Origin: Amycolatopsis albispora
GTDB taxonomy: Bacteria > Actinomycetota > Actinomycetes > Mycobacteriales > Pseudonocardiaceae
Assembly: GCF_003312875.1 (NCBI RefSeq)
Contig: NZ_CP015163.1
Span: 4,712,001-4,776,000, forward strand
DNA length: 64,000 nucleotides
Reading direction: 5' to 3'
A model generated the notes under the pieces. The model had not been told where the DNA came from and ran no database searches. It saw only the letters and a program-made list of their open reading frames with translations. Made by a program: the position numbers and the translations under genes. The first letter of the stretch is position 1; each line of letters opens with the position of its first letter. Shown piece by piece: positions 1 through 64,000 of the stretch.

Positions 1-2
1 AC

Positions 3-149
3 AACGGGCACGGCGGTGCCGAGGTGCGCAGCGGGGGTGGGCTCGCCGGCCTGGCCGACCGGGCTGCCACGATTGACGGTGTCATCACCGTCGTCAGCCC
101 GCCGGGTGGGCCAACGGTGGTCCGCTCGGACCTGCCGTGCACCTGGTGA
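3..149 (+). CDS. sensor histidine kinase, C-terminal end (partial)
   Basis: Only the last 48 codons are in the window, ending at TGA 147-149. The visible protein reads as the end of a HATPase domain: a glycine-rich GGGLAGLADR stretch (the G2/ATP-lid region) followed by a short strand and PPGGPTVVRSDLP. That ending is typical of NarL-type two-component sensor kinases. The response regulator follows 30 bases downstream on the same strand, which supports a kinase-regulator operon. The input domain and phospho-acceptor histidine lie outside the window, so the signal is unknown. Confidence 0.75.
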   Translation, partial: NGHGGAEVRSGGGLAGLADRAATIDGVITVVSPPGGPTVVRSDLPCTW

Positions 150-179
150 GCAGGCCGAACCTGGGGAGCCTGAAGAACT

Positions 180-824
180 ATGCGCGTGGTCATCGCAGAG
201 GACGCGGTGCTGTTGCGAGCCGGGATCCAGCGCTTGCTGGCGGACGAGGGCATCGAGACGGTGGCCGCCGTGGACAACGGCGAGGACCTGCTCGTCGCGG
301 TCAAGGAGCACCGGCCCGAGCTGGCGATCGTCGACGTGCGCATGCCGCCGACCTTCACCGACGAAGGCCTGCGTGCCGCGCTCGGCGCCCGTGAGGTCGT
401 TCCCGGGCTGCCGGTGCTGGTGCTGTCGCAGTACGTGGAGGAGAGCTATGCGGTCGAACTGCTGTCCGGCGGCGCCGGTGGGGTCGGTTACCTGCTCAAG
501 GAACGCGTCGCCGACGTGGCCGACTTCCTCGACGCGGTGCGGCGCGTCGCCGGTGGCGGCACGGCGATCGATCCCGACGTGATCTCCCAGCTGATGGCCC
601 GCGGCCGGAAGAACCCGCTGGACGCGCTCACCGCGCGCGAGTCCGAGGTGCTCGGGCTGATGGCGCAGGGCCTGTCGAACACCGCCATCGCGAACACGCT
701 GGTGGTCTCGCACGGCGCGGTGGAAAAGCACATCGGCAACATCTTCGCCAAGCTCGGCCTGGAGGTCTCCGCCGAGGAGCACCGCCGCGTCCGTGCGGTG
801 CTCACCTACCTCGAACGCGGCTGA
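180..824 (+). CDS. NarL/LuxR-family response regulator
   Basis: A 214-residue two-component DNA-binding response regulator. The receiver domain (about 1-120) has the acidic pair E7/D8, the phospho-acceptor D52 in IVDVRMPP, and K107 in the LLKERV strand. A linker leads to a LuxR-type helix-turn-helix (about 148-205) with the hallmark LTARESEVLGLMAQGLSN and VEKHIGNIFAKLGL. It should be phosphorylated by the kinase whose end lies just upstream and then bind promoter DNA. Length and domain order are normal for the family. Targets cannot be told from the sequence; the adjacent cupin gene is convergent and probably unrelated. Confidence 0.9.
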   Translation: MRVVIAEDAVLLRAGIQRLLADEGIETVAAVDNGEDLLVAVKEHRPELAIVDVRMPPTFTDEGLRAALGAREVVPGLPVLVLSQYVEESYAVELLSGGAGGVGYLLKERVADVADFLDAVRRVAGGGTAIDPDVISQLMARGRKNPLDALTARESEVLGLMAQGLSNTAIANTLVVSHGAVEKHIGNIFAKLGLEVSAEEHRRVRAVLTYLERG

Positions 825-827
825 GCC

Positions 828-1202
828 CTACTGCGCCCAGGGCGGCGCGATCCGCTCGCCGTTGGCCAGCACGCCTTCCAAGCCCTTCGACGTGCACACG
901 GTCAGGTGCGCGGGTTCGCCGCCCGGGTTGCTCAGGCTGAACTCGCGGTCCGGCGGCAGGATGAACGCGTCGCCGGGCGCGAGGTGGTACGGCTGACCGT
1001 CGAGCGTGGCCGTCACCTGTCCCTGGTGCAGCACAAAAACCTCCTCCCGGCTGACCCGGTGCGCTTCGCCGGCCTCACCGGGTGCGACCTCCAGCGCCCA
1101 GACGGCCAGTTCGGCGGAACCCCGGCTCGGCACGGCCAGCGGCCGGAACCGCACCCCGCCACGCTCGAACGACGGCGCCCCGGCCAGTGTCGCCACGGTC
1201 AT
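828..1202 (-). CDS. small cupin-domain protein
   Basis: A 124-residue single-domain cupin. The core carries the two conserved cupin motifs: HRVSREEVFVLHQGQVTATL and, after a short gap, PGDAFILPPDREFSLSN. It has histidine and glutamates where metal ligands usually sit. The protein could be a sugar-binding, isomerase-like or ligand-sensing cupin; no substrate can be assigned. ATG 1202 is preceded by GGAGG with 7-base spacing (1210-1214 on the plus strand). It is divergent from a MarR regulator, and the shared 100-bp region holds a strong inverted repeat (1217-1283), so it is probably that regulator's main target. Confidence 0.8.
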   Translation of the reverse strand: MTVATLAGAPSFERGGVRFRPLAVPSRGSAELAVWALEVAPGEAGEAHRVSREEVFVLHQGQVTATLDGQPYHLAPGDAFILPPDREFSLSNPGGEPAHLTVCTSKGLEGVLANGERIAPPWAQ

Positions 1203-1216
1203 GAACCCACCTCCAT

Positions 1217-1283
1217 GTAGTCAACCTGCTTGACGGGTTTTAAGGTAAAGCCGGTTGACCAACTAGTCAAGCAGCTTGTCTAC
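1217..1283. promoter_or_regulatory. inverted-repeat operator between cupin and MarR genes
   Basis: Two 18-base arms, 1217-1234 and 1266-1283, are reverse complements at 16 of 18 positions. Inside them are several TTGAC/GTCAA half-sites: GTCAA 1220-1224, TTGAC 1230-1234, TTGAC 1255-1259 and GTCAA 1266-1270. The left arm lies just upstream of the cupin ribosome-binding site and the right arm just upstream of the marR one. This is the usual layout of a MarR-family autoregulated divergent promoter. The regulator assignment is inference from position. Confidence 0.75.
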
Positions 1284-1299
1284 ATCGCGGAGGTGCCCG

Positions 1300-1761
1300 A
1301 TGGCCGACGGAGAACTCCCGGCCCTGCTCGCGCTCACCTTCCGCGCGGTCATGGACGGCATCCACGAGCAGCTCGCCGCCGAGGGCTTCGCCGACGTCCG
1401 GCCCGCACACGGCTTCACCTTCCAGTTCCTCTCCCACCGCCCCGACGGCGTCACCGCGGTGGAACTCGGGGAACACCTCGGCGTCACCAAGCAGGCGGCC
1501 GTCCAGCTCACCGACGAACTCGAGAAGCGCGGGTACGTCCAGCGGCGCCCGCACCCGGTGGACCGCCGCAGTCGCCTGATCTCACTGGCACCACGCGGAT
1601 GGGCGTGCATCGAACGGGTGGTGACCCTTTCCCGCGCCGCCGAGGCGCACTGGGCGGAACTCGTCGGCGAGGACCGGCTTGCCCAGCTCAGCGCGGATCT
1701 GCACACCTTCGTGCGTGACGCCGCGTCCCGGCGGCCGGTGACCTTGCGTCCGGTCTGGTAA
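1300..1761 (+). CDS. MarR-family transcriptional regulator
   Basis: A 153-residue winged-helix regulator. The DNA-binding core lies at about residues 40-95: LGEHLGVTKQAAVQLTDELEKRGYVQRRPHPVDRRSRLISL, with the DxRxR wing typical of MarR. Helices at both ends would form the dimer interface. ATG 1300 is chosen because GGAGG (1289-1293) sits 6 bases before it; an in-frame TTG at 1276 has no such site and lies inside the operator arm. The gene is divergent from the cupin gene and shares a TTGAC/GTCAA palindrome region with it, suggesting repression of both genes and relief by an unknown small ligand. Confidence 0.88.
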   Translation: MADGELPALLALTFRAVMDGIHEQLAAEGFADVRPAHGFTFQFLSHRPDGVTAVELGEHLGVTKQAAVQLTDELEKRGYVQRRPHPVDRRSRLISLAPRGWACIERVVTLSRAAEAHWAELVGEDRLAQLSADLHTFVRDAASRRPVTLRPVW

Positions 1762-1844
1762 CCGAAGCTCACCCGTCTGAGGGCGGCACCGGGGGATCAG
1801 CTCCCCTACCATTAGCGGACGCTGTCGCCGGAGAGGAGATCGGC

Positions 1845-2075
1845 TTGTCCGCAGGACCCCAGGAGTGCGTCCGCTTCTTCGGCGGCCCGCTCGACGGCCG
1901 GATCCAGGAATTCGGCGACACCGAGCCGGTGCGCGGCACCGTGATGCGCCACGTGCACCTGCACGACGGCCCGAAGATCGAAACCCACTACGAACTCGAC
2001 TGGAACGCCGAGCACGGCTGGGAGTACCGCCTGCGCCCGGCCGGCGGGGTAGGGCCAACCCCACCGCAGAACTAG
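1845..2075 (+). CDS. conserved small hypothetical protein (FFGGPLDG type)
   Basis: A 76-residue protein of unknown function. The start CVRFFGGPLDGR followed by a short beta-rich stretch and YELDWNAEHGWEYRLRP resembles small actinobacterial and phage proteins with an FxGGPxDG motif; no activity is known to me. TTG 1845 is taken as start because a purine-rich GAGAGGAG (1831-1838) lies 6 bases upstream. There is no signal peptide or membrane segment. It stands alone between the MarR gene and the acyltransferase gene. Confidence 0.6.
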   Translation: MSAGPQECVRFFGGPLDGRIQEFGDTEPVRGTVMRHVHLHDGPKIETHYELDWNAEHGWEYRLRPAGGVGPTPPQN

Positions 2076-2146
2076 GAAAAACCGAACCCGAAGACGCCTG
2101 CTCGCCCCGCTGTGCCGGAAGGCCGTTTTGACCAGGCTCTTCAGGT

Positions 2147-3493
2147 ATGCAGACGAGTACAGCCCGGCCGAAACGGGACCTCTTCCTCGATGTCGTGCGT
2201 GCCGCCGCGATCGCCGGTGTGGTCGGCCAGCACTGGCTGATGCCGGTGCTCGGGTACGCGGACGGGCAGCTGGCCACCGGCAACGCGCTGGCCACGCCCG
2301 GCTGGTGGATCATCACCTGGCTGTCCCAGGTGATGCCGCTGGTCTTCTTCGCCGGTGGTGCGGCGAACCTGCTCTCGCTGAACGCCGCCACCAGCAGCCG
2401 TGAGTGGCTCGCCGCCCGCGTGCAGCGGCTGCTGCTGCCCGCGCTGCCGTTGTTCATGGTCTGGCTCGTGGTACCGGAACTGCTGCGTGCCTTCGGCATT
2501 CCCGAACAGCCGCTGGAGGTGGCCGGCGCGATCGCCGCCCAGCTGCTCTGGTTCCTCGCCGTCTACCTGGTCACCGTGCTCGCCACCCCGCTGATGGCGG
2601 CCGCGCACCGGCGCTGGGGCCTGCGCGTGCCGGTGGTGATGGCCGTGGCGGGCGTGCTGGTGGACGTCGCGCGGTTCAACGACTTCGGCCTGATCGGCTA
2701 CGCCAACGCGGTGTTCGTCTGGCTCGCCGTGCACCAGATCGGCTTCCACTACGCCGACGGCCGCCTCCGCGACCTCGGCAGGCGCGGGGCGCTGACCATG
2801 TCCGCGGCCGGTTTCGGGATCACCGCGCTGATGGTCGCCTTCGGCCCGTACCCGGCGAGCATGATCGGCATGCCCGGCGCGCCGGTGTCGAACATGAGCC
2901 CGCCGAGCGTGCTGCTCGCCGCGCTGGCCGTCGGGCAGATCGGCTTGCTGCTGGCGCTGCGCCCGGCGATCGACACCTGGGCCGTGCGCCCGCCGGTGGC
3001 GGCCGCCCTGCGCTGGCTCGGCCCGCGCTTCATGAGCGTGTACCTGTGGCACATGCCCGCGCTGGTGGTCGTCTCCGGGATCGCCGTGCTCGGTTTTGGT
3101 TACCACACCCCGGAACCCGGCAGCCTGGCCTGGTTCGCCGCGGCACCGCTCTGGCTGGCCGCCACCGGGCTGGTGCTGCTCGGCCTGCTCCGCGTGTTCG
3201 CCCGGTTCGAGATCCGCAAGCTCGACCGCGGGCCGATCGCGCCGACCGCGCAGCTGGCCGTCGCCGGCCTGCTCGCCTCGGGCGGCCTGCTCGGCCTGGC
3301 CGCCATCGGGTTCACCACCCCGGCCGGAGGCAGTCAGCTCGACGGCCCGCTGCCGTGGGTTTTCCTGGTCACCACGGCCTTCCTGCTGGCTGGCAAGCCG
3401 CTACGGCTCAAGTCCCAGCAGGCGCGCCGGGGTGTCGTGCAGCACCCGGCGCAGGAACTGCTCCCCCAGCCGGTCGTCGGCAGCCGCCCATGA
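2147..3493 (+). CDS. acyltransferase-3 family membrane protein
   Basis: A 448-residue polytopic protein with about ten hydrophobic segments. It begins with the family signature KRDLFLDVVRAAAIAGVVGQHW, in which the invariant Arg and His of acyltransferase-3 enzymes can be recognised. Family members O-acetylate or acylate cell-surface glycans, antibiotics or lipids using acyl-CoA; this substrate is unknown. The last 31 codons (3401-3493) overlap the 3' end of the convergent amidohydrolase gene. The hydrophobic protein appears complete by about codon 418, so the C-terminal tail is either a short hydrophilic extension or a read-through of the neighbour's complement. Confidence 0.8.
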   Translation: MQTSTARPKRDLFLDVVRAAAIAGVVGQHWLMPVLGYADGQLATGNALATPGWWIITWLSQVMPLVFFAGGAANLLSLNAATSSREWLAARVQRLLLPALPLFMVWLVVPELLRAFGIPEQPLEVAGAIAAQLLWFLAVYLVTVLATPLMAAAHRRWGLRVPVVMAVAGVLVDVARFNDFGLIGYANAVFVWLAVHQIGFHYADGRLRDLGRRGALTMSAAGFGITALMVAFGPYPASMIGMPGAPVSNMSPPSVLLAALAVGQIGLLLALRPAIDTWAVRPPVAAALRWLGPRFMSVYLWHMPALVVVSGIAVLGFGYHTPEPGSLAWFAAAPLWLAATGLVLLGLLRVFARFEIRKLDRGPIAPTAQLAVAGLLASGGLLGLAAIGFTTPAGGSQLDGPLPWVFLVTTAFLLAGKPLRLKSQQARRGVVQHPAQELLPQPVVGSRP

Positions 3494-4264
3494 GGCGACG
3501 GCCCGCAACTGGGTCGCGTAGGAGTACGGGATGTTCGGGAAGTCGGCGCCCAGCACCACTCGATCGCCGAGACCGGCGAGGCTGGCCACCCAGCCCGCCG
3601 GTTTCGGCATCATCGCTTCGGTGAACGGCACGCCGACCATGGTGGTGTCGAGGTACACGTTCGGATACCGGCGCACCAGCTCCAGCGCTTCCTCGTACTC
3701 CGGCATGCCGGCGTGCGCCAGCACCGCGGTCAGCCGCGGGTGCCGCCGCAGCACCGCGCCGAACACGTCCAGCCCGGTGTGCGCCCCGCGCAGCGGACCG
3801 TGTCCACAGTGGACGACAACCGGCACGGCCGCGTCGGCGAGCGTGCCCCAGGCCTTGTCCAGCAGGTCGTCGCGCGGGTCGTAGGCGCCGACCTGGACGT
3901 GGGCCTTGAAGCACCGCGCACCGGCCCGCACCGCGGAGTCCACATAGGACGCGGCGGTGGGTTCCGGGTACAGCGTCGCGGTGGGCACCGCCTCCGGCAC
4001 CCTGGTGCCGAACTCCAGCGCCCACTCCGAGAGCCACTCGGCCATGCCCGGCTTGTGCGGGTAGACCAGCGGCGCGAACCGCAGCACGCCGAGCCGGCGC
4101 AGCACCGCCAGCCGGTCGTCCTCCGGCAGCCGGTAGTGGATCGGCCACGGTGTGCCGTAGTGGCGCTCGGCCTGGTCGAAGTACGACCAGACCTTCGCCA
4201 TCACCCGCTCCGGCAGGAAGTGCACGTGCAGGTCGACCAGCCCGGGCAGGCCCAGGGAACGCAC
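3401..4264 (-). CDS. amidohydrolase family protein (amidohydrolase-2 type)
   Basis: A 287-residue TIM-barrel metal hydrolase or decarboxylase-like protein. Metal-site motifs are present: HVH at residues 13-15 (VDLHVHFLPE), a central VVHCGHGP, LAHAGMPEY and a late GADFPNIPY supplying the conserved aspartate. GTG 4264 is chosen because GGAGG lies 11 bases upstream; the open frame continues into smpB, but the HxH strand should be close to the N-terminus. It starts 41 bases after smpB on the same strand and converges on the acyltransferase gene with a 93-bp overlap. The substrate is unknown. Confidence 0.8.
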   Translation of the reverse strand: MRSLGLPGLVDLHVHFLPERVMAKVWSYFDQAERHYGTPWPIHYRLPEDDRLAVLRRLGVLRFAPLVYPHKPGMAEWLSEWALEFGTRVPEAVPTATLYPEPTAASYVDSAVRAGARCFKAHVQVGAYDPRDDLLDKAWGTLADAAVPVVVHCGHGPLRGAHTGLDVFGAVLRRHPRLTAVLAHAGMPEYEEALELVRRYPNVYLDTTMVGVPFTEAMMPKPAGWVASLAGLGDRVVLGADFPNIPYSYATQLRAVASWAAADDRLGEQFLRRVLHDTPARLLGLEP

Positions 4265-4305
4265 CCAGCCCGGTACCTCCTCGTCCGAGGCCGGGCCGAC
4301 GCCGC

Positions 4306-4782
4306 TCAGTACCGGCCCTTCAGCGCGCGGCCCATCGCCTTGCGCACCTCGCGGTCGGCGTCGCGCTTGGCCAGGTCCTGGCGCTTGTCCCAGGACTTCT
4401 TGCCCTTGGCCAGCGCCAGCTCGACCTTGACCTTGCCGTCCTTGAAGTACATCGACAGCGGGACCAGGCTGAGCCCGCTCTCCTTGGTCTTGCCGATCAG
4501 CTTCTCGATCTCGCCCTTGTGCAGCAACAGCTTCCGGGTCCGGCGGGGCATGTGGTTGGTCCACGTGCCCTGCACGTACTCGGGGATGTGCACGTTGCGC
4601 AGCCACACCTCGCCGTCATCCACCGTGGCGAACGCGTCGGCCAGTGAGGCCTTGCCGTCACGCAGGCTCTTCACCTCGGTACCGACGAGCACCAGACCGG
4701 CTTCGTAGGTGTCCAGGATGGAGTAGTCGTGCCGCGCCTTGCGGTTCGACACGATCACCTTGTGACCACGTTCTTTGGGCAT
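4306..4782 (-). CDS. smpB: SsrA-binding protein SmpB
   Basis: A 158-residue SmpB, the partner of tmRNA in trans-translation that rescues stalled ribosomes and tags nascent chains. It matches the family along its length: [52 protein letters not shown] and a basic C-terminal tail ending [26 protein letters not shown] 4782 is 7 bases after TAGAGT, so the transcript may be leaderless. It follows ftsX by 41 bases, the usual actinobacterial order. The tmRNA gene ssrA, often close to smpB, is not seen in the window. Confidence 0.97.
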
Positions 4783-4823
4783 GATGACAACTCTACGTGA
4801 TTCTCAGGCGCACGACACCGGCA

Positions 4824-5723
4824 TTAATGGCGCACGTACAGACGCAGCGTGACGTAACCGGTGATGGCCGAGATCAGGATCGACACCCCGACCAGGATCG
4901 GCGCCACCGGGAACAACACGTCCAGTGTGGTCACCGGTGGAATGATCCCGCCCGCCGACGTCAGCAGCGTGTCGAAGAACAACATCTTGCCCACCAGCAG
5001 GAAAACGATCGCGAGGATCGCCCCGACCACGCCGGCGACCACCGCCTCCAGCAGGAACGGCAGCTGGGTGTACCAGCGGGTGGCGCCGACCAGCCGCATG
5101 ATGCCGACTTCCGTGCGCCTGGTGAACGCCGAGACCTGGATGGTGTTCGAGATCAGCAGGAGCGCGGCGAAGGCCTGCAGCAGCGCGACCACGAAGGTGA
5201 TGTTCCGGAACACGTTGAGCCCGTTGAAGAACCGCTCCAGGAACACGTTCTGGTCGTCGACCTTGTCCACCCCGGGACGACCGGTGTACTCCTTGACGAT
5301 CACGTCACTGCGGCTCGGGTCCTCGAGCTTGATGTGCAGCGAGGCGGGCAGCGATTCGGGACGCGCCAGCTCGACCAGTTCCGGCTGGCCCTCGAAGATC
5401 CGCTTGAACCGCTCGAAGGCGTCCTGCCGGTTCTCGAACACCACGGAGTCCACGCCGGGCCTGCTGTCCAGCTCGGTGCGCAGCCCGGAGCACAGCTGCT
5501 GCGAGCAGTTCACGTCGCTGGCGCTGACGTCGTCGGTGAAGTAGACGGTGACCTCGACGTCGTCCTGGTAGTTCGTCTTCATCTTGTCGATGGTTCCGAC
5601 GATCAGCAGACCGCCGCCCAGCATGGCGAGCGAAACCGCCGTGGTGATGACCATCGCGATGGTCATCGTGATGTTCCGGCGCAAGCCGGTGACGACCTCG
5701 CTGAACACAAAACTGGCACGCAT
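4824..5723 (-). CDS. ftsX: cell division ABC transporter permease FtsX
   Basis: A 299-residue integral membrane subunit of the FtsEX complex, which couples cytosolic ATP hydrolysis to peptidoglycan hydrolase activation outside. It has the FtsX layout: a cytoplasmic start (MRASFVFSEVVTGLRRN), TM1 at about 20-45, a large extracellular loop with two cysteines in NCSQQLCSG, then three TM helices in the C-terminal half (from about residue 175), with RRTEVGIMRLVGATRWY between TM2 and TM3. It lies 54 bases after ftsE and is presumably co-transcribed with it. Confidence 0.96.
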   Translation of the reverse strand: MRASFVFSEVVTGLRRNITMTIAMVITTAVSLAMLGGGLLIVGTIDKMKTNYQDDVEVTVYFTDDVSASDVNCSQQLCSGLRTELDSRPGVDSVVFENRQDAFERFKRIFEGQPELVELARPESLPASLHIKLEDPSRSDVIVKEYTGRPGVDKVDDQNVFLERFFNGLNVFRNITFVVALLQAFAALLLISNTIQVSAFTRRTEVGIMRLVGATRWYTQLPFLLEAVVAGVVGAILAIVFLLVGKMLFFDTLLTSAGGIIPPVTTLDVLFPVAPILVGVSILISAITGYVTLRLYVRH

Positions 5724-5777
5724 CGGGGTGGCTGTCCCTTGGGGGTCGGGGGTGGGAAGGGTGCGGCGGTACGGCGG

Positions 5778-6467
5778 TCAGCGGCCGACGCCGTACACCC
5801 CGCGGGCGTCGTCGCGGATGACCCGGCCGAGCTGCAGCTCGACCACGCGGCGGCGCATCGAGTCGACGATCGAGTGGTCGTGGGTGGCCATCAGCACGGT
5901 GGTGCCGGTGCGGTTGATCCGCTCCAGCAGCAGCATGATGTCCTGGCTGGTGTCCGGGTCCAGGTTCCCGGTCGGCTCGTCGGCCAGCAGCACCAGCGGC
6001 CGGTTGACGAAGGCACGCGCGATCGCCACGCGCTGCTGCTCACCGCCGGAGAGCTCGTTGGGCAGGCGGTCCGCCTTGCCCTCGAGGCCGACCAGCTCGA
6101 GCACCTCGGGCACCACCTTGCGGATGGTCTGCTTCGGCTTGCCGATCACCTCGAGCGCGAACGCCACGTTCTCCGCGACGGTCTTGTTGGTCAGCAGGCG
6201 GAAGTCCTGGAAGACGCAGCCGATGGTCTGGCGCAGGCGGGGGACCCTGCGGCGGGCCATCTTGGCGACGTCGAAGTTGGACACCATCACCCGGCCTTGC
6301 GACGGCACCTCCTCGCGGAGGAGCAGCCGGAGGAACGTCGACTTACCGGACCCCGACGGGCCGATCAGGAAGACGAACTCGCCCTTGTCCACCTCGACGG
6401 ACACCCGTTCGAGCGCAGGTCGGGTCGAGGTCTTGTAGACCTTGGATACCTCTTCGAGCCGGATCAC
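5778..6467 (-). CDS. ftsE: cell division ATP-binding protein FtsE
   Basis: A 229-residue ABC ATPase that pairs with FtsX. All nucleotide-site motifs are visible: Walker [10 protein letters not shown] (about 37-45), Q-loop near VFQDF, signature LSGGEQQ (about 140), Walker [13 protein letters not shown], and the H-loop histidine in MATHDHSI. The start [13 protein letters not shown] is typical for FtsE. GTG 6467 is used. The order prfB-ftsE-ftsX-smpB is conserved across Actinobacteria. Confidence 0.97.
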
Positions 6468-6538
6468 GGTGCGCCATCCTACTCAGGTCACCCGTTAAGC
6501 CTAAGTTGCCCACCACCCGAACGGGGTGCGGCGGCCGC

Positions 6539-7642
6539 TCAGGCGTTCTCGGTCTGCTTCCGCCAGCGGATCCCGGCCTCGAGGAAGCCGTCGATGTCGC
6601 CGTCGAGCACCGAGCTGGGGTTGCCCACCTCGAACTCGGTGCGCAGGTCCTTGACCATCTGGTACGGGTGCAGCACGTAGGAGCGCATCTGGTTGCCCCA
6701 GCTGGAGCCGCCGTCCTTGAGCGCGTTCAGCTCGGCGCGCTCCTCCTCCTTCTTGCGCTGCAGCAGCTTGGCCTGGAGCACCTTCATCGCGGCCGCCTTG
6801 TTCTGCAGCTGCGACTTCTCGTTCTGGCAGGAGACCACGATGCCGGTCGGCACGTGCGTGATGCGCACGGCCGAGTCGGTGGTGTTCACGCTCTGCCCGC
6901 CGGGGCCGGACGACCGGAACACGTCGACCCGGATGTCCTTCTCCGGGATGTCGACGTGGTCGACCTCCTCGACCTCGGGCAGCACCTCGACGTGGGCGAA
7001 GGAGGTCTGGCGGCGGCCCTGGTTGTCGAACGGCGAGATGCGCACCAGCCGGTGCGTGCCCTGCTCGACCGAGAGCGTGCCGTAGACGTAGGGCGCGCTC
7101 ACCTTGAAGGTGGCGGACTTGATCCCGGCCTCTTCGGCGTAGGAGATGTCGTAGACGTCGGTCGGGTAGTCGTGCCGCTCCGACCAGCGCAGGTACATGC
7201 GCAGCAGCATCTCGGCCCAGTCGGCCGCGTCGACGCCGCCCGCCTCGGACCGGATGGTCACCACGGCGTTGCGCTCGTCGTACTCGCCGGAGAGCAGGGT
7301 GCGCACCTCGAGTGCGGCGATCTCCTGCCGGAGCTTGGCCAGGTCGGCCTCGGCCTCGGCCTTGCTGGCGGTGTCGTCCTCGGCCTCGGCGAGTTCGTAG
7401 AGCACTCCGAGGTCGTCGACCCGCTGACGCAGCTCGGACACCCGGCGCAGCTCGTTCTGCTTGTGCGAGAGCTGGCTGGTGATCTTCTGCGCGGCCTCCG
7501 GGTTGTCCCAGAGATCGGGTTTCGACGCCTCCTGCTCCAGCGAGGCGACATCGGCGCGCAACGCGTCCAGATCCAGCACGGTCTCGATCTGGGCCAGCGT
7601 GCCGGCGACGTCCTTCAGCTCTGCTTCAAACTCGGCGCTCAC
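6539..7642 (-). CDS. prfB: peptide chain release factor 2
   Basis: A 367-residue class-I release factor reading UGA and UAA. The codon-recognition tripeptide is SPF (residues 203-205, [11 protein letters not shown]), which marks RF2 rather than RF1. The peptidyl-tRNA hydrolysis motif GGQ is at 248-250 ([17 protein letters not shown]). An N-terminal coiled-coil domain covers about residues 1-110. The frame is open from GTG 7642 with no in-frame UGA near codon 25, so the programmed frameshift used by E. coli prfB is absent. It leads the prfB-ftsEX-smpB cluster. Confidence 0.97.
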
Positions 7643-7714
7643 GCCGCTCCACGTTACGGCAGAGTGCGCCGGGAGTCGCGGCCGGTCGCAGACAACCGGC
7701 CGCGAATCCGCGGT

Positions 7715-8215
7715 TCAGGCCTGCGGGATCGCGTCGACCAGCTTGAGGGCCGCCTTCGCGTGCGCCTGGCCGAACTCGGCCACCGCCTTCGCGTAGGGGT
7801 CCTCGGCCGCCTTGATCGCCGCCTTGGCCGCGTCGAGTTCCTCGGCGTAGGTGCCGCGGGCCTGCTCGACCAGGTTCGAGCGCTGCTTCGCCGTCAGGTT
7901 GCCGGCGTGCACCAGGCGGAGGATCAGCGGGCTGCGAAGGTGGTCGGGTCCGGCGTCGGAGGACAGCCAGGCCTTGAAGGCCTTCTTGCCCGCGGCGGTG
8001 ATCACGTACTGCTGGCTGGAGCGCGGTCCCTGCTTGCCGAGACGGACCAGGCCTTCCTTCGCCAGCGCCGGGAGCTCCCGGTACACCTGGCTGCGCGTGA
8101 CGCTGAAGAAGGCGCCGAATCGTTCCTCCGCTCCCGCGACGAGCTGCCCGCCGGTGGCCGGGCCGTCGTGGAGCAGACCGAGCAGGGCTGCGGCTGTTGC
8201 ATTCAAATCGGACAC
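7715..8215 (-). CDS. PadR-family transcriptional regulator
   Basis: A 166-residue regulator with an N-terminal winged helix (about 1-80: ATAAALLGLLHDGPATGGQLV, VTRSQVYRELPALAKEGLVRL, QQYVITAAGKKAFKAWL) and a C-terminal all-helical dimerisation arm rich in Ala and Glu, the PadR plan. The start at GTG 8215 matches where family members begin. Its ligand and targets are unknown. The 400 bp upstream hold repeated GTCCAyA-ATGG sites that could be its own operators. Confidence 0.88.
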   Translation of the reverse strand: MSDLNATAAALLGLLHDGPATGGQLVAGAEERFGAFFSVTRSQVYRELPALAKEGLVRLGKQGPRSSQQYVITAAGKKAFKAWLSSDAGPDHLRSPLILRLVHAGNLTAKQRSNLVEQARGTYAEELDAAKAAIKAAEDPYAKAVAEFGQAHAKAALKLVDAIPQA

Positions 8216-8598
8216 GCCTTCTACGTTCCCACTTCTCCGCAGTTCTGTCCACAGTGGCCAGCCGTTGAGTCCACAATGGCTAGTTCATTTCCGCCGGAAA
8301 ACCCCCTTTCGGCCTAGCGCAGCTCCGAGTCCATAATGGACGAACACCCAACGTCAACCCGGGGTGACAGCTGTACGCAGTACGCTGACCAGGCAAAACA
8401 GTCGCACACCGCACGGTCGGCCAGTGGTTCGACCGGCGCACCGGTCGAGTGAGCCGAGTTCGTACGTCCACAAAAATTGCACCAGGTGCGAAGAGCCGCA
8501 CCACGTGCGAGAAGCACTGTCCACACGCCACCCCTACAGCCCAATATGGACTCGAGCGCCACCGCGGGCACACGGCCGGACACGGAGCGTCGCAAAAA
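8216..8598. promoter_or_regulatory. gene-free region with repeated GTCCAyA/TGG sites upstream of padR
   Basis: No convincing gene is seen on either strand. GTCCACAGTGGCCAG (8247-8261) and GTCCACAATGGCTAG (8269-8283) are direct repeats 22 bp apart, two helical turns. GTCCATAATGGAC (8329-8341) is a perfect 13-base palindrome, and GTCCACA recurs near 8466 and 8519. The spacing and position suggest binding sites for the PadR protein encoded just downstream. TGTCCACA also resembles part of a DnaA box, so the reading is not unique. Confidence 0.5.
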
Positions 8599-8638
8599 GG
8601 AAGAGGCCCGGTTCGCCGAAACGAACCGGGCCTCTTCC
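8591..8638 (-). terminator. intrinsic terminator after tRNA-fMet copy 1
   Basis: A perfect 17-bp stem (8599-8615 with 8622-8638) and a 6-base loop are followed on the minus strand by five U (A-run 8594-8598). It begins 2 bases beyond the 3' CCA of the tRNA. Confidence 0.92.
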
Positions 8639-8640
8639 CG

Positions 8641-8717
8641 TGGTAGCGGGGACAGGATTTGAACCTGCGACCTCTGGGTTATGAGCCCAGCGAGCTACCG
8701 AGCTGCTCCACCCCGCG
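8641..8717 (-). tRNA. initiator tRNA-fMet (CAT), copy 1, CCA encoded
   Basis: A 77-base cloverleaf read on the minus strand. It starts CGCGGGGTGGAGCAGC and has anticodon CAT in a loop closed by three G-C pairs (GGGCTCATAACCC). The first base C1 cannot pair with T72, and there is an A11-T24 pair in the D stem. These are initiator features; elongator tRNA-Met lacks them. The 3' CCA is encoded (8641-8643). A -10 box TAATCT lies at 8733-8738, 15 bases upstream of the 5' end. Confidence 0.95.
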
Positions 8718-8878
8718 TTGTTGTGTAAGAAAAGATTACCCCGGGCGCCCCGACTGGCCGACACCGGGTGCACTTAACGCAGTTTACGCAGGTAGAAGCC
8801 CGATCTCCGACCTGAGAGGGAGGCCGCTCGCCCCCGCGGTGGAAGTGCCGGGAACGGCACGCGGCCGATGCTGAGCCC

Positions 8879-9820
8879 ATGACAAGCACACGACGCTGGC
8901 CGGTCGGGCTCGGTTGCTGGGCACTGGCCTATGGAGCCGTCCGGTTCTCCGTGCCGCTGCCCGGCGGCAACCGCAACGCCGACCTGTCCGCGATCCCCGC
9001 CTGGGCCGTCGCCGCCGTCTGCGTGCTCGGCGCGGTGGTGGCGTTCACACCCAGGGTGAACCGGGCCGTGCTCGCCGCGGGCTGGGCGGTGGCGGCGGCA
9101 CTGACGGCACTGGGCTTCGTGCTCGTGCTCGACCTGGTCGCCCTCGCGCTGCCCGGGCTCGAGCTGCCGTTCGCCCTCCAGCCGTTCCTCCTCCGGCTCG
9201 GCTGCGCGCTGACCGGCCTCGCGTTCGCCAGGCTCACGCTCACCCGGCAACGGCGGTTTCGCGGCGCCTGCCCGGACTGCGGCCGCATCGGCGGCGTGAC
9301 CCGGCTCGCCACCCGCCCGCGCTGGGCGCTGGTGGCCGGATACGTCGCCGTCGCCGGGTGCGCCCTCCGCTTCGGCGCGCAATCCCTTTGGGAGGACGAA
9401 CTCCCGATCGGCCTCAGCGCCTCGTGGTGGCTGTTCGTGGTGGGCATGCTCGCGGGCGGCACGCTGCTGCCGCTGGCGCTGGTGCACCGCTGGGGCGAGA
9501 TCTGGCCGCGGTGGGTGCTCCCGCTGGCGGGCAGGCGGGTGCCGCGCCTGGTGCTGCTGATCCCCGCCGCGTTGTTCGCCCTCGGCCTGGTCTCCTACTT
9601 CGGCGCGTTCGGCCTCGTCGAACTGGTCGTGCGCGCGGTGTCCGGCGAATCGGACGAGCACACGCTGTTCCTCTGGCTCGCGGTGCTCGGTTATCTCGGC
9701 TGGGGCGCCGGGATCGGCGTCGCCGCGGTGGCCTACCACGCGCGCACCCGGCCGGTCTGCGCCCGCTGCGCCGAACGTCCACAACGGACCAGTGACGGCC
9801 TAGTCGGCGTAGAGCCGTGA
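8879..9820 (+). CDS. multi-pass membrane protein with two CxxC pairs, unknown function
   Basis: A 313-residue protein that I do not recognise as a named family. About eight hydrophobic helices alternate with short loops. Two cysteine pairs sit in hydrophilic segments: CPDC (C131, C134) between TM4 and TM5, and CARC (C294, C297) near the C-terminus. These could form one zinc or iron site, or two half-sites. ATG 8879 is used. The last 21 bases overlap the 3' end of the convergent WYL regulator gene. The pair sits between two identical initiator tRNA genes. No signal for a transported substrate or enzyme activity is visible. Confidence 0.65.
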   Translation: MTSTRRWPVGLGCWALAYGAVRFSVPLPGGNRNADLSAIPAWAVAAVCVLGAVVAFTPRVNRAVLAAGWAVAAALTALGFVLVLDLVALALPGLELPFALQPFLLRLGCALTGLAFARLTLTRQRRFRGACPDCGRIGGVTRLATRPRWALVAGYVAVAGCALRFGAQSLWEDELPIGLSASWWLFVVGMLAGGTLLPLALVHRWGEIWPRWVLPLAGRRVPRLVLLIPAALFALGLVSYFGAFGLVELVVRAVSGESDEHTLFLWLAVLGYLGWGAGIGVAAVAYHARTRPVCARCAERPQRTSDGLVGVEP

Positions 9821-10771
9821 CAGGCCGTCGACGAGCTGGGTGATCCGGTCCCGCAGCGACGGCGGTTCGAGCACCTCGACCTCCGGCCCCAGCCGGAGCA
9901 GCTCGGCCGCCGCGTGTTCGGTCGATTCGATCGGGATGGTGCCGGTCACCCAGCCGTCCTCCCCCGGCTCGCCGGCCGATTCGGCGAACGCCCTGACCAC
10001 ATCGGCCGCGTAGTTGTCCGGGAACCTTTCGGCACCCGACGGCGAAAGCCGGATCACCGCGGCACCCCGCTGCCGCCGGGTCTGGAAGTCCGCGCGATAG
10101 GCCGCCCAGTACCCGGCGAGATCGAATTCCGGCGGCCGCTCGAAGTGGTCGCCTTCGGTGAGTTCGAGGATCTGGTTCACGCGGTACGTGGCGGCCCGCT
10201 CACCACTGCCCGCCACCAGGTACCAGCGACCGCCCTTGAGCACGAGACCGTACGGGTGGAGCGTGCGCTCGACGTCCCGCGGCTCGCGCCACCGGCGGTA
10301 CCGGACGTGCAGCGCGCGCTGCGTCCACACCGCCTCGGCGACGGCCGCCAGGTGCGGGGTCTCCTCGGCCTCGGAATACCAGCTCGGCGCGTCGAAGTGG
10401 AACCGCGACGCGATGCGGCCGGCGCGCTCCCGCAGCTCCTCCGGCATCGCGGCGAGCACCTTGAGCTGAGCCGTGCCCGCCAGCTCCGCCAGCCCCAGCT
10501 CCGCCGCCGGCCCCGGCAGCCCGGTGAGGAACAGCGTCTCGGCCTCCGCGGCGGTGAGCCCGGTCAGCCGCGTGCGGTACCCGTCGAGCAGCTGGTACCC
10601 ACCCGCGGGGCCCGCGTCGCCGTACAGCGGGATCCCGGCGGCGTGCAGCGACTCGGCGTCCCGGTAGATGGTGCGCACCGACACCTCGAGCTCCGCGGCC
10701 AGCTCGCGCGCGGTCATGCGCCCGCGCGCCTGCAACAGCAGCAACATCGACACCAGGCGACTGGCCCGCAC
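9800..10771 (-). CDS. WYL-domain helix-turn-helix transcriptional regulator
   Basis: A 323-residue regulator. An N-terminal winged helix (about 1-60: RLVSMLLLLQARGRMTARELAAELEVSVRTIYRDAESL) is followed by a WYL domain around residues 140-210 (ALHVRYRRWREPRDVERTLHPYGLVLKGGRWYLVAG) and a C-terminal WCX extension. This architecture is common in actinobacterial DNA-damage or metabolism regulators that sense nucleic acids or nucleotides; the ligand here is unknown. It starts near the terminator of the second tRNA-fMet gene and converges on the membrane-protein gene with a 21-bp overlap. Confidence 0.9.
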   Translation of the reverse strand: MRASRLVSMLLLLQARGRMTARELAAELEVSVRTIYRDAESLHAAGIPLYGDAGPAGGYQLLDGYRTRLTGLTAAEAETLFLTGLPGPAAELGLAELAGTAQLKVLAAMPEELRERAGRIASRFHFDAPSWYSEAEETPHLAAVAEAVWTQRALHVRYRRWREPRDVERTLHPYGLVLKGGRWYLVAGSGERAATYRVNQILELTEGDHFERPPEFDLAGYWAAYRADFQTRRQRGAAVIRLSPSGAERFPDNYAADVVRAFAESAGEPGEDGWVTGTIPIESTEHAAAELLRLGPEVEVLEPPSLRDRITQLVDGLSRLYAD

Positions 10772-10792
10772 CCGACCTCCCCGCGAACACGA

Positions 10793-10824
10793 AAGAGGGC
10801 CGTGTCCGCGGACACGACCCTCTT
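10793..10824 (-). terminator. terminator hairpin after tRNA-fMet copy 2
   Basis: AAGAGGG and CGTGTCC arms (10793-10807) pair with GGACACG and CCCTCTT (10810-10824) with one internal mismatch, giving a 14-bp near-perfect stem 7 bases beyond the tRNA 3' end. The U-run on the minus strand is short (TTTC). Confidence 0.75.
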
Positions 10825-10831
10825 CCCTCTG

Positions 10832-10905
10832 TAGCGGGGACAGGATTTGAACCTGCGACCTCTGGGTTATGAGCCCAGCGAGCTACCGAGCTGCTCCACC
10901 CCGCG
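10832..10905 (-). tRNA. initiator tRNA-fMet (CAT), copy 2, no encoded CCA
   Basis: The 74 bases are identical to copy 1 at 8644-8717, including CAT anticodon, three G-C anticodon-stem pairs and C1/T72 mismatch. After A73 the sequence reads CAG, so CCA must be added post-transcriptionally. The promoter lies at 10917-10946. Confidence 0.95.
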
Positions 10906-10916
10906 TTGTGACACCA

Positions 10917-10946
10917 ACCTTACGCCGCGGTTTCCCGGCGGTGCAA
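10917..10946 (-). promoter_or_regulatory. promoter of tRNA-fMet copy 2
   Basis: On the minus strand TTGCAC (10941-10946) and TAAGGT (10917-10922) are separated by 18 bases, 11 bases upstream of the tRNA 5' end. This fits a housekeeping sigma-factor promoter. Confidence 0.65.
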
Positions 10947-10972
10947 AGCGGGTGCCCCAAAGGTTGCCGACA

Positions 10973-13966
10973 TCACCCCCCGGCGGGCGGCTGCGCGCCC
11001 GCCTTGGCCTGCTCGTAGCGGTTGGCCGCCGCCTCCAGGTCGGACAGCGCCTGGCCCTGCGCGACGAAGTCACCGGACTGCTGTGCCGCCTTGAGCCTGG
11101 TCAGCGCCGCGTCGATGTCGGCGATCGCCTGGTCGATCTGCGGGTTGCCGGTGTTCGGCGGCAACGGCACGCCCTGCCCAGGCGTCGACGGCGGGGTCGA
11201 GGGCGGTGCGTTCGGATCCGTCGACGGCGGCGGTGCCGGTGTGGTCGGCGGTGCCTCCTGGTCCGGCCCGGTCGCCGCTTCACCGGTACCCGGCCCGAAC
11301 ACCTCGTCGAGCGCCTGGTTCAGCGTCGGCGCGAACCCGACCTTCGACCCGTACGAGACGAGCACCCGGGCCAGCTGCGGGAAGCTGTTCGCGTTCCGCT
11401 GCTGGATGTAGATCGGTTCCACGTAGATGAACCCGTCGGCCACCGGCAGCGTCAGCAGGTTGCCGGGGATCACGTTGACGCTCTGGTTCCCCAGTAGCGT
11501 TCTCTGCTCGGCGAAGTCCGGGTCGCTTTGGAACCGGTTCTGCACCTGGACCGGACCGTCGTTCTGGTTGCTGCCGTCACTGGGCAGCCTCAGGACTCTG
11601 ATCTGGCCGTAGTCCTCCGGTTCCGACGACACCGACACCCACGCCGCGAGGTACTGCCGTTGCAACGCGGTCAGCGAGCTGGTCAGCTGGAACTTCGGTT
11701 TCGTGTCCCCCGGCGCCTGCGCCATCACGTAGTACGCCGGTTGCTTCGGCCCGTTCGCGCTCGGGTCCAGCCCGCCGTCCTTGGTCGGGTCCGGCGGCAC
11801 GCTCCAGAACGTCTGGGTCGAGAAGAACTCCTGCGGGCTGCCCACGTGGTACTTGGTCAGCAGCTCGCGCTGCACCTTGAACATGTCCTCCGGGTACCGG
11901 AAGTGCTCGCGCAGGCTCGGCGTGATCTCCGAGCTCGGCTTCACGATCCCGGGGAAGACGTTCTTCCACGCGTTCAGCACCGGCTCGTTGTCGTCCATCG
12001 CGTACAGGTTCACCGTGCCGTTGAACGCGTCGACGGTGGCCTTGACCGAGTTCCGGATGTAGTTCAGCGAGCTGTTCTGCTGTCTCGCCACGCCGGACAG
12101 CGAGTCCTGCGTGGCCGCGCCCAGCTGGGTCTGCTGGGCGTACGGGAAGTTGTTCATCGTGGTGTAGCCGTCGACGATCCACTGGATCTTGCCGTCGATC
12201 ACCGCCGGGTACGGGTCACCGTCCACGGTCAGCCACGGCGCCACCTTGCTGACCCGGTCCCGCGGGTCGCGGTTGTACATGATCTTCGAGCCTTCGCTGA
12301 TGGCGTCGGAGAAGAGGATGTTGCGCTCCCCCTCGTTCGCCGCGAAGACCAGCCGGTTGAACCAGCCGTCGATCGGCACACCGCCGGTGCCCTTGTAGAG
12401 GTAGCTGCGGTCGGAGGCGGTGTCGAACTCACCCGGCGCCTTGCCCGGCTGCCCGCCGACGATCGCGTAGTCCGTGGCCAGCTCGCCGTAGTAGACGCGG
12501 GCCTCGTCCACCCGGATGCCCGAGCCGGTCGGGTTCACCGTGTCGCTGGTGGTGGCGACCGGGTAACCACCGTCGGAGTTGCCCTGCCCGGCGCCGGTGG
12601 CGTCACCGACCGCGCGGTCGATGGTGTTCGCCGGGGCCGCGACGAAGCCGTTGCCGTGCGTGTAGACCAGGTGCCGGTTGATCCAGGTCCGCTGGTTCTC
12701 GGCGAGGCCCTCGGTCTTGATCTCCTTCGCGGCGACGATGTAGTCCTGCCGCTTGCCGTTGACCTCGTAGCGGTCGACGTCGAGCTTCTCCGGGAAGCCG
12801 TAGAAGTTCTCGCGGCCGACGCGCTGGGTGAAGGTCGGGGTCAGCACGTCCGGGTCGAGCAGGCGAATGTTCGGGATGGTGCCCTTGTCCGCCCGCACCT
12901 CGGCCGGGGTGGCCGTGGTTTTGCCCGTGTAGTTGTCGTACTGGACGTCCCCGAGGTCGAAGGCGAACTTCGTGGCGTCCATGTTCCGCTGGATCGACTG
13001 CGCTTCCTTCTCGTTCGCGTTCGGGCGCACCGAGAACTGCTCCAGCACGGCGGGCCAGGCGGCGCCGACCAGGATGCCGGACAGGATCAGCAGCACCAGC
13101 GCGATCGCCGGGAGCTGGATGTTGCGCAGGAAGGCGCCGACGAAGAAGGCGATCGCGCAGAACACCGAGATGCACAGCAGGATCAGCTTCGCGGGCAGCA
13201 CCGCGTTCAGGTCGGTGTAGGTGGCACCGTAGAACAGCGGCGCGTTGCGGTCGGAGAACAGCAGGTTGTACCGGTCGAGGAAGTACTCGACCGCCTTGAA
13301 CAAGACAAAAAGGCCGATGGTGATGGCCAGCTGCACCCGCGCCGGGCCCGCCATCTGCCCGCCCTTGCCGGCCAGCCGGATGCCGCCGAACAGGTAGTGC
13401 GCCAGCAGCGCGCCGATGAAGGCCACCGCGATCGCGACGAACAGCCAGCCCAGCAGCCAGTTGTAGAACGGCAGGTCGAAGGCGTAGAAGCCGACGTCGT
13501 TGCCGAACTCGGGATCGGTCTGGCCGAAGTTCGTGCCGTTGAAGTACAGCTGGACGCGCTGCCAGGCGTCCTGGCCGGAGAAGCCGGCGATCACCCCGGC
13601 GGCCACCGGGATGCCGATGCCGAACAGCCGGATGCGCGCGACCACGGTGGAGCGGTACCTGGCCAGCGGATCGTCGGCGCCCGACACCGGGACGAACACC
13701 GGCCGGGTGCGGTAGGCGATGGCCAGGCTCAGCGCGAGCGCGCCGCCGACCAGCAGGCCCACCGCGAAGAACAGGCCGATCCGGGTGTAGAGCTCGGTGG
13801 TGAACACGTTCCTGGCGCCGACCTCGCCGAACCACAACCAGTCGACGTAGGTGTCGAGCAGTCTCGCGCCCAGCAACAGCGCCAGCACGACAACGGCCGC
13901 GATGATCAGCAGTATCCGGCTGCGCTTGGACAGTTTCGGCAGGCTCACGGGGGGCCGAGTGGCCAC
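10973..13966 (-). CDS. UPF0182 family large membrane protein (Rv3193c-like)
   Basis: A 997-residue envelope protein of unknown function, conserved in Actinobacteria. The N-terminal third has about seven transmembrane helices beginning RSRILLIIAAVVVLALLLGARLLD and including the family hallmark YVDWLWFGEVGARNVFTTEL. The middle is a long soluble, probably extracytoplasmic region (from about residue 320). The C-terminus is a Pro/Thr-rich linker followed by a short predicted coiled coil. GTG 13966 is chosen because AGGAG (13975-13979) lies 8 bases upstream; the longer open frame to 14329 is non-coding. It is divergent from the PPA1309 gene and belongs to the conserved block 11-21 kb. Confidence 0.93.
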   Translation of the reverse strand: MATRPPVSLPKLSKRSRILLIIAAVVVLALLLGARLLDTYVDWLWFGEVGARNVFTTELYTRIGLFFAVGLLVGGALALSLAIAYRTRPVFVPVSGADDPLARYRSTVVARIRLFGIGIPVAAGVIAGFSGQDAWQRVQLYFNGTNFGQTDPEFGNDVGFYAFDLPFYNWLLGWLFVAIAVAFIGALLAHYLFGGIRLAGKGGQMAGPARVQLAITIGLFVLFKAVEYFLDRYNLLFSDRNAPLFYGATYTDLNAVLPAKLILLCISVFCAIAFFVGAFLRNIQLPAIALVLLILSGILVGAAWPAVLEQFSVRPNANEKEAQSIQRNMDATKFAFDLGDVQYDNYTGKTTATPAEVRADKGTIPNIRLLDPDVLTPTFTQRVGRENFYGFPEKLDVDRYEVNGKRQDYIVAAKEIKTEGLAENQRTWINRHLVYTHGNGFVAAPANTIDRAVGDATGAGQGNSDGGYPVATTSDTVNPTGSGIRVDEARVYYGELATDYAIVGGQPGKAPGEFDTASDRSYLYKGTGGVPIDGWFNRLVFAANEGERNILFSDAISEGSKIMYNRDPRDRVSKVAPWLTVDGDPYPAVIDGKIQWIVDGYTTMNNFPYAQQTQLGAATQDSLSGVARQQNSSLNYIRNSVKATVDAFNGTVNLYAMDDNEPVLNAWKNVFPGIVKPSSEITPSLREHFRYPEDMFKVQRELLTKYHVGSPQEFFSTQTFWSVPPDPTKDGGLDPSANGPKQPAYYVMAQAPGDTKPKFQLTSSLTALQRQYLAAWVSVSSEPEDYGQIRVLRLPSDGSNQNDGPVQVQNRFQSDPDFAEQRTLLGNQSVNVIPGNLLTLPVADGFIYVEPIYIQQRNANSFPQLARVLVSYGSKVGFAPTLNQALDEVFGPGTGEAATGPDQEAPPTTPAPPPSTDPNAPPSTPPSTPGQGVPLPPNTGNPQIDQAIADIDAALTRLKAAQQSGDFVAQGQALSDLEAAANRYEQAKAGAQPPAGG

Positions 13967-14130
13967 TGCACACGCTCCTGTTGTCGTGATCTGGTACTCC
14001 GGGGCACCGGCACCGGCATCCTCGCCGACCGCCCCTGGATACCTAACTCTACGGATGGCCTCCTGAGTTCCCTGAACCGCCCAAACCGGGCGCATAAGAA
14101 CGCGGTCACCGAGCCTGCCACGATGTGCGC

Positions 14131-14679
14131 ATGACGGAGAGCGAGAAGCCCGCGACCGGGGTCGGCGCGCTGGCCCGCGAGGTGGAGGAGTTCGTGGCGG
14201 CGGGCGGCTGGGAGCAGCCGCCGCAGCTGTTCGCTCTGGTGCCCACCCAGGCACTGCTCGCGCAGCAGCCCGACCTGGCCGGTCAGCTCGACGCCGACGC
14301 CGAGCTGACCCCGGTGGCGCAGGAAGCACTGCCCGAGGGCGACCTCGCCGACGCGCTGGGCCAGATCGCCTGGCCGGAGCTGGTGGCAGGCTGCGCGCTG
14401 GCCCAGGAGATCATCGTGCTGCCGCCGGACGCCGAGGAGGAACTGGCCGGCGAATCCGACGCCGACCGGCTGCGCCAGGCCGCCGCGGACCACCCGCGCC
14501 GCACGGAAGCCCGGCTGGTCGCCGCCGTGCTCCGGGGTGGCGAGGCGTCCTGCGTGATGCGGCTGCGCGGGCTCAAGGGCGCCGACGGCGAGCCGGTCGA
14601 CGAGATCATCGAGAACGCCGAGCTGGCGCCGAACCTCGTCGCCGCCCTCCAGGCCACGTTCGCCCCCGAAGCGGGGTAG
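14131..14679 (+). CDS. PPA1309 family protein
   Basis: A 182-residue acidic cytosolic protein of unknown function. It is recognisable by GALAREVEEFVAAGGWEQPPQLFALVPTQALL, the central IAWPELVAGCALAQEIIVLPP and RLVAAVLRGGEASCVMRLRG. In actinobacterial genomes this family sits between the UPF0182 and YlbL genes, as it does here, which suggests a shared process, though none is proven. ATG 14131 is preferred over GTG 14125, since most homologs start at this point; no strong ribosome-binding site is visible. Confidence 0.85.
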   Translation: MTESEKPATGVGALAREVEEFVAAGGWEQPPQLFALVPTQALLAQQPDLAGQLDADAELTPVAQEALPEGDLADALGQIAWPELVAGCALAQEIIVLPPDAEEELAGESDADRLRQAAADHPRRTEARLVAAVLRGGEASCVMRLRGLKGADGEPVDEIIENAELAPNLVAALQATFAPEAG

Positions 14680-14802
14680 GCCTAAGCAGGACAACGCCGA
14701 GCCGCCGAGCGGAGTCGCTCAGCCGGAGCGCCACCGGCGGGGCCTCTCCGCCGAGCCGCCGCCGGACGAGGCCTCGCAGCGGGACGGCACGGGTGCGGTC
14801 GC

Positions 14803-15933
14803 TCAGCAGGACGGTGCCGGGCGGTTCGCCTTGAGGTCCTCCAGCGCGGCCAGCGCGCCGTCCAGGTTGGACACCTTCACCAGCTTCAGCCCCTCCGGCG
14901 CGGCCGCGGCCGCCTCGGCGCAGTTCTGCGCGGGCACCAGGAAGGTGGTCGCCCCGGCCTCACGGGCCGCGACCACCTTGAAGCTGATCCCGCCGATCGG
15001 GTTGACCTCGCCACGCTCGGTGATCTCACCGGTGCCAGCCACGTGCTCGCCGGCCACCAGTTCACCGTCGGTGAGCTGGTCGACAATGGCCAGCGCGAAC
15101 ATCAGCCCGGCCGACGGCCCGCCGACCTCCTGCAGCGTGATCGACACGTCGTAGGGCACGTCGGCGCGCTCGATCGGCGCCAGGCCGATGAAGCCCTCGG
15201 TGCGCGCGGGGTCCGGGTTCTGCGCCAGCGTCAGCGATTCGGTGCGGGCGGGCTGGCCCTCGTGCTGGAAGGTGATCTGGATGGTCTCGCCGGGCCGGGT
15301 GCCCGCGAGCGCCTCCCGGACCTTCTCCTCGCTGGTGATGTCGGTGTTGTTGACCTTCAGCAGCCGATCACCCGCGGCGAGCACGTGGTCGGCCGGGCTG
15401 CCCGCCACCACTTCCTTCGCCAGCACCTTCACCGGCTCGCCGAGCTTGCGCAGCGCGGCCACCTCGGCGTTGCTCTGCGAGTCCTGGAACTGGCGGACGT
15501 TCTGCTGCTTGACCTCTTCGTCCGACTCCCCCGGCTTGAAGTACTCCTCACGCGGCGCGAGCGCGTACCGGCCGCTCACCCAGTAGCCGAGCGACTCGAA
15601 CAGCGAGACCTCGTCGGTCAGCGAAACCGTGGTCATCCGCAGTTCGCCGCTGGTGGGAAAGGTCTGGCGGCCCTTGATCTCGATCACCGGCACGCCGTCG
15701 ACCTGGCCGAGGGTGTCGTAGGTCGGCCCCGGGCCCAGCGCCACGTACGGCACCCGCACGAACAGCCCGCACACGACGAACACCAGCACCAGCACACTGC
15801 TCAGCACCAGCGTCCAGCCGCGCCGGGTCAGGCCGTGCCCGGCCTCGTCTGCTTCCGCCGCGGGCCACACGTACGGGTCGGGGACACCCGGACGGGTCTT
15901 CTGGGCCGTGGTTTCGTCGCGCGACTCACTCAC
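14803..15933 (-). CDS. YlbL-type PDZ / Lon-like serine protease, membrane anchored (Rv3194c-like)
   Basis: A 376-residue protease. It has a short cytosolic N-terminus, one transmembrane helix (about 41-62, WTLVLSSVLVLVFVVCGLFV), a PDZ domain (about 165-250, LAKEVVAGSPADHVLAAGDRLLKVN) and a Lon-type proteolytic domain. The catalytic Ser is in GGPSAGLMFA and the Lys in NPIGGISFKV, so the Ser-Lys dyad is intact. Members cleave or quality-control envelope proteins. GTG 15933 (VSESRDE) is chosen over an upstream ATG at 15957 that lacks a ribosome-binding site. It is co-oriented with the UPF0182 gene and divergent from the zincin gene. Confidence 0.92.
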   Translation of the reverse strand: MSESRDETTAQKTRPGVPDPYVWPAAEADEAGHGLTRRGWTLVLSSVLVLVFVVCGLFVRVPYVALGPGPTYDTLGQVDGVPVIEIKGRQTFPTSGELRMTTVSLTDEVSLFESLGYWVSGRYALAPREEYFKPGESDEEVKQQNVRQFQDSQSNAEVAALRKLGEPVKVLAKEVVAGSPADHVLAAGDRLLKVNNTDITSEEKVREALAGTRPGETIQITFQHEGQPARTESLTLAQNPDPARTEGFIGLAPIERADVPYDVSITLQEVGGPSAGLMFALAIVDQLTDGELVAGEHVAGTGEITERGEVNPIGGISFKVVAAREAGATTFLVPAQNCAEAAAAAPEGLKLVKVSNLDGALAALEDLKANRPAPSC

Positions 15934-16068
15934 GAGGAGACAGCGTACGGTGACCATCGGCGGTCACCCGGCCCAGGCGCGCGTTTCGGGTCACGGAACC
16001 GCCTCAGCCGTGCGAGAACGACGCACGGTGACGAGGTGCTGCGCGGGTGACCCGCGTACGGTGGACGT

Positions 16069-17412
16069 ATGAGCAAACCCCCGTTCGGCTTCGGACCTCC
16101 CGATCCCGAAAAGCGTCGAGACAACGACCCGTCCGATCCAGGCGGTCAGTTCGGCCAGGGCGCCGACGCGTTCAACCAGCTGGGGCAGATGCTCTCCCAG
16201 CTGGGGCAGATGCTCAGCCAGGCCGGCAGTTCGACGGGCCCGGTGAACTACGACCTCGCCAAGCAGATCGCGCTCCAGCAGCTGGGTTCCAGCGGTGAGG
16301 TGACGATCGGCTTCGCCGCGCAGGGCGACTCCGGGACAGCCGTTCGCGACGCCGCCCACCTGGCCGAGCTCTGGCTGGACGCGGCGACCATCCTGCCCGC
16401 CGGCGCCACCACCACGGTGGCCTGGACCGGCCGTGACTGGGTGGAGAAGACCCTGCCCACCTGGCAGCGCCTGTGCGACCCGGTGGCCAAGCGCGTCTCC
16501 GGTGCCTGGGTCGAGGCCATGCCGGAAGAGGCCAAGCAAGCGGCGGGCCCGCTCCTGTCGATGATGGGCCAGATGGGCGGCATGGCCTTCGGCTCGCAGA
16601 TCGGCAGCGCGCTCGGCCAGCTCGCCTCCGAGGTGCTCACCTCGACGGAGGTCGGGCTGCCCCTCGGCCCGGACAACACCTCCGCCCTGCTCCCGGCGAA
16701 CATCGAGAAGTTCACCGAGGGCCTGGAGCGGCCCGGCAGCGAGGTGCTGGTTTTCCTCGCCGCCCGTGAGGCCGCGCACCAGCGGCTCTTCGCCCACGTG
16801 CCGTGGCTGCGGCAGCGCCTGCTCGCCACCGTCGAGGAGTTCGCCAGCGGTATCACCGTGGACACCTCGGCACTGGAGCAGCTGGCCGGCCGGATCGACC
16901 CGTCGAACCCGTCGAGCATCGAGGAGGCCATGTCCTCCGGGCTGCTCGAGCCCCAGACCACGCCGGAGCAGAAGGCGGCGCTCAACCGCCTCGAAACCCT
17001 GCTCGCCCTGGTCGAAGGCTGGGTCGACGTGGTGGTCGCCGAGGCCGTCGGCGACCGTCTGCCGGGCGCGGACGCGCTGCGCGAGACGCTGCGCCGCCGC
17101 CGCGCGACCGGTGGTCCCGCCGAGCAGACTTTCGCCACGCTGGTCGGGCTCGAGCTGCGCCCGCGCCGCATGCGGGCCGCCTCCGCGTTGTGGAAGCTGG
17201 TCGGGGACACCCACGGCATCGAACAGCGGGACAACCTCTGGTCGCACCCGGACCTGATGCCCACCACGGACGACCTGGACGACCCGATGGCTTTCTCCGA
17301 ACGCCTAGGCGAAACCGAGTCCGACCCGATCGCCGAGGTCGAACGAGCCCAGCGCGCCGCGGACGAAAAGCGCGAGCAGGACAAGCCAGACACCCCCGGC
17401 GACGAGAGCTGA
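16069..17412 (+). CDS. zinc-dependent metalloprotease-like protein, DUF2342 (Rv3195-like)
   Basis: A 447-residue protein of the zincin_2/DUF2342 family, often annotated as a putative hydrolase. The disordered start (PPFGFGPPDPEKRRDNDPSDPGGQ) contains a tandem repeat of LGQMLSQ (about 38-51). Family cores are AWTGRDWVEKTLPTWQRL, LLPANIEKF, VFLAAREAAHQRLFAHVPWLRQRL and ALVEGWVDVVV. The His of AAHQRLF and the Glu of VEGWVD are likely metal ligands. The C-terminus is acidic and lysine-rich. It is divergent from ylbL. The predicted protease activity is known only by family similarity. Confidence 0.88.
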   Translation: MSKPPFGFGPPDPEKRRDNDPSDPGGQFGQGADAFNQLGQMLSQLGQMLSQAGSSTGPVNYDLAKQIALQQLGSSGEVTIGFAAQGDSGTAVRDAAHLAELWLDAATILPAGATTTVAWTGRDWVEKTLPTWQRLCDPVAKRVSGAWVEAMPEEAKQAAGPLLSMMGQMGGMAFGSQIGSALGQLASEVLTSTEVGLPLGPDNTSALLPANIEKFTEGLERPGSEVLVFLAAREAAHQRLFAHVPWLRQRLLATVEEFASGITVDTSALEQLAGRIDPSNPSSIEEAMSSGLLEPQTTPEQKAALNRLETLLALVEGWVDVVVAEAVGDRLPGADALRETLRRRRATGGPAEQTFATLVGLELRPRRMRAASALWKLVGDTHGIEQRDNLWSHPDLMPTTDDLDDPMAFSERLGETESDPIAEVERAQRAADEKREQDKPDTPGDES

Positions 17413-18027
17413 GCCTTCCCGCCCAGCCCTCACCCGCCCACGACGTGCCCGCGCACGGCTAGCCCACCCCGGGGTCTCGCCCACCCACGGCCCGCCCGTC
17501 CACGGCTAGCCGGGCGGCGCGGCCTGCCCACGCACGGCCTGCCCGCGACTCGCCCGCCCTTCGGCTCGCCTACCCGCGCGCACGGCTTGCCCGCCCACGG
17601 CCAGCCCACAGCGCACTGCTTGCCCGCAGCTCACCCGCCCCGAGGCTGGTCAAGCCACCGGCCTGCCCGCCACGGCCAGCCCGCCCGCGCACGGCTTGCC
17701 CACGGCTCGCCCACGGCTCGCCCATCCACGGCTGCCCGCGCACGGCCAGCCGCCAGCGCACAACTCGCCCGTGGCTAGGCCCGCCCCGAGACTGGCCTAG
17801 CCACGGCTGGCCCGGCCACGCACGGCTTGTCTGCGGCCCGCCTGCCCGCGGCCTGCCCGCCGATCACGCCCGCCGACGGCGCCCACCGCGGCCTGCCTGA
17901 CCGAGCCCGTCCACGGCTCGCCTGCCCGCGGCCTGCCGTCCACGGCTCGCCTGCCGACGGCTCGCCCGCCTGCCGTCTGCCCGACCACGGCTCACTTGCC
18001 CGCCTAAGGGCCTGGCCGCGCGCCCGC
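17413..18027. repeat. 615-bp degenerate short-unit repeat array
   Basis: The whole intergenic stretch is built of about 30 imperfect copies of a 13-18 base unit close to CACGGCTYGCCCGC, with variants CACGGCCAGCCCA, CACGGCTTGCCCG and CGGCCTGCCCG. It is almost pure G+C. Reading frames cross it only because stops are rare; no protein-like composition is seen. Each unit holds GGCYNGCC, which can pair with neighbouring units, so transcripts from either side would fold heavily. It separates two convergent genes (zincin and YgjP-like), a usual place for such arrays. Confidence 0.8.
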
Positions 18028-18606
18028 TCAGTCCTCCGCCGCGATGCCCAGCCCCGCGGCGGCGGACAGGCCTTCCAGGTAGCCGATCGCCCGCTCGGTC
18101 TTGGGGTACCGCCGCACCAGCGCCCAGAACTCGGCGTTGTGCGCGGCGACCTTGAGGTGTGCAAGCTCGTGCACCAGCACGTAGTCGAGCACCCACGGCG
18201 GCACGTCCCGCAGGCGTTCACTGACCCGGATGCTGGCGTCCGCCGGCGTGCAGGACGCCCACCTGGTCCGCATCGGCGGCACCCAGCGCACCACCGCCGG
18301 ATTCGCCTCCCCGTCCAGGTAGCGGGCGGACAGTTCGGCGCATCTGGCCAGCAGTGCGGCGTCGGACTCCCTGGCAGGCGATGCTCTCCGCAGCTCGGTC
18401 CGCTGCAGTTTGCGCTGCATCTCCGCCACCCAGTGCGCCTCTTCGGCCCTGGTCATCAGCGCGGGGATCAGGACGACGAGCGTCTCACCCTCGCGGTAGG
18501 CGGTGACGGTCCGCCGTCGCCGCTTGCTCCTGCGTACTTCGATCTTCGGTTGTGCGAGTTTGCTGTGTTCCCGGCTCCTCGGCGAGGGCACCCGTGCGTC
18601 GGCCAC
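18028..18606 (-). CDS. YgjP-like M48-related metallopeptidase
   Basis: A 192-residue protein of the YgjP/DUF45 family. The zinc-binding motif VHELAH (146-150) is followed by H156 and a family-typical HNAEFWALV helix, and preceded by TRWASCTPADASIRVSERLRDVPPWVLDYVL, which matches the usual RWGSC...I.LN..L core. GTG 18606 is used: TACCTT lies exactly 6 bases upstream, so the transcript is likely leaderless. It is divergent from the E1-like gene across a region with two inverted DnaA-type boxes, and convergent with the zincin gene across the repeat array. Confidence 0.85.
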   Translation of the reverse strand: MADARVPSPRSREHSKLAQPKIEVRRSKRRRRTVTAYREGETLVVLIPALMTRAEEAHWVAEMQRKLQRTELRRASPARESDAALLARCAELSARYLDGEANPAVVRWVPPMRTRWASCTPADASIRVSERLRDVPPWVLDYVLVHELAHLKVAAHNAEFWALVRRYPKTERAIGYLEGLSAAAGLGIAAED

Positions 18607-18661
18607 ATGACAAAGGTACGGCCAGAGACCGACAACTCCGATGGCTTGCGGGTCACATCGC

Positions 18662-18701
18662 CCGAGTTGTCCACAAGTAGTTGAGCCTGTGGACAACTCG
18701 G
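18662..18701. promoter_or_regulatory. inverted pair of DnaA-box sequences
   Basis: A perfect 14-base inverted repeat (18662-18675 and 18688-18701, 12-base spacer) contains TTGTCCACA (18667-18675) and its reverse complement TGTGGACAA (18688-18696). TTGTCCACA is a preferred DnaA box in GC-rich actinobacteria. It lies between two divergent genes, so it could instead be an operator. Confidence 0.6.
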
Positions 18702-18747
18702 CTCGTTCTTAGTGGACTCTTAGCGCACCCGGCGCACGCTCAGTCAC

Positions 18748-19788
18748 ATGATCAATCCACCCACCCACGAGCTGACCCTGCCCCCGCGGCCCCGCGTGCT
18801 GCCCGGCCTGTCCGTGCTCGACCGCGGTCGAGGCGAGGTTCAGATCGGCCTGGACCCCAGGCACGGGGTCGTCGCCACCGATCTCAGCCCGGCGCTGATC
18901 GAGGTGCTGCGCTCGATGGACGGCACCCACACCACCACCGAACTGTTCAACCTCGCGGGCAGCGACGAGGTCGAGCAGCTACGCCTGCTGCTGACCAAGC
19001 TCACCCGCCTCGGCCTGATCGAGGACGCCGGCCCGGCGGGCCCGCTGAACGCCTCGGCGGAGACAGCGCTCTGGTCCCTTCGCACGAAGCGAAGCACCAG
19101 CGAGCTGGCTCGGGAGCGAGCGCAGTGCGCGGTGTCCATCCGCGGCGGTGGACGGCTCGCGGTGGCGACGGCGACCCTGCTTGCCCAGGCGGGTGTCGGC
19201 CACATCGAGGTGCGCACCCGCGGTCATGTCACCGACCGCGACCTCGGTACGGGCTACACCGAGGCCGATCTCGGTGCGGAGCGCCGCCACGCGGTCGTCG
19301 CGGCGATCCGCCGGGTGAGCCACGCGGTCAAGACGACCAGGCTGACCGACCGCCGCCTGCCGGAGCTGGTGCTGATCACCGATGCCGTAGTACCCGCGCC
19401 GGACATGGTCAGCGAGCTGCACGCGGACGGCCTTCCCCACCTGGTCGTGCGCGTGCGTGAGGGCCTCGGCCTGGTCGGCCCGCTGGTGTATCCGGGCCGG
19501 AGCAGCTGCTTGCGTTGCGCCGACCTGTACCGATCCGGCGCCGATTCGAGCTGGCCGACGGTCGCCGGGCAGCTGGCGGGCCGCGAGCAGGAGGCCGACG
19601 CGGCCAACGTCTACGCCGTCGCCGGGCTTGCCACCCGGCAGGCGCTGCGCGTGCTGCACCCGAACCAGGAACCCCCGCCGACCTGGAACGGAGTGCTCGA
19701 ACTGGACACCTACACCGGCAAGCTGCGCCGACGCCACTGGTCGCCGCACCCGGACTGCGGTTGTGGTGCGGTCGAACCCGGATGCTGA
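18748..19788 (+). CDS. E1-like / cyclodehydratase-related (ThiF-fold) protein (Rv3196-like)
   Basis: A 346-residue protein. The N-terminus (about 15-95) resembles the winged-helix peptide-binding domain of TOMM cyclodehydratases (VVATDLSPALIEVLRSMDGTHTTTELF). A Rossmann-type segment follows (RGGGRLAVATATLLAQAGVGHIEVRT, about 132-157). A zinc-type Cys set is made of C254/C257 (SSCLRCADL) and C337/C339 (HPDCGCG). These are features of the E1-like partner in thiazole/oxazole peptide synthesis, yet no YcaO protein or precursor peptide is nearby. The gene follows by 88 bases with the ABC1 kinase gene on the same strand, as in mycobacteria. The real substrate is unknown. Confidence 0.75.
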   Translation: MINPPTHELTLPPRPRVLPGLSVLDRGRGEVQIGLDPRHGVVATDLSPALIEVLRSMDGTHTTTELFNLAGSDEVEQLRLLLTKLTRLGLIEDAGPAGPLNASAETALWSLRTKRSTSELARERAQCAVSIRGGGRLAVATATLLAQAGVGHIEVRTRGHVTDRDLGTGYTEADLGAERRHAVVAAIRRVSHAVKTTRLTDRRLPELVLITDAVVPAPDMVSELHADGLPHLVVRVREGLGLVGPLVYPGRSSCLRCADLYRSGADSSWPTVAGQLAGREQEADAANVYAVAGLATRQALRVLHPNQEPPPTWNGVLELDTYTGKLRRRHWSPHPDCGCGAVEPGC

Positions 19789-19876
19789 GCGCTGTCGCGT
19801 ACGACGTGCGGCGTAGCACACACTGACTCCGCTCAACGGCTGCGCGCCTCGAGATCGACAAGGCACAATCGGCTAG

Positions 19877-21214
19877 GTGACCGACTCCCGCGACCATGCC
19901 GAAGACGCCGCAATGCCAAGGCGAGCTGCCGCTCGCACGGCCAAGCTCGCCTCCCTGCCGCTCGGCATCGCCGGGCGCGCGGTCGGCGGCTGGGGCCGTC
20001 GGCTGACCGGCCAGAGCGCGGACGAGGTCAACGCGACGCTCTCGGCGAAGGCCGCCGAGCAGCTCTTCGAAGTGCTCGGCACGCTCAAGGGCGGCGCGAT
20101 GAAGTTCGGCCAGGCGCTGAGCGTGTTCGAGGCGGCCGTGCCCGACGAGATGGCCGCGCCGTACCGCGAGGCGCTGACCAAGCTGCAGTCGGCTGCACCC
20201 CCGATGCCGGCCCGGCAGACCCACCGGGTGCTCGCCGAACAGCTGGGGCGGTCGTGGCGCGAGCGGTTCGCCGAGTTCAGCGACGAGCCCGCCGCCTCGG
20301 CGAGCATCGGCCAGGTGCACCGCGCGGTCTGGCACGACGGCCGCGAGGTCGCCGTGAAGGTCCAGTACCCGGGCGCCGACGAGGCACTGCGCAGCGACCT
20401 GCGTCAGTTGCAGCGCCTGAGCCGGTTGTTCCAGGCGTTCGTTCCCGGCACCGACGTGAAGCCGCTGCTCGCCGAGCTGGCCGAGCGGATGGACGAGGAA
20501 CTCGACTACCGCTCCGAAGCCGAGAACCAGCGCGGCTTCGCCAAGGCCTTCGACGGCGACGACCAGGTCCTCGTGCCGAAGGTGGTGGCCAGTGCTCCCA
20601 AGGTGGTGGTCACCGAGTGGATCACCGGCACGCCGCTGTCCCGGATCATCGCCGAAGGCACCACCGAGCAGCGCAACGAAGCGGGCAGGCTGCTCGCCGA
20701 ATTCCACTACTCCTCACCGGTCCGGGCCCATCTCCTGCACTCCGATCCGCATCCGGGCAACTTCATGCTGATGGCCGACGGCAGGCTCGGCGTGATCGAC
20801 TTCGGCGCCGTCGCCCGCCTGCCGCACGGGGCGCCGCCCATGCTGGGCGTGATCATGCGCCTGGCCCTGGACGGCGAATCGGTCAAACTGCTCGAAGCCC
20901 TGCGCCAAGAGGGCTTCGTCCGAGCCGGCACCACACTGGACCCGGACGACGTGCACGCCTACCTCGCCCCGTTCGTGGCACCGCTGACCACCGAACGCTT
21001 CCACTTCACCCGGCGCTGGGCCCAGAAGCAGGCCGGCCGCCTCGGCGACACGCGCGGCCAGGACTTCCGCACCGGCCGCTCGCTGAACCTGCCGCCGAAC
21101 TGGCTGCTGATCCACCGCGTCACCGCCGGCGCCGTCGGCATCCTCTGCCAGCTGGACGCCGAAATCGCCCTCCGTTCCATCGTCGAACACTGGCAGCCCG
21201 GCTTCGCCGACTGA
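19877..21214 (+). CDS. ABC1/UbiB-family atypical kinase (Rv3197-like)
   Basis: A 445-residue protein of the ADCK/UbiB family. It contains the N-terminal KxGQ motif (K76-Q79 in GGAMKFGQALS), the alanine-rich nucleotide loop SASIGQVHRA, the lysine of VAVKVQYPG, the catalytic segment LHSDPHPGNFMLM and the DFG metal motif (VIDFGAVAR). UbiB-like proteins have ATPase or kinase activity linked to isoprenoid-lipid or quinone metabolism; the actinobacterial substrate is not established. It is downstream of the E1-like gene on the same strand. GTG 19877 lacks a clear ribosome-binding site and may be leaderless. Confidence 0.92.
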   Translation: MTDSRDHAEDAAMPRRAAARTAKLASLPLGIAGRAVGGWGRRLTGQSADEVNATLSAKAAEQLFEVLGTLKGGAMKFGQALSVFEAAVPDEMAAPYREALTKLQSAAPPMPARQTHRVLAEQLGRSWRERFAEFSDEPAASASIGQVHRAVWHDGREVAVKVQYPGADEALRSDLRQLQRLSRLFQAFVPGTDVKPLLAELAERMDEELDYRSEAENQRGFAKAFDGDDQVLVPKVVASAPKVVVTEWITGTPLSRIIAEGTTEQRNEAGRLLAEFHYSSPVRAHLLHSDPHPGNFMLMADGRLGVIDFGAVARLPHGAPPMLGVIMRLALDGESVKLLEALRQEGFVRAGTTLDPDDVHAYLAPFVAPLTTERFHFTRRWAQKQAGRLGDTRGQDFRTGRSLNLPPNWLLIHRVTAGAVGILCQLDAEIALRSIVEHWQPGFAD

Positions 21215-21700
21215 CCCCATCCCGCGTCCAGCCACAACCAGCGCCCTGCACCCCAAAGCAGGGCGGCACCCGCTCCCACAACCAACTACCGGGTCCATCC
21301 GCCGCTCATTCCGCGGCCCGGGCGCGGCCGCCCATTTCAATTGCCTGGGCCCATTCGCAACTCGGCATGGCCTCGTCCAGGTCCTTTGCGTCTGCCTGCG
21401 CTCTCACCACATCGTCTGAGTGCGTTCGCGGCCCGAGCCCGCCGCGCGCGTTCAACTCGTTCGAGGTCAGCCGCGCCCACCGGCGTCTTCCCTGCGACCG
21501 ATCATCCTCCGGCGCTCGAGCGCGCCGGCAATTCAAGGTCTACCTCACCGCGACCAACGCACGCCAGCCGTCGCCGCGGCGGCTGCTCAGTTATCCACAG
21601 TTTCCGGCCGAACTGGCAGAAGTCACCACTCGCGCGCCAAGTTGTCCACATTTCCCCGCGGCCATGGCCCCGCCCTCCACCCCGGGCCACGCTCAAAGCC
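21215..21700. promoter_or_regulatory. gene-free region with two direct DnaA-box sequences
   Basis: No supported gene is seen in 486 bp. It contains TTATCCACA (21591-21599) and TTGTCCACA (21642-21650) in the same orientation, 51 bp apart. Both match DnaA-box consensus forms exactly. Confidence 0.5.
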
Positions 21701-22648
21701 ATGACCCGCCTCAACAACCTCGCACTGGCCGAGCTCCGCACCATCGCCAGGGACAACATCCTGACCGTCGACGAGCTGCGCACGGCCGGGCTGTCGTCGT
21801 CCGCCATCAGCAATCGCTGCCGTCCCGGCGGTCCCTGGCGGCGGCTGTTCACCAGCACCGTCCTGCTCAGCAACACCGAGCCCACGCGCTCACAGCTGCT
21901 TCGCGCCGCGGTCGCGCACCTGGGTCCCGGCACGATCATCACCGGTATCGACTCGTTGAACGCACACGGCGTCGGGCTGCCACCGCCGTCGCCCATCCAC
22001 CTGCTCGTCCCCGCTCATCGAAGAGCGGTGCACGCCGGCCTGATCATCGAACGAAGCTCGAAACTGCCCGAACCGGTCTGGTTCAACGGCCTGCCCTACG
22101 CCCCGCCCGCCAGGGCGGCGGTGGACGCCGCCCGCCGCGAACCGGACGAAGACCGGCATCGCGACGTGCTGTCCAGGACCGTCTACTTCGGACTGTGCGG
22201 GCTCGACGAGCTGACCGCCGAGACGTTCAGCGGCGGCCAGCGCGGGGTGGCGGGGGTGCGCACGATGCTGCGCCACCTCAACGGCACGGCCTGCACGCAG
22301 GGCAACGGCCAGGCCAAGCTACTGCTCCGCTACGTTCCGCTGCCACCTCCGCAGTGGAACGTCACGGTCTGCGACACGGCTGGGCACGGCATCGGCCAGG
22401 TCGACGCCTGGTGGGACGACATCGCGCTGGGCTGGCAGGTGGGCGTGCCGCCGAACGAGCGCCGCGGACACCTGGGCTACCTCGCGATGACCGCCGCGGG
22501 CGTGGTGCTCGTTCGCACCGCGCACGAGAAACTGTCGGACATACCGTCGGTCGCCCGTCAGCTGGTCAGCGCGTTCGCCGCGGCGGCAGCGCGCCGACGG
22601 CCACCGGTCCGCGCGGTGACCAGGCTGCGCCCTCGGGTGGCCTCGTGA
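21701..22648 (+). CDS. hypothetical protein with AbiEi-like N-terminal domain
   Basis: A 315-residue protein. The first 60 residues (LAELRTIARDNILTVDELRTAGLSSSAISNRCRPGGPWRRLFTSTVLL) fit the winged-helix domain found in AbiEi-type antitoxins and in many solitary actinobacterial proteins. The C-terminal part (IGQVDAWWDDIALGWQVG...HLGYLAMTAAGVVLVR) looks like a decayed PD-(D/E)XK nuclease fold: the aspartate strand is present but the usual glutamate position reads Gln. No AbiEii-type nucleotidyltransferase toxin gene adjoins it, so it is not an intact type IV toxin-antitoxin pair. ATG 21701 is the best-placed start. Confidence 0.6.
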   Translation: MTRLNNLALAELRTIARDNILTVDELRTAGLSSSAISNRCRPGGPWRRLFTSTVLLSNTEPTRSQLLRAAVAHLGPGTIITGIDSLNAHGVGLPPPSPIHLLVPAHRRAVHAGLIIERSSKLPEPVWFNGLPYAPPARAAVDAARREPDEDRHRDVLSRTVYFGLCGLDELTAETFSGGQRGVAGVRTMLRHLNGTACTQGNGQAKLLLRYVPLPPPQWNVTVCDTAGHGIGQVDAWWDDIALGWQVGVPPNERRGHLGYLAMTAAGVVLVRTAHEKLSDIPSVARQLVSAFAAAAARRRPPVRAVTRLRPRVAS

Positions 22649-22828
22649 TCACCAGTACTCGTCGGGCAGCTTGCCCTCGATGTCGCGGACATGGGTCCGG
22701 GCGCACTCGGGGCACAGCCACCGCCGGACACCCCGCTCAACCTGCGTGGACCAGGTCAGCGCCTGCGCCGGGTCGTCACCCTGCCGCGTCCCGCAGCGGG
22801 AGCAGACCACCGGCTCCTCGGCACTCAT
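22649..22828 (-). CDS. small zinc-ribbon protein
   Basis: A 59-residue protein with two CxxC pairs, C9-S-R-C12 and C39-P-E-C42, spaced as in a zinc ribbon. Its ATG overlaps the stop of the preceding methyltransferase gene (ATGA at 22825-22828), so translation is likely coupled. The stop codon directly abuts that of the convergent AbiEi-like gene. Function is unknown; such ribbons bind nucleic acid or proteins. Confidence 0.75.
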   Translation of the reverse strand: MSAEEPVVCSRCGTRQGDDPAQALTWSTQVERGVRRWLCPECARTHVRDIEGKLPDEYW

Positions 22829-23727
22829 CCCGCGCGCCCGTGGTGCACGGTTCGGGTGTCGAGCACAAAGAGGTCGTCTCGCGCGCCCACGTAGTCGGGG
22901 CCGTTGAGGTCGAGCAGACGGGCGATGGCGTCCCGGTCCGACTCGTCGAGGTCGTCCCCGGCGATCTCGGCCATGAACCTGATGCGCTCGACCACATACG
23001 CGGCGACGTCGGAATTCGGGGCGACCGGCTGGTCCACCAGGTAGCTGAACCTGCCAACGTCGGTGAGCCCGGCCTTGGCCAGCGCGGTTCCCCAGCCGTA
23101 GGGCATGCGGACGACGCCGTCCATTCCGGCACGCAACGCAGCGAACCACTTGGCGCGGACGGCGTGCAGCCGATGCTCGAGCCCTGGCTCACCGACTCCC
23201 AGGTCCCACGGCAGGTTCTGCGGTTCGAGCCCGCCTTCGCTGACCGCGAGCAGCCCGCCGGGGCGGACGGCCGAAGCGATCCGCGCCAATGCTGCCTGCT
23301 GGTCCGGGAGGTGGTGCACCACGAATGAAGCCCAGACGAGATCCGCGCGGAACTCGGCGAAGTCGACCTCGGCGGCGTCACCGAGCATGGTCTGGACGGT
23401 GACGGCGTCACCACCGTGCTCCTTGGCTGCGGCTTCGGCCAAAGCCAGCAGTTCCGGGACGGCATCGACCAGCACCACGGTGCCGCCACCGCGGGAACGC
23501 AGCTCGGCGGCGAAGGCCGCGCTCATGCCACCGGCGCCGGGACCGATGTCGATCACGGTCGGCTCGGCGGGCAGGTTCGCGGTGAGCCGCTTCGCGACCT
23601 CGGCATAGGCCTCGGCGGCGAGGTGGTCGGCCACCTTCAGCCGATCGGCCCGCGCCGCCCAGTCCATCTCGTCGTGCGTGTGGCCGTGCCCGTGGCCGTG
23701 CTGGTGTCCGGAAGCCATGTTCCTCAT
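22825..23727 (-). CDS. class I SAM-dependent methyltransferase with His-rich N-terminus
   Basis: A 300-residue methyltransferase. Motif I is VIDIGPGAGGMSAAF (about 58-72), followed by VVLVDAVPELL (acidic residue binding the ribose), LGDAAEVDF and VVHHLPDQQAAL as post-motif helices. The N-terminus carries GHQHGHGHGHTHDE, a histidine cluster likely to bind metal such as nickel, zinc or copper. The start is ATG 23727 or ATG 23718. It is coupled to the downstream zinc-ribbon gene. A role in metal handling or methylation of a small molecule is possible; the substrate is not predictable. Confidence 0.85.
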   Translation of the reverse strand: MRNMASGHQHGHGHGHTHDEMDWAARADRLKVADHLAAEAYAEVAKRLTANLPAEPTVIDIGPGAGGMSAAFAAELRSRGGGTVVLVDAVPELLALAEAAAKEHGGDAVTVQTMLGDAAEVDFAEFRADLVWASFVVHHLPDQQAALARIASAVRPGGLLAVSEGGLEPQNLPWDLGVGEPGLEHRLHAVRAKWFAALRAGMDGVVRMPYGWGTALAKAGLTDVGRFSYLVDQPVAPNSDVAAYVVERIRFMAEIAGDDLDESDRDAIARLLDLNGPDYVGARDDLFVLDTRTVHHGRAG

Positions 23728-23807
23728 CTAACACGCAAAGGCGGGTGGGGAAACGGCCCCCGAGCCGCTTCCCCACCCACCGGTGGTCACGCGTTACACC
23801 CGCCGGG

Positions 23808-24074
23808 TCACCGGGTGGACCGGCGTGCCTGCTTGGCCGCCCAGCGGCCGATGCGCCCGTTCCGGCGCGATGGACGGGCGTGGCGCCACGTCCGGTCACC
23901 GCGAGCGGTGACGTGCAGGTCCCGTATTCGGGCTCTGGCCAGCTCTTCGTAAAGCAACATTTCAGTGATCTCCTTGATCATGGTCGGCGCGGGGTTCGGT
24001 CGGCCGAACTCCGTGTCGTTGTGGTTGTGGTCGTGCCGACCGGTGTGGTCGGTCAGCGGGCCGGTGTCGGTCAT
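23808..24074 (-). CDS. small basic protein translationally coupled to whiB7
   Basis: An 88-residue protein that I do not recognise. The first half is polar and His/Asn rich (GRHDHNHNDTEF). The second half is a basic, Arg-rich helix (TEMLLYEELARARIRDLHVTARGDRTWRHARPSRRNGRIGRWAAKQARR). Its ATG overlaps the whiB7 stop (ATGA at 24071-24074), so the two are probably expressed from the same attenuated transcript and this protein may be part of the resistance response. The basic helix could bind RNA or the ribosome; that is only inference. Confidence 0.6.
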   Translation of the reverse strand: MTDTGPLTDHTGRHDHNHNDTEFGRPNPAPTMIKEITEMLLYEELARARIRDLHVTARGDRTWRHARPSRRNGRIGRWAAKQARRSTR

Positions 24075-24445
24075 GCCGCCTCGATCCCCTGGCGCAGCGG
24101 CTTCTTGGCAGCCGGGGCCGGAGCCTCGACGGGGTTCTTCCGCGGGCGGCCACGGGGCCGCTTGCGCGCGACGACGGCGCCGCGCTCGAAGATTTCGCCA
24201 CCCCAGACGCCCCACGGCTCCCGCCGGGCCAGCGCACCGGCCAGGCAGGCCGCGCGGACCGGGCAGTCCACGCAGAGCACCTTGGCGCGCTCGAGCTCGG
24301 CCGGGGCCTCCGCGAACCAGAGGTCCGCGTCGCCGGAGCGGCATGGCAGGTCCCGCTCGGGCGAGGCAACGGCATCCAGCAGGTCACCGACTCCGTACTC
24401 GTCGGTCAGCGCCTCCTCAGGCCGGAAGGCGATCGCCGAAGACAT
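24071..24445 (-). CDS. whiB7: WhiB7/WblC transcriptional regulator
   Basis: A 124-residue iron-sulfur WhiB protein. Four cluster-ligand cysteines are C35, C58, C61 and C67; the WhiB turn GVWGG is at 79-83; and the AT-hook RPRGRPRK (96-103) is specific to WhiB7. WhiB7 binds the housekeeping sigma factor and an AT-rich element next to the -35 box, turning on intrinsic resistance to ribosome-targeting antibiotics. ATG 24445 has AGGAGAA upstream. A long leader with an upstream ORF and intrinsic terminator precedes it. It lies downstream of uvrD2, as in mycobacteria. Confidence 0.95.
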   Translation of the reverse strand: MSSAIAFRPEEALTDEYGVGDLLDAVASPERDLPCRSGDADLWFAEAPAELERAKVLCVDCPVRAACLAGALARREPWGVWGGEIFERGAVVARKRPRGRPRKNPVEAPAPAAKKPLRQGIEAA

Positions 24446-24490
24446 TCCCGTTCTCCTTGTGTAGTAAGGGTTTCTTGTTGTTTTTGACGT

Positions 24491-24539
24491 AAAAAACACG
24501 AAGGCCGCGGATCCGATGTACGGTTCCGCGGCCTTCGTG
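24491..24539 (-). terminator. intrinsic attenuator terminator in the whiB7 leader
   Basis: A perfect 15-bp stem (24497-24511 with 24525-24539) with a 13-base loop is followed on the minus strand by six U (A-run 24491-24496). It stands 21 bases after the stop of the upstream ORF and 45 bases before whiB7, so it must be bypassed for whiB7 to be transcribed. Confidence 0.92.
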
Positions 24540-24560
24540 AGCCTGCTCCTGACGGGACTG

Positions 24561-24863
24561 TCAGGGACCTCGCTCTATGAGGGGAGGCGGAACGTGCAGC
24601 TGGATCGGCTTGGCAACCTGGGCATCAACGGCCGGCCGGACATAGGTCGGCAGCAGCATCGGGAGAACGTTCCCGACACCGGTCTCAGCGGTGGTGAACT
24701 CGGCGCTGCGGCGCCCACGGAAAACGCGTTCCGTGGTGGCGGCGATCGAGCGGTGCTGAGCGACCAAGGACACACCGGTGCCCCGGCGCGCACGCGCATC
24801 CCGGCCGGCGGCGGCGCAGGACACAGTGGTGCCCGGGTTACCGTTCAGAAAGAAAATCTTCAC
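24561..24863 (-). CDS. upstream ORF in whiB7 leader (100 aa)
   Basis: GTG 24863 is preceded by GGAGG (24872-24876) with 8-base spacing, a near-ideal start. The 100-residue peptide begins VKIFFLNGNPGTTVSCAAAG, is basic in the middle, and ends LHVPPPLIERGP, with a PPP run at residues 92-94 close to the stop at 24561. A small CCTGAC/GTCAGG hairpin overlaps the stop, and the terminator follows after about 21 bases. Leaders of whiB7 homologs are known to use an upstream ORF whose slow translation prevents termination. The size and PPP run here are what the sequence shows; their role is inferred. Confidence 0.75.
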   Translation of the reverse strand: MKIFFLNGNPGTTVSCAAAGRDARARRGTGVSLVAQHRSIAATTERVFRGRRSAEFTTAETGVGNVLPMLLPTYVRPAVDAQVAKPIQLHVPPPLIERGP

Positions 24864-24947
24864 GCCAGACACCTCCCATCCCCATCGCGGCGCTCGAGCC
24901 GAGCTCGGCAAGCCGGTTTCTTCCGGGCGCTTCACCCGGGTACTTGC

Positions 24948-24995
24948 AGGTTATGGGCCACGGGGTGGCCGGGGCAACTTATTTTCCGGAAATTT
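24948..24995 (-). promoter_or_regulatory. WhiB7-type promoter with AT-rich upstream element
   Basis: On the minus strand -35 TTGCCC (24972-24977) and -10 TAACCT (24948-24953) are 18 bases apart. An AT-rich tract (24978-24995, AAATTTCCGGAAAATAAG) touches the -35 box, as in promoters that WhiB7 activates through its AT-hook. This predicts autoregulation and a leader of about 500 nt. Confidence 0.75.
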
Positions 24996-25071
24996 CCCCG
25001 AACCAGCGAAAAAGGCCGCTGAACAGGGCATATGTCCGGAAAGTCAGGGGTGACCGAGCGCGCCGGTGCGG

Positions 25072-27165
25072 CTACGAGCCGACAGCCTCGCGCACCACCG
25101 CGAGAATCTCCGCGCCGAACCGTTCGAGCTTGGTCTGGCCGATGCCGGAGATCGACACGAGCGAACTCTCGTCGACCGGGCACTGCTCGGCGATCGCGAT
25201 CAGCGTGGCATCGGTGAACACCACAAAAGCAGGAACCTTCAGTTCGCGCGACCGATTTCCGCGCCAGTACTTCAGCCGCTCCAGCACCTGTTCGTCCACC
25301 GTGGACGGACAGCGGTCGCATCGGCCCAGCTTGATCGCCATGGTGCCGGTCAGCGGGCCCTCGCAAACCCGGCAGGCCTGCCGCTGGCCGTTCGAGCGGA
25401 CCTGCGCGCCGCGCGCAACGCGGGCGGCCGGGTGGTTCTCGGGCAGCAGGCCGTAGAGAAAGCGGCTGCGGCGCCGGGTCCGCCTGCCACCTCCGCTGCG
25501 GTACAGCGACCAGGTCAGCGAGAGGTGCTCACGCGCGCGGGTGACCCCGACGTAGAAGAGGCGGCGTTCTTCCTCGATCGCGTTCTCGTCACCGTCGGCG
25601 TGCTGGATCGGCAGCGTGCCCTCGGCGAGGCCGACCAGGAACACCGCGTCCCATTCGAGGCCCTTCGCCGCGTGCAGTGACGCCAGGGTGACGCCTTCGA
25701 CGGTCGGCGGGTGCTGGGCAGCCGCGCGCTGCTCCAACTCCGCGACAAACCGGGCGAGGTCGGCGTCCTCCACCGTCGCCGCCAGTTCCTCGGCCAGCTC
25801 GACCAGGGCGAGCAGCGCGTCCCAGCGTTCCTTGGCGGCGCCACCACCCGCGGGCGGCTGTTCGGTCAGGCCGATCGGGGCCAGCACCGCGCGCACCGCG
25901 TCGACGAACTCGCCGCGCTGCCCGGCCGCGGCCGCGCTCCGCAGCGCGATCACCGCCTGGCGGATCTCCTGACGCTGGAAGAACCGTTCACCACCGCGGA
26001 CCAGGTACGGGATGTCCAGCTCGGACAACGCCTGCTCGTAGGCCTCCGACTGGGCGTTCACCCGGTAGAGGATGGCAATCTCGCTGGCGGGCACGCCGAG
26101 TTCGAGCAGGTCGTGGATGCGGGCGGCAACGGAGGCAGCCTCGGTTGTCTCGTCCTCGTACTCGGCGAACCGCGGCTCGGGCCCGTCCGGCCGCTGGCCG
26201 ATCAGGCGCAGCCGCGAGCCGGCCGGTCGGTTGCGGGCGGCACCGATCACCTTGTTCGCCAGCGCCACCACCTGCGGGGTGGACCGGTAGTCGCGTTCGA
26301 GCCGCACCACGGTGGCGTCCGGGAAGCGCCGGGTGAACTCCAGCAGCGGCCGCGGGGACGCGCCGCCGAAGGAGTAGATGGTCTGGTTCGCGTCACCGAC
26401 GACCGTCAGATCGTCACGACCGCCGAGCCAGGCGTCGAGCAGGCGCTGCTGCAACGGCGTCACGTCCTGGTACTCGTCGACCACGAAGCAGCGGTAGCGG
26501 TCGCGGAACTCCTCCGACACCGCACTGTGCTCTTCGAGCGCGGCGACGGTGTGCAGCAGCAGGTCGTCGAAGTCGAGCAGGCGCGCGTTGTTCTTGAGCT
26601 CCTCGTAACCGCGGTAGACCTGCGCGATCCGCTCGGCGGGCTCGGGCGTGTCGCGGCGCAGGCGGGCGACCACGGCCGGGTAGTCGTCGGCGATCACGAG
26701 CGAGGCCTTCGCCCACTCGATCTCGCTGGCCAGGTCACGCAGCACCTCGACCTCGGTGCCCAATCCCGCCCGGTTGGCGGCCTGGCCGATCAGCCGGAGC
26801 TTGTTGTTCTCGATCAGATCCCACTGCGGCCCGCCGACCACCCTCGGCCAGAAGTACCGGAGCTGACGCAGCGCGGCGGCGTGGAAGGTGCGGGCCTGCG
26901 CGCCCTCGACCCCGAGCCCGCGAAGCCGCGCCCGCAGCTCACCGGCGGCGCGGTTGGTGAAGGTGACAGCGAGTACCTGCCCGGCCGCTACGTGACCGGA
27001 TCGCACCAGGTGAGCGATACGGTGCGTGATCGTGCGGGTCTTGCCCGTACCGGCACCCGCGAGCACGCAAACGGGGCCGCGTGGGGCTCCGGCGGCGGCA
27101 CGCTGTTCGGGGTCGAGCCCGTCGAGCAGGCCGGGCTTTGCTTCGGAGACGGATGCGCTACCCAC
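25072..27165 (-). CDS. uvrD2: ATP-dependent DNA helicase UvrD2
   Basis: A 697-residue SF1A helicase. Motif I is LAGAGTGKT (about 35-43); [34 protein letters not shown] and VTRAREHL supply motifs II, III, IV and VI. After the helicase domains there is a Cys cluster ([22 protein letters not shown], seen here as two CxxC pairs) and a C-terminal HRDC domain, the layout of actinobacterial UvrD2. GTG 27165 is chosen: GAGG lies 8 bases upstream, and the longer open frame is non-coding. It acts in DNA repair or replication and is located directly upstream of the whiB7 leader. Confidence 0.95.
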
Positions 27166-27216
27166 TCCCGCATCCTCGCAGACGCTCCCCGACGGCCCGC
27201 CCGTATCCTGGTGGTT

Positions 27217-27945
27217 ATGGCCGGAAAGCTGGACAAGGAAGCCGCCAAGCAGGCGAAGAAGGAAAAGCGCGCGGCGAGCAAGGCTCGGCGCGGGCAGATC
27301 TTCGAGGCGTTCAAGATGCAGCGCCGCGAGGACAAGGCGCTCATCCCGTGGATGGTCGGCGCGATCCTGGTCGTCACCGGCGTGGTCTTCGGCATCGGCT
27401 TCCTGCTCGACCTGCAGTGGGTCCTGCTGCCCATCGGCATCATGCTGGGCGTGCTCGCCGCGGTCATCATCTTCGGCAGGCGCGTGCAGAAGACCGTCTA
27501 CTCGAAGGCCGACGGCCAGCCGGGTGCGGCCGCCTGGGCGCTGGACAACCTCCGCGGCCGGTGGCGGGTCACCCAGACGGTGGCCGCGACCACCCAGCTC
27601 GACGCCGTGCACCGGGTGCTCGGCGGCCCCGGCGTGGTGCTCGTCGCCGAAGGTGCGCCGCACCGGGTGAAGGGCCTGCTCGCCCAGGAGAAGAAGCGCA
27701 TCTCGCGGCTGGTCGGCGAGACGCCGATCTACGACATCACCATTGGCCACGAAGAGAACCAGATCCCGCTGCGCAAGCTGCAGAACTACCTGATGAAGCT
27801 GCCGCGGAACCTCAAGCCCGCCCAGGTCGACGCGCTCGAGGCCAAGCTGGCCGCGCTCGGCAACCGCGGTGCCGCCCTGCCCAAGGGCCCGATGCCGCAG
27901 GGCGCCAAGATGCGCAACGTCCAGCGCACCATCCGGCGGCGCTGA
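27217..27945 (+). CDS. DUF4191 membrane protein (Rv2219-like)
   Basis: A 242-residue protein. A lysine-rich N-terminus ([19 protein letters not shown]) precedes two transmembrane helices (about 45-90) and a cytosolic domain ([52 protein letters not shown]) characteristic of DUF4191. ATG 27217 sits 7 bases after TATCCT, so the mRNA is likely leaderless. It is divergent from uvrD2 and followed by RDD and glnA genes, matching the mycobacterial order. The function is not known. Confidence 0.88.
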
Positions 27946-27962
27946 CCCCGGCCTTCACGCAG

Positions 27963-28001
27963 GCAAAAGGGGAGCCTCCACGGCGGGGGCTCCCCTTTTG
28001 C
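27963..28001. terminator. bidirectional terminator between DUF4191 and RDD genes
   Basis: GCAAAAGGGGAGCC (27963-27976) pairs perfectly with GGCTCCCCTTTTGC (27988-28001), an 11-base loop between. Stem ends carry A4/T4 so it can act in both directions for the two convergent genes. Confidence 0.88.
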
Positions 28002-28013
28002 GTGCGGAAGACT

Positions 28014-28496
28014 TCAGCGGAGGCGGAGCACCGCGGTGCCGGTCGCGCGGTCCAGCAGGCTGCGGCCGTCCACGTTGCGCACCGCGGCGGGCACGATGAC
28101 GAAGGTCAGCGCCCCGCGGACCACCGCGCGCCACAGCCCGACCATCGGCGCGCCGTCCAGCCGCGCCACCCGGATCCCGACCACGCCCATGCCCGGGGTG
28201 AACCCGAAGAACGAGACCGGGACCATGGTGATCACCGCCCAGACCACCACGCTCCACAGGTTGTACGACTCCATCACGTCGGGCTGGTCGAACCGCGGCT
28301 GGATGAACAACGAGGTGAGCAGCGACGCGAGCGCGAGATCGATCAGCAGGCCGAGCAGGCGGCGGCCGCCGGCCGCGATCGAACCGGGGCCGCTCTCCGG
28401 CAGGCCCAGCCGTTCACCGCGCCACCGCTGGTCGTGCCCGTCCCCGCCGCTCGCTTCGCGGGCCCCGGGCAGCCACTCTCCGGTCCATCTCGCCAC
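28014..28496 (-). CDS. RDD-family membrane protein
   Basis: A 160-residue protein with RRLLGLLIDLALASLL (the RDD start), two to three hydrophobic helices, and a C-terminal domain (FFGFTPGMGVVGIRVARLDG...RNVDGRSLLDRATGTAVLRLR) containing the conserved DR near the end. GTG 28496 follows TACCCT by 6 bases, a leaderless layout. It converges on DUF4191 and is divergent from glnA1, the same arrangement as Rv2219A in M. tuberculosis. RDD proteins may transport small solutes; no substrate is known here. Confidence 0.85.
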   Translation of the reverse strand: MARWTGEWLPGAREASGGDGHDQRWRGERLGLPESGPGSIAAGGRRLLGLLIDLALASLLTSLFIQPRFDQPDVMESYNLWSVVVWAVITMVPVSFFGFTPGMGVVGIRVARLDGAPMVGLWRAVVRGALTFVIVPAAVRNVDGRSLLDRATGTAVLRLR

Positions 28497-28563
28497 CCGT
28501 CCAGGGTATGCGGGTGGCGCGCACCACGTCCGCCCTGGTCGACTATCCGATATCGCCCCACCC

Positions 28564-28580
28564 GTTAACACCGGCGAAAC
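28564..28580 (+). promoter_or_regulatory. GlnR-like box upstream of glnA1
   Basis: GTTAAC-ACCGGC-GAAAC (28564-28580) fits the GlnR operator pattern of a TnAC half, six bases, then GAAAC. It is 160 bases before the glnA1 start. A weaker partial copy may lie near 28631 (GTAACG). GlnR control of glnA is established in actinomycetes; here it is inferred from the site. Confidence 0.55.
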
Positions 28581-28739
28581 ATACGGGTGACGGTCGGGCA
28601 ACACCGCGCTTTTAGCGTGAACCGAAGAGAGTAACGCGCGGCAAGCACGGGTGCTCGCGCAATCACGCTCTGAACGCGATGCGGCGACAAAGCGACAAGC
28701 ACGGCCGCCGGCAACGAGAACATGAAGGAGTTACCGAGG

Positions 28740-30164
<1,425 letters not shown>

Positions 30165-30185
30165 GCCAGGCCGGTCACCGGTCCG

Positions 30186-30228
30186 CACCGGCGGTGGGAG
30201 TGGTCACCACTCCTGCCGCCGGTGTTTT
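30186..30228. terminator. strong bidirectional terminator after glnA1
   Basis: CACCGGCGG and GGGAGTGG (30186-30203) pair with CCACTCC and CCGCCGGTG (to 30224), a stem of about 18 bp with a 3-base loop. A TTTTCATTTT tract follows on the plus strand. Confidence 0.88.
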
Positions 30229-30671
30229 CATTTTCCGGCGCCGAGCAGCACGTCCACGTTGATCCCGGCCTGTTCCATCCGGCCGCGCGGGTCGTCGACC
30301 AGCTTGCGGCGGTCGAGGTCCATCAGGCCGAGCGTGCAGGTGATCTCGGCGGCGAGCGTGCCGTCGACCTTGTAGATGTTCGAGTCCATGTGGAAGGTCT
30401 TGCCGCTGCCGAACTTGACCTCGCAGGTCACGTCGACGGAGTCGCCGGCCCGCAGTTCACGCCGGAAGATGATGTGCGATTCGAGCAGGACCGCCGCGAG
30501 CTTGGCCTCGCGCATGCCTTCGCCGAGCACCCCGGCCTTCTCCATCAGCTCGAGCCGGGCGACCTCGCCGTACGAGTGGTAGACGGCGTGGTTGAGGTGG
30601 CCAAGGGTGTCCAGCTCGTAGTGCCGCACCTTGATCCGTACTTGGAAGCGCTCGTGCTCGGTCACGCCCAC
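30228..30671 (-). CDS. acyl-CoA thioesterase (4HBT hotdog fold)
   Basis: A 147-residue hotdog-fold thioesterase of the 4-hydroxybenzoyl-CoA type. The catalytic-helix region reads VRHYELDTLGHLNHAVYHSYGEVARLELM, with the family Asp in the ELDTLGHLN turn. The central strands VLLESHIIFRRELRAGDSVDV and TFHMDSNIYKVDGTLAAEITCTLGLMDL are typical. It would hydrolyse a fatty or aromatic acyl-CoA. It lies between glnA1 and glnE but runs on the opposite strand to glnA1 and has no known link to nitrogen metabolism. Confidence 0.85.
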   Translation of the reverse strand: MGVTEHERFQVRIKVRHYELDTLGHLNHAVYHSYGEVARLELMEKAGVLGEGMREAKLAAVLLESHIIFRRELRAGDSVDVTCEVKFGSGKTFHMDSNIYKVDGTLAAEITCTLGLMDLDRRKLVDDPRGRMEQAGINVDVLLGAGK

Positions 30672-30691
30672 ACTCTAGACACGACCCCCCG

Positions 30692-33652
30692 TCACGGGTC
30701 GTAGAAGAGGCGTTCGACCACGGCGTGCGCACGGCGGGTGGTGCGGCGGTAGTGGTCGACGAACTCGCCGGGGTCGTCGTCCGCCGAATAACCGAACACC
30801 ATGGCGACCGCGGCCAGCTCGCGGCCGCTGCCCGGGATCTGGTCGACGGCTTTCCCGCGCACCAGCATGCCCGCGTTCCGCACCCGCGTGGCCAGCAACC
30901 ACGCCTCGACCAGTTCTTCGATGTCCCCTTCCGAGGCCAGTTCGGCGTGCGCCATCGCACGCAGAGCTTCGACGGTCGAAGTCGTGCGCAGGCCGGCGAA
31001 CTCGTGCGCGTACCGCAGCTGGGCGAGCTGGGCGGTCCACTCGACGTCGGCGAGGCCGCCGCGCCCGAGCTTGGTGTGCGTGGTCTTGTCGGCGCCCTTC
31101 GGCATCCGCTCGGTGTCGACACGGGCCTTGATCCGCCGCACTTCCCGCACCCGCGCGGCGTCCAGGCCGTCCTCCGGGTACCGGATCGGGTCGATCGCCG
31201 CGATGAACCGCTCGCCCAGCTCGGCGTCACCCGCGACGAACCGCGCCCGCAGCAGCGCCTGCGCCTCCCACACCTCGGCCCACCGCGCGTAGTACGCCCG
31301 GTACGACTCGAGCGTTCTGACCAGCGGGCCGTTGCGCCCCTCCGGCCGGAGGTTCGCGTCGACCTCGAGAGCCGGGTCGGAACTCGGGGCGCCGAGCACC
31401 TTGCGAACGGTCTCGGCGACCGAGGACGCGAACTTCACCGCCTCGGCGTCGGACGCGCCTTCGACCGGCTCGCACACAAAAAGCACGTCGGCGTCCGAGC
31501 CGTAGCCCAGTTCCGAACCGCCGAGCCTGCCCATGCCGATGACCGCGATCACCGCCGGCTCCGCGCCCAGCTCGGCGACCCGCTTCCGCGTCGCCGCCGC
31601 GAGCGTGCTCTGCAACACCGCCGCCCACACACTCGACAACGCTTCGCACACGTCGAGCACGTCCATCAGCCCGAGCAGGTCGGCACTGGCGACGCGCAAC
31701 AGTTCGTGCCGACGCAGCGAACGCGCCGTGGTGACGGCGGCATTGAGGCCGGGCTGACGCCGGACGGCCGCACGCAACGAGGTCGCGACCTCGCGCGGTG
31801 AACGCCCAGCCAGTCGATCCGGCGCGCCGAGCAGTTGGAGCACTTCGGGCGCGCGGACCAGCAGGTCCGGCACGAGTTTCGAGGTGCCGAGCAGGAACGC
31901 CAGCCGCTCGACCACCGCGCCCTCGTCACGAAGAACCCGCAGGTACCACGGCGTTTCGGCGAGCGCCTCGGACACCTTCCGGTAGGCGAGTAGCCCGCCG
32001 TCCGGGTCCGGCGTGTCGGCGAGGAGGTCGAGCAGCACCGGCAGCAGCGTCTGCTGGATCGACGCCCGGCGCGACATGCCCGAGGTCAGCGCCTTGATGT
32101 GCTGCAGCGCGCCGTCCGGTGCGGCGTAACCGAGCGCGTTGAGCCTGCTGGCCGCTTCCTTGGTGGTCAGCCGCAGCGCGCCGGTCGGCACCCTGGCCAC
32201 GGACTCCAGCAGCGGGCGGTAGAAGAGTTTTTCGTGCAGCCGCCGGATGCGCTGGCCGTGCCGCTTGAACTCGGCGACCAGTGCCTCGGCTTCCGAACGA
32301 CCACGCGACGGGCGAATGCCGCTCGCGCGAGCGAGCCAGCGCAGTTCCGTGGTCTCCGAGGTGTCGGGGAACAGATGCGTACGCAGCAACCGCCGGAGTT
32401 GCAGCCGGTGCTCGATGGTGCGCAGGAACTCGTACGAGCCCTCCAACTCGGCGGCGTCCGCGCGGCCGACGTAACCGCTTTCGCCCAGGGCCGCCAATGC
32501 CTCCATAGTGGACGACGAGCGCAGGTCCGGATCGACCCGGCCGTGCACGAGTTGCAGCAGCTGGACCGCGAACTCCACGTCACGTAGCCCGCCGCGTCCC
32601 AGCTTCAGCTCGCGTTCGGCCAATTCGGACGGTACGTGCCCCTCGACCCGGCGGCGCATGCGCTGCACGTCGGCGACGAAGTTCTCCCGTTCCGCGGCGG
32701 CCCAGACCATCGGGGCGACCAGTTCGCAGTACTGGCGGCCGAGTTCGGCGTCACCGGCCACCGCCCTGGCCTTGAGCAGCGCCTGGAATTCCCAGGTCCG
32801 CGCCCATTTTTTGTAGTAGCCGTCGTGCCCTTCGAGCGTGCGGACCAGTGCCCCCGCCTTGCCCTCCGGGCGCAGCGCGGCGTCCACTTCGAAGCAGGCC
32901 TTCCCGACGATCCCCATCATCTTGCTGGCGATCCGGGTGGCGACCTGGATGTCGCCGTCACCGACAAAAACCACGTCGACGTCGCTGACGTAGTTGAGTT
33001 CCCGCCCACCGCACTTGCCCATCGCGATCACCGCGAGCTTGGCCCGCTCGGGTCCGTTCGTTTCGGACTCGGCGACCACGAGCCCCGCGCGGAGGGCCGC
33101 CTCGGCGAGCGCGGTCAGCCGGTGGGTGATCTCGGTGTAGGTCGGGGTGTCGAGTTCCGGATCGACGAGGTGCCCGAGGTCGGCCGCGGCGATCTCCAGC
33201 AGCAGACCACGATAGCCCGCGCGGAGGGCCTGCTCGGCCTCGTTGCCGGTCAGTCCGTCGACCGCCGACACCAGTTCCTCGGTGTATTTCTCCTCGACGG
33301 TGACCTTGCGACTGGTCAGCCGTCGCCACTGTCCGGGCGCACCGACCAGGAAGTCCGCCAGTGCGCTGGAGGTGCCGAGCACCGCGAGCAACCGCCCGCG
33401 GAGAAAGGAGTTCTCACGCAGGGCGCCGCCGAGTTCGGGCCAGCTCGCCTCGTCGACTTCGCGGAGCCGGTCGAGACCGTGCACGGCGAGGTCCGCGTCC
33501 GGCGCGCGCGACAACGCGTGGAGCACGTTTTCGGCGCTATCGGCCGGGCCCGTTTCGGACCACAGGCCGACCGCGCGCAACTGCTCCTCGGCGCGGTCGT
33601 CGGTGAAACCGAAGCGCGCGACGGACGCTTTCGATCGGGATCGGTCTGCCAT
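30692..33652 (-). CDS. glnE: bifunctional glutamine synthetase adenylyltransferase/adenylyl-removing enzyme
   Basis: A 986-residue GlnE that adds and removes AMP on the GlnA1 tyrosine. It has two nucleotidyltransferase domains: the N-terminal adenylyl-removing one with GGRELNYVSDVDVVFVGDGD and the C-terminal adenylylating one with GGSELGYGSDADVLFV. Both retain the paired aspartates that bind metal. Each is followed by a helical GlnD-type domain, e.g. KLGRGGLRDVEFAVQLLQLVHG and KLGRGGLADVEWTAQLAQL. ATG 33652 is preferred over TTG 33661. It is close to glnA1 and in the same block as glnA2. Confidence 0.96.
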   Translation of the reverse strand: MADRSRSKASVARFGFTDDRAEEQLRAVGLWSETGPADSAENVLHALSRAPDADLAVHGLDRLREVDEASWPELGGALRENSFLRGRLLAVLGTSSALADFLVGAPGQWRRLTSRKVTVEEKYTEELVSAVDGLTGNEAEQALRAGYRGLLLEIAAADLGHLVDPELDTPTYTEITHRLTALAEAALRAGLVVAESETNGPERAKLAVIAMGKCGGRELNYVSDVDVVFVGDGDIQVATRIASKMMGIVGKACFEVDAALRPEGKAGALVRTLEGHDGYYKKWARTWEFQALLKARAVAGDAELGRQYCELVAPMVWAAAERENFVADVQRMRRRVEGHVPSELAERELKLGRGGLRDVEFAVQLLQLVHGRVDPDLRSSSTMEALAALGESGYVGRADAAELEGSYEFLRTIEHRLQLRRLLRTHLFPDTSETTELRWLARASGIRPSRGRSEAEALVAEFKRHGQRIRRLHEKLFYRPLLESVARVPTGALRLTTKEAASRLNALGYAAPDGALQHIKALTSGMSRRASIQQTLLPVLLDLLADTPDPDGGLLAYRKVSEALAETPWYLRVLRDEGAVVERLAFLLGTSKLVPDLLVRAPEVLQLLGAPDRLAGRSPREVATSLRAAVRRQPGLNAAVTTARSLRRHELLRVASADLLGLMDVLDVCEALSSVWAAVLQSTLAAATRKRVAELGAEPAVIAVIGMGRLGGSELGYGSDADVLFVCEPVEGASDAEAVKFASSVAETVRKVLGAPSSDPALEVDANLRPEGRNGPLVRTLESYRAYYARWAEVWEAQALLRARFVAGDAELGERFIAAIDPIRYPEDGLDAARVREVRRIKARVDTERMPKGADKTTHTKLGRGGLADVEWTAQLAQLRYAHEFAGLRTTSTVEALRAMAHAELASEGDIEELVEAWLLATRVRNAGMLVRGKAVDQIPGSGRELAAVAMVFGYSADDDPGEFVDHYRRTTRRAHAVVERLFYDP

Positions 33653-33692
33653 CGCCCCCAACCGTAGCCCCTCGACCGGGGCCGCAGCCCGC

Positions 33693-34823
33693 TCAGGCTG
33701 GCAGGCGGTCGACCTCGCGGTCGGCGGGCGTCGGTTCGGGCACGTGGAAGTTGTGCGCGGTGATCGGCTTGCGCCGGGACAGCAGGTAGATGCCGACGCC
33801 GATCAGCACCCCGGCGACGCCGACCCCGATCGTGCCCGCGGTGCCGAGCGAGGAGATCTTGCCCGCGATCGCCCCGACGATCCCGGCCGCGGGCAGCGTC
33901 AGCATCCACGCCAGCACCATGCGGCCGGCGAGCCGCCAGCGCACCGGCGCGCCACGCCTGCCGACGCCCGAGCCCAGCACACCGCCGGAGCAGACGTGCG
34001 TGGTCGACAGCGGGAAGCCGAAGTGCGACGAGGTGAGGATGACCGCGGCCGAACTGGTCTGCGCGGCGAAGCCCTGCGGCGGTTCGATGTCGGTCAGGCC
34101 CTTGCCCAGAGTGTAGGTGATCCGCCAGCCCCCGAGGTAGGTCCCGAGCGCGAGCGCCAGCGCGGCGCTGACGATCACCCAGAACGGCGGCGCCGAGCCG
34201 GGGGCGAGGCTGCCCGCGCTGACCAGGGCCAGCGTGATGATGCCCATCGTCTTCTGCGCGTCGTTCGTGCCGTGCGCCAGCGAGACCGCGGAAGCCGAGA
34301 AGATCTGCCCGATGCGGAACCCCGAGCCGCCCGATCTCCCTCGCAGGAAGCGGTAAACCACGTAGGTCGCCAGCGCCGCGACCAATCCGGCGATCACCGG
34401 CGACGCCACCGCGGGCAGCACAACCCGCTCGAGTATCCGTCCGAATCGGACACCGTCGGAGCCGACGGACACCCAGGTCGCCCCGATCAGCCCGCCGAAC
34501 AACGCGTGCGACGAACTCGACGGCAACCCGGCGAACCAGGTGACCAGGTTCCAGACGATCGCGCCGATCAAGCCGCCGAAGATGATCTCCGGCCCGATTC
34601 TGGTCTCGTCGACCAGCCCGGAGGAAATCGTCTTGGCGACTTCGACGGACAGGAACGCACCGGCGAGGTTCAGCACGGCGGACAGCGCGACGGCGGTTTT
34701 GGGCCGGAGCGCACCGGTGGCGATGGTGGTCGCCATGGCGTTCGCCGTGTCGTGGAACCCGTTGGTGAAATCGAAGACCAACGCCGTGGTGACCACGACG
34801 ATGATGAGCAGCGTGGGGTCCAC
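33693..34823 (-). CDS. pit: low-affinity inorganic phosphate transporter (PiT family)
   Basis: A 376-residue PiT-family phosphate/cation symporter with about ten membrane helices. Both inverted signature repeats are seen: the N-terminal DFTNGFHDTANAMAT with later GLPSSSSHALFGGLIGA, and the C-terminal LAHGTNDAQKTMGIIT with FPLSTTHVCSGGVLG. GTG 34823 has GGAGG a few bases upstream. It lies upstream of glnE on the same strand, 40 bases apart, but is functionally separate. No convincing pho box was found upstream. Confidence 0.93.
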   Translation of the reverse strand: MDPTLLIIVVVTTALVFDFTNGFHDTANAMATTIATGALRPKTAVALSAVLNLAGAFLSVEVAKTISSGLVDETRIGPEIIFGGLIGAIVWNLVTWFAGLPSSSSHALFGGLIGATWVSVGSDGVRFGRILERVVLPAVASPVIAGLVAALATYVVYRFLRGRSGGSGFRIGQIFSASAVSLAHGTNDAQKTMGIITLALVSAGSLAPGSAPPFWVIVSAALALALGTYLGGWRITYTLGKGLTDIEPPQGFAAQTSSAAVILTSSHFGFPLSTTHVCSGGVLGSGVGRRGAPVRWRLAGRMVLAWMLTLPAAGIVGAIAGKISSLGTAGTIGVGVAGVLIGVGIYLLSRRKPITAHNFHVPEPTPADREVDRLPA

Positions 34824-34919
34824 CCCGACCTCCGACCACGGTTACGACTTAACCTGCGCAACGTACCTGACGTTGGACGCCTGCCGTTAAGCTGCCGTAT
34901 ACGTGGCCGAAACCTTGGC

Positions 34920-35675
34920 TTATACCAGGGGCAATGTCCTGGTCGGATCGGCGGCCGGTTCGAGCTGCCCTTGCGCCAGACGGACGAACCGCTCCGCGAA
35001 GGGCCGCCACGTTTCGGCGATGTCGGCGTGCACCCGGGTGAGCGTCTCGATTTCGAAAGCACCCTCTCGGGCCAGTGCTGCGAGATCGGGGGCCTCGCGG
35101 GCCCAGTCGAGGACAACTTCGCTGGTGGTCTCGATGTGGAACTGAACACCGTAAATGCAGCGGTTCAGGCGAAATGCCTGGTTCTGGTACCACGGCGCCG
35201 ATGCGAGCAGTTCCGCGCCGGGTGGCAGCCGCCGGATCTCGTCCTGGTGGAACTGCATGACGTCCTGCATCAGCGGCAGCTCGGCGAACAACGGGTCGGT
35301 CCACGCGACGTCCTTCTTGGACACCAGCCCACCGCCGACCTCCGGCCCGCGCTCGGCGCGGCCGACCGTGCCGCCGGTGGCCACCGCGAGCAGTTGGGCG
35401 CCGAGGCAGATCGCGAGCGTCGGCAGGGCCTTGCCGGTGGCGGCCGCGAGCAGGCGTCGCACGTCGGCGAGCCACGGGTGGTTGCGGTCGTCCTCGGCGT
35501 CCATGCCGCCGCCGAGCACCACGAGCCCCCGGTAGCCGTCGAGGTTCTCCGGCAGTGAGTCGCCGGGTGGCAGCCGGATGTCCAGCTCGGCGCCGGCGCC
35601 GGTGAGCCAGTCACCGAGCGGGCCGATCGGGTCTGACTCGTCGGGCTGGATGACCAGCAAGCGCGTCGGTTCCAT
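34920..35675 (-). CDS. class I glutamine amidotransferase (GMP-synthase-like)
   Basis: A 251-residue stand-alone class I amidotransferase. The nucleophile Cys lies in TLAICLGAQLLA, and the catalytic His and Glu in GVQFHIETT; an oxyanion-type glycine strand is seen in LVVLGGGMDAEDD. The 'GMP synthase-like' group deglutamylates or transfers amide nitrogen to unknown acceptors. ATG 35675 is the first good start and the N-terminus TRLLVIQPDESDP is a normal first strand. It follows the GNAT gene by 26 bases on the same strand, suggesting a two-gene operon. Confidence 0.88.
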   Translation of the reverse strand: MEPTRLLVIQPDESDPIGPLGDWLTGAGAELDIRLPPGDSLPENLDGYRGLVVLGGGMDAEDDRNHPWLADVRRLLAAATGKALPTLAICLGAQLLAVATGGTVGRAERGPEVGGGLVSKKDVAWTDPLFAELPLMQDVMQFHQDEIRRLPPGAELLASAPWYQNQAFRLNRCIYGVQFHIETTSEVVLDWAREAPDLAALAREGAFEIETLTRVHADIAETWRPFAERFVRLAQGQLEPAADPTRTLPLV

Positions 35676-35701
35676 GGGTACCAAGGTAGGGCAGGGCGCG
35701 G

Positions 35702-36556
35702 TCAGTGCCGCAGCGGTTCCCCGGCGAACTTCACCTCGAGATAGCTGTCCACGAACCGGTAGCCGAGGCGCTGGTAGATCCGGTTGCTGACGGGGTTGGC
35801 GTCGTCGGTGAACAGCGTGATGTGCTTGATGCCCGCCTGCTGCGCGCGGCGCGTGATGCCCGCGGTGACGGCGGCCGCGTAACCGTGGCCGCGCTGCTCG
35901 GGCGGGGTGTAGACAAAGCCGATCCTGGTCATGTCGGCCTCCGGCACCCGGGAGAAGGCCATCGAGACCGGCTCGCCGTCGACGCACCACAGCCCGAACA
36001 CGTTCCCGGCCGCCATCTGGTCGGCAAGCACCTTCTCCGGCTCACGCTCCGGCGGCACGTAGGTGACGGCTTCGGCGAGAAACTCGGCTCGCCAGCGCAA
36101 GAGGAGGTCGGTGTCGCCCTCGTCGGCCTGGCGGAACTCGCCGCGGACACCCTGCGGCTCGACGAGTGTGCCCAGCTCGTAGACCCGCTGGCGGAAGCCG
36201 TACGCAGGGGTGATGCCGATGTTCGCGCTCCACGCCCGGCCGAACGCCTCGACCTCGGGCTCCGGCCCGGACGCACCGGGCAGCCGCACCCCGGCGAGCG
36301 CGTCAGCCACGAGCTGCGCCGCGTCGGCGGGCAGCCCGCTGACCATCGCAGGCCACCCCCGATCGGCGACGAGTGCGCCGTGCAACCGGTCACCGTCGTG
36401 CACGGTCACCATCGCCTCGGCCTGGCGCCGGCTGCGGGCACTCGCGACCGCGGACAACGCGCCGGTGTGACGAACGGGATCAGCGCCGTAAACGGCCGCA
36501 GCCGCCTCGGCGAACGACTCGAAGGTGTCGTGAACTCGGGCTTCCACACCCGCCAC
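35702..36556 (-). CDS. GNAT-family N-acetyltransferase
   Basis: A protein of about 284 residues with a C-terminal GNAT domain: GLWCVDGEPVSMAFSRVP, then the acetyl-CoA loop TPPEQRGHGYAAAVTAGI (Q/RxxGxG/A) and VSNRIYQRLGYRFVDSYLEVKF. The N-terminal half (about 1-140) is a second, more diverged GNAT-like unit, as in tandem GNAT proteins. The start is uncertain between GTG 36556 and GTG 36547; upstream reading is non-coding repeat. It likely forms an operon with the amidotransferase. Substrate unknown. Confidence 0.8.
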   Translation of the reverse strand: MAGVEARVHDTFESFAEAAAAVYGADPVRHTGALSAVASARSRRQAEAMVTVHDGDRLHGALVADRGWPAMVSGLPADAAQLVADALAGVRLPGASGPEPEVEAFGRAWSANIGITPAYGFRQRVYELGTLVEPQGVRGEFRQADEGDTDLLLRWRAEFLAEAVTYVPPEREPEKVLADQMAAGNVFGLWCVDGEPVSMAFSRVPEADMTRIGFVYTPPEQRGHGYAAAVTAGITRRAQQAGIKHITLFTDDANPVSNRIYQRLGYRFVDSYLEVKFAGEPLRH

Positions 36557-37157
36557 TTTGGCAGCGGGCCTCGGGTGGGTGCCAGCGAAATATCTTCCGC
36601 CCTGCATGCAGGCGCGATCCCTCCAGGCGCACACCCCGCCGCGGCTACCTCCGCACACAGCCGCACTGGGAGCCGCGCCGCCACCTCCCGCGCGCCGCCC
36701 CACAGGGCGAGCCGAAGCTGGACCGCTTTCCCCCGCCGCGATCGGCCAGCCCGACCTCCCAGCACCGACCTCGCGACACCGATCGCGACCCCGCCGGTGG
36801 GCCCCGCCGCGCTCCCTGACCACCGCGACCGACCGCGGACGCGCCAGTTGTCGCCGCCGCGGCCCTCTCCTCCGCCACCGGCGGCGAGCCGCACGGGCAG
36901 TCGCAGCCCGGAGCGGCGAAAGTAAGCCCAGCCCCCGGGCAATCCCGCAACGAGAACATGTGCAACCGGGTTCGGCCGGGCTCACGCGCGGCACTGAGCG
37001 CGGAGACAAAGCAGGCGAAGCCCAGCGCCTGACCTCGGGCATAAAAGAGGGCCCAGGCCCGCGGCGCGGCCAGGGGTCGAGGGCCTCTGGGCTCCGGCCT
37101 CCGGGCTCTGGCCTCCGGGCTCTGGGCTCTGGCCTCTTGGGCTCTGGGCTTGGGCAT
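36557..37157. repeat. gene-free GC-rich region ending in CTCYGGG tandem repeats
   Basis: No gene is supported in 36557-37065. From about 37070 to 37157 the sequence is an imperfect tandem repeat of GGCCTCYGGGCTCT-like units (ctggg, ctccggcc, ctctgggct; about eight copies). It ends at the rRNA operon terminator. Confidence 0.65.
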
Positions 37158-37204
37158 GAAAAAAGGGTGGGGCCCGAGCCATGTCCTGGCTCGGGCCCCA
37201 CCCT
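37158..37204 (-). terminator. rRNA operon terminator
   Basis: An 18-bp perfect stem, 37164-37181 with 37187-37204, 5-base loop, followed on the minus strand by T6 (A-run 37159-37164). It is 15 bases after the 5S 3' end. Confidence 0.93.
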
Positions 37205-37219
37205 CTTCATTAAGTTAAG

Positions 37220-37336
37220 TTCGGCGGCGTCCTACTCTCCCACACCCCTTCGAGTGCAGTACCATCGGCGCTGGCAGGCTTAGCTTCCGGGTTCGGAATG
37301 GGACCGGGCGTTTCCCCGCCGCTATAACCACCGAAA
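37220..37336 (-). rRNA. rrf: 5S ribosomal RNA
   Basis: About 117 nt read on the minus strand, from TTTCGGTGGTTATAGCGG to GTAGGACGCCGCCGAA, with paired 5'/3' ends and the conserved CCCGGTCCCATTCCGAACC core. Ends are estimated to within a few bases. Confidence 0.95.
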
Positions 37337-37413
37337 CACTACGAAACAACACACACGTGCCGTACGTTTCCGGTGTGGTGTCTCAGACACCGTAGAGTGG
37401 ATGCGAAGCACCT

Positions 37414-42335
<4,922 letters not shown>

Positions 42336-42660
42336 ATGAATTTGATCTAGACTAATATCTAGTATTCCTCAAAGGAAACCCCGACGAGGGGTTTCATATA
42401 AGCTCTACTGGCTTAGTTCACTAGCACACTGTTGAGTTCTCAAGCAACACACTGAATTGTCTGGCAGTGCCTCCAGGGCAAAGTTCAACCAACCGCTTCG
42501 ATCGTAGTCGTTGGGGTTGGCCTTCCCATCCTGGGGGCCGTCGCAGTACGTTACCTGGTCCGGCTCGCGGAGTCAACCCCGCTCGGCCCTGGCTCGCTCC
42601 CTGGCGACGAAGAGAAGATTACATGGCTCCCAACCCCCCGGAAACAGGGGGGTCCCTTAA
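42336..42660 (-). promoter_or_regulatory. rRNA operon promoter and leader, with glnA2 terminator hairpin
   Basis: No gene. On the minus strand a CCCCCC/GGGGGG hairpin (42634-42656) just after glnA2 could end that transcript. TAATCT (42616-42621) is a candidate rrn -10. The leader then holds TTGAGAACTCAACAG (about 42432), like actinobacterial boxA-type antitermination sequences, and a GAAACCCC-TCGTC-GGGGTTTC hairpin (about 42376-42397) before 16S. Promoter strength cannot be judged. Confidence 0.6.
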
Positions 42661-42675
42661 CGGTGTTCCCGCAGG

Positions 42676-44019
42676 TCAGAGCACGGGAAGCAGGGTTCGG
42701 AGCTCGTACGGCGTGACCGCGCTCCGGTAGTTGTCCCACTCGACGCGCTTGTTCCGGAGGAAGAAGTCATAGACGTGCTCCCCCAGCGCCTCGGGCAGCA
42801 GCTCCGAGCGCTCCATCTCGGTCAGCGCCTCGCCCAGGTTCTGCGGCAGGTTCTTGTAACCCGCCGCGCGGCGCTCGGCGTCGGACAGCGACCAGATGTT
42901 GTCCTCGGCGGGCGCCGGCAGCTCGTAGCCCTCGGCGATGCCCTTCAGCCCGGCGGCCAGGATCACCGAGTACGCCAGGTACGGGTTGCACGCCGAGTCC
43001 AGCGTGCGGATCTCCACCCGGCGCGAGGACGCCTTGCCCGGCGAGTACATCGGCACGCGCACCAGCGCGGACCGGTTCGACCGGCCCCACGACACCGTCG
43101 TCGGCGCCTCGCCTCCGCTGATCAGGCGTTTGTACGAGTTCACCCATTGGTTGGTCACCGCGGAGATCTCGCGCGCGTGGTGCAGCACGCCCGCGACGAA
43201 GGCCTTGCCGGTGTCCGACAGCTCGTGCGGGTCCTCGGGGTCGTAGAACGCGTTGCGATCGCCTTCGAACAGGCTGACGTGCGTGTGCATGCCCGACCCC
43301 GGCTGACCGGTGAACGGCTTCGGCATGAAGGTGGCGCGCACCCCCTGGGTCAGCGCCACCTCCTTCACCACGTACCGGAAGGTCATCACGTTGTCGGCCA
43401 TGGTCAGCGCGTCGGCGTAGCGCAGGTCGATCTCCTGCTGGCCGGGCGCGCCCTCGTGGTGGCTGAACTCCACCGAGATGCCCATCGCCTCGAGCGTCTC
43501 GATGGCGTGGCGCCGGAAGTGCGTGGCCGTGGCGTGGCTGGCCTGGTCGAAGTACCCGCCGTTGTCCGCGGGCTCCGGCTCGGTGCCGTCCTCGGGCAGG
43601 TTCGACAGCAGGAAGAACTCGATCTCGGGGTGCACGTAGCAGGTGAACCCGGCTTCGCCCGCCTTCGACAGCTGGCGGCGCAGCACGTGCCGGGGGTCCG
43701 CCCAGGAGGGCGAACCGTCCGGCATCGCGATGTCGCAGAACATCCGGGCCGAGTACGGCGCGCCCTCCGGCGTTTCCCACGGCAGCACCTGGAAGGTGGC
43801 CGGGTCGGGCTTGGCGACCATGTCGGACTCGTAGACCCGCGCGAAGCCCTCGATCGCGGATCCGTCGAAGCCGATCCCCTCGCTGAACGCCCCCTCCAGC
43901 TCGGCTGGCGCGACCGCCACCGACTTGAGGAACCCGAGCACGTCGGTGAACCAGAGCCGCACGAAACGGATGTCCCGTTCTTCAAGCGTGCGCAGCACGA
44001 ACTCCTGCTGGCGATCCAT
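42676..44019 (-). CDS. glnA2: glutamine synthetase type I, GlnA2
   Basis: A 447-residue second glutamine synthetase, extremely like mycobacterial GlnA2 (MDRQQEFVLRTLEERDIRFVRLWFTDVLGFLKSV). It has EGIGFDGSAIEGFARVYESDM, CYVHPEIEFFLL, KPFTGQPGSGMHTHVSLF and NRSALVRVPMY. Where GlnA1 has its adenylylated Tyr402, this protein reads AEDNIWSLSDAERR, so GlnE cannot modify it there; this is a GSI-alpha-like enzyme. ATG 44019 is 6 bases after TAGGGT, so a leaderless promoter lies at the end of the MFS gene, 9 bp upstream. The role may be glutamine or polyamine/isoglutamine-related. Confidence 0.95.
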   Translation of the reverse strand: MDRQQEFVLRTLEERDIRFVRLWFTDVLGFLKSVAVAPAELEGAFSEGIGFDGSAIEGFARVYESDMVAKPDPATFQVLPWETPEGAPYSARMFCDIAMPDGSPSWADPRHVLRRQLSKAGEAGFTCYVHPEIEFFLLSNLPEDGTEPEPADNGGYFDQASHATATHFRRHAIETLEAMGISVEFSHHEGAPGQQEIDLRYADALTMADNVMTFRYVVKEVALTQGVRATFMPKPFTGQPGSGMHTHVSLFEGDRNAFYDPEDPHELSDTGKAFVAGVLHHAREISAVTNQWVNSYKRLISGGEAPTTVSWGRSNRSALVRVPMYSPGKASSRRVEIRTLDSACNPYLAYSVILAAGLKGIAEGYELPAPAEDNIWSLSDAERRAAGYKNLPQNLGEALTEMERSELLPEALGEHVYDFFLRNKRVEWDNYRSAVTPYELRTLLPVL

Positions 44020-44028
44020 GGCCGCACC

Positions 44029-45327
44029 CTATGCGGATCGTGTTAACGCCGTGTTTCCGGGCACCCGGTGGCGGGGTACCGCGATCGACATCACGGCGGC
44101 GAGCACGCACAGCCCCCCGGCGACCAGCCACGCCAGGTCGTAGCTGCCCTGGAGGTCCCTGGTCAGCCCGGCGCCGAAGGCCGCCAGCGCGGCCCCGACC
44201 TGGTGCGACGCGAAGACCCAGCCGAACGCGATGGGCGCGGCGTCGCCGAACTTCTCGCGGCACAGCGCCACGGTCGGCGGCACGGTGGCGATCCAGTCCA
44301 GGCCGTAGAAGATGATGAACACCCACATGCTCGGCTCCACGCCCGGTGCGAACAGCGACGGCAGGATCATCAGCGACAGGCCACGCAGCGTGTAGTACGC
44401 GCCGAGCAGCACCCGCGGATTCACCCGGTCGGTGAGCCAGCCGGACAGGATCGTGCCCGCCACGTCGAAGATGCCGACCAGCGCGAGCAGCGAGGCGGCG
44501 GTGGTGTGCGGCATGCCGTGGTCGTGCGCGGCGGTGACGAAGTGCGTGCCGACCAGGCCGTTGGTGGACGCCCCGCAGATCGCGAACCCGCCGGCGAGCA
44601 GCCAGAACGTCCTGGTGCGCGCGGCGTCGCGCAGGGTGCGCAGGGCGCGGGCGGCGCTGCTGCCGGTCACCGGCGCGGCGGAGATCTCGGCTTCGCCACC
44701 GTAGGCGGTGGTGCCTACGTCACTCGGGTGATCGTGCAGGAAAAGCACCACCAGGGGGACGACCGCGAGCGCGGCGAGCGCCACCACGATCGAGGCGGTG
44801 CGCCAGCCGTACTCGGTGGCGAGCGAGGCGACCAGCGGCAGGAAGACCAGCTGGCCGGTGGCGCCAGCGGCGGTGAGGATGCCGCTGACCAGGCCGCGGC
44901 GGTGCACGAACCAGCGTCCGGTGACGGTGGCGACGAAGGCCATCGACATCGAGCCGGTGCCCACGCCGACCAGCACGCCCCAGAGCAGCTGCAGTTGCCA
45001 GGACGCGGTCATGAAGATGGTGAGCCCGCTGCCCGCGGCGACCAGGGTCAGCGCCCAGGCGACCACGCGGCGCATGCCGAGCCGGTCCATCAGCGCCGCG
45101 GCGAACGGGGAGATCAGGCCGAACAGGACGAGGTTGATCGAGACGGCGGCGCCGATCGTGCCGCGCGCCCAGCCGAATTCGGCGTGCAGCGGGTCGATCA
45201 GCACGCTGGGGACGGACCGGAAACCGGCCGCGCCGATCAGGGTCACGAACGCGACGGCCGCCACCACCCAGGCGCGGTGCACCCGCCGGGTCCGCTGTTG
45301 GAGTTGAGTCACGCCGCTCAGTTTCAT
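44029..45327 (-). CDS. MFS transporter (oxalate/monocarboxylate-type)
   Basis: A 432-residue transporter with twelve hydrophobic helices. The first half has FGWARGTIGAAVSINLVLFGLISPFAAALMDRLGMRR (the A-motif-like loop DRLGMRR) and the central cytosolic loop HDHPSDVGTTAYGGEAEISA; this pattern fits MFS oxalate/formate or monocarboxylate carriers. It ends 9 bases before glnA2 and is divergent from a GlxA-type regulator across a 56-bp gap holding an inverted repeat. Substrate unknown; the regulator may control it. Confidence 0.85.
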   Translation of the reverse strand: MKLSGVTQLQQRTRRVHRAWVVAAVAFVTLIGAAGFRSVPSVLIDPLHAEFGWARGTIGAAVSINLVLFGLISPFAAALMDRLGMRRVVAWALTLVAAGSGLTIFMTASWQLQLLWGVLVGVGTGSMSMAFVATVTGRWFVHRRGLVSGILTAAGATGQLVFLPLVASLATEYGWRTASIVVALAALAVVPLVVLFLHDHPSDVGTTAYGGEAEISAAPVTGSSAARALRTLRDAARTRTFWLLAGGFAICGASTNGLVGTHFVTAAHDHGMPHTTAASLLALVGIFDVAGTILSGWLTDRVNPRVLLGAYYTLRGLSLMILPSLFAPGVEPSMWVFIIFYGLDWIATVPPTVALCREKFGDAAPIAFGWVFASHQVGAALAAFGAGLTRDLQGSYDLAWLVAGGLCVLAAVMSIAVPRHRVPGNTALTRSA

Positions 45328-45337
45328 GAAGTTTCGC

Positions 45338-45362
45338 GGCGCTAACTAGTGGCCGGAGCGCC
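45338..45362. promoter_or_regulatory. small inverted repeat between MFS and GlxA-type genes
   Basis: GGCGCT (45338-45343) and AGCGCC (45357-45362) are inverted, 13 bases apart, in the only 56 bp separating the divergent start codons. It is a possible operator for the adjacent AraC-type protein. The evidence is short and could be chance. Confidence 0.35.
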
Positions 45363-45383
45363 AATATGTGAAAGAATCCGGCC

Positions 45384-46346
45384 ATGGCCGGACCGCACCG
45401 GATCGCCGTGCTCGCCATCGACGAGGTGGTCGGGTACGACCTGCAGATCCCCACCCAGCTGTTCCAGACCGCCCGCCGGGACGGGAAACCGCTCTACGAC
45501 GTGCGCGTCTGCGGGGTCGACGACCAGCCGGTGCGGGTCAGCGCCGGGTACACCGCGGTGCTCGACCACGGCCCGGAGATCCTGGCCGAAGCGGACACGG
45601 TGATCATCCCGGGCACGAAGGCGCACGGTCCGCGGCGCGAGGGCACGCTGCCGGACGACATCGCCGCCGCGCTCGCGCTGATCCGGCCGGGCACGCGGAT
45701 CATGTCGATCTGCACCGGCGCTTTTGTGCTGGGCGCGGCCGGGGTGCTCGACGGCAGGCGGGCCACCACGCACTGGGCCTACGCGGACGAGTTGCGCGCG
45801 CTCTACCCCGCGATCGACGTCGACGAGGACGTGTTGTTCGTCGACGACGGCGACGTGCTGACCGCGGCCGGGCTCGCCGCCGGCGTGGACCTGTGCCTGC
45901 ACGTGCTGCGCGCGGACCACGGCGCCGCGGTGGCCAACACGGCCGCGCGGTACTGCGTGGTGCCGCCGTTCCGCGAAGGCGGGCAGTCCCAGTTCATCGA
46001 ACGGCCGGTGGCCGAGGAGGGCGCCGGAAGCACGGCCGCGACCAGGGCGTGGGCGCTCAGCCGTCTCGACGAACCGCTGGACCTGGCGGCGCTGGCGGAG
46101 CACGCGCGGATGAGCGTGCGGACGTTCAGCAGGCGTTTTCGCGCGGAAACCGGGCTCTCGCCGCGGGCGTGGCTGATCCAGGAACGGGTCAAGCACGCGC
46201 GGCACCTGCTGGAGACCACGACGCTGCCGATCGACCGCGTCGCGTACGAATCCGGGCTCGGCACGTCGGCGTCGCTTCGGCAGCACCTCAACGCCGCCAT
46301 CGGCGTCGCTCCCCTCACCTACCGGCGCACCTTCGCACGCAGCTGA
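45384..46346 (+). CDS. GlxA-family transcriptional regulator (DJ-1/PfpI domain plus AraC HTH)
   Basis: A 320-residue regulator. The N-terminal DJ-1/PfpI-like domain (about 5-185) carries the pseudo-nucleophile region IMSICTGAFVLGAAGVLDGRRATTHW, with a cysteine in the elbow. The C-terminal AraC-type double helix-turn-helix (about 215-318) reads LAALAEHARMSVRTFSRRFRAETGLSPRAWL and VAYESGLGTSASLRQHL. This resembles GlxA/ArgR-type regulators that sense small metabolites. It is divergent from the MFS gene and likely controls it. ATG 45384 is the only good start. Confidence 0.9.
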   Translation: MAGPHRIAVLAIDEVVGYDLQIPTQLFQTARRDGKPLYDVRVCGVDDQPVRVSAGYTAVLDHGPEILAEADTVIIPGTKAHGPRREGTLPDDIAAALALIRPGTRIMSICTGAFVLGAAGVLDGRRATTHWAYADELRALYPAIDVDEDVLFVDDGDVLTAAGLAAGVDLCLHVLRADHGAAVANTAARYCVVPPFREGGQSQFIERPVAEEGAGSTAATRAWALSRLDEPLDLAALAEHARMSVRTFSRRFRAETGLSPRAWLIQERVKHARHLLETTTLPIDRVAYESGLGTSASLRQHLNAAIGVAPLTYRRTFARS

Positions 46347-46365
46347 AACGGCTAACGTGGGCACC

Positions 46366-47034
46366 ATGTTCTCGCGCCGCCTGCTCGGGTTGCTGATGTT
46401 GACCGGCCTGCTCGGCGGGTGCGCCGCTTCGCCGGATGCCAGCGGGCCGCTGCCCGACGCCGCCGGGCTGGTGCGTGAAGCGGCCGCGGCGGTCGGACGG
46501 CTCGACGCCGTGCACTTCAAGTTCGGCATCAGCGGCATGCTCGAAGGCCTCGACGTGCTCGACGTCGAGGGCGACGCCAGGCGCGACGGCGGACCGCACG
46601 GCTCGGCCACCGGACGCGCCGCGGTCCAGGAGGAGAACGACCGCGTCGACTACCGGTTCCAGCTCGCCGGCGACGCGTTCACGCTGACCGACGCGCAGGG
46701 CGCGACCCGACCCGCGGCGATGCCGTCGTTCACCCCGGCGATGCTGCTCGACGCCTCGCGCGGGCTGCCGCGGCTGCTCGACGGGGCCACCGCGTTGCGC
46801 ACCGAGACCAAGGAAAAGCTCGCCGAGTTGGACACCTACCGGATCGATGGCCAGCTCCCGCGCGAGGTCATCGCCGCCGTGGTGCCGTCCATCCAGTCCG
46901 ATGTGGACGTGAAGTTCTGGGTGGAGCAGGCGGCGACCAGGAACCTCGCGCGGGTGTGGCTGCAGGTGCCGCCGCGTCAGCCGAACGAGGGCGCGATCAT
47001 GCTGGAACTGGCGCTGACCGCCCCCGCTACGTAG
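46366..47034 (+). CDS. LppX/LprAFG-like lipoprotein
   Basis: A 222-residue exported lipoprotein. The signal peptide FSRRLLGLLMLTGLLGGC ends at Cys19 in a lipobox (LLGGC) for diacylglycerol attachment. The rest is beta-strand rich with AVGRLDAVHFKFGISGML...ALRTETKEKLAELDTYRIDGQLP, a pattern of the LppX/LprG family that binds lipids in the cell envelope. ATG 46366 is chosen over GTG 46357: TAACGT lies 7 bases upstream. It converges with the next protease gene, overlapping by 8 bp. Confidence 0.75.
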   Translation: MFSRRLLGLLMLTGLLGGCAASPDASGPLPDAAGLVREAAAAVGRLDAVHFKFGISGMLEGLDVLDVEGDARRDGGPHGSATGRAAVQEENDRVDYRFQLAGDAFTLTDAQGATRPAAMPSFTPAMLLDASRGLPRLLDGATALRTETKEKLAELDTYRIDGQLPREVIAAVVPSIQSDVDVKFWVEQAATRNLARVWLQVPPRQPNEGAIMLELALTAPAT

Positions 47035-48619
47035 TGCAGCGGGTGTTCGCGGGCGGCAGGGTTCCGCTGATCAGGTAGTCCGTCCCGGCGTCGTCGACGC
47101 AGGGCACGCCCTGCAGGAACACCGTGTGCTGGGTCCCTTCGAAGGTCAGCAGCGAGCCGTTCATCGCCTTCGCCAGGTTGACGCCCGCCTCGTACGGGGT
47201 CGCCGGGTCGTTCGTGGTGGAGATGACCAGCACCGGCGGGACGCCGTCGACCTTCGGCGTGCGCGGTTCGGAGGTGTGCTCCACCGGCCAGAACGCGCAG
47301 GTGTCCAGCGCCGCGCCGTCCGGCTTGCCGTCGTCGAGGAAGGGCGCGGCCTCGTTGCTCTTCTTCAGGAACTCGGCGATGCGGTTCTTGTCGGTGATCT
47401 TGGGGTTGTCCACGCAGTTGATCGCGGTGAACGCGTCCTGGATGGCGCCGTACCGGCCATCGGCGCCGCGCTCGTTGTACTGGTCGGCGAGCGCGATCAG
47501 CTTGTCGCCGCGTTGCTGCTTCAGCTCGGCGAGCCCGGCGTTGAGCTGCTTCCACAGCTGCTGCGAGTACATCGCCTGGACGGCCGCGGTGCCGACGTCC
47601 TCGTAGGACAGCTTGCGATCGCCGGCGGGCACCGGCTTCTCGATCAGCGGCCGCGTCAGGTCCTGGAACGCCTTCGTCGCGCCCGCCGGGTCGCGGCCGA
47701 GCGCGCAGTCCGGCTGCTCGGCACACCACTTCGCGAACTCGCCGAACGCCTTGCCGAAGCCGGTGACCTGCGCGAGATTGCTCTCGAGCGCGTCCTGTCC
47801 CGGATCGACCGCGCCGTCGAGCACCATCGCGCGCACCTTGTCCGGGAACGCCTCGGCGTAGGTGTACCCGATCTGCGTGCCGTACGAATAGCCGAGATAG
47901 GTCAGCTTCTGGTCCCCGAGCGCGGCCCGGAGCAGGTCGAGGTCCTTGGCCACGTCGCGGGTGCCGAGATTGGCGAGCATCGCGGTGCCGTGCTCGGTGC
48001 GCTCGGCGCACTTCGCGCCGAAGTCCCTGGCCTCGTTCTCCTGCTTGGTCACGCCCTCCGGTGAACCGTCGGTCTCGGAGTCGTCGGCGCGATCGGCGTC
48101 GCGTTCGGCGTCGGTCAGGCAGCGGATCCGCGGCTCGCTCGCGCCGACACCACGCGGGTCGAAGCCGACGATGTCGAACCGCTTGCCCGCCTCACCCTTG
48201 GCGGCCTGCACGGCGATGCCCGCCGCGGCGACCATGCCGGAGCCGCCGGGGCCGCCCGGGTTGAGCACCAGCGAGCCGATCCGCTCGCCGACCGCCTTGT
48301 GCCGGAGCACGCCGATGCTGATCTTCTCGGCCTCCGGCTTCGCGTAGTCGAGCGGCACGCTCAGCCGCGCGCACTCGAGGTCGGGCACGCGGAACGCCGC
48401 TCTGCTGTCCTCGCTGGTGGCGAACGGAGCGCACTCGCCCCAGGCGAGCTTCTGCGCGTAGAAGCCCGCCATCGGGTCGGGCGGCGGGGTCGGCGCCGGG
48501 GGCGCCACCGACTCCACCGCGGTGTGCGGCGGCGGCTTCGGCGGCTCCTCGGCCGAGCAGGCCGCGGTGACCAGGGCAAGGGGCAGCACAACAGCAAAAA
48601 CCGAGCGGAACGGGGACAC
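47027..48619 (-). CDS. Hip1/Tap-like alpha/beta-hydrolase lipoprotein, copy 1
   Basis: A 530-residue exported serine hydrolase of the TAP/CaeA group. The signal peptide ends at Cys21 (LVTAAC), so it is probably a lipoprotein. The alpha/beta-hydrolase core has VLNPGGPGGSGM (oxyanion), the nucleophile GYSYG in LTYLGYSYGTQIG, an acid around ISTTNDPATPY, and His near GTQHTVFLQ. The family includes Hip1 of M. tuberculosis, which cleaves a surface protein. It lies in tandem with a paralog (81 bp apart), as Rv2223c-Rv2224c do after glnA2. Confidence 0.92.
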   Translation of the reverse strand: MSPFRSVFAVVLPLALVTAACSAEEPPKPPPHTAVESVAPPAPTPPPDPMAGFYAQKLAWGECAPFATSEDSRAAFRVPDLECARLSVPLDYAKPEAEKISIGVLRHKAVGERIGSLVLNPGGPGGSGMVAAAGIAVQAAKGEAGKRFDIVGFDPRGVGASEPRIRCLTDAERDADRADDSETDGSPEGVTKQENEARDFGAKCAERTEHGTAMLANLGTRDVAKDLDLLRAALGDQKLTYLGYSYGTQIGYTYAEAFPDKVRAMVLDGAVDPGQDALESNLAQVTGFGKAFGEFAKWCAEQPDCALGRDPAGATKAFQDLTRPLIEKPVPAGDRKLSYEDVGTAAVQAMYSQQLWKQLNAGLAELKQQRGDKLIALADQYNERGADGRYGAIQDAFTAINCVDNPKITDKNRIAEFLKKSNEAAPFLDDGKPDGAALDTCAFWPVEHTSEPRTPKVDGVPPVLVISTTNDPATPYEAGVNLAKAMNGSLLTFEGTQHTVFLQGVPCVDDAGTDYLISGTLPPANTRCTT

Positions 48620-48699
48620 GCCGAGATCGTGCCACCGAACCCCGGGCCACCGCAGCGCGCGAAATCACCCGGCGGAGTGCCTTCCGCTGGTAGATCGAT

Positions 48700-50301
48700 T
48701 CACTTCCCGGCGCAGCGCGTGCCCTCGGCAGGCAGCGTGCCGTCGATCAGGTAGGCCTCGCCCGCCTTGTCGACACACGCCACACCCTGCAGGAAAACGG
48801 TGTGCTGGGTGCCCTCGTAGGTCAGCAGCGAGCCCTTCATGCCCTTGGCGAGGTTGACGCCCGCCTCGTACGGGGTCGCCGGGTCGTTCGTGGTCGAGAT
48901 CACCAGCGCCGGCGGCACGCCTTCGACGTTCGGCGTGTGCGGTTCCGAGGTGTTCGGCGACGGCCAGAACGCACACGAGTCGAGCGCGGCGCCGTCCGGC
49001 CTGCCGTCGTCGAGGAACGGCGCGACCTGCATGTACCGCTCCTGTGCCTGGAGGATCTTCGCCTTGTCCGTGACGCGCGGGTCGTCCACGCAGCGGATCG
49101 CGGTGAACGCGTCCTGCGTGGTCGAGTACCGGCCGTCGCCGCCGCGCTCGTTGTAGGTGTCGGCGAGCTTCATCAGCGTGCCGCCGTTCCCGCCCTTCAA
49201 CGCGTTGAGCCCGCTGTTCAGCGTGTCCCACAGCTGCTGGGTGTAGAGCGCCTGGACGGTGCCGGTGGTCGCGTCCTCGTAGGAGAGGAGGCGGCCGTCG
49301 CCCGCCGGCACCTTGTTGTCGATCAGCGGGCGGGTCAGGTCCTGGTAGGCCTTCGTCGCGCCCGCCGGGTCGCGGCCGAGCGCGCAGTCCTGCTCGGCCA
49401 CGCACCACTTCACGAACTCACCGAAGGCCTTTCCGAAGCCCTCCCCCTGCGCGACCAGCGACTCGACGGAATCCTGCTCGGGGTCGAGCGCGCCGTCGAG
49501 CACCAGCGCGCGCACGTTCTGCGGGAAGGTCTCCGCGTACGTCGAGCCGATGCGGGTCCCGTACGAATAACCGACGTAGGACAGCTTCGCGTCCCCGAGC
49601 GCGGACTTGAGCACGTCCATGTCCTTGACCACGTCCCTGGTGCCCACGTTCGCGAGCATGGCGGCGTGGTGGTCGGTGCGTTCGGTGCACCGCTCGGCGA
49701 AGGTCCGGCTCTCCGCCTCCTGCCTGGTCACGCCCTCCGGTGAACCGTCGGTCTCGGAGTCATCGGCACGGTCGGCGTCACGTTCGGCGTCGGTCAGGCA
49801 GCGGACCTGCGGCTGGCTCGCCCCGACCCCGCGCGGGTCGAAGCCCACCAGGTCGAAGCGGGCGGACAGCTCGGGTGAGGCCTCGGTCATCCCGGCCACC
49901 GCGGCCATGCCGGAGGCACCCGGGCCGCCGGGGTTGAACAGCAGCGAGCCGATCCGCTCGCCGCTGCCGTCCGACCGGTGCCGGAGCACGCCGATGGTGA
50001 TCGTCTCGGCGTCCGGCCTGGCGTAGTCCAGCGGCACGGTCAGCCGCGCGCATTCGATGCCCTTCGCCCCGAAGGCCGACCTGGTGCTCGACGTCGTCGC
50101 GTAGGGTGCGCAGTCACCCCAGCTCAGGGGCTGCGCGTAGAACTTTTCGAGCCCGGCGGGAACCGGACCGGCCGGTCCTTTCGTTTCGGTGACCGGCTGG
50201 GGTGTCTCCTCCGCGGTGGAGCACGCGGCCATCACGACCGGTAGCGACGTTAGGACGAGGACAAGGCCCAGCCGGGACCGGTAGCGTTCGAGTCGGCGCA
50301 C
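48700..50301 (-). CDS. Hip1/Tap-like alpha/beta-hydrolase lipoprotein, copy 2
   Basis: A 533-residue paralog of copy 1, sharing long stretches such as CLTDAERDADRADDSETDGSP and ISTTNDPATPYEAGVNLAKG. The signal peptide ends at Cys27 (PVVMAAC). The nucleophile motif GYSYG (LSYVGYSYGTRIG), acid and His are conserved, so both copies look active. GTG 50301 (VRRLERYRSRLGLVL) is chosen as the start that gives a normal lipoprotein signal; an in-frame start further upstream is possible. It is divergent from secA2 with 98 bp between. Confidence 0.92.
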   Translation of the reverse strand: MRRLERYRSRLGLVLVLTSLPVVMAACSTAEETPQPVTETKGPAGPVPAGLEKFYAQPLSWGDCAPYATTSSTRSAFGAKGIECARLTVPLDYARPDAETITIGVLRHRSDGSGERIGSLLFNPGGPGASGMAAVAGMTEASPELSARFDLVGFDPRGVGASQPQVRCLTDAERDADRADDSETDGSPEGVTRQEAESRTFAERCTERTDHHAAMLANVGTRDVVKDMDVLKSALGDAKLSYVGYSYGTRIGSTYAETFPQNVRALVLDGALDPEQDSVESLVAQGEGFGKAFGEFVKWCVAEQDCALGRDPAGATKAYQDLTRPLIDNKVPAGDGRLLSYEDATTGTVQALYTQQLWDTLNSGLNALKGGNGGTLMKLADTYNERGGDGRYSTTQDAFTAIRCVDDPRVTDKAKILQAQERYMQVAPFLDDGRPDGAALDSCAFWPSPNTSEPHTPNVEGVPPALVISTTNDPATPYEAGVNLAKGMKGSLLTYEGTQHTVFLQGVACVDKAGEAYLIDGTLPAEGTRCAGK

Positions 50302-50399
50302 CTCGACGATGGTGCCAGGCACCGACGAGCGGACGGCCGCCGCGTTGGGCAACGGAACCAACCGCCCGCTGGGCGCGATGAGGACAGAGGAGAGCACGG

Positions 50400-52736
50400 G
50401 TGGCAGCGTTGATGAGCCGGGTAGGCAAGCGGTTGCGCAGGATCATCCAGCGTCCGGCCAGCGTGGAACTGACCCGGTACGAGGCGCTCCTCCCCGCGAT
50501 CGAGAAGCGGGAACCGGAGATCGAAAAGCTCTCCGACGAGGAGTTGACCGAGGCCGCGGCCAACCTGCGCGAGGTCGGCAAGTGGGGCGACGACCAGCTG
50601 GTCGAGCTGGGCGCGCTGGGTCGCGAGGCGGCCAGGCGCGCGCTCGACGAACGCGCCTTCGACGTGCAGGTGCTGGGCACGCTCGGCCTGCTCACCGGGC
50701 ACGTCGTGCAGATGGCCACCGGTGAGGGCAAGACGCTGGCCGGCGCCCTCGCCGCGGCCGGGTACGCGTTGCAGGGCAAGCGCGTGCACGTGGTCACGGT
50801 CAATGACTACCTGGCCCGTCGTGACGCCGAATGGATGAAACCCATTTTCGACCTGCTGGGGGTCACCGTCGGCTGGGTGGAGCCGTCGCGCACCCGCGAG
50901 GAGCGCCGCGAGGCCTACCACGCCGACGTCACCTACGGCGCGGTCAGCGAGATCGGCTTCGACATGCTGCGCGACCGCCTGGTCACCAAGGCCGAGGAGC
51001 TGGTGCAGCCGGAGCCGGAGGTGGCGATCATCGACGAGGCGGACTCGGTGCTGGTCGACGAGGCCCGCGTGCCGCTGGTGATGGCCGGTTCGGTGGACGC
51101 GGGACAGGCCGACGAGGAGGTCGCCAACGTGGTCCGGCGGCTGCGCCTCGGGCTGCACTACGAGACCGACAAGGACGGCCGCAACGCCTGGCTGACCACC
51201 GCGGGTTCGTCGGTGGTGGAGAAGTCGCTCGGCGGCATCGACCTGTACAGCGAGTCCGGCGACGGGCAGGACAGGCTGGCCGCGGTGAACGTCGCGCTGC
51301 ACGCGCACGCGTTGCTCGAACGCGACGTCGACTACCTGGTGCGCGACGGCAAGGTCCAGCTGATCAACGCTTCCCGCGGCCGCGTCGCGGAGCTGCAGCG
51401 CTGGCCGGACGGGCTGCAGGCCGCGGTCGAGGCGAAGGAGCAGGTGCCGCCGTCGGACCGCGGTGAGATCCTCGACTCGATCACCGTGCAGGCGCTGATG
51501 GCGCGGTATCCGCAGGTCGCGGGCATGACCGGGACAGCGGTGGCGGTGGCGGAGCAGCTGCGCGAGTTCTACCAGCTCGAGGTGGCGGTCATCCCGCCGA
51601 ACACCGAGAACATCCGTGAGGACGCCAAGGACCGGATCTTCGCTTCGCCGTCGCAGAAGCTGCGGGCGATCGAGGAGGAGATCGCCCGCGTGCACGAGAC
51701 CGGGCAGCCGATCCTGGTCGGCACCCAGGACGTGGCCGAGTCCGAGGAACTGGCCGAGAAGCTGGCGAAGGTCGGCCTCGAATGCGTGGTGCTGAACGCG
51801 CGCAACGACGCCGAAGAAGCCGAGATCATCGCGGACGCCGGTCGCTACGGCGCGGTCACCGTGTCCACCCAGATGGCCGGTCGCGGGACCGACATCCGGC
51901 TGGGCGGCAAGGACGGCAAGGACCGCGAGCGCGTGGCCGAGCTGGGCGGGCTGCACGTGATCGGCACCGCGCGCTACCCGAGCAGCCGCCTCGACGACCA
52001 GCTGCGTGGCCGCGCCGGCCGTCAGGGCGACCCGGGCAGCTCGATCTTCTTCGCCAGCCTCAACGACGACCTGGTGCTGCAGAACGCGCCGGACATTCCC
52101 GAGGGCATCGAGTCCGACTCCGAGACCGGCGAGATCACCGACGTGGCCGCGCACCGGCAGATCAAGCACGCGCAGCGCGTGGCCGAGGGCGTCGACCTGG
52201 AGATCCACCGGAACACCTGGCGCTACACGCGGCTGATCGAGCGCCAGCGCACCGAGCTGCTGGCCCACCGCGACAAGCTGCTGCGGACCGACCTGGCCAA
52301 GGAGCAGCTGGAGAAGGGCGCGCCGGAGAAGTTCAAGGAACTGTCCGAGGCGGTGGACGACGAGGCGAAGGTCGAGCAGATCTGCCGCGAGATCGCGTTG
52401 TTCCACATCGACCAGCTGTGGTCGGATCACCTGGCCTTCCTGACCGACGTGCGCGAGAGCATCCACCTGCGCGCGCTGGCGCGGGAGACCCCGCTCGACG
52501 AGTTCCACCGCGCGGCGATCCCGGAGTTCCACAAGATCATTCCGGAGACCGAGAAGCGGTCGATCGCCTCGCTGGAGGAAGCCGAGATCACCGAGAACGG
52601 CATCGACCTGGCGGCGTCCGGCGTGCGGCGGGCCACCTCGACGTGGACCTACCTGGTGCACGACAACCCGTTCGACTCCGACGCCGAGCAGGCGCTGAAG
52701 AAGGTGCGAAGCCTGTTGAGGCGCAAGAAGGATTGA
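50400..52736 (+). CDS. secA2: accessory Sec translocase ATPase SecA2
   Basis: A 778-residue SecA-type ATPase. Walker A is MATGEGKT (about 105-112), DEADSVLVDEA is motif II, VSTQMAGRGTDIRLGGKDGKD and RGRAGRQGDPGSS are downstream motifs. It lacks the cysteine-rich SecB-binding tail of SecA1 and is about 150-200 residues shorter, the profile of actinobacterial SecA2, which exports a small subset of proteins. GTG 50400 has AGAGGAG 7 bases upstream. It lies divergent from the Hip1-like genes and next to PhoX-like and lipoprotein genes that could be client proteins. Confidence 0.94.
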   Translation: MAALMSRVGKRLRRIIQRPASVELTRYEALLPAIEKREPEIEKLSDEELTEAAANLREVGKWGDDQLVELGALGREAARRALDERAFDVQVLGTLGLLTGHVVQMATGEGKTLAGALAAAGYALQGKRVHVVTVNDYLARRDAEWMKPIFDLLGVTVGWVEPSRTREERREAYHADVTYGAVSEIGFDMLRDRLVTKAEELVQPEPEVAIIDEADSVLVDEARVPLVMAGSVDAGQADEEVANVVRRLRLGLHYETDKDGRNAWLTTAGSSVVEKSLGGIDLYSESGDGQDRLAAVNVALHAHALLERDVDYLVRDGKVQLINASRGRVAELQRWPDGLQAAVEAKEQVPPSDRGEILDSITVQALMARYPQVAGMTGTAVAVAEQLREFYQLEVAVIPPNTENIREDAKDRIFASPSQKLRAIEEEIARVHETGQPILVGTQDVAESEELAEKLAKVGLECVVLNARNDAEEAEIIADAGRYGAVTVSTQMAGRGTDIRLGGKDGKDRERVAELGGLHVIGTARYPSSRLDDQLRGRAGRQGDPGSSIFFASLNDDLVLQNAPDIPEGIESDSETGEITDVAAHRQIKHAQRVAEGVDLEIHRNTWRYTRLIERQRTELLAHRDKLLRTDLAKEQLEKGAPEKFKELSEAVDDEAKVEQICREIALFHIDQLWSDHLAFLTDVRESIHLRALARETPLDEFHRAAIPEFHKIIPETEKRSIASLEEAEITENGIDLAASGVRRATSTWTYLVHDNPFDSDAEQALKKVRSLLRRKKD

Positions 52737-52743
52737 GACAGAG

Positions 52744-52774
52744 GCGGGGCCCCGGTTCGCCGGGGCCCCGCTTT
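52744..52774 (+). terminator. terminator after secA2
   Basis: A 12-bp GC stem (52744-52755 with 52760-52771) with a TTCG tetraloop is followed by TTTGG. It separates secA2 from the convergent PhoX-like gene. Confidence 0.85.
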
Positions 52775-52779
52775 GGTGT

Positions 52780-53940
52780 TCAGCTCCGGAAGGGGCCGGT
52801 CACCTCGTAGGTGATGCCGCCCGAGCTCGAACCGGTGGTGCCGCGCTGCGAGGAGAAGTACAGCCGGTTCCCGGCCGGGGTGAACGCCGGGCCGCAGATC
52901 TCCGATCCGCTCTGGCCGTTGATCCGCAGGAACGGCGCGACCACGTCGTTCGGGGTGATCACACAGATCTCCATGTTGCCGCCGTCCTCGGCGACGAAGA
53001 GGTCACCCGACGCGGTGCCGGTCACGTTGTCCACGCCGGTCAGCGGCGGGGTGCCGGGGTTCACCAGCGAGTCGTCGTAGGCCAGTTCGTAGGTGTTGTT
53101 CACCAGGTTCAGCTGCCACAGCCGGTTGTCGCCCTTGGTGGTGAACCACGCGGTGTCGTTGGCGTAGTGCAGGCCCTCACCGCCGTTGAACCGCTTCGCG
53201 CCGGAGACCTGGTTGCGGGTCGCGGTGGGTGAGCCGTCCACGTCGGGTACGTCCGCCCAGGTGAACGAGCCGGAGGTGGCCGAGCCCGCGCGCAGCACCT
53301 GGAGCTTGCCCGCGGAGAGGTCACCCCAGGTGGTCGGCAGGAAGCGGTAGAAGCAGCCGTCGGACACGTCCTCGGTCAGGTACACCGCCTTGCGCACCGG
53401 GTCCGCGGCGGCGGCTTCGTGCTTGAACTGCCCCATCGCGGGACGCCGGATCGCCGCCTTCGTGCCCCACGGGTCGCATTCGTAGACGTAACCGCGGTCG
53501 ATTTCCTCGCAGGAGAGCCAGGTCTGCCACGGGGTGGCGCCGCCGGCGCAGTTCTGCCTGGTGTCCGCGAGCACGCGGTAGGCACCGGTGATGGTGCCGT
53601 TCGCGTCGAACTTCAGCGCGCTGGCGCCACCGCCGGGGGTGATCTCCGAGTTGGAGACGTAGATCCAGCCGCTGCCGTCGGCGAAGACCGCGCCGCCGTC
53701 CGGCGCGTCGTGCCAGGTGTACCCGGCGACCTTCTGCCGGGAGCGGGCCACGATCCGGCTGGTGAACCCGGCGGGGAGCTGGATGCCGTTGGCGTCCGCC
53801 GGCTGGAGCGGACCGTACGGGCTGGGCCCGTTCTGGGCGGGGTTCGCGAGTGCCGAGGGGGTGAAGGTGTTTCCGAACGCCGTGACGCCGGCGCCGAGGA
53901 CCGCCGCGCGCAGGAAGTTCCGCCTCTTGAGGGTCGACAC
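52780..53940 (-). CDS. PhoX-like (DUF839) Tat-exported beta-propeller protein
   Basis: A 386-residue secreted protein. Its start MSTLKRRNFLRAAVLGAGVTAFG has a twin-arginine motif (KRRNFLR) and a hydrophobic core; cleavage is expected after ALA. The mature part is a six-bladed beta-propeller of the PhoX/DUF839 group: LSCEEIDRGYVYECDPWG, MGQFKHEAAAADP, YLTEDVSDGCFYRFLP and LFVAEDGGNMEICVI. PhoX enzymes are calcium- and iron-dependent alkaline phosphatases, but members may be inactive; catalytic status is not certain. GTG 53940 has GGAGG 6 bases upstream. Confidence 0.88.
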   Translation of the reverse strand: MSTLKRRNFLRAAVLGAGVTAFGNTFTPSALANPAQNGPSPYGPLQPADANGIQLPAGFTSRIVARSRQKVAGYTWHDAPDGGAVFADGSGWIYVSNSEITPGGGASALKFDANGTITGAYRVLADTRQNCAGGATPWQTWLSCEEIDRGYVYECDPWGTKAAIRRPAMGQFKHEAAAADPVRKAVYLTEDVSDGCFYRFLPTTWGDLSAGKLQVLRAGSATSGSFTWADVPDVDGSPTATRNQVSGAKRFNGGEGLHYANDTAWFTTKGDNRLWQLNLVNNTYELAYDDSLVNPGTPPLTGVDNVTGTASGDLFVAEDGGNMEICVITPNDVVAPFLRINGQSGSEICGPAFTPAGNRLYFSSQRGTTGSSSGGITYEVTGPFRS

Positions 53941-54047
53941 GCTGTGCCTCCGTTGAGTTCCGCGAAGTGGTGGGGGAACCCAACGGACGCTACGGAAACG
54001 CGGTCACCGGGTACAGGTACCGCCGGTGAACTCCCGACGAAAGGCGG

Positions 54048-55766
54048 TCAATGCACCTCGCGCCAGGCGTTGGTGATCGGCAGGCGGCGGTCGCGGCCGA
54101 AGGCCTTGAAGGTGATCTTGGTGCCCGGCGGGTACTGGCGGCGCTTGTACTCGGCCTTGTCGACCATGCGCACCACGCGGTCGATCACCTCCGGGTCGAA
54201 GCCGGCGGCGAGCAGGTCGGCGAAGCCGCGGTCGCCCTCGACGTAGTCGTCCAGGATGTCGTCGAGCAGCGCGTAGTCCGGCAGCGAGTCCGAGTCCAGC
54301 TGGTCGGGGCGCAGTTCGGCGGACGGCGGCTTGCTGATCGAGTTCTCCGGGATCGGCGGGGTCTCACCGCGCTTCTCGGCTTCGGCGTTGCGCCAGCGGG
54401 CCAGCTGCCAGACGTGCGTCTTGAACACGTCCTTGATCGGCGCGAAACCGCCGACCGCGTCGCCGTAGATGGTCGAGTACCCCACCGCCAGCTCGGTCTT
54501 GTTGCCGGTGGCCAGCACCAGGTGACCGTCCAGATTGGACAGTGCCATCAGCAGCATGCCGCGGGTGCGGGCCTGGATGTTCTCCTCGGCGAGCCCGGTC
54601 AGCTTGAGCTGGTCGACGTAGACCTTGACCATGTCCTCGACCGGCTCCACCCGGAAGTGCGCGCCGATCCGGCGGGCCAGCTCGGCCGCGTCCGCGCGCG
54701 AGTGCTCCGAGGAGTACTTCGACGGCATCGAGACGCCGTGCACCGCGTCGCCGCCGAGCGCGTCGGCGGCCAGCGCGGCCACCACCGCCGAGTCGATCCC
54801 GCCGGAGAAGCCGAAGATGACCGAGCGGAAGCCGTTCTTCTGCACGTAGTCGCGCAGGCCGACGACCAGCGCCGACCACACCTCCGCCTCCTCCGAGAGC
54901 GGTTCGCTGATCGGCGGCTCGGCGAGCGGTTCGTAGGCGGGCAGCGGCTCGGTGGACAGCACGCGGCGGCGGACGTGCAACCCGGCCAGCTCCCCGTCGG
55001 CGGCGTGCCCGCCCGCCTCGATGTCCATGTCCAGCACCAGCAGGTGCTCGGTGAACTGCGGGGCCCGCGCCAGCAGCCTGCCGTCCGCGGCGACCACGAT
55101 CGAATCGCCGTCGAAGACCAGGTCGTCCTGCCCACCGACCTGGTTCGTGTAGACCAGCGGCGCGCCGGCCTCGGCCGCGCGGCGGGCGATCAGCGGCAGC
55201 CGGATGTCGTCCTTGGACCGCTCGTACGGCGACGCGTTCGGCGCCACCACCAGGTCCACCCCGGCCTTGCCGAGCGCGGCGATCGGGCCGCCGTCCTGCC
55301 AGATGTCCTCGCAGATCACCATGCCGATGTCGATGCCGTGCAGGCGCACCACGTCGAGCGTGGTGCCGGGCTTGAAGTAGCGGTGCTCGTCGAAGACGCC
55401 GTAGTTGGGCAGGTGGTGCTTGAACTGCCTGGCCACCACCTCGCCCCGGTACAACGCGGCCGCCGCGTCCCGCGGCCCGGCCTCGTCCAGGTCGAGGTAA
55501 CCGACGTAGGCCAGCACGTCACCGCAGCCCGCATCGTCGAGGCGCTTGGCCAGCTCGTCCACCTTCGCGCGGGACGCCTCGGCGAAGGTCTTGCGCAGGG
55601 ACAGGTCCTCGACCGGGTAGCCGGTCAGCGACATCTCTGGGAAAACCACTACATGAGCGCCGGCCTCGACGGCCTTGCGCGTCCACTCGACGGTCTGGTC
55701 GGCGTTTCCGGCGAGGTCACCGACAGTGGGGTTGACCTGGGCCAAGGCGATGCGCAGTTGCGGCAT
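54048..55766 (-). CDS. nadE: glutamine-dependent NAD+ synthetase
   Basis: A 572-residue two-domain enzyme converting nicotinic acid adenine dinucleotide to NAD+ with ammonia from glutamine. The N-terminal nitrilase-type glutaminase has the triad E44 (VVFPEMSLTGY), K116 (RQFKHHLPNYGVFDEHRYF) and C152 (MVICEDIWQDGG). The C-terminal synthetase has the PP-loop FGFSGGIDSAVV, TGNKTELAVGYSTIYGD and the final RRQYPPGTKITFKAFGRDRRLPI. ATG 55766 starts the first nitrilase strand. It is a single gene, divergent from an MPI-like gene. Confidence 0.97.
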   Translation of the reverse strand: MPQLRIALAQVNPTVGDLAGNADQTVEWTRKAVEAGAHVVVFPEMSLTGYPVEDLSLRKTFAEASRAKVDELAKRLDDAGCGDVLAYVGYLDLDEAGPRDAAAALYRGEVVARQFKHHLPNYGVFDEHRYFKPGTTLDVVRLHGIDIGMVICEDIWQDGGPIAALGKAGVDLVVAPNASPYERSKDDIRLPLIARRAAEAGAPLVYTNQVGGQDDLVFDGDSIVVAADGRLLARAPQFTEHLLVLDMDIEAGGHAADGELAGLHVRRRVLSTEPLPAYEPLAEPPISEPLSEEAEVWSALVVGLRDYVQKNGFRSVIFGFSGGIDSAVVAALAADALGGDAVHGVSMPSKYSSEHSRADAAELARRIGAHFRVEPVEDMVKVYVDQLKLTGLAEENIQARTRGMLLMALSNLDGHLVLATGNKTELAVGYSTIYGDAVGGFAPIKDVFKTHVWQLARWRNAEAEKRGETPPIPENSISKPPSAELRPDQLDSDSLPDYALLDDILDDYVEGDRGFADLLAAGFDPEVIDRVVRMVDKAEYKRRQYPPGTKITFKAFGRDRRLPITNAWREVH

Positions 55767-55840
55767 TGGGCCATTCTCGCGCACGGCGGCCCACCCGGCG
55801 ACCAAGTGTGCCCAACTCCGCCCCCCAATAGGGTTGCCCG

Positions 55841-56554
55841 ATGAACCGAGAGCAGTATCGCGCCGAGCTGGCGCGCTACGGGACCGCACTGGCCGCGGCG
55901 GCCACCGACCTGGGCAGGCCGGTGCCCAGCTGTCCGGACTGGACGGTGGCGGACCTGGTCTGGCACACCAGCGAGGTCTTCTACTTCTGGCGGCTGCAGT
56001 TGAGCGGGCTGCTCCACGGGCCGGACCACTACCGGGAACCGGACCGGCCCGGCGACGACGAGGTGCTCGACCGGTACGCGGAGAACCTGCGTCACCTGGT
56101 GGAGGCGGTGCGGCGGGCGGATCCGGCGAAACCGGTGTGGACCTGGTCGGCGGACCGGACGGCGGGGTTCGTCCAGCGGCGGATGGCGCACGAAGCCGCC
56201 GTCCACGCCTGGGACGCCCAGTTGGCGGCGGGGCGCGACGAGCCGATCGGACGCGAGCTGGCGGTCGACGGGATCGACGAGTTCCTGACCCACTTCCTGC
56301 CCTCGTCGCTGCCGGAGGACCTGGGCGGCACGGTGCACCTGCAGACCACGGACGGTCCCGGCGAGTGGTCGATCGCGCACGACGGGGCTGGGTGGCAGGT
56401 CACCCGCTCGCCCGGGAACGGTGCTGTCGTGGCGCGGGCGAGCGCGTCGGACCTGCTGCTGATGCTGTGGCGGCGCCGGGAGACCGACGCGGTGGAGACC
56501 TCCGGTGACACGGCGGTGCTGGACCGGCTGTTGAAGTCGGCCTCAACCACATGA
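55841..56554 (+). CDS. maleylpyruvate isomerase / mycothiol-dependent DinB-like protein
   Basis: A 237-residue DinB/MDMPI protein. The N-terminal four-helix bundle has VPSCPDWTVADLVWHTSEVFYFWRLQL with the first metal His (LVWH), and MAHEAAVHAWDAQ with two more, giving the three-His metal site of the fold. Residues from about 155 form the separate MDMPI C-terminal domain. Family members are mycothiol-dependent isomerases or transferases; the substrate here is unknown. It runs divergent from nadE, 74 bp apart. Confidence 0.85.
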   Translation: MNREQYRAELARYGTALAAAATDLGRPVPSCPDWTVADLVWHTSEVFYFWRLQLSGLLHGPDHYREPDRPGDDEVLDRYAENLRHLVEAVRRADPAKPVWTWSADRTAGFVQRRMAHEAAVHAWDAQLAAGRDEPIGRELAVDGIDEFLTHFLPSSLPEDLGGTVHLQTTDGPGEWSIAHDGAGWQVTRSPGNGAVVARASASDLLLMLWRRRETDAVETSGDTAVLDRLLKSASTT

Positions 56555-56635
56555 TTCCGTATCTGTAACCACAGGATTCCGCATCTGTCCCGATCTGCGC
56601 GGGTCTTGTCGGTGCCGGGGGCTACCGTCGCTTCC

Positions 56636-57139
56636 GTGACCAAGTTCCACGCCATCCACACCGAGCGCCTCATCCTGCGCCCGTTGCGCCAGGACGACCG
56701 GGCCGACGTCGTCCGCATCCAGTCCGACCCCGCGACGAACCAGTTCAACCCCGACCCGCCGGACGCCGAGCAGGCGGGCAAGCAGTTCGAGTACTGGCTG
56801 TCGCACTGGGAGGAGCACGGGTACGGCTACTTCGCGGTGGTCGAGGCCGCGACGGGTGAGCTGGTCGGTGTTGGTGGCGTGCAGTCGAAGGAAATGCACG
56901 ACGAGAAGCTGCTGAACCTGTACTACCGCTTCCGCGCCGAGTCCTGGGGGAAGGGGTACGCCACGGAAATGGCTTCGGCCGCCGTGGAATGGGCCGAACG
57001 CGAAATACCCGAACGCCCGGTGGTGATCTCCGTGGCGCTGATCAACAAACCGTCCCGGCGGGTGGCCGAGAAACTCGGCTTCACGCCCTACCTGGAGGAG
57101 GACTACCACGGACTGCGATCCACCCACTACCGCCGTTGA
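56636..57139 (+). CDS. RimJ/RimL-type GNAT acetyltransferase
   Basis: A 167-residue GNAT. It has IHTERLILRPLRQDDRADVVRIQSDP (first helix and strand), YFAVVEAATGELVGVGGVQ, and the CoA-binding loop RFRAESWGKGYATEMASAAVEWA followed by VALINKPSRRVAEKLGF. These resemble ribosomal-protein acetyltransferases, but many act on small molecules or peptides. GTG 56636 is chosen: TACCGT lies 7 bases upstream, giving a leaderless layout. Its last 13 bases overlap the convergent hydrolase gene. Confidence 0.85.
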   Translation: MTKFHAIHTERLILRPLRQDDRADVVRIQSDPATNQFNPDPPDAEQAGKQFEYWLSHWEEHGYGYFAVVEAATGELVGVGGVQSKEMHDEKLLNLYYRFRAESWGKGYATEMASAAVEWAEREIPERPVVISVALINKPSRRVAEKLGFTPYLEEDYHGLRSTHYRR

Positions 57140-57879
57140 CTGTCCACAATGGTCACCTGCTGGTCTTCGCATTCGCCGTCCCAGTCCCGTGGCAGCGGCA
57201 CGGGCGTTTCCGGGGCGACCACGGAGACCAGGTGGTCGAGCACCGCATCCGCGTGGCCGACCAGCAGGTGACCGGCGCCGGGCAGGGTGATCACCCGCGC
57301 CTGCGGGATCATCGCGCAGCCTTCACGCACGTCCTCGGGTAGCCGGTAGTCGTCGAACTCCGGCACGAGCGCCACCACCGGCTTGCCCGTCGACGCCCAG
57401 GCGGCCCGCTGCACCGGGCTGCTCCAGCGCAACGGAGGCGCGATCAGCACGATGCCCTCGACGAGCACGTCGGTGCCGTGCATGAGCGCGAGGTCGCTGC
57501 CGAACGACCAGCCGGCCAGCCACACCCTGGGCAGCTCCCGGGACCTGGCGAAGTCGAGCGCGGCCGCGACGTCGAGGCGTTCGCCCTCGGCCGCGCCGAA
57601 GGTGCCCTCGCTGCGCCCGGCTTCACTGGCCGCGCCACGGGTGTTGAACCGCAGGACCGCGAGCCCGGCCAGCGCGGGCAGGCGGAAGGCGGCCTTGCGC
57701 AACACGTGCGAGTCCATCATGCCGCCGTGCGTGGGCAGCGGGTGCAGCAGCACCACGGTCGCCACCGGTGCGCGATCGGCGGGCAGCGCCAGCTCGCCGA
57801 CGAGCCGGAGGCCGTCCTCGGTGCGCAGTTGTACCGCCTCACGCTGCGCGGGGAGCTTGGTGTTGGGCCCAATCCTCAC
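57127..57879 (-). CDS. alpha/beta-hydrolase family protein
   Basis: A 250-residue hydrolase with the usual fold: VVLLHPLPTHGGMMD (oxyanion region), nucleophile elbow GWSFGSDLALMHG (G-x-S-x-G), acid in VALVPEFDDYRLPED and His in GAGHLLVGH. The substrate is unknown. GTG 57879 overlaps the TGA of the upstream chimeric ORF (GTGA), implying translational coupling. The first 34 codons lie in copy A of a 185-bp tandem duplication, and an almost identical N-terminus is repeated just upstream in copy B. Confidence 0.85.
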   Translation of the reverse strand: MRIGPNTKLPAQREAVQLRTEDGLRLVGELALPADRAPVATVVLLHPLPTHGGMMDSHVLRKAAFRLPALAGLAVLRFNTRGAASEAGRSEGTFGAAEGERLDVAAALDFARSRELPRVWLAGWSFGSDLALMHGTDVLVEGIVLIAPPLRWSSPVQRAAWASTGKPVVALVPEFDDYRLPEDVREGCAMIPQARVITLPGAGHLLVGHADAVLDHLVSVVAPETPVPLPRDWDGECEDQQVTIVDSQRR

Positions 57880-58145
57880 CACCGACCCGGCCTCCTTCGC
57901 ACACGCGCCTGCCAACACGGACGATGCCAATGCCACCGATCCGTCACCGACCCGGCCTCGTCGGAGGGCAGCCCAAGCTCACCGACGAGCCGGAGGCCAT
58001 CCTCGATGTGCAACCGCACCGCCTCACGCTGCGCGGGAAGCTTGGTGTTGGGCCCGATCCTCACCACCGACCCGGCCTCCTTCGCGCACGCGCCTGCCAA
58101 CACGGGCGATGCCAATGCCGCCGGTCAGTCACCGAGCCGGTCTCA
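57776..58145. repeat. 185-bp tandem duplication (two copies)
   Basis: Copy A 57776-57960 and copy B 57961-58145 align end to end at about 88% identity with a constant offset of 185. Each junction carries TCGGNGGGC (57776, 57961, 58146), which marks the likely recombination or slippage point. The unit spans the 3' end of a zinc-binding protein gene and the 5' end of the hydrolase gene. Confidence 0.88.
57876..58064 (-). pseudogene. chimeric small ORF created by the duplication
   Basis: GTG 58064 to TGA 57876 encodes 62 residues: the first part repeats the hydrolase N-terminus (RIGPNTKLPAQREAV...GELGLPSDEA), and the rest repeats the C-terminus of the upstream protein (GSVTDRWHWHRPCWQARVRRRPGRW). 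It overlaps both neighbours at GTGA junctions, so it sits in a coupled chain of three. Most likely a by-product of duplication; expression would need to be shown. The frame is intact despite 12% divergence, which hints that it may not be simply decaying. Confidence 0.7.
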
Positions 58146-58360
58146 TCGGCGGGCCAGACCACCACGTGGGGCACGCCGGGGCGGATCTCGTGGTCGCAGC
58201 CGGGGCACCGGTACACCTTGGTCGCGTGCGCGCCCGGCACCGACCGGACGAGCCAGTCCCCGTCCGGGTCGGATTCGGTGCTCGCCCAGCCCGACGCGCC
58301 ACCGATGTCCCGAGCGGGCGGGCTCACACGTCCGCGCGATGGCTTGTTGCGTCGGGGCAC
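58061..58360 (-). CDS. conserved actinobacterial zinc-site hypothetical protein
   Basis: A 99-residue protein often labelled 'ATP/GTP-binding protein' in Streptomyces-type genomes without proof. It contains YRCPGCDHEIRPGVPHVVVWP followed by RRHWHRPCW; the cysteines and histidines look like a zinc site. GTG 58360 comes exactly 6 bases after TACCGT, so the message is probably leaderless. Its TGA overlaps GTG 58064 of the chimeric ORF. It lies just downstream of the 37-bp repeat array, which may affect its promoter. Confidence 0.8.
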   Translation of the reverse strand: MPRRNKPSRGRVSPPARDIGGASGWASTESDPDGDWLVRSVPGAHATKVYRCPGCDHEIRPGVPHVVVWPADETGSVTDRRHWHRPCWQARARRRPGRW

Positions 58361-58384
58361 GCGATCACGGTATCCGCCGGGTTC

Positions 58385-58642
58385 GCCCACAGCCCAAGGC
58401 GGGCGCGTCGGTACCAGCTCGGCCACGGCCTAGGCTGGCACGCGTCGGTACCAGCTCGGCCCACAGCCCACGCTGACGCACGTCGGTACCAGCCCGGCCA
58501 CAGCCCAAGGCGGGCGCGGCAGTACCGGCCCGGCCACAGCCCACGCTGACGCGCGCCGGTACCGGATCGGCCACAGCCCAGGCCGACGCGCGTCGGTACC
58601 GGCCCGGCCACAACCCAGGCCGACACGCGTCGGTACCGGCGC
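58385..58642. repeat. 37-bp tandem repeat array, about 6.5 copies
   Basis: Units begin GTCGGTACCRGCYCGGCC and continue ACAGCCCARGCYGACGCRC, 37 bases each, with several substitutions between copies. Each unit has a GGTACC palindrome. The unit length is not a multiple of three, so the array does not encode a repeat protein. It fills the space between the zinc-site gene and the AraC regulator gene. Confidence 0.9.
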
Positions 58643-58655
58643 GTGTCAACCCGGC

Positions 58656-59396
58656 TCAGCCGAAGTACTGGCCGGGTGGCACGCCGACCGCCCGCCGGAA
58701 CGCTGCGACGAAGGCGCTGGGTGACGAGTACCCCACCCGGTCCGCCACGTTCGCCAGCGAACGGCCGTCCGCGAGTTGGGGCAGCGCGGCCCGGAGCCGG
58801 ACCTGCGTGCGCCAGCGTCCGAAGCTCAGGCGCGTCTCGGTCAAGAACAGGCGCGCCAGCGTTCGCGAGCTCGCGCCGACCTCGCGGCCGAACCGGTCGA
58901 GGGTGCGGTCGTCGGCGGGGTTGGCGATCAGGGCTTCGGCGACCCGCCGCGCCCGGGGATCCGCGGGCAGCGGCACGCTGATCGGGGTCACCGGCACCGG
59001 TTCGAGCAGGTCGAACGCCACGGCCTCGGCGCGCTGCCGGGCGTCGTCGGGGAGGCCGCCCGCGGTCAGGTGGTCGAGCAGTTCACGCAGCAGCGGCCGG
59101 ACCCGCACCAGCCGCGGCTCCGGCCACGACACCGGCGACCGCGCGGCGTCCATGAAGATCCCGCGCAGCACGGCGTTCCCCGACGAACCGGTGCGGTGCA
59201 CGGTCCCGGCGGGCACCCAGAGCGCTCGCGCGGGCGGCAGCACCCAGTGCGCCGAACCCACGTTGACCGCGACCACGCCCCGCGCCGCCCAGGCCAGCTG
59301 GTGGTGCTCATCGTGCACGTGCCAGTCGAGCCAGGTGCCCGACGGCAGGTCGAAGTCGCCGAACAGCATGGCTTCGGCCTGTCTGGTTGGAGACAT
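58656..59396 (-). CDS. AraC-family transcriptional regulator
   Basis: A 246-residue regulator. The N-terminal cupin-like sensing domain (about 10-110) shows FDLPSGTWLDWHVHDEHHQLAWAARGVV. The C-terminal AraC domain (about 150-246) shows LDRFGREVGASSRTLARLFLTETRLSFGRWRTQVRLRAAL and VADRVGYSSPSAFVAAFRRAVGVPPGQYF. ATG 59396 is the first in-frame start that keeps a normal cupin length. It is divergent from the methyltransferase gene (55 bp apart) and probably regulates it. The ligand is unknown. Confidence 0.88.
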   Translation of the reverse strand: MSPTRQAEAMLFGDFDLPSGTWLDWHVHDEHHQLAWAARGVVAVNVGSAHWVLPPARALWVPAGTVHRTGSSGNAVLRGIFMDAARSPVSWPEPRLVRVRPLLRELLDHLTAGGLPDDARQRAEAVAFDLLEPVPVTPISVPLPADPRARRVAEALIANPADDRTLDRFGREVGASSRTLARLFLTETRLSFGRWRTQVRLRAALPQLADGRSLANVADRVGYSSPSAFVAAFRRAVGVPPGQYFG

Positions 59397-59451
59397 GACT
59401 TGGCAGCCTATCGCCTTCCGGCCACCACGCCACGCCCCTAGCGTCGGCCGC

Positions 59452-60021
59452 ATGGCGATGAACTGGTTCCACCGGAAGCTCTGCAGCAGCGAGAAATGGG
59501 CGAGGCTGGTCGAATCCCAGCTGCTGCCGTGGTCGCTCGACGGCGTGGACCTCGGGGACAACGCGCTCGAGATCGGGCCCGGCTACGGCGCGAACCTGCG
59601 GGTGCTGGTGGACCAGGTGCCGAACCTCACCGCACTGGAGATCGACGAGCGGATGGCACGCGATCTCGACCGCGACCACGGCGCCCGCGCCAAGGTGATC
59701 CACGGCGACGGCACCGCGATGCCGTTGCCGGACAACGAGTTCAGCTCGGTGGTCTGCTTCACCATGCTCCACCACGTGCCCACCGCGGCACTGCAGGACC
59801 GGTTGTTCGCCGAAGCGTTCCGTGTGCTGCGGCCGGGTGGTGTGTTCGCCGGGAGCGACGGCGTGCACGGGCTGCTGTTCCGCCTCATCCACGTCGGCGA
59901 CACCTACAACCCGGTCCCCCCCGACTCGTTCGCCCGCCGGCTCGCGGCGGCGGGCTTCGAGCGGATCGAGCTGGCCAATCCCGACGGGCGGCGGCAGCGC
60001 TGGCGCGCGATCAAGCCCTAG
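59452..60021 (+). CDS. class I SAM-dependent methyltransferase
   Basis: A 189-residue methyltransferase with ALEIGPGYGANLRVL (motif I), LTALEIDERMARDL (ribose-binding acid), VIHGDGTAMPLPDNEFSSVVCFTMLHHV (motifs II-III) and FRVLRPGGVFAGSD (post III). The fold resembles small phosphatidylethanolamine/ubiquinone-type enzymes, but the substrate is not shown. ATG 59452 follows TAGCGT by 7 bases (leaderless). It is divergent from the AraC regulator, its likely controller. Confidence 0.88.
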   Translation: MAMNWFHRKLCSSEKWARLVESQLLPWSLDGVDLGDNALEIGPGYGANLRVLVDQVPNLTALEIDERMARDLDRDHGARAKVIHGDGTAMPLPDNEFSSVVCFTMLHHVPTAALQDRLFAEAFRVLRPGGVFAGSDGVHGLLFRLIHVGDTYNPVPPDSFARRLAAAGFERIELANPDGRRQRWRAIKP

Positions 60022-60055
60022 CGGCCGTTGACTCACCTCGACCTGTCTGCAACTC

Positions 60056-60084
60056 TTGAACAGCTCTACGCAAAAATTAAACAT
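60056..60084 (+). promoter_or_regulatory. candidate promoter of the secreted glucanase gene
   Basis: TTGAAC (60056-60061) is followed after 16-17 bases by TAAACA/AAACAT (60078-60084) in an unusually A-rich patch, 56 bases before the start codon. It is the only promoter-like pair between the two genes; not verified. Confidence 0.45.
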
Positions 60085-60139
60085 CAGGTCGAAATAACTC
60101 GCGATCCCCGCAGTGTCCCTCAATGGAGAGGTCCCCCCG

Positions 60140-63100
60140 GTGATGACGGTTCTGGTGAGATCGACAAAACGACGACCCCGCGCGGCAAGCCTCGCCTTGG
60201 CCGCGCTACTGGTGGCCGCCCCGCTGGCCGTTCCGGCGCTCGGCGGGACCGCACCCGCCGCGCAGGCCAGCAGCGCCGCGGACGCCGCCCCCAAGATCAA
60301 CGACGGTGACCAGGACACCTACTGGGAGAGCAGCCCCGGCCCGCTGCCGCAGTGGGCGCAGCTGGACCTCGGCGCTGAGCGCAGCGTCGACCAGGTGACC
60401 TTGAAGGTGCCCGCGGCCTGGTCCACGCGGCAGCAGACGCTCAGCCTGCAGGGCAGCACCGACGGCATCGGCTTCGCGACCATCACCGGCGCGGCCGAGT
60501 ACACCTTCACGCCCGCCGAGCAGAACACCGTCCGGATCGACTTCGCGCCGACCGTCGCGCGTTTCCTGCGCGTGGAGGTCACCGCGAACTCCGCCGCCCC
60601 GGCCGCGCAACTCGCCGAATTCGAGGCCCACGCCGCCGAGTTCCAGCAGCTCGCCGCGACCTACACGGCGAGCAGCGCGCACCCCGAATACCCGGCGGCC
60701 AACGCGGGTGACGGGAACGCGGCCACCTACTGGGAGAGCGTGAACGGCGCGTTCCCGCAGTGGATCCAGGCCGATCTCGGTACCGCTGTCCCGGCCAGCC
60801 GCGTCGAGCTGAAGCTGCCCAGTGGCTGGGGCACGCGGACGCAGACGCTGAGCGTGCGCGGCAGCACCGACGGCACCAACTTCACCGATCTCGCCACCTC
60901 GTCGGGCAAGGTCTTCACCCCCGCCTCCGGGAACGCCGTCACCATCGACTTCACCACGGCCACCGTGCGGTACGTCCGCGTGCAGATCACCGCGAACACC
61001 GGCTGGCCCGCCGGTCAGGTCAGCGAGTTCACCGTCTCCGGACCGTCCACAGGGGACACCGAAGCGCCGGGCGTCCCGGGCAACCTGGCCTTCACCGAGC
61101 CCGGCACCGACCAGATCCGGCTCAACTGGACGGCCGCCACCGACAACGTGGGCGTGACCGGGTACGACGTCTACGCCAACGGTGTGCTGCGCACCAGCGT
61201 TCCCGGCACCGTACTGACCTACACCGACAACCAGCCCGCGGGCACCACGGTCGCCTACTTCGTGCGTGCCAAGGACGCCGCGGGGAACCAGTCGGCGAAC
61301 AGCAACACGGTGACCCGCGCGGGCACGGCCGCCGGCACCAACCTGGCCGCGGGCAGGCCGATCACCGCTTCGTCCACAGTGCACAGTTACGTCGCGGCCA
61401 ACGCCAACGACGGCAACACCGCCACCTACTGGGAAGGCAGCGCCTATCCGAGCGTGCTGACCGTCGCGCTCGGCTCGAACGCCGACCTGAACGCCGTGGT
61501 GGTCAAGCTGAACCCGGACCCGGTCTGGGCCGCCCGCACGCAGACGATCGCGGTCGAGGGCCGCGAGCAGTCCGCCACCGAGTTCACCACGCTCGCCGCC
61601 GCCAAGGCGTACGGCTTCGACCCGGCGACCGGCAACACGGTGACCATTCCGCTCACCGCCAGGGCGGCCGACGTCCGGCTCCGGATCACCACGAACTCCG
61701 GCGCCCCCGCCGGGCAGGTGGCCGAATTCCAGGCGCTCGGGGTGCCCGCGCCGAACCCGGACCTGACCGTTACCGGTCTGTCCTGGACACCGGAAGCTCC
61801 GGTGGAGACCGATCGCGTGACCGTCTCCGCGACCGTCCGCAACGCCGGGGCGAGCGCGTCGCCCGCCACCGAGGTGAACCTGTACCTCGGCGACACCAAA
61901 GTGGGCACGGCCCCGGTCGGCGCACTGGCCGCGGGCGCGTCGGCGACCGCGCAGGCGGACATCGGCCCGCGTGACGCGGGCAGCCATCCGCTCAGCGCCA
62001 AGGTCGACGAAGGCAACGCGGTGATCGAGCAGAACGAGGCCAACAACGCGTTCAGCAGCCCGTCACCGCTGGTGGTGACGCCGGTGGCCAGCTCGGACCT
62101 GCTCGCCGCACCGGTCGCCTGGACGCCGGGCAATCCGTCCGCCGGTACCGCGGTGAACTTCTCCGTGGCGATCAAGAACCAGGGTTCGGTCGCGTCGTCG
62201 GCGGGTGCGCACGGGATCACGCTGACCATTTCCGACGCCACCACGGGAGCCGTGGTGCGCACGCTCACCGGCAGCCACACCGGCGCGATCGAGCCGGGCG
62301 CCACCACCACGCCGGTCTCGCTGGGCAGCTGGCCCGCGGTGAACGGCAAGTACACGGTGAAAACGGTGCTCGCCAACGACGCCAACGAACTCCCGGTCAA
62401 GCAGGCCAACAACACCACCAGCCAGCCGTTCTTCGTCGGACGCGGGGCGAACATGCCCTACGAGTCGATCGAAGCCGAAGACGGCACCGTCTCCGGTGGC
62501 GCGACGGTCGTCGGTCCAAACAGGACGATCGGCCACGTAGCGGGTGAGGCCTCCGGTCGCCGGGCGGTGACGCTCAACAGCACCGGCAGCGCGGTCGAAT
62601 TCACCACCAAGGCGAGCACGAACACGCTGGTCACCCGGTTCTCCATTCCGGACGCCCCCGGCGGTGGCGGGATCACCGCCACGCTGAACGTCTACGTCAA
62701 CGGCACCTTCCTCAAGCCGATCACGCTGAGTTCGAAGCACGCGTGGCTCTACGGACCGGAAGCCGGTCCCGGCAACAGCCCCGGCGCCGGCGGGCCGCGG
62801 CACATCTACGACGAGGCCAGCATGCTGCTCGGCACCACCGTGCCCGCGGGCAGCAAGATCAAGCTGCAGAAGGACGCCGCGAACACCTCGCAGTACGCGA
62901 TCGACTTCGTGAACTTCGAGGAGGTGGCGCCCCAGGCGAACCCGGACCCGGCGCGGTACGCCGTGCCCGCCGGTTTCACCCACCAGGACGTGCAGAACGC
63001 GCTGGACAAGGTGCGGATGGACACCACCGGCACGCTCACCGGCGTCTACCTGCCCGCCGGCGACTACCCCACCTCGGCCAAGTTCCAGGTGTACGGCAAG

Positions 63101-64000
63101 CCGGTCGAGGTGGTCGGCGCGGGCGTCTGGTTCACCCGGTTCACCGCTCCGGCCAACCAGGAGAACACCGATCTCGGTTTCCGCGCCGACGCCACCGCGA
63201 ACGGCTCGAAGTTCTCGAAGTTCGCCGTGTTCGGCAACTACACCTCGCGCAACGACGGGCCGGGCAAGGTGTTCGACTTCTCGGGCGTGTCGAACATGAC
63301 CATCGACGACCTGTGGGTGGAGCACCAGATGTGCCTGCTCTGGGGCGCGAACACGGACAACACCAAGGTGTCCAACTCGCGCATCCGCGACCTGTTCGCC
63401 GACGGGCTCAACTTCACCAACGGCAGCACGGGCAACCACATCACCAACAACGAAGCCAGGTCCACCGGTGACGACAGCTTCGCGTTGTTCGCCGCCACCG
63501 ACAACAACTCCGGCAACCAGACCGGCAACGTCTACGAGAACCTGACCGCGATCCTGCCGTGGCGGGCCGCGGGCCTGGCGGTCTACGGCGGGTACGACAA
63601 CACCTTCCGCAACCTCTACCTCGCGGACACGCTGACCTACTCGGCCATCACCATCTCGTCGCTCGACTTCGGCTACCCGATGCACGGCTTCGGCCCCGGC
63701 ACCACGAACTTCGAGAACATCTCGGTGGTGCGGGGCGGCGGTCACTTCTGGGGCGCGCAGACCTTCCCCGGGATCTGGCTGTTCTCCGCGTCGAAGACGT
63801 TCACCGGGATCCGGGTGTCCGATGTGGACATCGTGGACCCGACCTACCACGGGATCATGTTCCAGACCGACTACGTCGGCGGCCAGCCGACCAACCCGGT
63901 GCAGGACACCGTGCTCACCAACGTCAGCATCAGCGGCGCGCGGCTGAGCGGCGACGAGTTCGAAGCGAAGTCGGGCTTCGGCATCTGGGCGAACGAGATG
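60140..64000 (+). CDS. secreted multidomain alpha-1,3-glucanase, probable GH87 (5' part, 1287 codons)
   Basis: The gene is open at the window end. GTG 60140 has GGAGAGG 8 bases upstream; ATG 60143 is the next codon. A signal peptide (about 1-43, RRPRAASLALAALLVAAPLA, then AQA) is followed by discoidin/F5-8C domains at about 46-155, 165-300 and 400-533, an FN3 domain at 306-392, two CARDB-like domains at 535-643 and 647-763, a carbohydrate-binding-type beta-sandwich (772-927) and a right-handed beta-helix from about 932. In the helix, D1088 (FADGLNF) and D1111/D1112 (TGDDSF) are spaced 23 residues apart, as in the catalytic aspartates of GH87 mycodextranase/alpha-1,3-glucanases. It likely degrades fungal or dextran-type alpha-glucan outside the cell. 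Confidence 0.82.
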   Translation, partial: MMTVLVRSTKRRPRAASLALAALLVAAPLAVPALGGTAPAAQASSAADAAPKINDGDQDTYWESSPGPLPQWAQLDLGAERSVDQVTLKVPAAWSTRQQTLSLQGSTDGIGFATITGAAEYTFTPAEQNTVRIDFAPTVARFLRVEVTANSAAPAAQLAEFEAHAAEFQQLAATYTASSAHPEYPAANAGDGNAATYWESVNGAFPQWIQADLGTAVPASRVELKLPSGWGTRTQTLSVRGSTDGTNFTDLATSSGKVFTPASGNAVTIDFTTATVRYVRVQITANTGWPAGQVSEFTVSGPSTGDTEAPGVPGNLAFTEPGTDQIRLNWTAATDNVGVTGYDVYANGVLRTSVPGTVLTYTDNQPAGTTVAYFVRAKDAAGNQSANSNTVTRAGTAAGTNLAAGRPITASSTVHSYVAANANDGNTATYWEGSAYPSVLTVALGSNADLNAVVVKLNPDPVWAARTQTIAVEGREQSATEFTTLAAAKAYGFDPATGNTVTIPLTARAADVRLRITTNSGAPAGQVAEFQALGVPAPNPDLTVTGLSWTPEAPVETDRVTVSATVRNAGASASPATEVNLYLGDTKVGTAPVGALAAGASATAQADIGPRDAGSHPLSAKVDEGNAVIEQNEANNAFSSPSPLVVTPVASSDLLAAPVAWTPGNPSAGTAVNFSVAIKNQGSVASSAGAHGITLTISDATTGAVVRTLTGSHTGAIEPGATTTPVSLGSWPAVNGKYTVKTVLANDANELPVKQANNTTSQPFFVGRGANMPYESIEAEDGTVSGGATVVGPNRTIGHVAGEASGRRAVTLNSTGSAVEFTTKASTNTLVTRFSIPDAPGGGGITATLNVYVNGTFLKPITLSSKHAWLYGPEAGPGNSPGAGGPRHIYDEASMLLGTTVPAGSKIKLQKDAANTSQYAIDFVNFEEVAPQANPDPARYAVPAGFTHQDVQNALDKVRMDTTGTLTGVYLPAGDYPTSAKFQVYGKPVEVVGAGVWFTRFTAPANQENTDLGFRADATANGSKFSKFAVFGNYTSRNDGPGKVFDFSGVSNMTIDDLWVEHQMCLLWGANTDNTKVSNSRIRDLFADGLNFTNGSTGNHITNNEARSTGDDSFALFAATDNNSGNQTGNVYENLTAILPWRAAGLAVYGGYDNTFRNLYLADTLTYSAITISSLDFGYPMHGFGPGTTNFENISVVRGGGHFWGAQTFPGIWLFSASKTFTGIRVSDVDIVDPTYHGIMFQTDYVGGQPTNPVQDTVLTNVSISGARLSGDEFEAKSGFGIWANEM

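Follow-up and report, generated by a model that had tools for sequence, protein, structure and literature searches.

How a leader reading frame of 100 codons might control whiB7, and what three consecutive proline codons near its end contribute, are the questions raised by the whiB7 locus of Amycolatopsis albispora, which lies on the minus strand of the DNA analysed here (64,000 nt, the window). In many actinobacteria, whiB7 is a main switch to tolerance of ribosome-targeting drugs (excerpts of PMC11550727 and PMC10727445). Attenuation of whiB7/wblC by an upstream open reading frame (uORF), a terminator and an antiterminator is established, going by excerpts of PMC10727445, PMC11550727 and PMC9618640; these, with an excerpt of PMC13393426, describe a scheme in which a translated uORF leads to the terminator and a blocked uORF to the antiterminator, and the scheme is credited in such passages to Lee, Lee and Roe (2022, Mol Microbiol 117:179). 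An earlier note on this DNA had described a promoter, a uORF, a hairpin over its stop codon, a 15-bp terminator with U6 and whiB7, all of which were found at the same coordinates here. We assign the leader, with a probability of roughly 0.8, to the ribosome-controlled transcription attenuators of the known whiB7/wblC type.

The leader lies between whiB7 (24445-24071, 124 aa; ribosome-binding site AAGGAG at 24458-24453) and a gene encoding a UvrD-like helicase with an HRDC domain (Pfam; scanned over 27024-25072, ending at 25072), both on the minus strand, as are all coordinates below. Its promoter combines a −35 element (TTGCCC, 24977-24972), an 18-nt spacer and a −10 element (TAACCT, 24953-24948), and the leader would be about 496 nt long if transcription begins 6-7 nt past the −10 element. 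GAAAAT (24986-24981), which fits the WblC/WhiB7 site GAAAWY, stands 3 nt (AAG) upstream of the −35 element, so the albispora leader has the GAAAWY placement of the attenuator class and follows the rule of GAAAWY 3 nt before the −35 (excerpt of PMC7157823). The string GAAAWY-N3-TTG recurs in 99 of 253 leaders against 0.15 expected, and a promoter of the AT-rich/TTG/TANNNT form in 251 of the 253 against 2.4 expected from base shuffles. The whiB7 product matches the Pfam family WhiB (PF02467, E 9.1e-15), and its residues 95-106 match the AT-hook at 16.6 bits, slightly below the Pfam cut-off of 17.4; the gene downstream of the leader thus has the WhiB domain and C-terminal AT-hook that go with the class, while an NCBIfam search of WhiB7 returned no family at E <= 0.001. 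Among the matches listed, identity of the protein reached 96% with one same-genus genome and 84% with named Amycolatopsis. Downstream of whiB7, a SAM-dependent methyltransferase is encoded on the same strand (22825-23727; Pfam Methyltransf_11 and relatives).

Relatives of this leader were collected from 80 loci of named genomes (the best 80 of at least 518 confirmed relatives), from 30 added same-genus loci (58 of 60 same-genus relatives had a WhiB7 match at E 1e-15), and from 20, 60, 40 and 60 stretches of order and class genomes, hand-chosen from match lists. Of the 148 class genomes, 129 had a WhiB7 match, as did 289 of the 298 from the order. uORFs were called by a strong Shine-Dalgarno sequence, 15-150 codons and a stop near the terminator core, so that the length limits are built into the rule and the starts are predicted. 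This gave a uORF in 173 of 190 loci (106 in L001-L110, 67 in L111-L190; terminator core in 177 of the 190) and in 32 of 40 and 48 of 59 further loci, a total of 253 of 289 with duplicates across locus sets included; at the other 36 no terminator core or no uORF was recognised by the rules used. Dereplication at 50% peptide identity left 121 leaders, L001-L110 having been cut beforehand to 17 hand-picked ones. In one order-level family, f8 (L124, L133, L136, L149, L195, L278, L279, L281-L286 and L288), a count by eye gave 14 loci of 22 with a called uORF, of 42-86 codons, and eight at which no terminator core was recognised. Four genomes of a single genus in that family (G367, G395, G415 and G419; 2.3-2.9 Mb) gave no WhiB7 match at E 1e-20.

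The albispora uORF runs from GTG 24863 to TGA 24563-24561, and its start region and frame are the same in relatives; a Shine-Dalgarno sequence (GGGAGG, 24877-24872) precedes the GTG by 8 nt. As in the class, it carries a ribosome-binding site and ends just before an intrinsic terminator, the distance from stop codon to terminator core being 15-41 nt (median 24) over the dereplicated leaders. Its length of 100 codons had been thought unusual, which the comparison contradicts: uORFs range from 23 to 147 codons with quartiles of 66, 83 (the median) and 95, and 26 of the 121 have at least 100 codons. The peptide, which ends VPPPLIERGP, is under weak constraint, and conservation of it, which the earlier note had proposed to check, was not found: over 78 same-family uORF pairs, dN/dS was 0.89 in the first 20 codons, 0.64 in the middle and 0.80 in the last 20. 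In those last 20 codons synonymous and nonsynonymous changes alike are rare (pS 0.047, pN 0.038, against pS 0.183, pN 0.123 in the middle); together with the ratios of 0.64-0.89, this indicates conservation of the reading frame, hardly any of the peptide, and, at the 3′ end, conservation as RNA. A functional small protein as the product of the uORF is accordingly very improbable, even though an ORF of similar length class is kept at the same place across the class, since those ratios, the absence of any NCBIfam or Pfam match to the peptide and the spread of lengths from 23 to 147 codons all argue against it.

Within the uORF, the in-frame motif GGN-ACC-NNT-NTG-YCC occurs twice, at codons 11-15 (24833-24819) and 28-32 (24782-24768), and would be read as Gly-Thr-x-Val/Leu/Met-Ser/Pro. 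The pattern GG.A[CT]C..T.TG[CT]CC has 26 copies in 24 of the 121 dereplicated uORFs, all in frame 0, where codon shuffles predict 0.03, and most occurrences of a looser peptide form are 31-93 codons ahead of the stop. The frequent T at third codon positions, odd in such GC-rich DNA, suggests a role for the motif as RNA.

Downstream of the reading frame, the terminator spans 24539-24491 and consists of a 5′ arm, T5 (24539-24521), a loop (24520-24516), a 3′ arm, T3 (24515-24497), and the U6 tract (24496-24491). Its stem has 15 bp (24539-24525 with 24511-24497), followed by an A.A mismatch (24524/24512) and three more base pairs; the terminator of L085, from the same genus, is without the mismatch. 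Around the stop codon, CCUGAC (24565-24560) pairs with GUCAGG (24553-24548) to enclose the UGA, with a variant pairing in one of the folds, and folding places a further helix, GAGC (24575-24572) with GCUC (24542-24539), around this stop hairpin. For the 181 nt of 24620-24440 the folding energy is −70.8 kcal/mol (z −5.45), a stability that none of 200 shuffles reached. A fold enclosing the stop codon was found in all 121 dereplicated leaders (a raw count), and a strand-swap test of the stop-hairpin strands gave z −15.7 over the same 121. When 39 chosen leaders were aligned (of the 40 picked, one had no called uORF), all 14 invariant columns fall in the terminator hairpin, which is therefore conserved as sequence, beyond the mere presence of a stem.

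An Rfam search of 20000-30000 returned no match to the leader at E <= 1 and two weak matches elsewhere in that interval. A covariance model of the 3′ leader, built from the 39 leaders, recovered the whiB7 leader in the albispora genome at E 5e-10, the opposite strand of it weakly at E 0.005, and a single further site, also weak, at E 0.38, a result that speaks to specificity only, because the albispora leader was in the building set. In genome G077, whose whiB7 lies on contig C128, the attenuator model had a second full-length match on another contig (C44:12630-12747, E 4e-6).

The earlier note had named no antiterminator. In the minimum-energy fold of the leader lacking T3, GUUCCGC (24593-24587), hereafter arm A, pairs with GCGGAAC (24529-24523) in T5 around the stop-codon domain; A lies under codons 91-93 (Val91-Pro92-Pro93). 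A24524, which faces A24512 in the terminator, faces U24592 in the antiterminator, and among the dereplicated leaders the upper terminator arm has a mismatch or bulge in 96 of 121, the affected 5′-arm base pairing with A in 67 of those 96. When complementarity to T5 was scanned by position in 83 leaders (13 hand-picked from the same family and 70 others), it was strongest at position −38 relative to the terminator core, immediately ahead of the stop hairpin (mean z −1.40), and the model does not account for a further, weak signal around −165 (mean z about −0.37). In the 121 leaders, cognate A:T5 pairs averaged −19.81 kcal/mol against −16.49 for swapped pairs (z −15.2), a difference that none of 3000 permutations matched. 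Taken alone, the 45 leaders that come from loci after L190 gave z −9.7 (0 of 3000), a test of 82 leaders gave z −11.4 (0 of 5000), and control regions gave z +1.4 and +0.3 (82 leaders) and +1.2 (121 leaders). These permutations keep the kinship between leaders, the effect of which dereplication lessens. Comparing single leaders with base shuffles was dropped as uninformative in GC-rich DNA, and the position scan and strand swaps were used instead: p was at or below 0.05 in just 7 of 106 leaders, and for the albispora leader it was 0.535, with the best T5 partner at another site.

Folds and cognate-pairing tests thus predict an antiterminator that shares sequence with both uORF and terminator, as in the class. 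With the terminator itself, the A:T5 pairing and the cognate pairing across the class, the proposal that uORF attenuation controls whiB7 in this species is supported. A terminator that works constitutively, beside a uORF without a role in control, would agree with the full-length leader at equilibrium, which always favours the terminator; this is scarcely credible, however, given that the covarying A:T5 pairing overlaps the last uORF codons and that attenuation is established in relatives.

The calculated switch point depends on where the RNA ends and on what the ribosome covers. In the free leader, the probability of A:T5 is 0.73 with the 3′ end at 24523, 0.68-0.93 for ends at 24520-24505, and 0.01 at 24503. 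Covering 24605-24570, the generic footprint of a ribosome on the three prolines, reduces A:T5 to 0 throughout, and the terminator begins to form once the 3′ end is at 24509. If instead a ribosome stands at the stop codon and covers 24581-24550, the model still gives A:T5 a probability of 0.16-0.92 over 3′ ends 24523-24505, so an OFF state at the stop codon would need steric separation of A and T5, since the thermodynamics still allow the pairing there. Arithmetic from generic footprints puts the boundary at about codon 85: a ribosome stalled no later than that would leave A free, and one stalled beyond it would cover A. The calculation fits the published scheme, in which a translated uORF gives the terminator and a blocked one the antiterminator.

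In the mechanism that we infer, RNA polymerase would start near 24941 and transcribe the uORF, followed by a ribosome. If translation kept pace, the ribosome would be on the last ~15 codons or at the stop as T5 emerged, and would either cover A or melt the stop hairpin that brings A near T5; T5 would then pair with T3 and transcription would end at U6. A drug or an amino-acid shortage that stalled the ribosome before about codon 85 would instead leave A free, the stop hairpin would fold, A would pair with T5, and the polymerase would enter whiB7, whose product would raise the activity of its own promoter. The earlier note's suggestion that slow translation of the last codons decides the folding of the terminator is supported as to place, the 3′ end of the uORF being the probable decision site, and is given a sign here: slow last codons should mean OFF, and stalls before about codon 85 ON.

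As far as the whiB7/wblC attenuator is known here through citing passages, the albispora leader shares its autoregulated promoter, uORF, intrinsic terminator, antiterminator formed from uORF and terminator, and whiB7 downstream; nothing essential differs, and the albispora leader adds three prolines on and just after A. It is an ordinary member of the described class, and the size of its uORF is normal. The comparison also yields an anatomy of arm A, stop hairpin and terminator core for the class as a whole. In attenuators of the trp/his type, the position of the ribosome at the end of the leader ORF chooses between terminator and antiterminator. That choice is shared here, but the albispora uORF is long and has no stretch in which a single regulatory codon is repeated, and its stop codon lies inside a hairpin. 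The ilvB1 leader of M. tuberculosis is an amino-acid attenuator of the trp/his type (excerpt of PMC13236596).

This leaves the three prolines, codons 92-94 (CCG CCT CCC, 24590-24582), which overlap A and extend just 3′ of it. They could be a sensing site at which a stall, caused by a drug or by weak EF-P activity, turns whiB7 on. Elsewhere, leaders with polyproline can act as sensors of EF-P activity, as in the case of mgtC; in the Salmonella mgtCBR leader, pausing on proline codons, linked to EF-P, turns the operon on. The albispora leader has in common with it proline codons placed in a leader ORF so as to affect attenuation, and the triplet is really present, as the earlier note had described; a sensing role is nevertheless improbable. 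Only 3 of 253 uORFs have the triplet, those of the albispora leader (L081), its closest relative (L082) and Amycolatopsis bartoniae (L032), so it is not characteristic and was rejected as a conserved sensor; nor was a conserved Pro-Pro found at the sensing position, as a polyproline/EF-P leader would have, 61 of 121 uORFs having a proline pair somewhere among their last 12 codons. Moreover, whereas pausing in mgtCBR means ON, the consecutive prolines here lie on the antiterminator arm, and a ribosome slowed on them, hiding A, would favour the terminator and probably keep the gene off.

What recurs across the class is a broader pattern of proline pairs, rare inside the uORF and gathered at its end, which is the new observation of this analysis; we found no mention of it in the literature looked at, in which coverage of subscription papers was limited, and do not claim its absence from print. 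For dipeptides, the interior was counted from the second residue to 14 before the end, and for the share of residue triplets with proline from past the fifth residue to 12 before the end, both bounds having been set after a first look at the data. Pro-Pro occurred twice in 79 uORF interiors against 18.4 expected, the lowest z of all dipeptides with at least 8 expected (0 of 2000 shuffles). Next by z came two dipeptides without proline that were nearly as depleted, Arg-Ala (36 against 64.6) and Ala-Thr (58 against 88.8); Gly-Pro (12 against 30.6) and Asp-Pro (1 against 10.8) were also scarce, while Arg-Pro, Leu-Pro and Pro-Ala were enriched. The discovery set of 75 dereplicated uORFs gave 2 Pro-Pro against 17.2, 12 Gly-Pro against 28.9 and 1 Asp-Pro against 10.2. 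A first hold-out of 11 dereplicated uORFs had no Pro-Pro depletion (2 against 1.6), with Gly-Pro 0 against 4.2 and Asp-Pro 1 against 1.4, and a second, of 31 uORFs, had 3 Pro-Pro against 10.7 (7 of 2000 shuffles as low), 6 Gly-Pro against 14.9 (10 of 2000) and 2 Asp-Pro against 5.5 (156 of 2000). Control counts in 32 long ORFs of the window, cut into 183 pieces, were 60 against 48.7 for Pro-Pro, 57 against 64.7 for Gly-Pro and 57 against 41.6 for Asp-Pro.

Reading frame matters for part of this pattern. In 120 interiors (uORFs longer than 30 codons), Pro-Pro was depleted in frame 0 (7 against 30.1), and the same string was as expected in frame 1 (249 against 250.5) and less frequent in frame 2 (59 against 81.2), which weakens avoidance of CCNCC in the RNA as the cause, frame 2 being partly depleted. 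Asp-Pro was depleted in frame 0 (4 against 17.6) and as expected in the others. For Gly-Pro (18 against 48.5 in frame 0), a cause in RNA or DNA is possible, because GGNCC is also depleted in frame 2 (61 against 127.9).

At the other end of the peptide, the 121 uORFs have 73 Pro-Pro pairs in all, of which 66 fall within the final 12 codons, 24 occupying the third- and second-last positions, and proline is among the last three residues in 85 of 121 uORFs, compared with 20% of interior triplets (80-leader set). In family f8, Pro-Pro is absent from the last 12 codons of 13 of 14 uORFs (L133 being the exception), unlike in many other families.

Pro-Pro, Gly-Pro and Asp-Pro are slow peptide bonds. 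For consecutive prolines, such slowness agrees with excerpts of PMC5021804 and PMC8129111. The counts suggest that slow proline steps have been cleared from most of the peptide and collected at its end, and indirectly that proline-rich ends matter. A possible reason is that pauses before A would cause needless ON decisions and be selected against, while pauses on or after A would give OFF and be tolerated or favoured. We tentatively propose, as a possibility rather on the unlikely side, that the uORF is a speed-calibrated runway from which slow bonds have been removed over 50-100 codons, where hesitation would free A and falsely switch whiB7 on, and that proline pauses on the last ~10 codons form an EF-P-dependent OFF latch, widespread in actinobacteria, in which a slow ribosome on A keeps the gene off until the polymerase has passed the terminator. 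If true, a long leader ORF could detect nearly every kind of blocked translation and still avoid false alarms, its runway being free of slow bonds and its pauses placed where the gene stays off.

The OFF latch is a hypothesis, and RNA pairing can also account for the tail: pairing of A with a G-rich T5, and the stop hairpin, would make CCN codons pile up, so that the proline-rich end would be a by-product to which pausing is irrelevant. We give this a little under even odds. The three prolines do lie on and beside A, and over the last 20 codons synonymous sites, too, are under constraint. Where tryptophan stands at −5 (19 dereplicated leaders), codon −3 is CCA in 11, CCG in three, CCC in two and not proline in three, and this prevalence of CCA, more uniform than free coding needs, points to constraint on the RNA. 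Against a mere by-product, RNA pairing leaves the in-frame depletion of Pro-Pro and Asp-Pro inside the uORF unexplained, and proline codons ending in A or T make up 103 of 290 in the tail but 49 of 519 in the interior, an excess greater than that of other codons (380 of 1162 in the tail, 1414 of 7575 in the interior).
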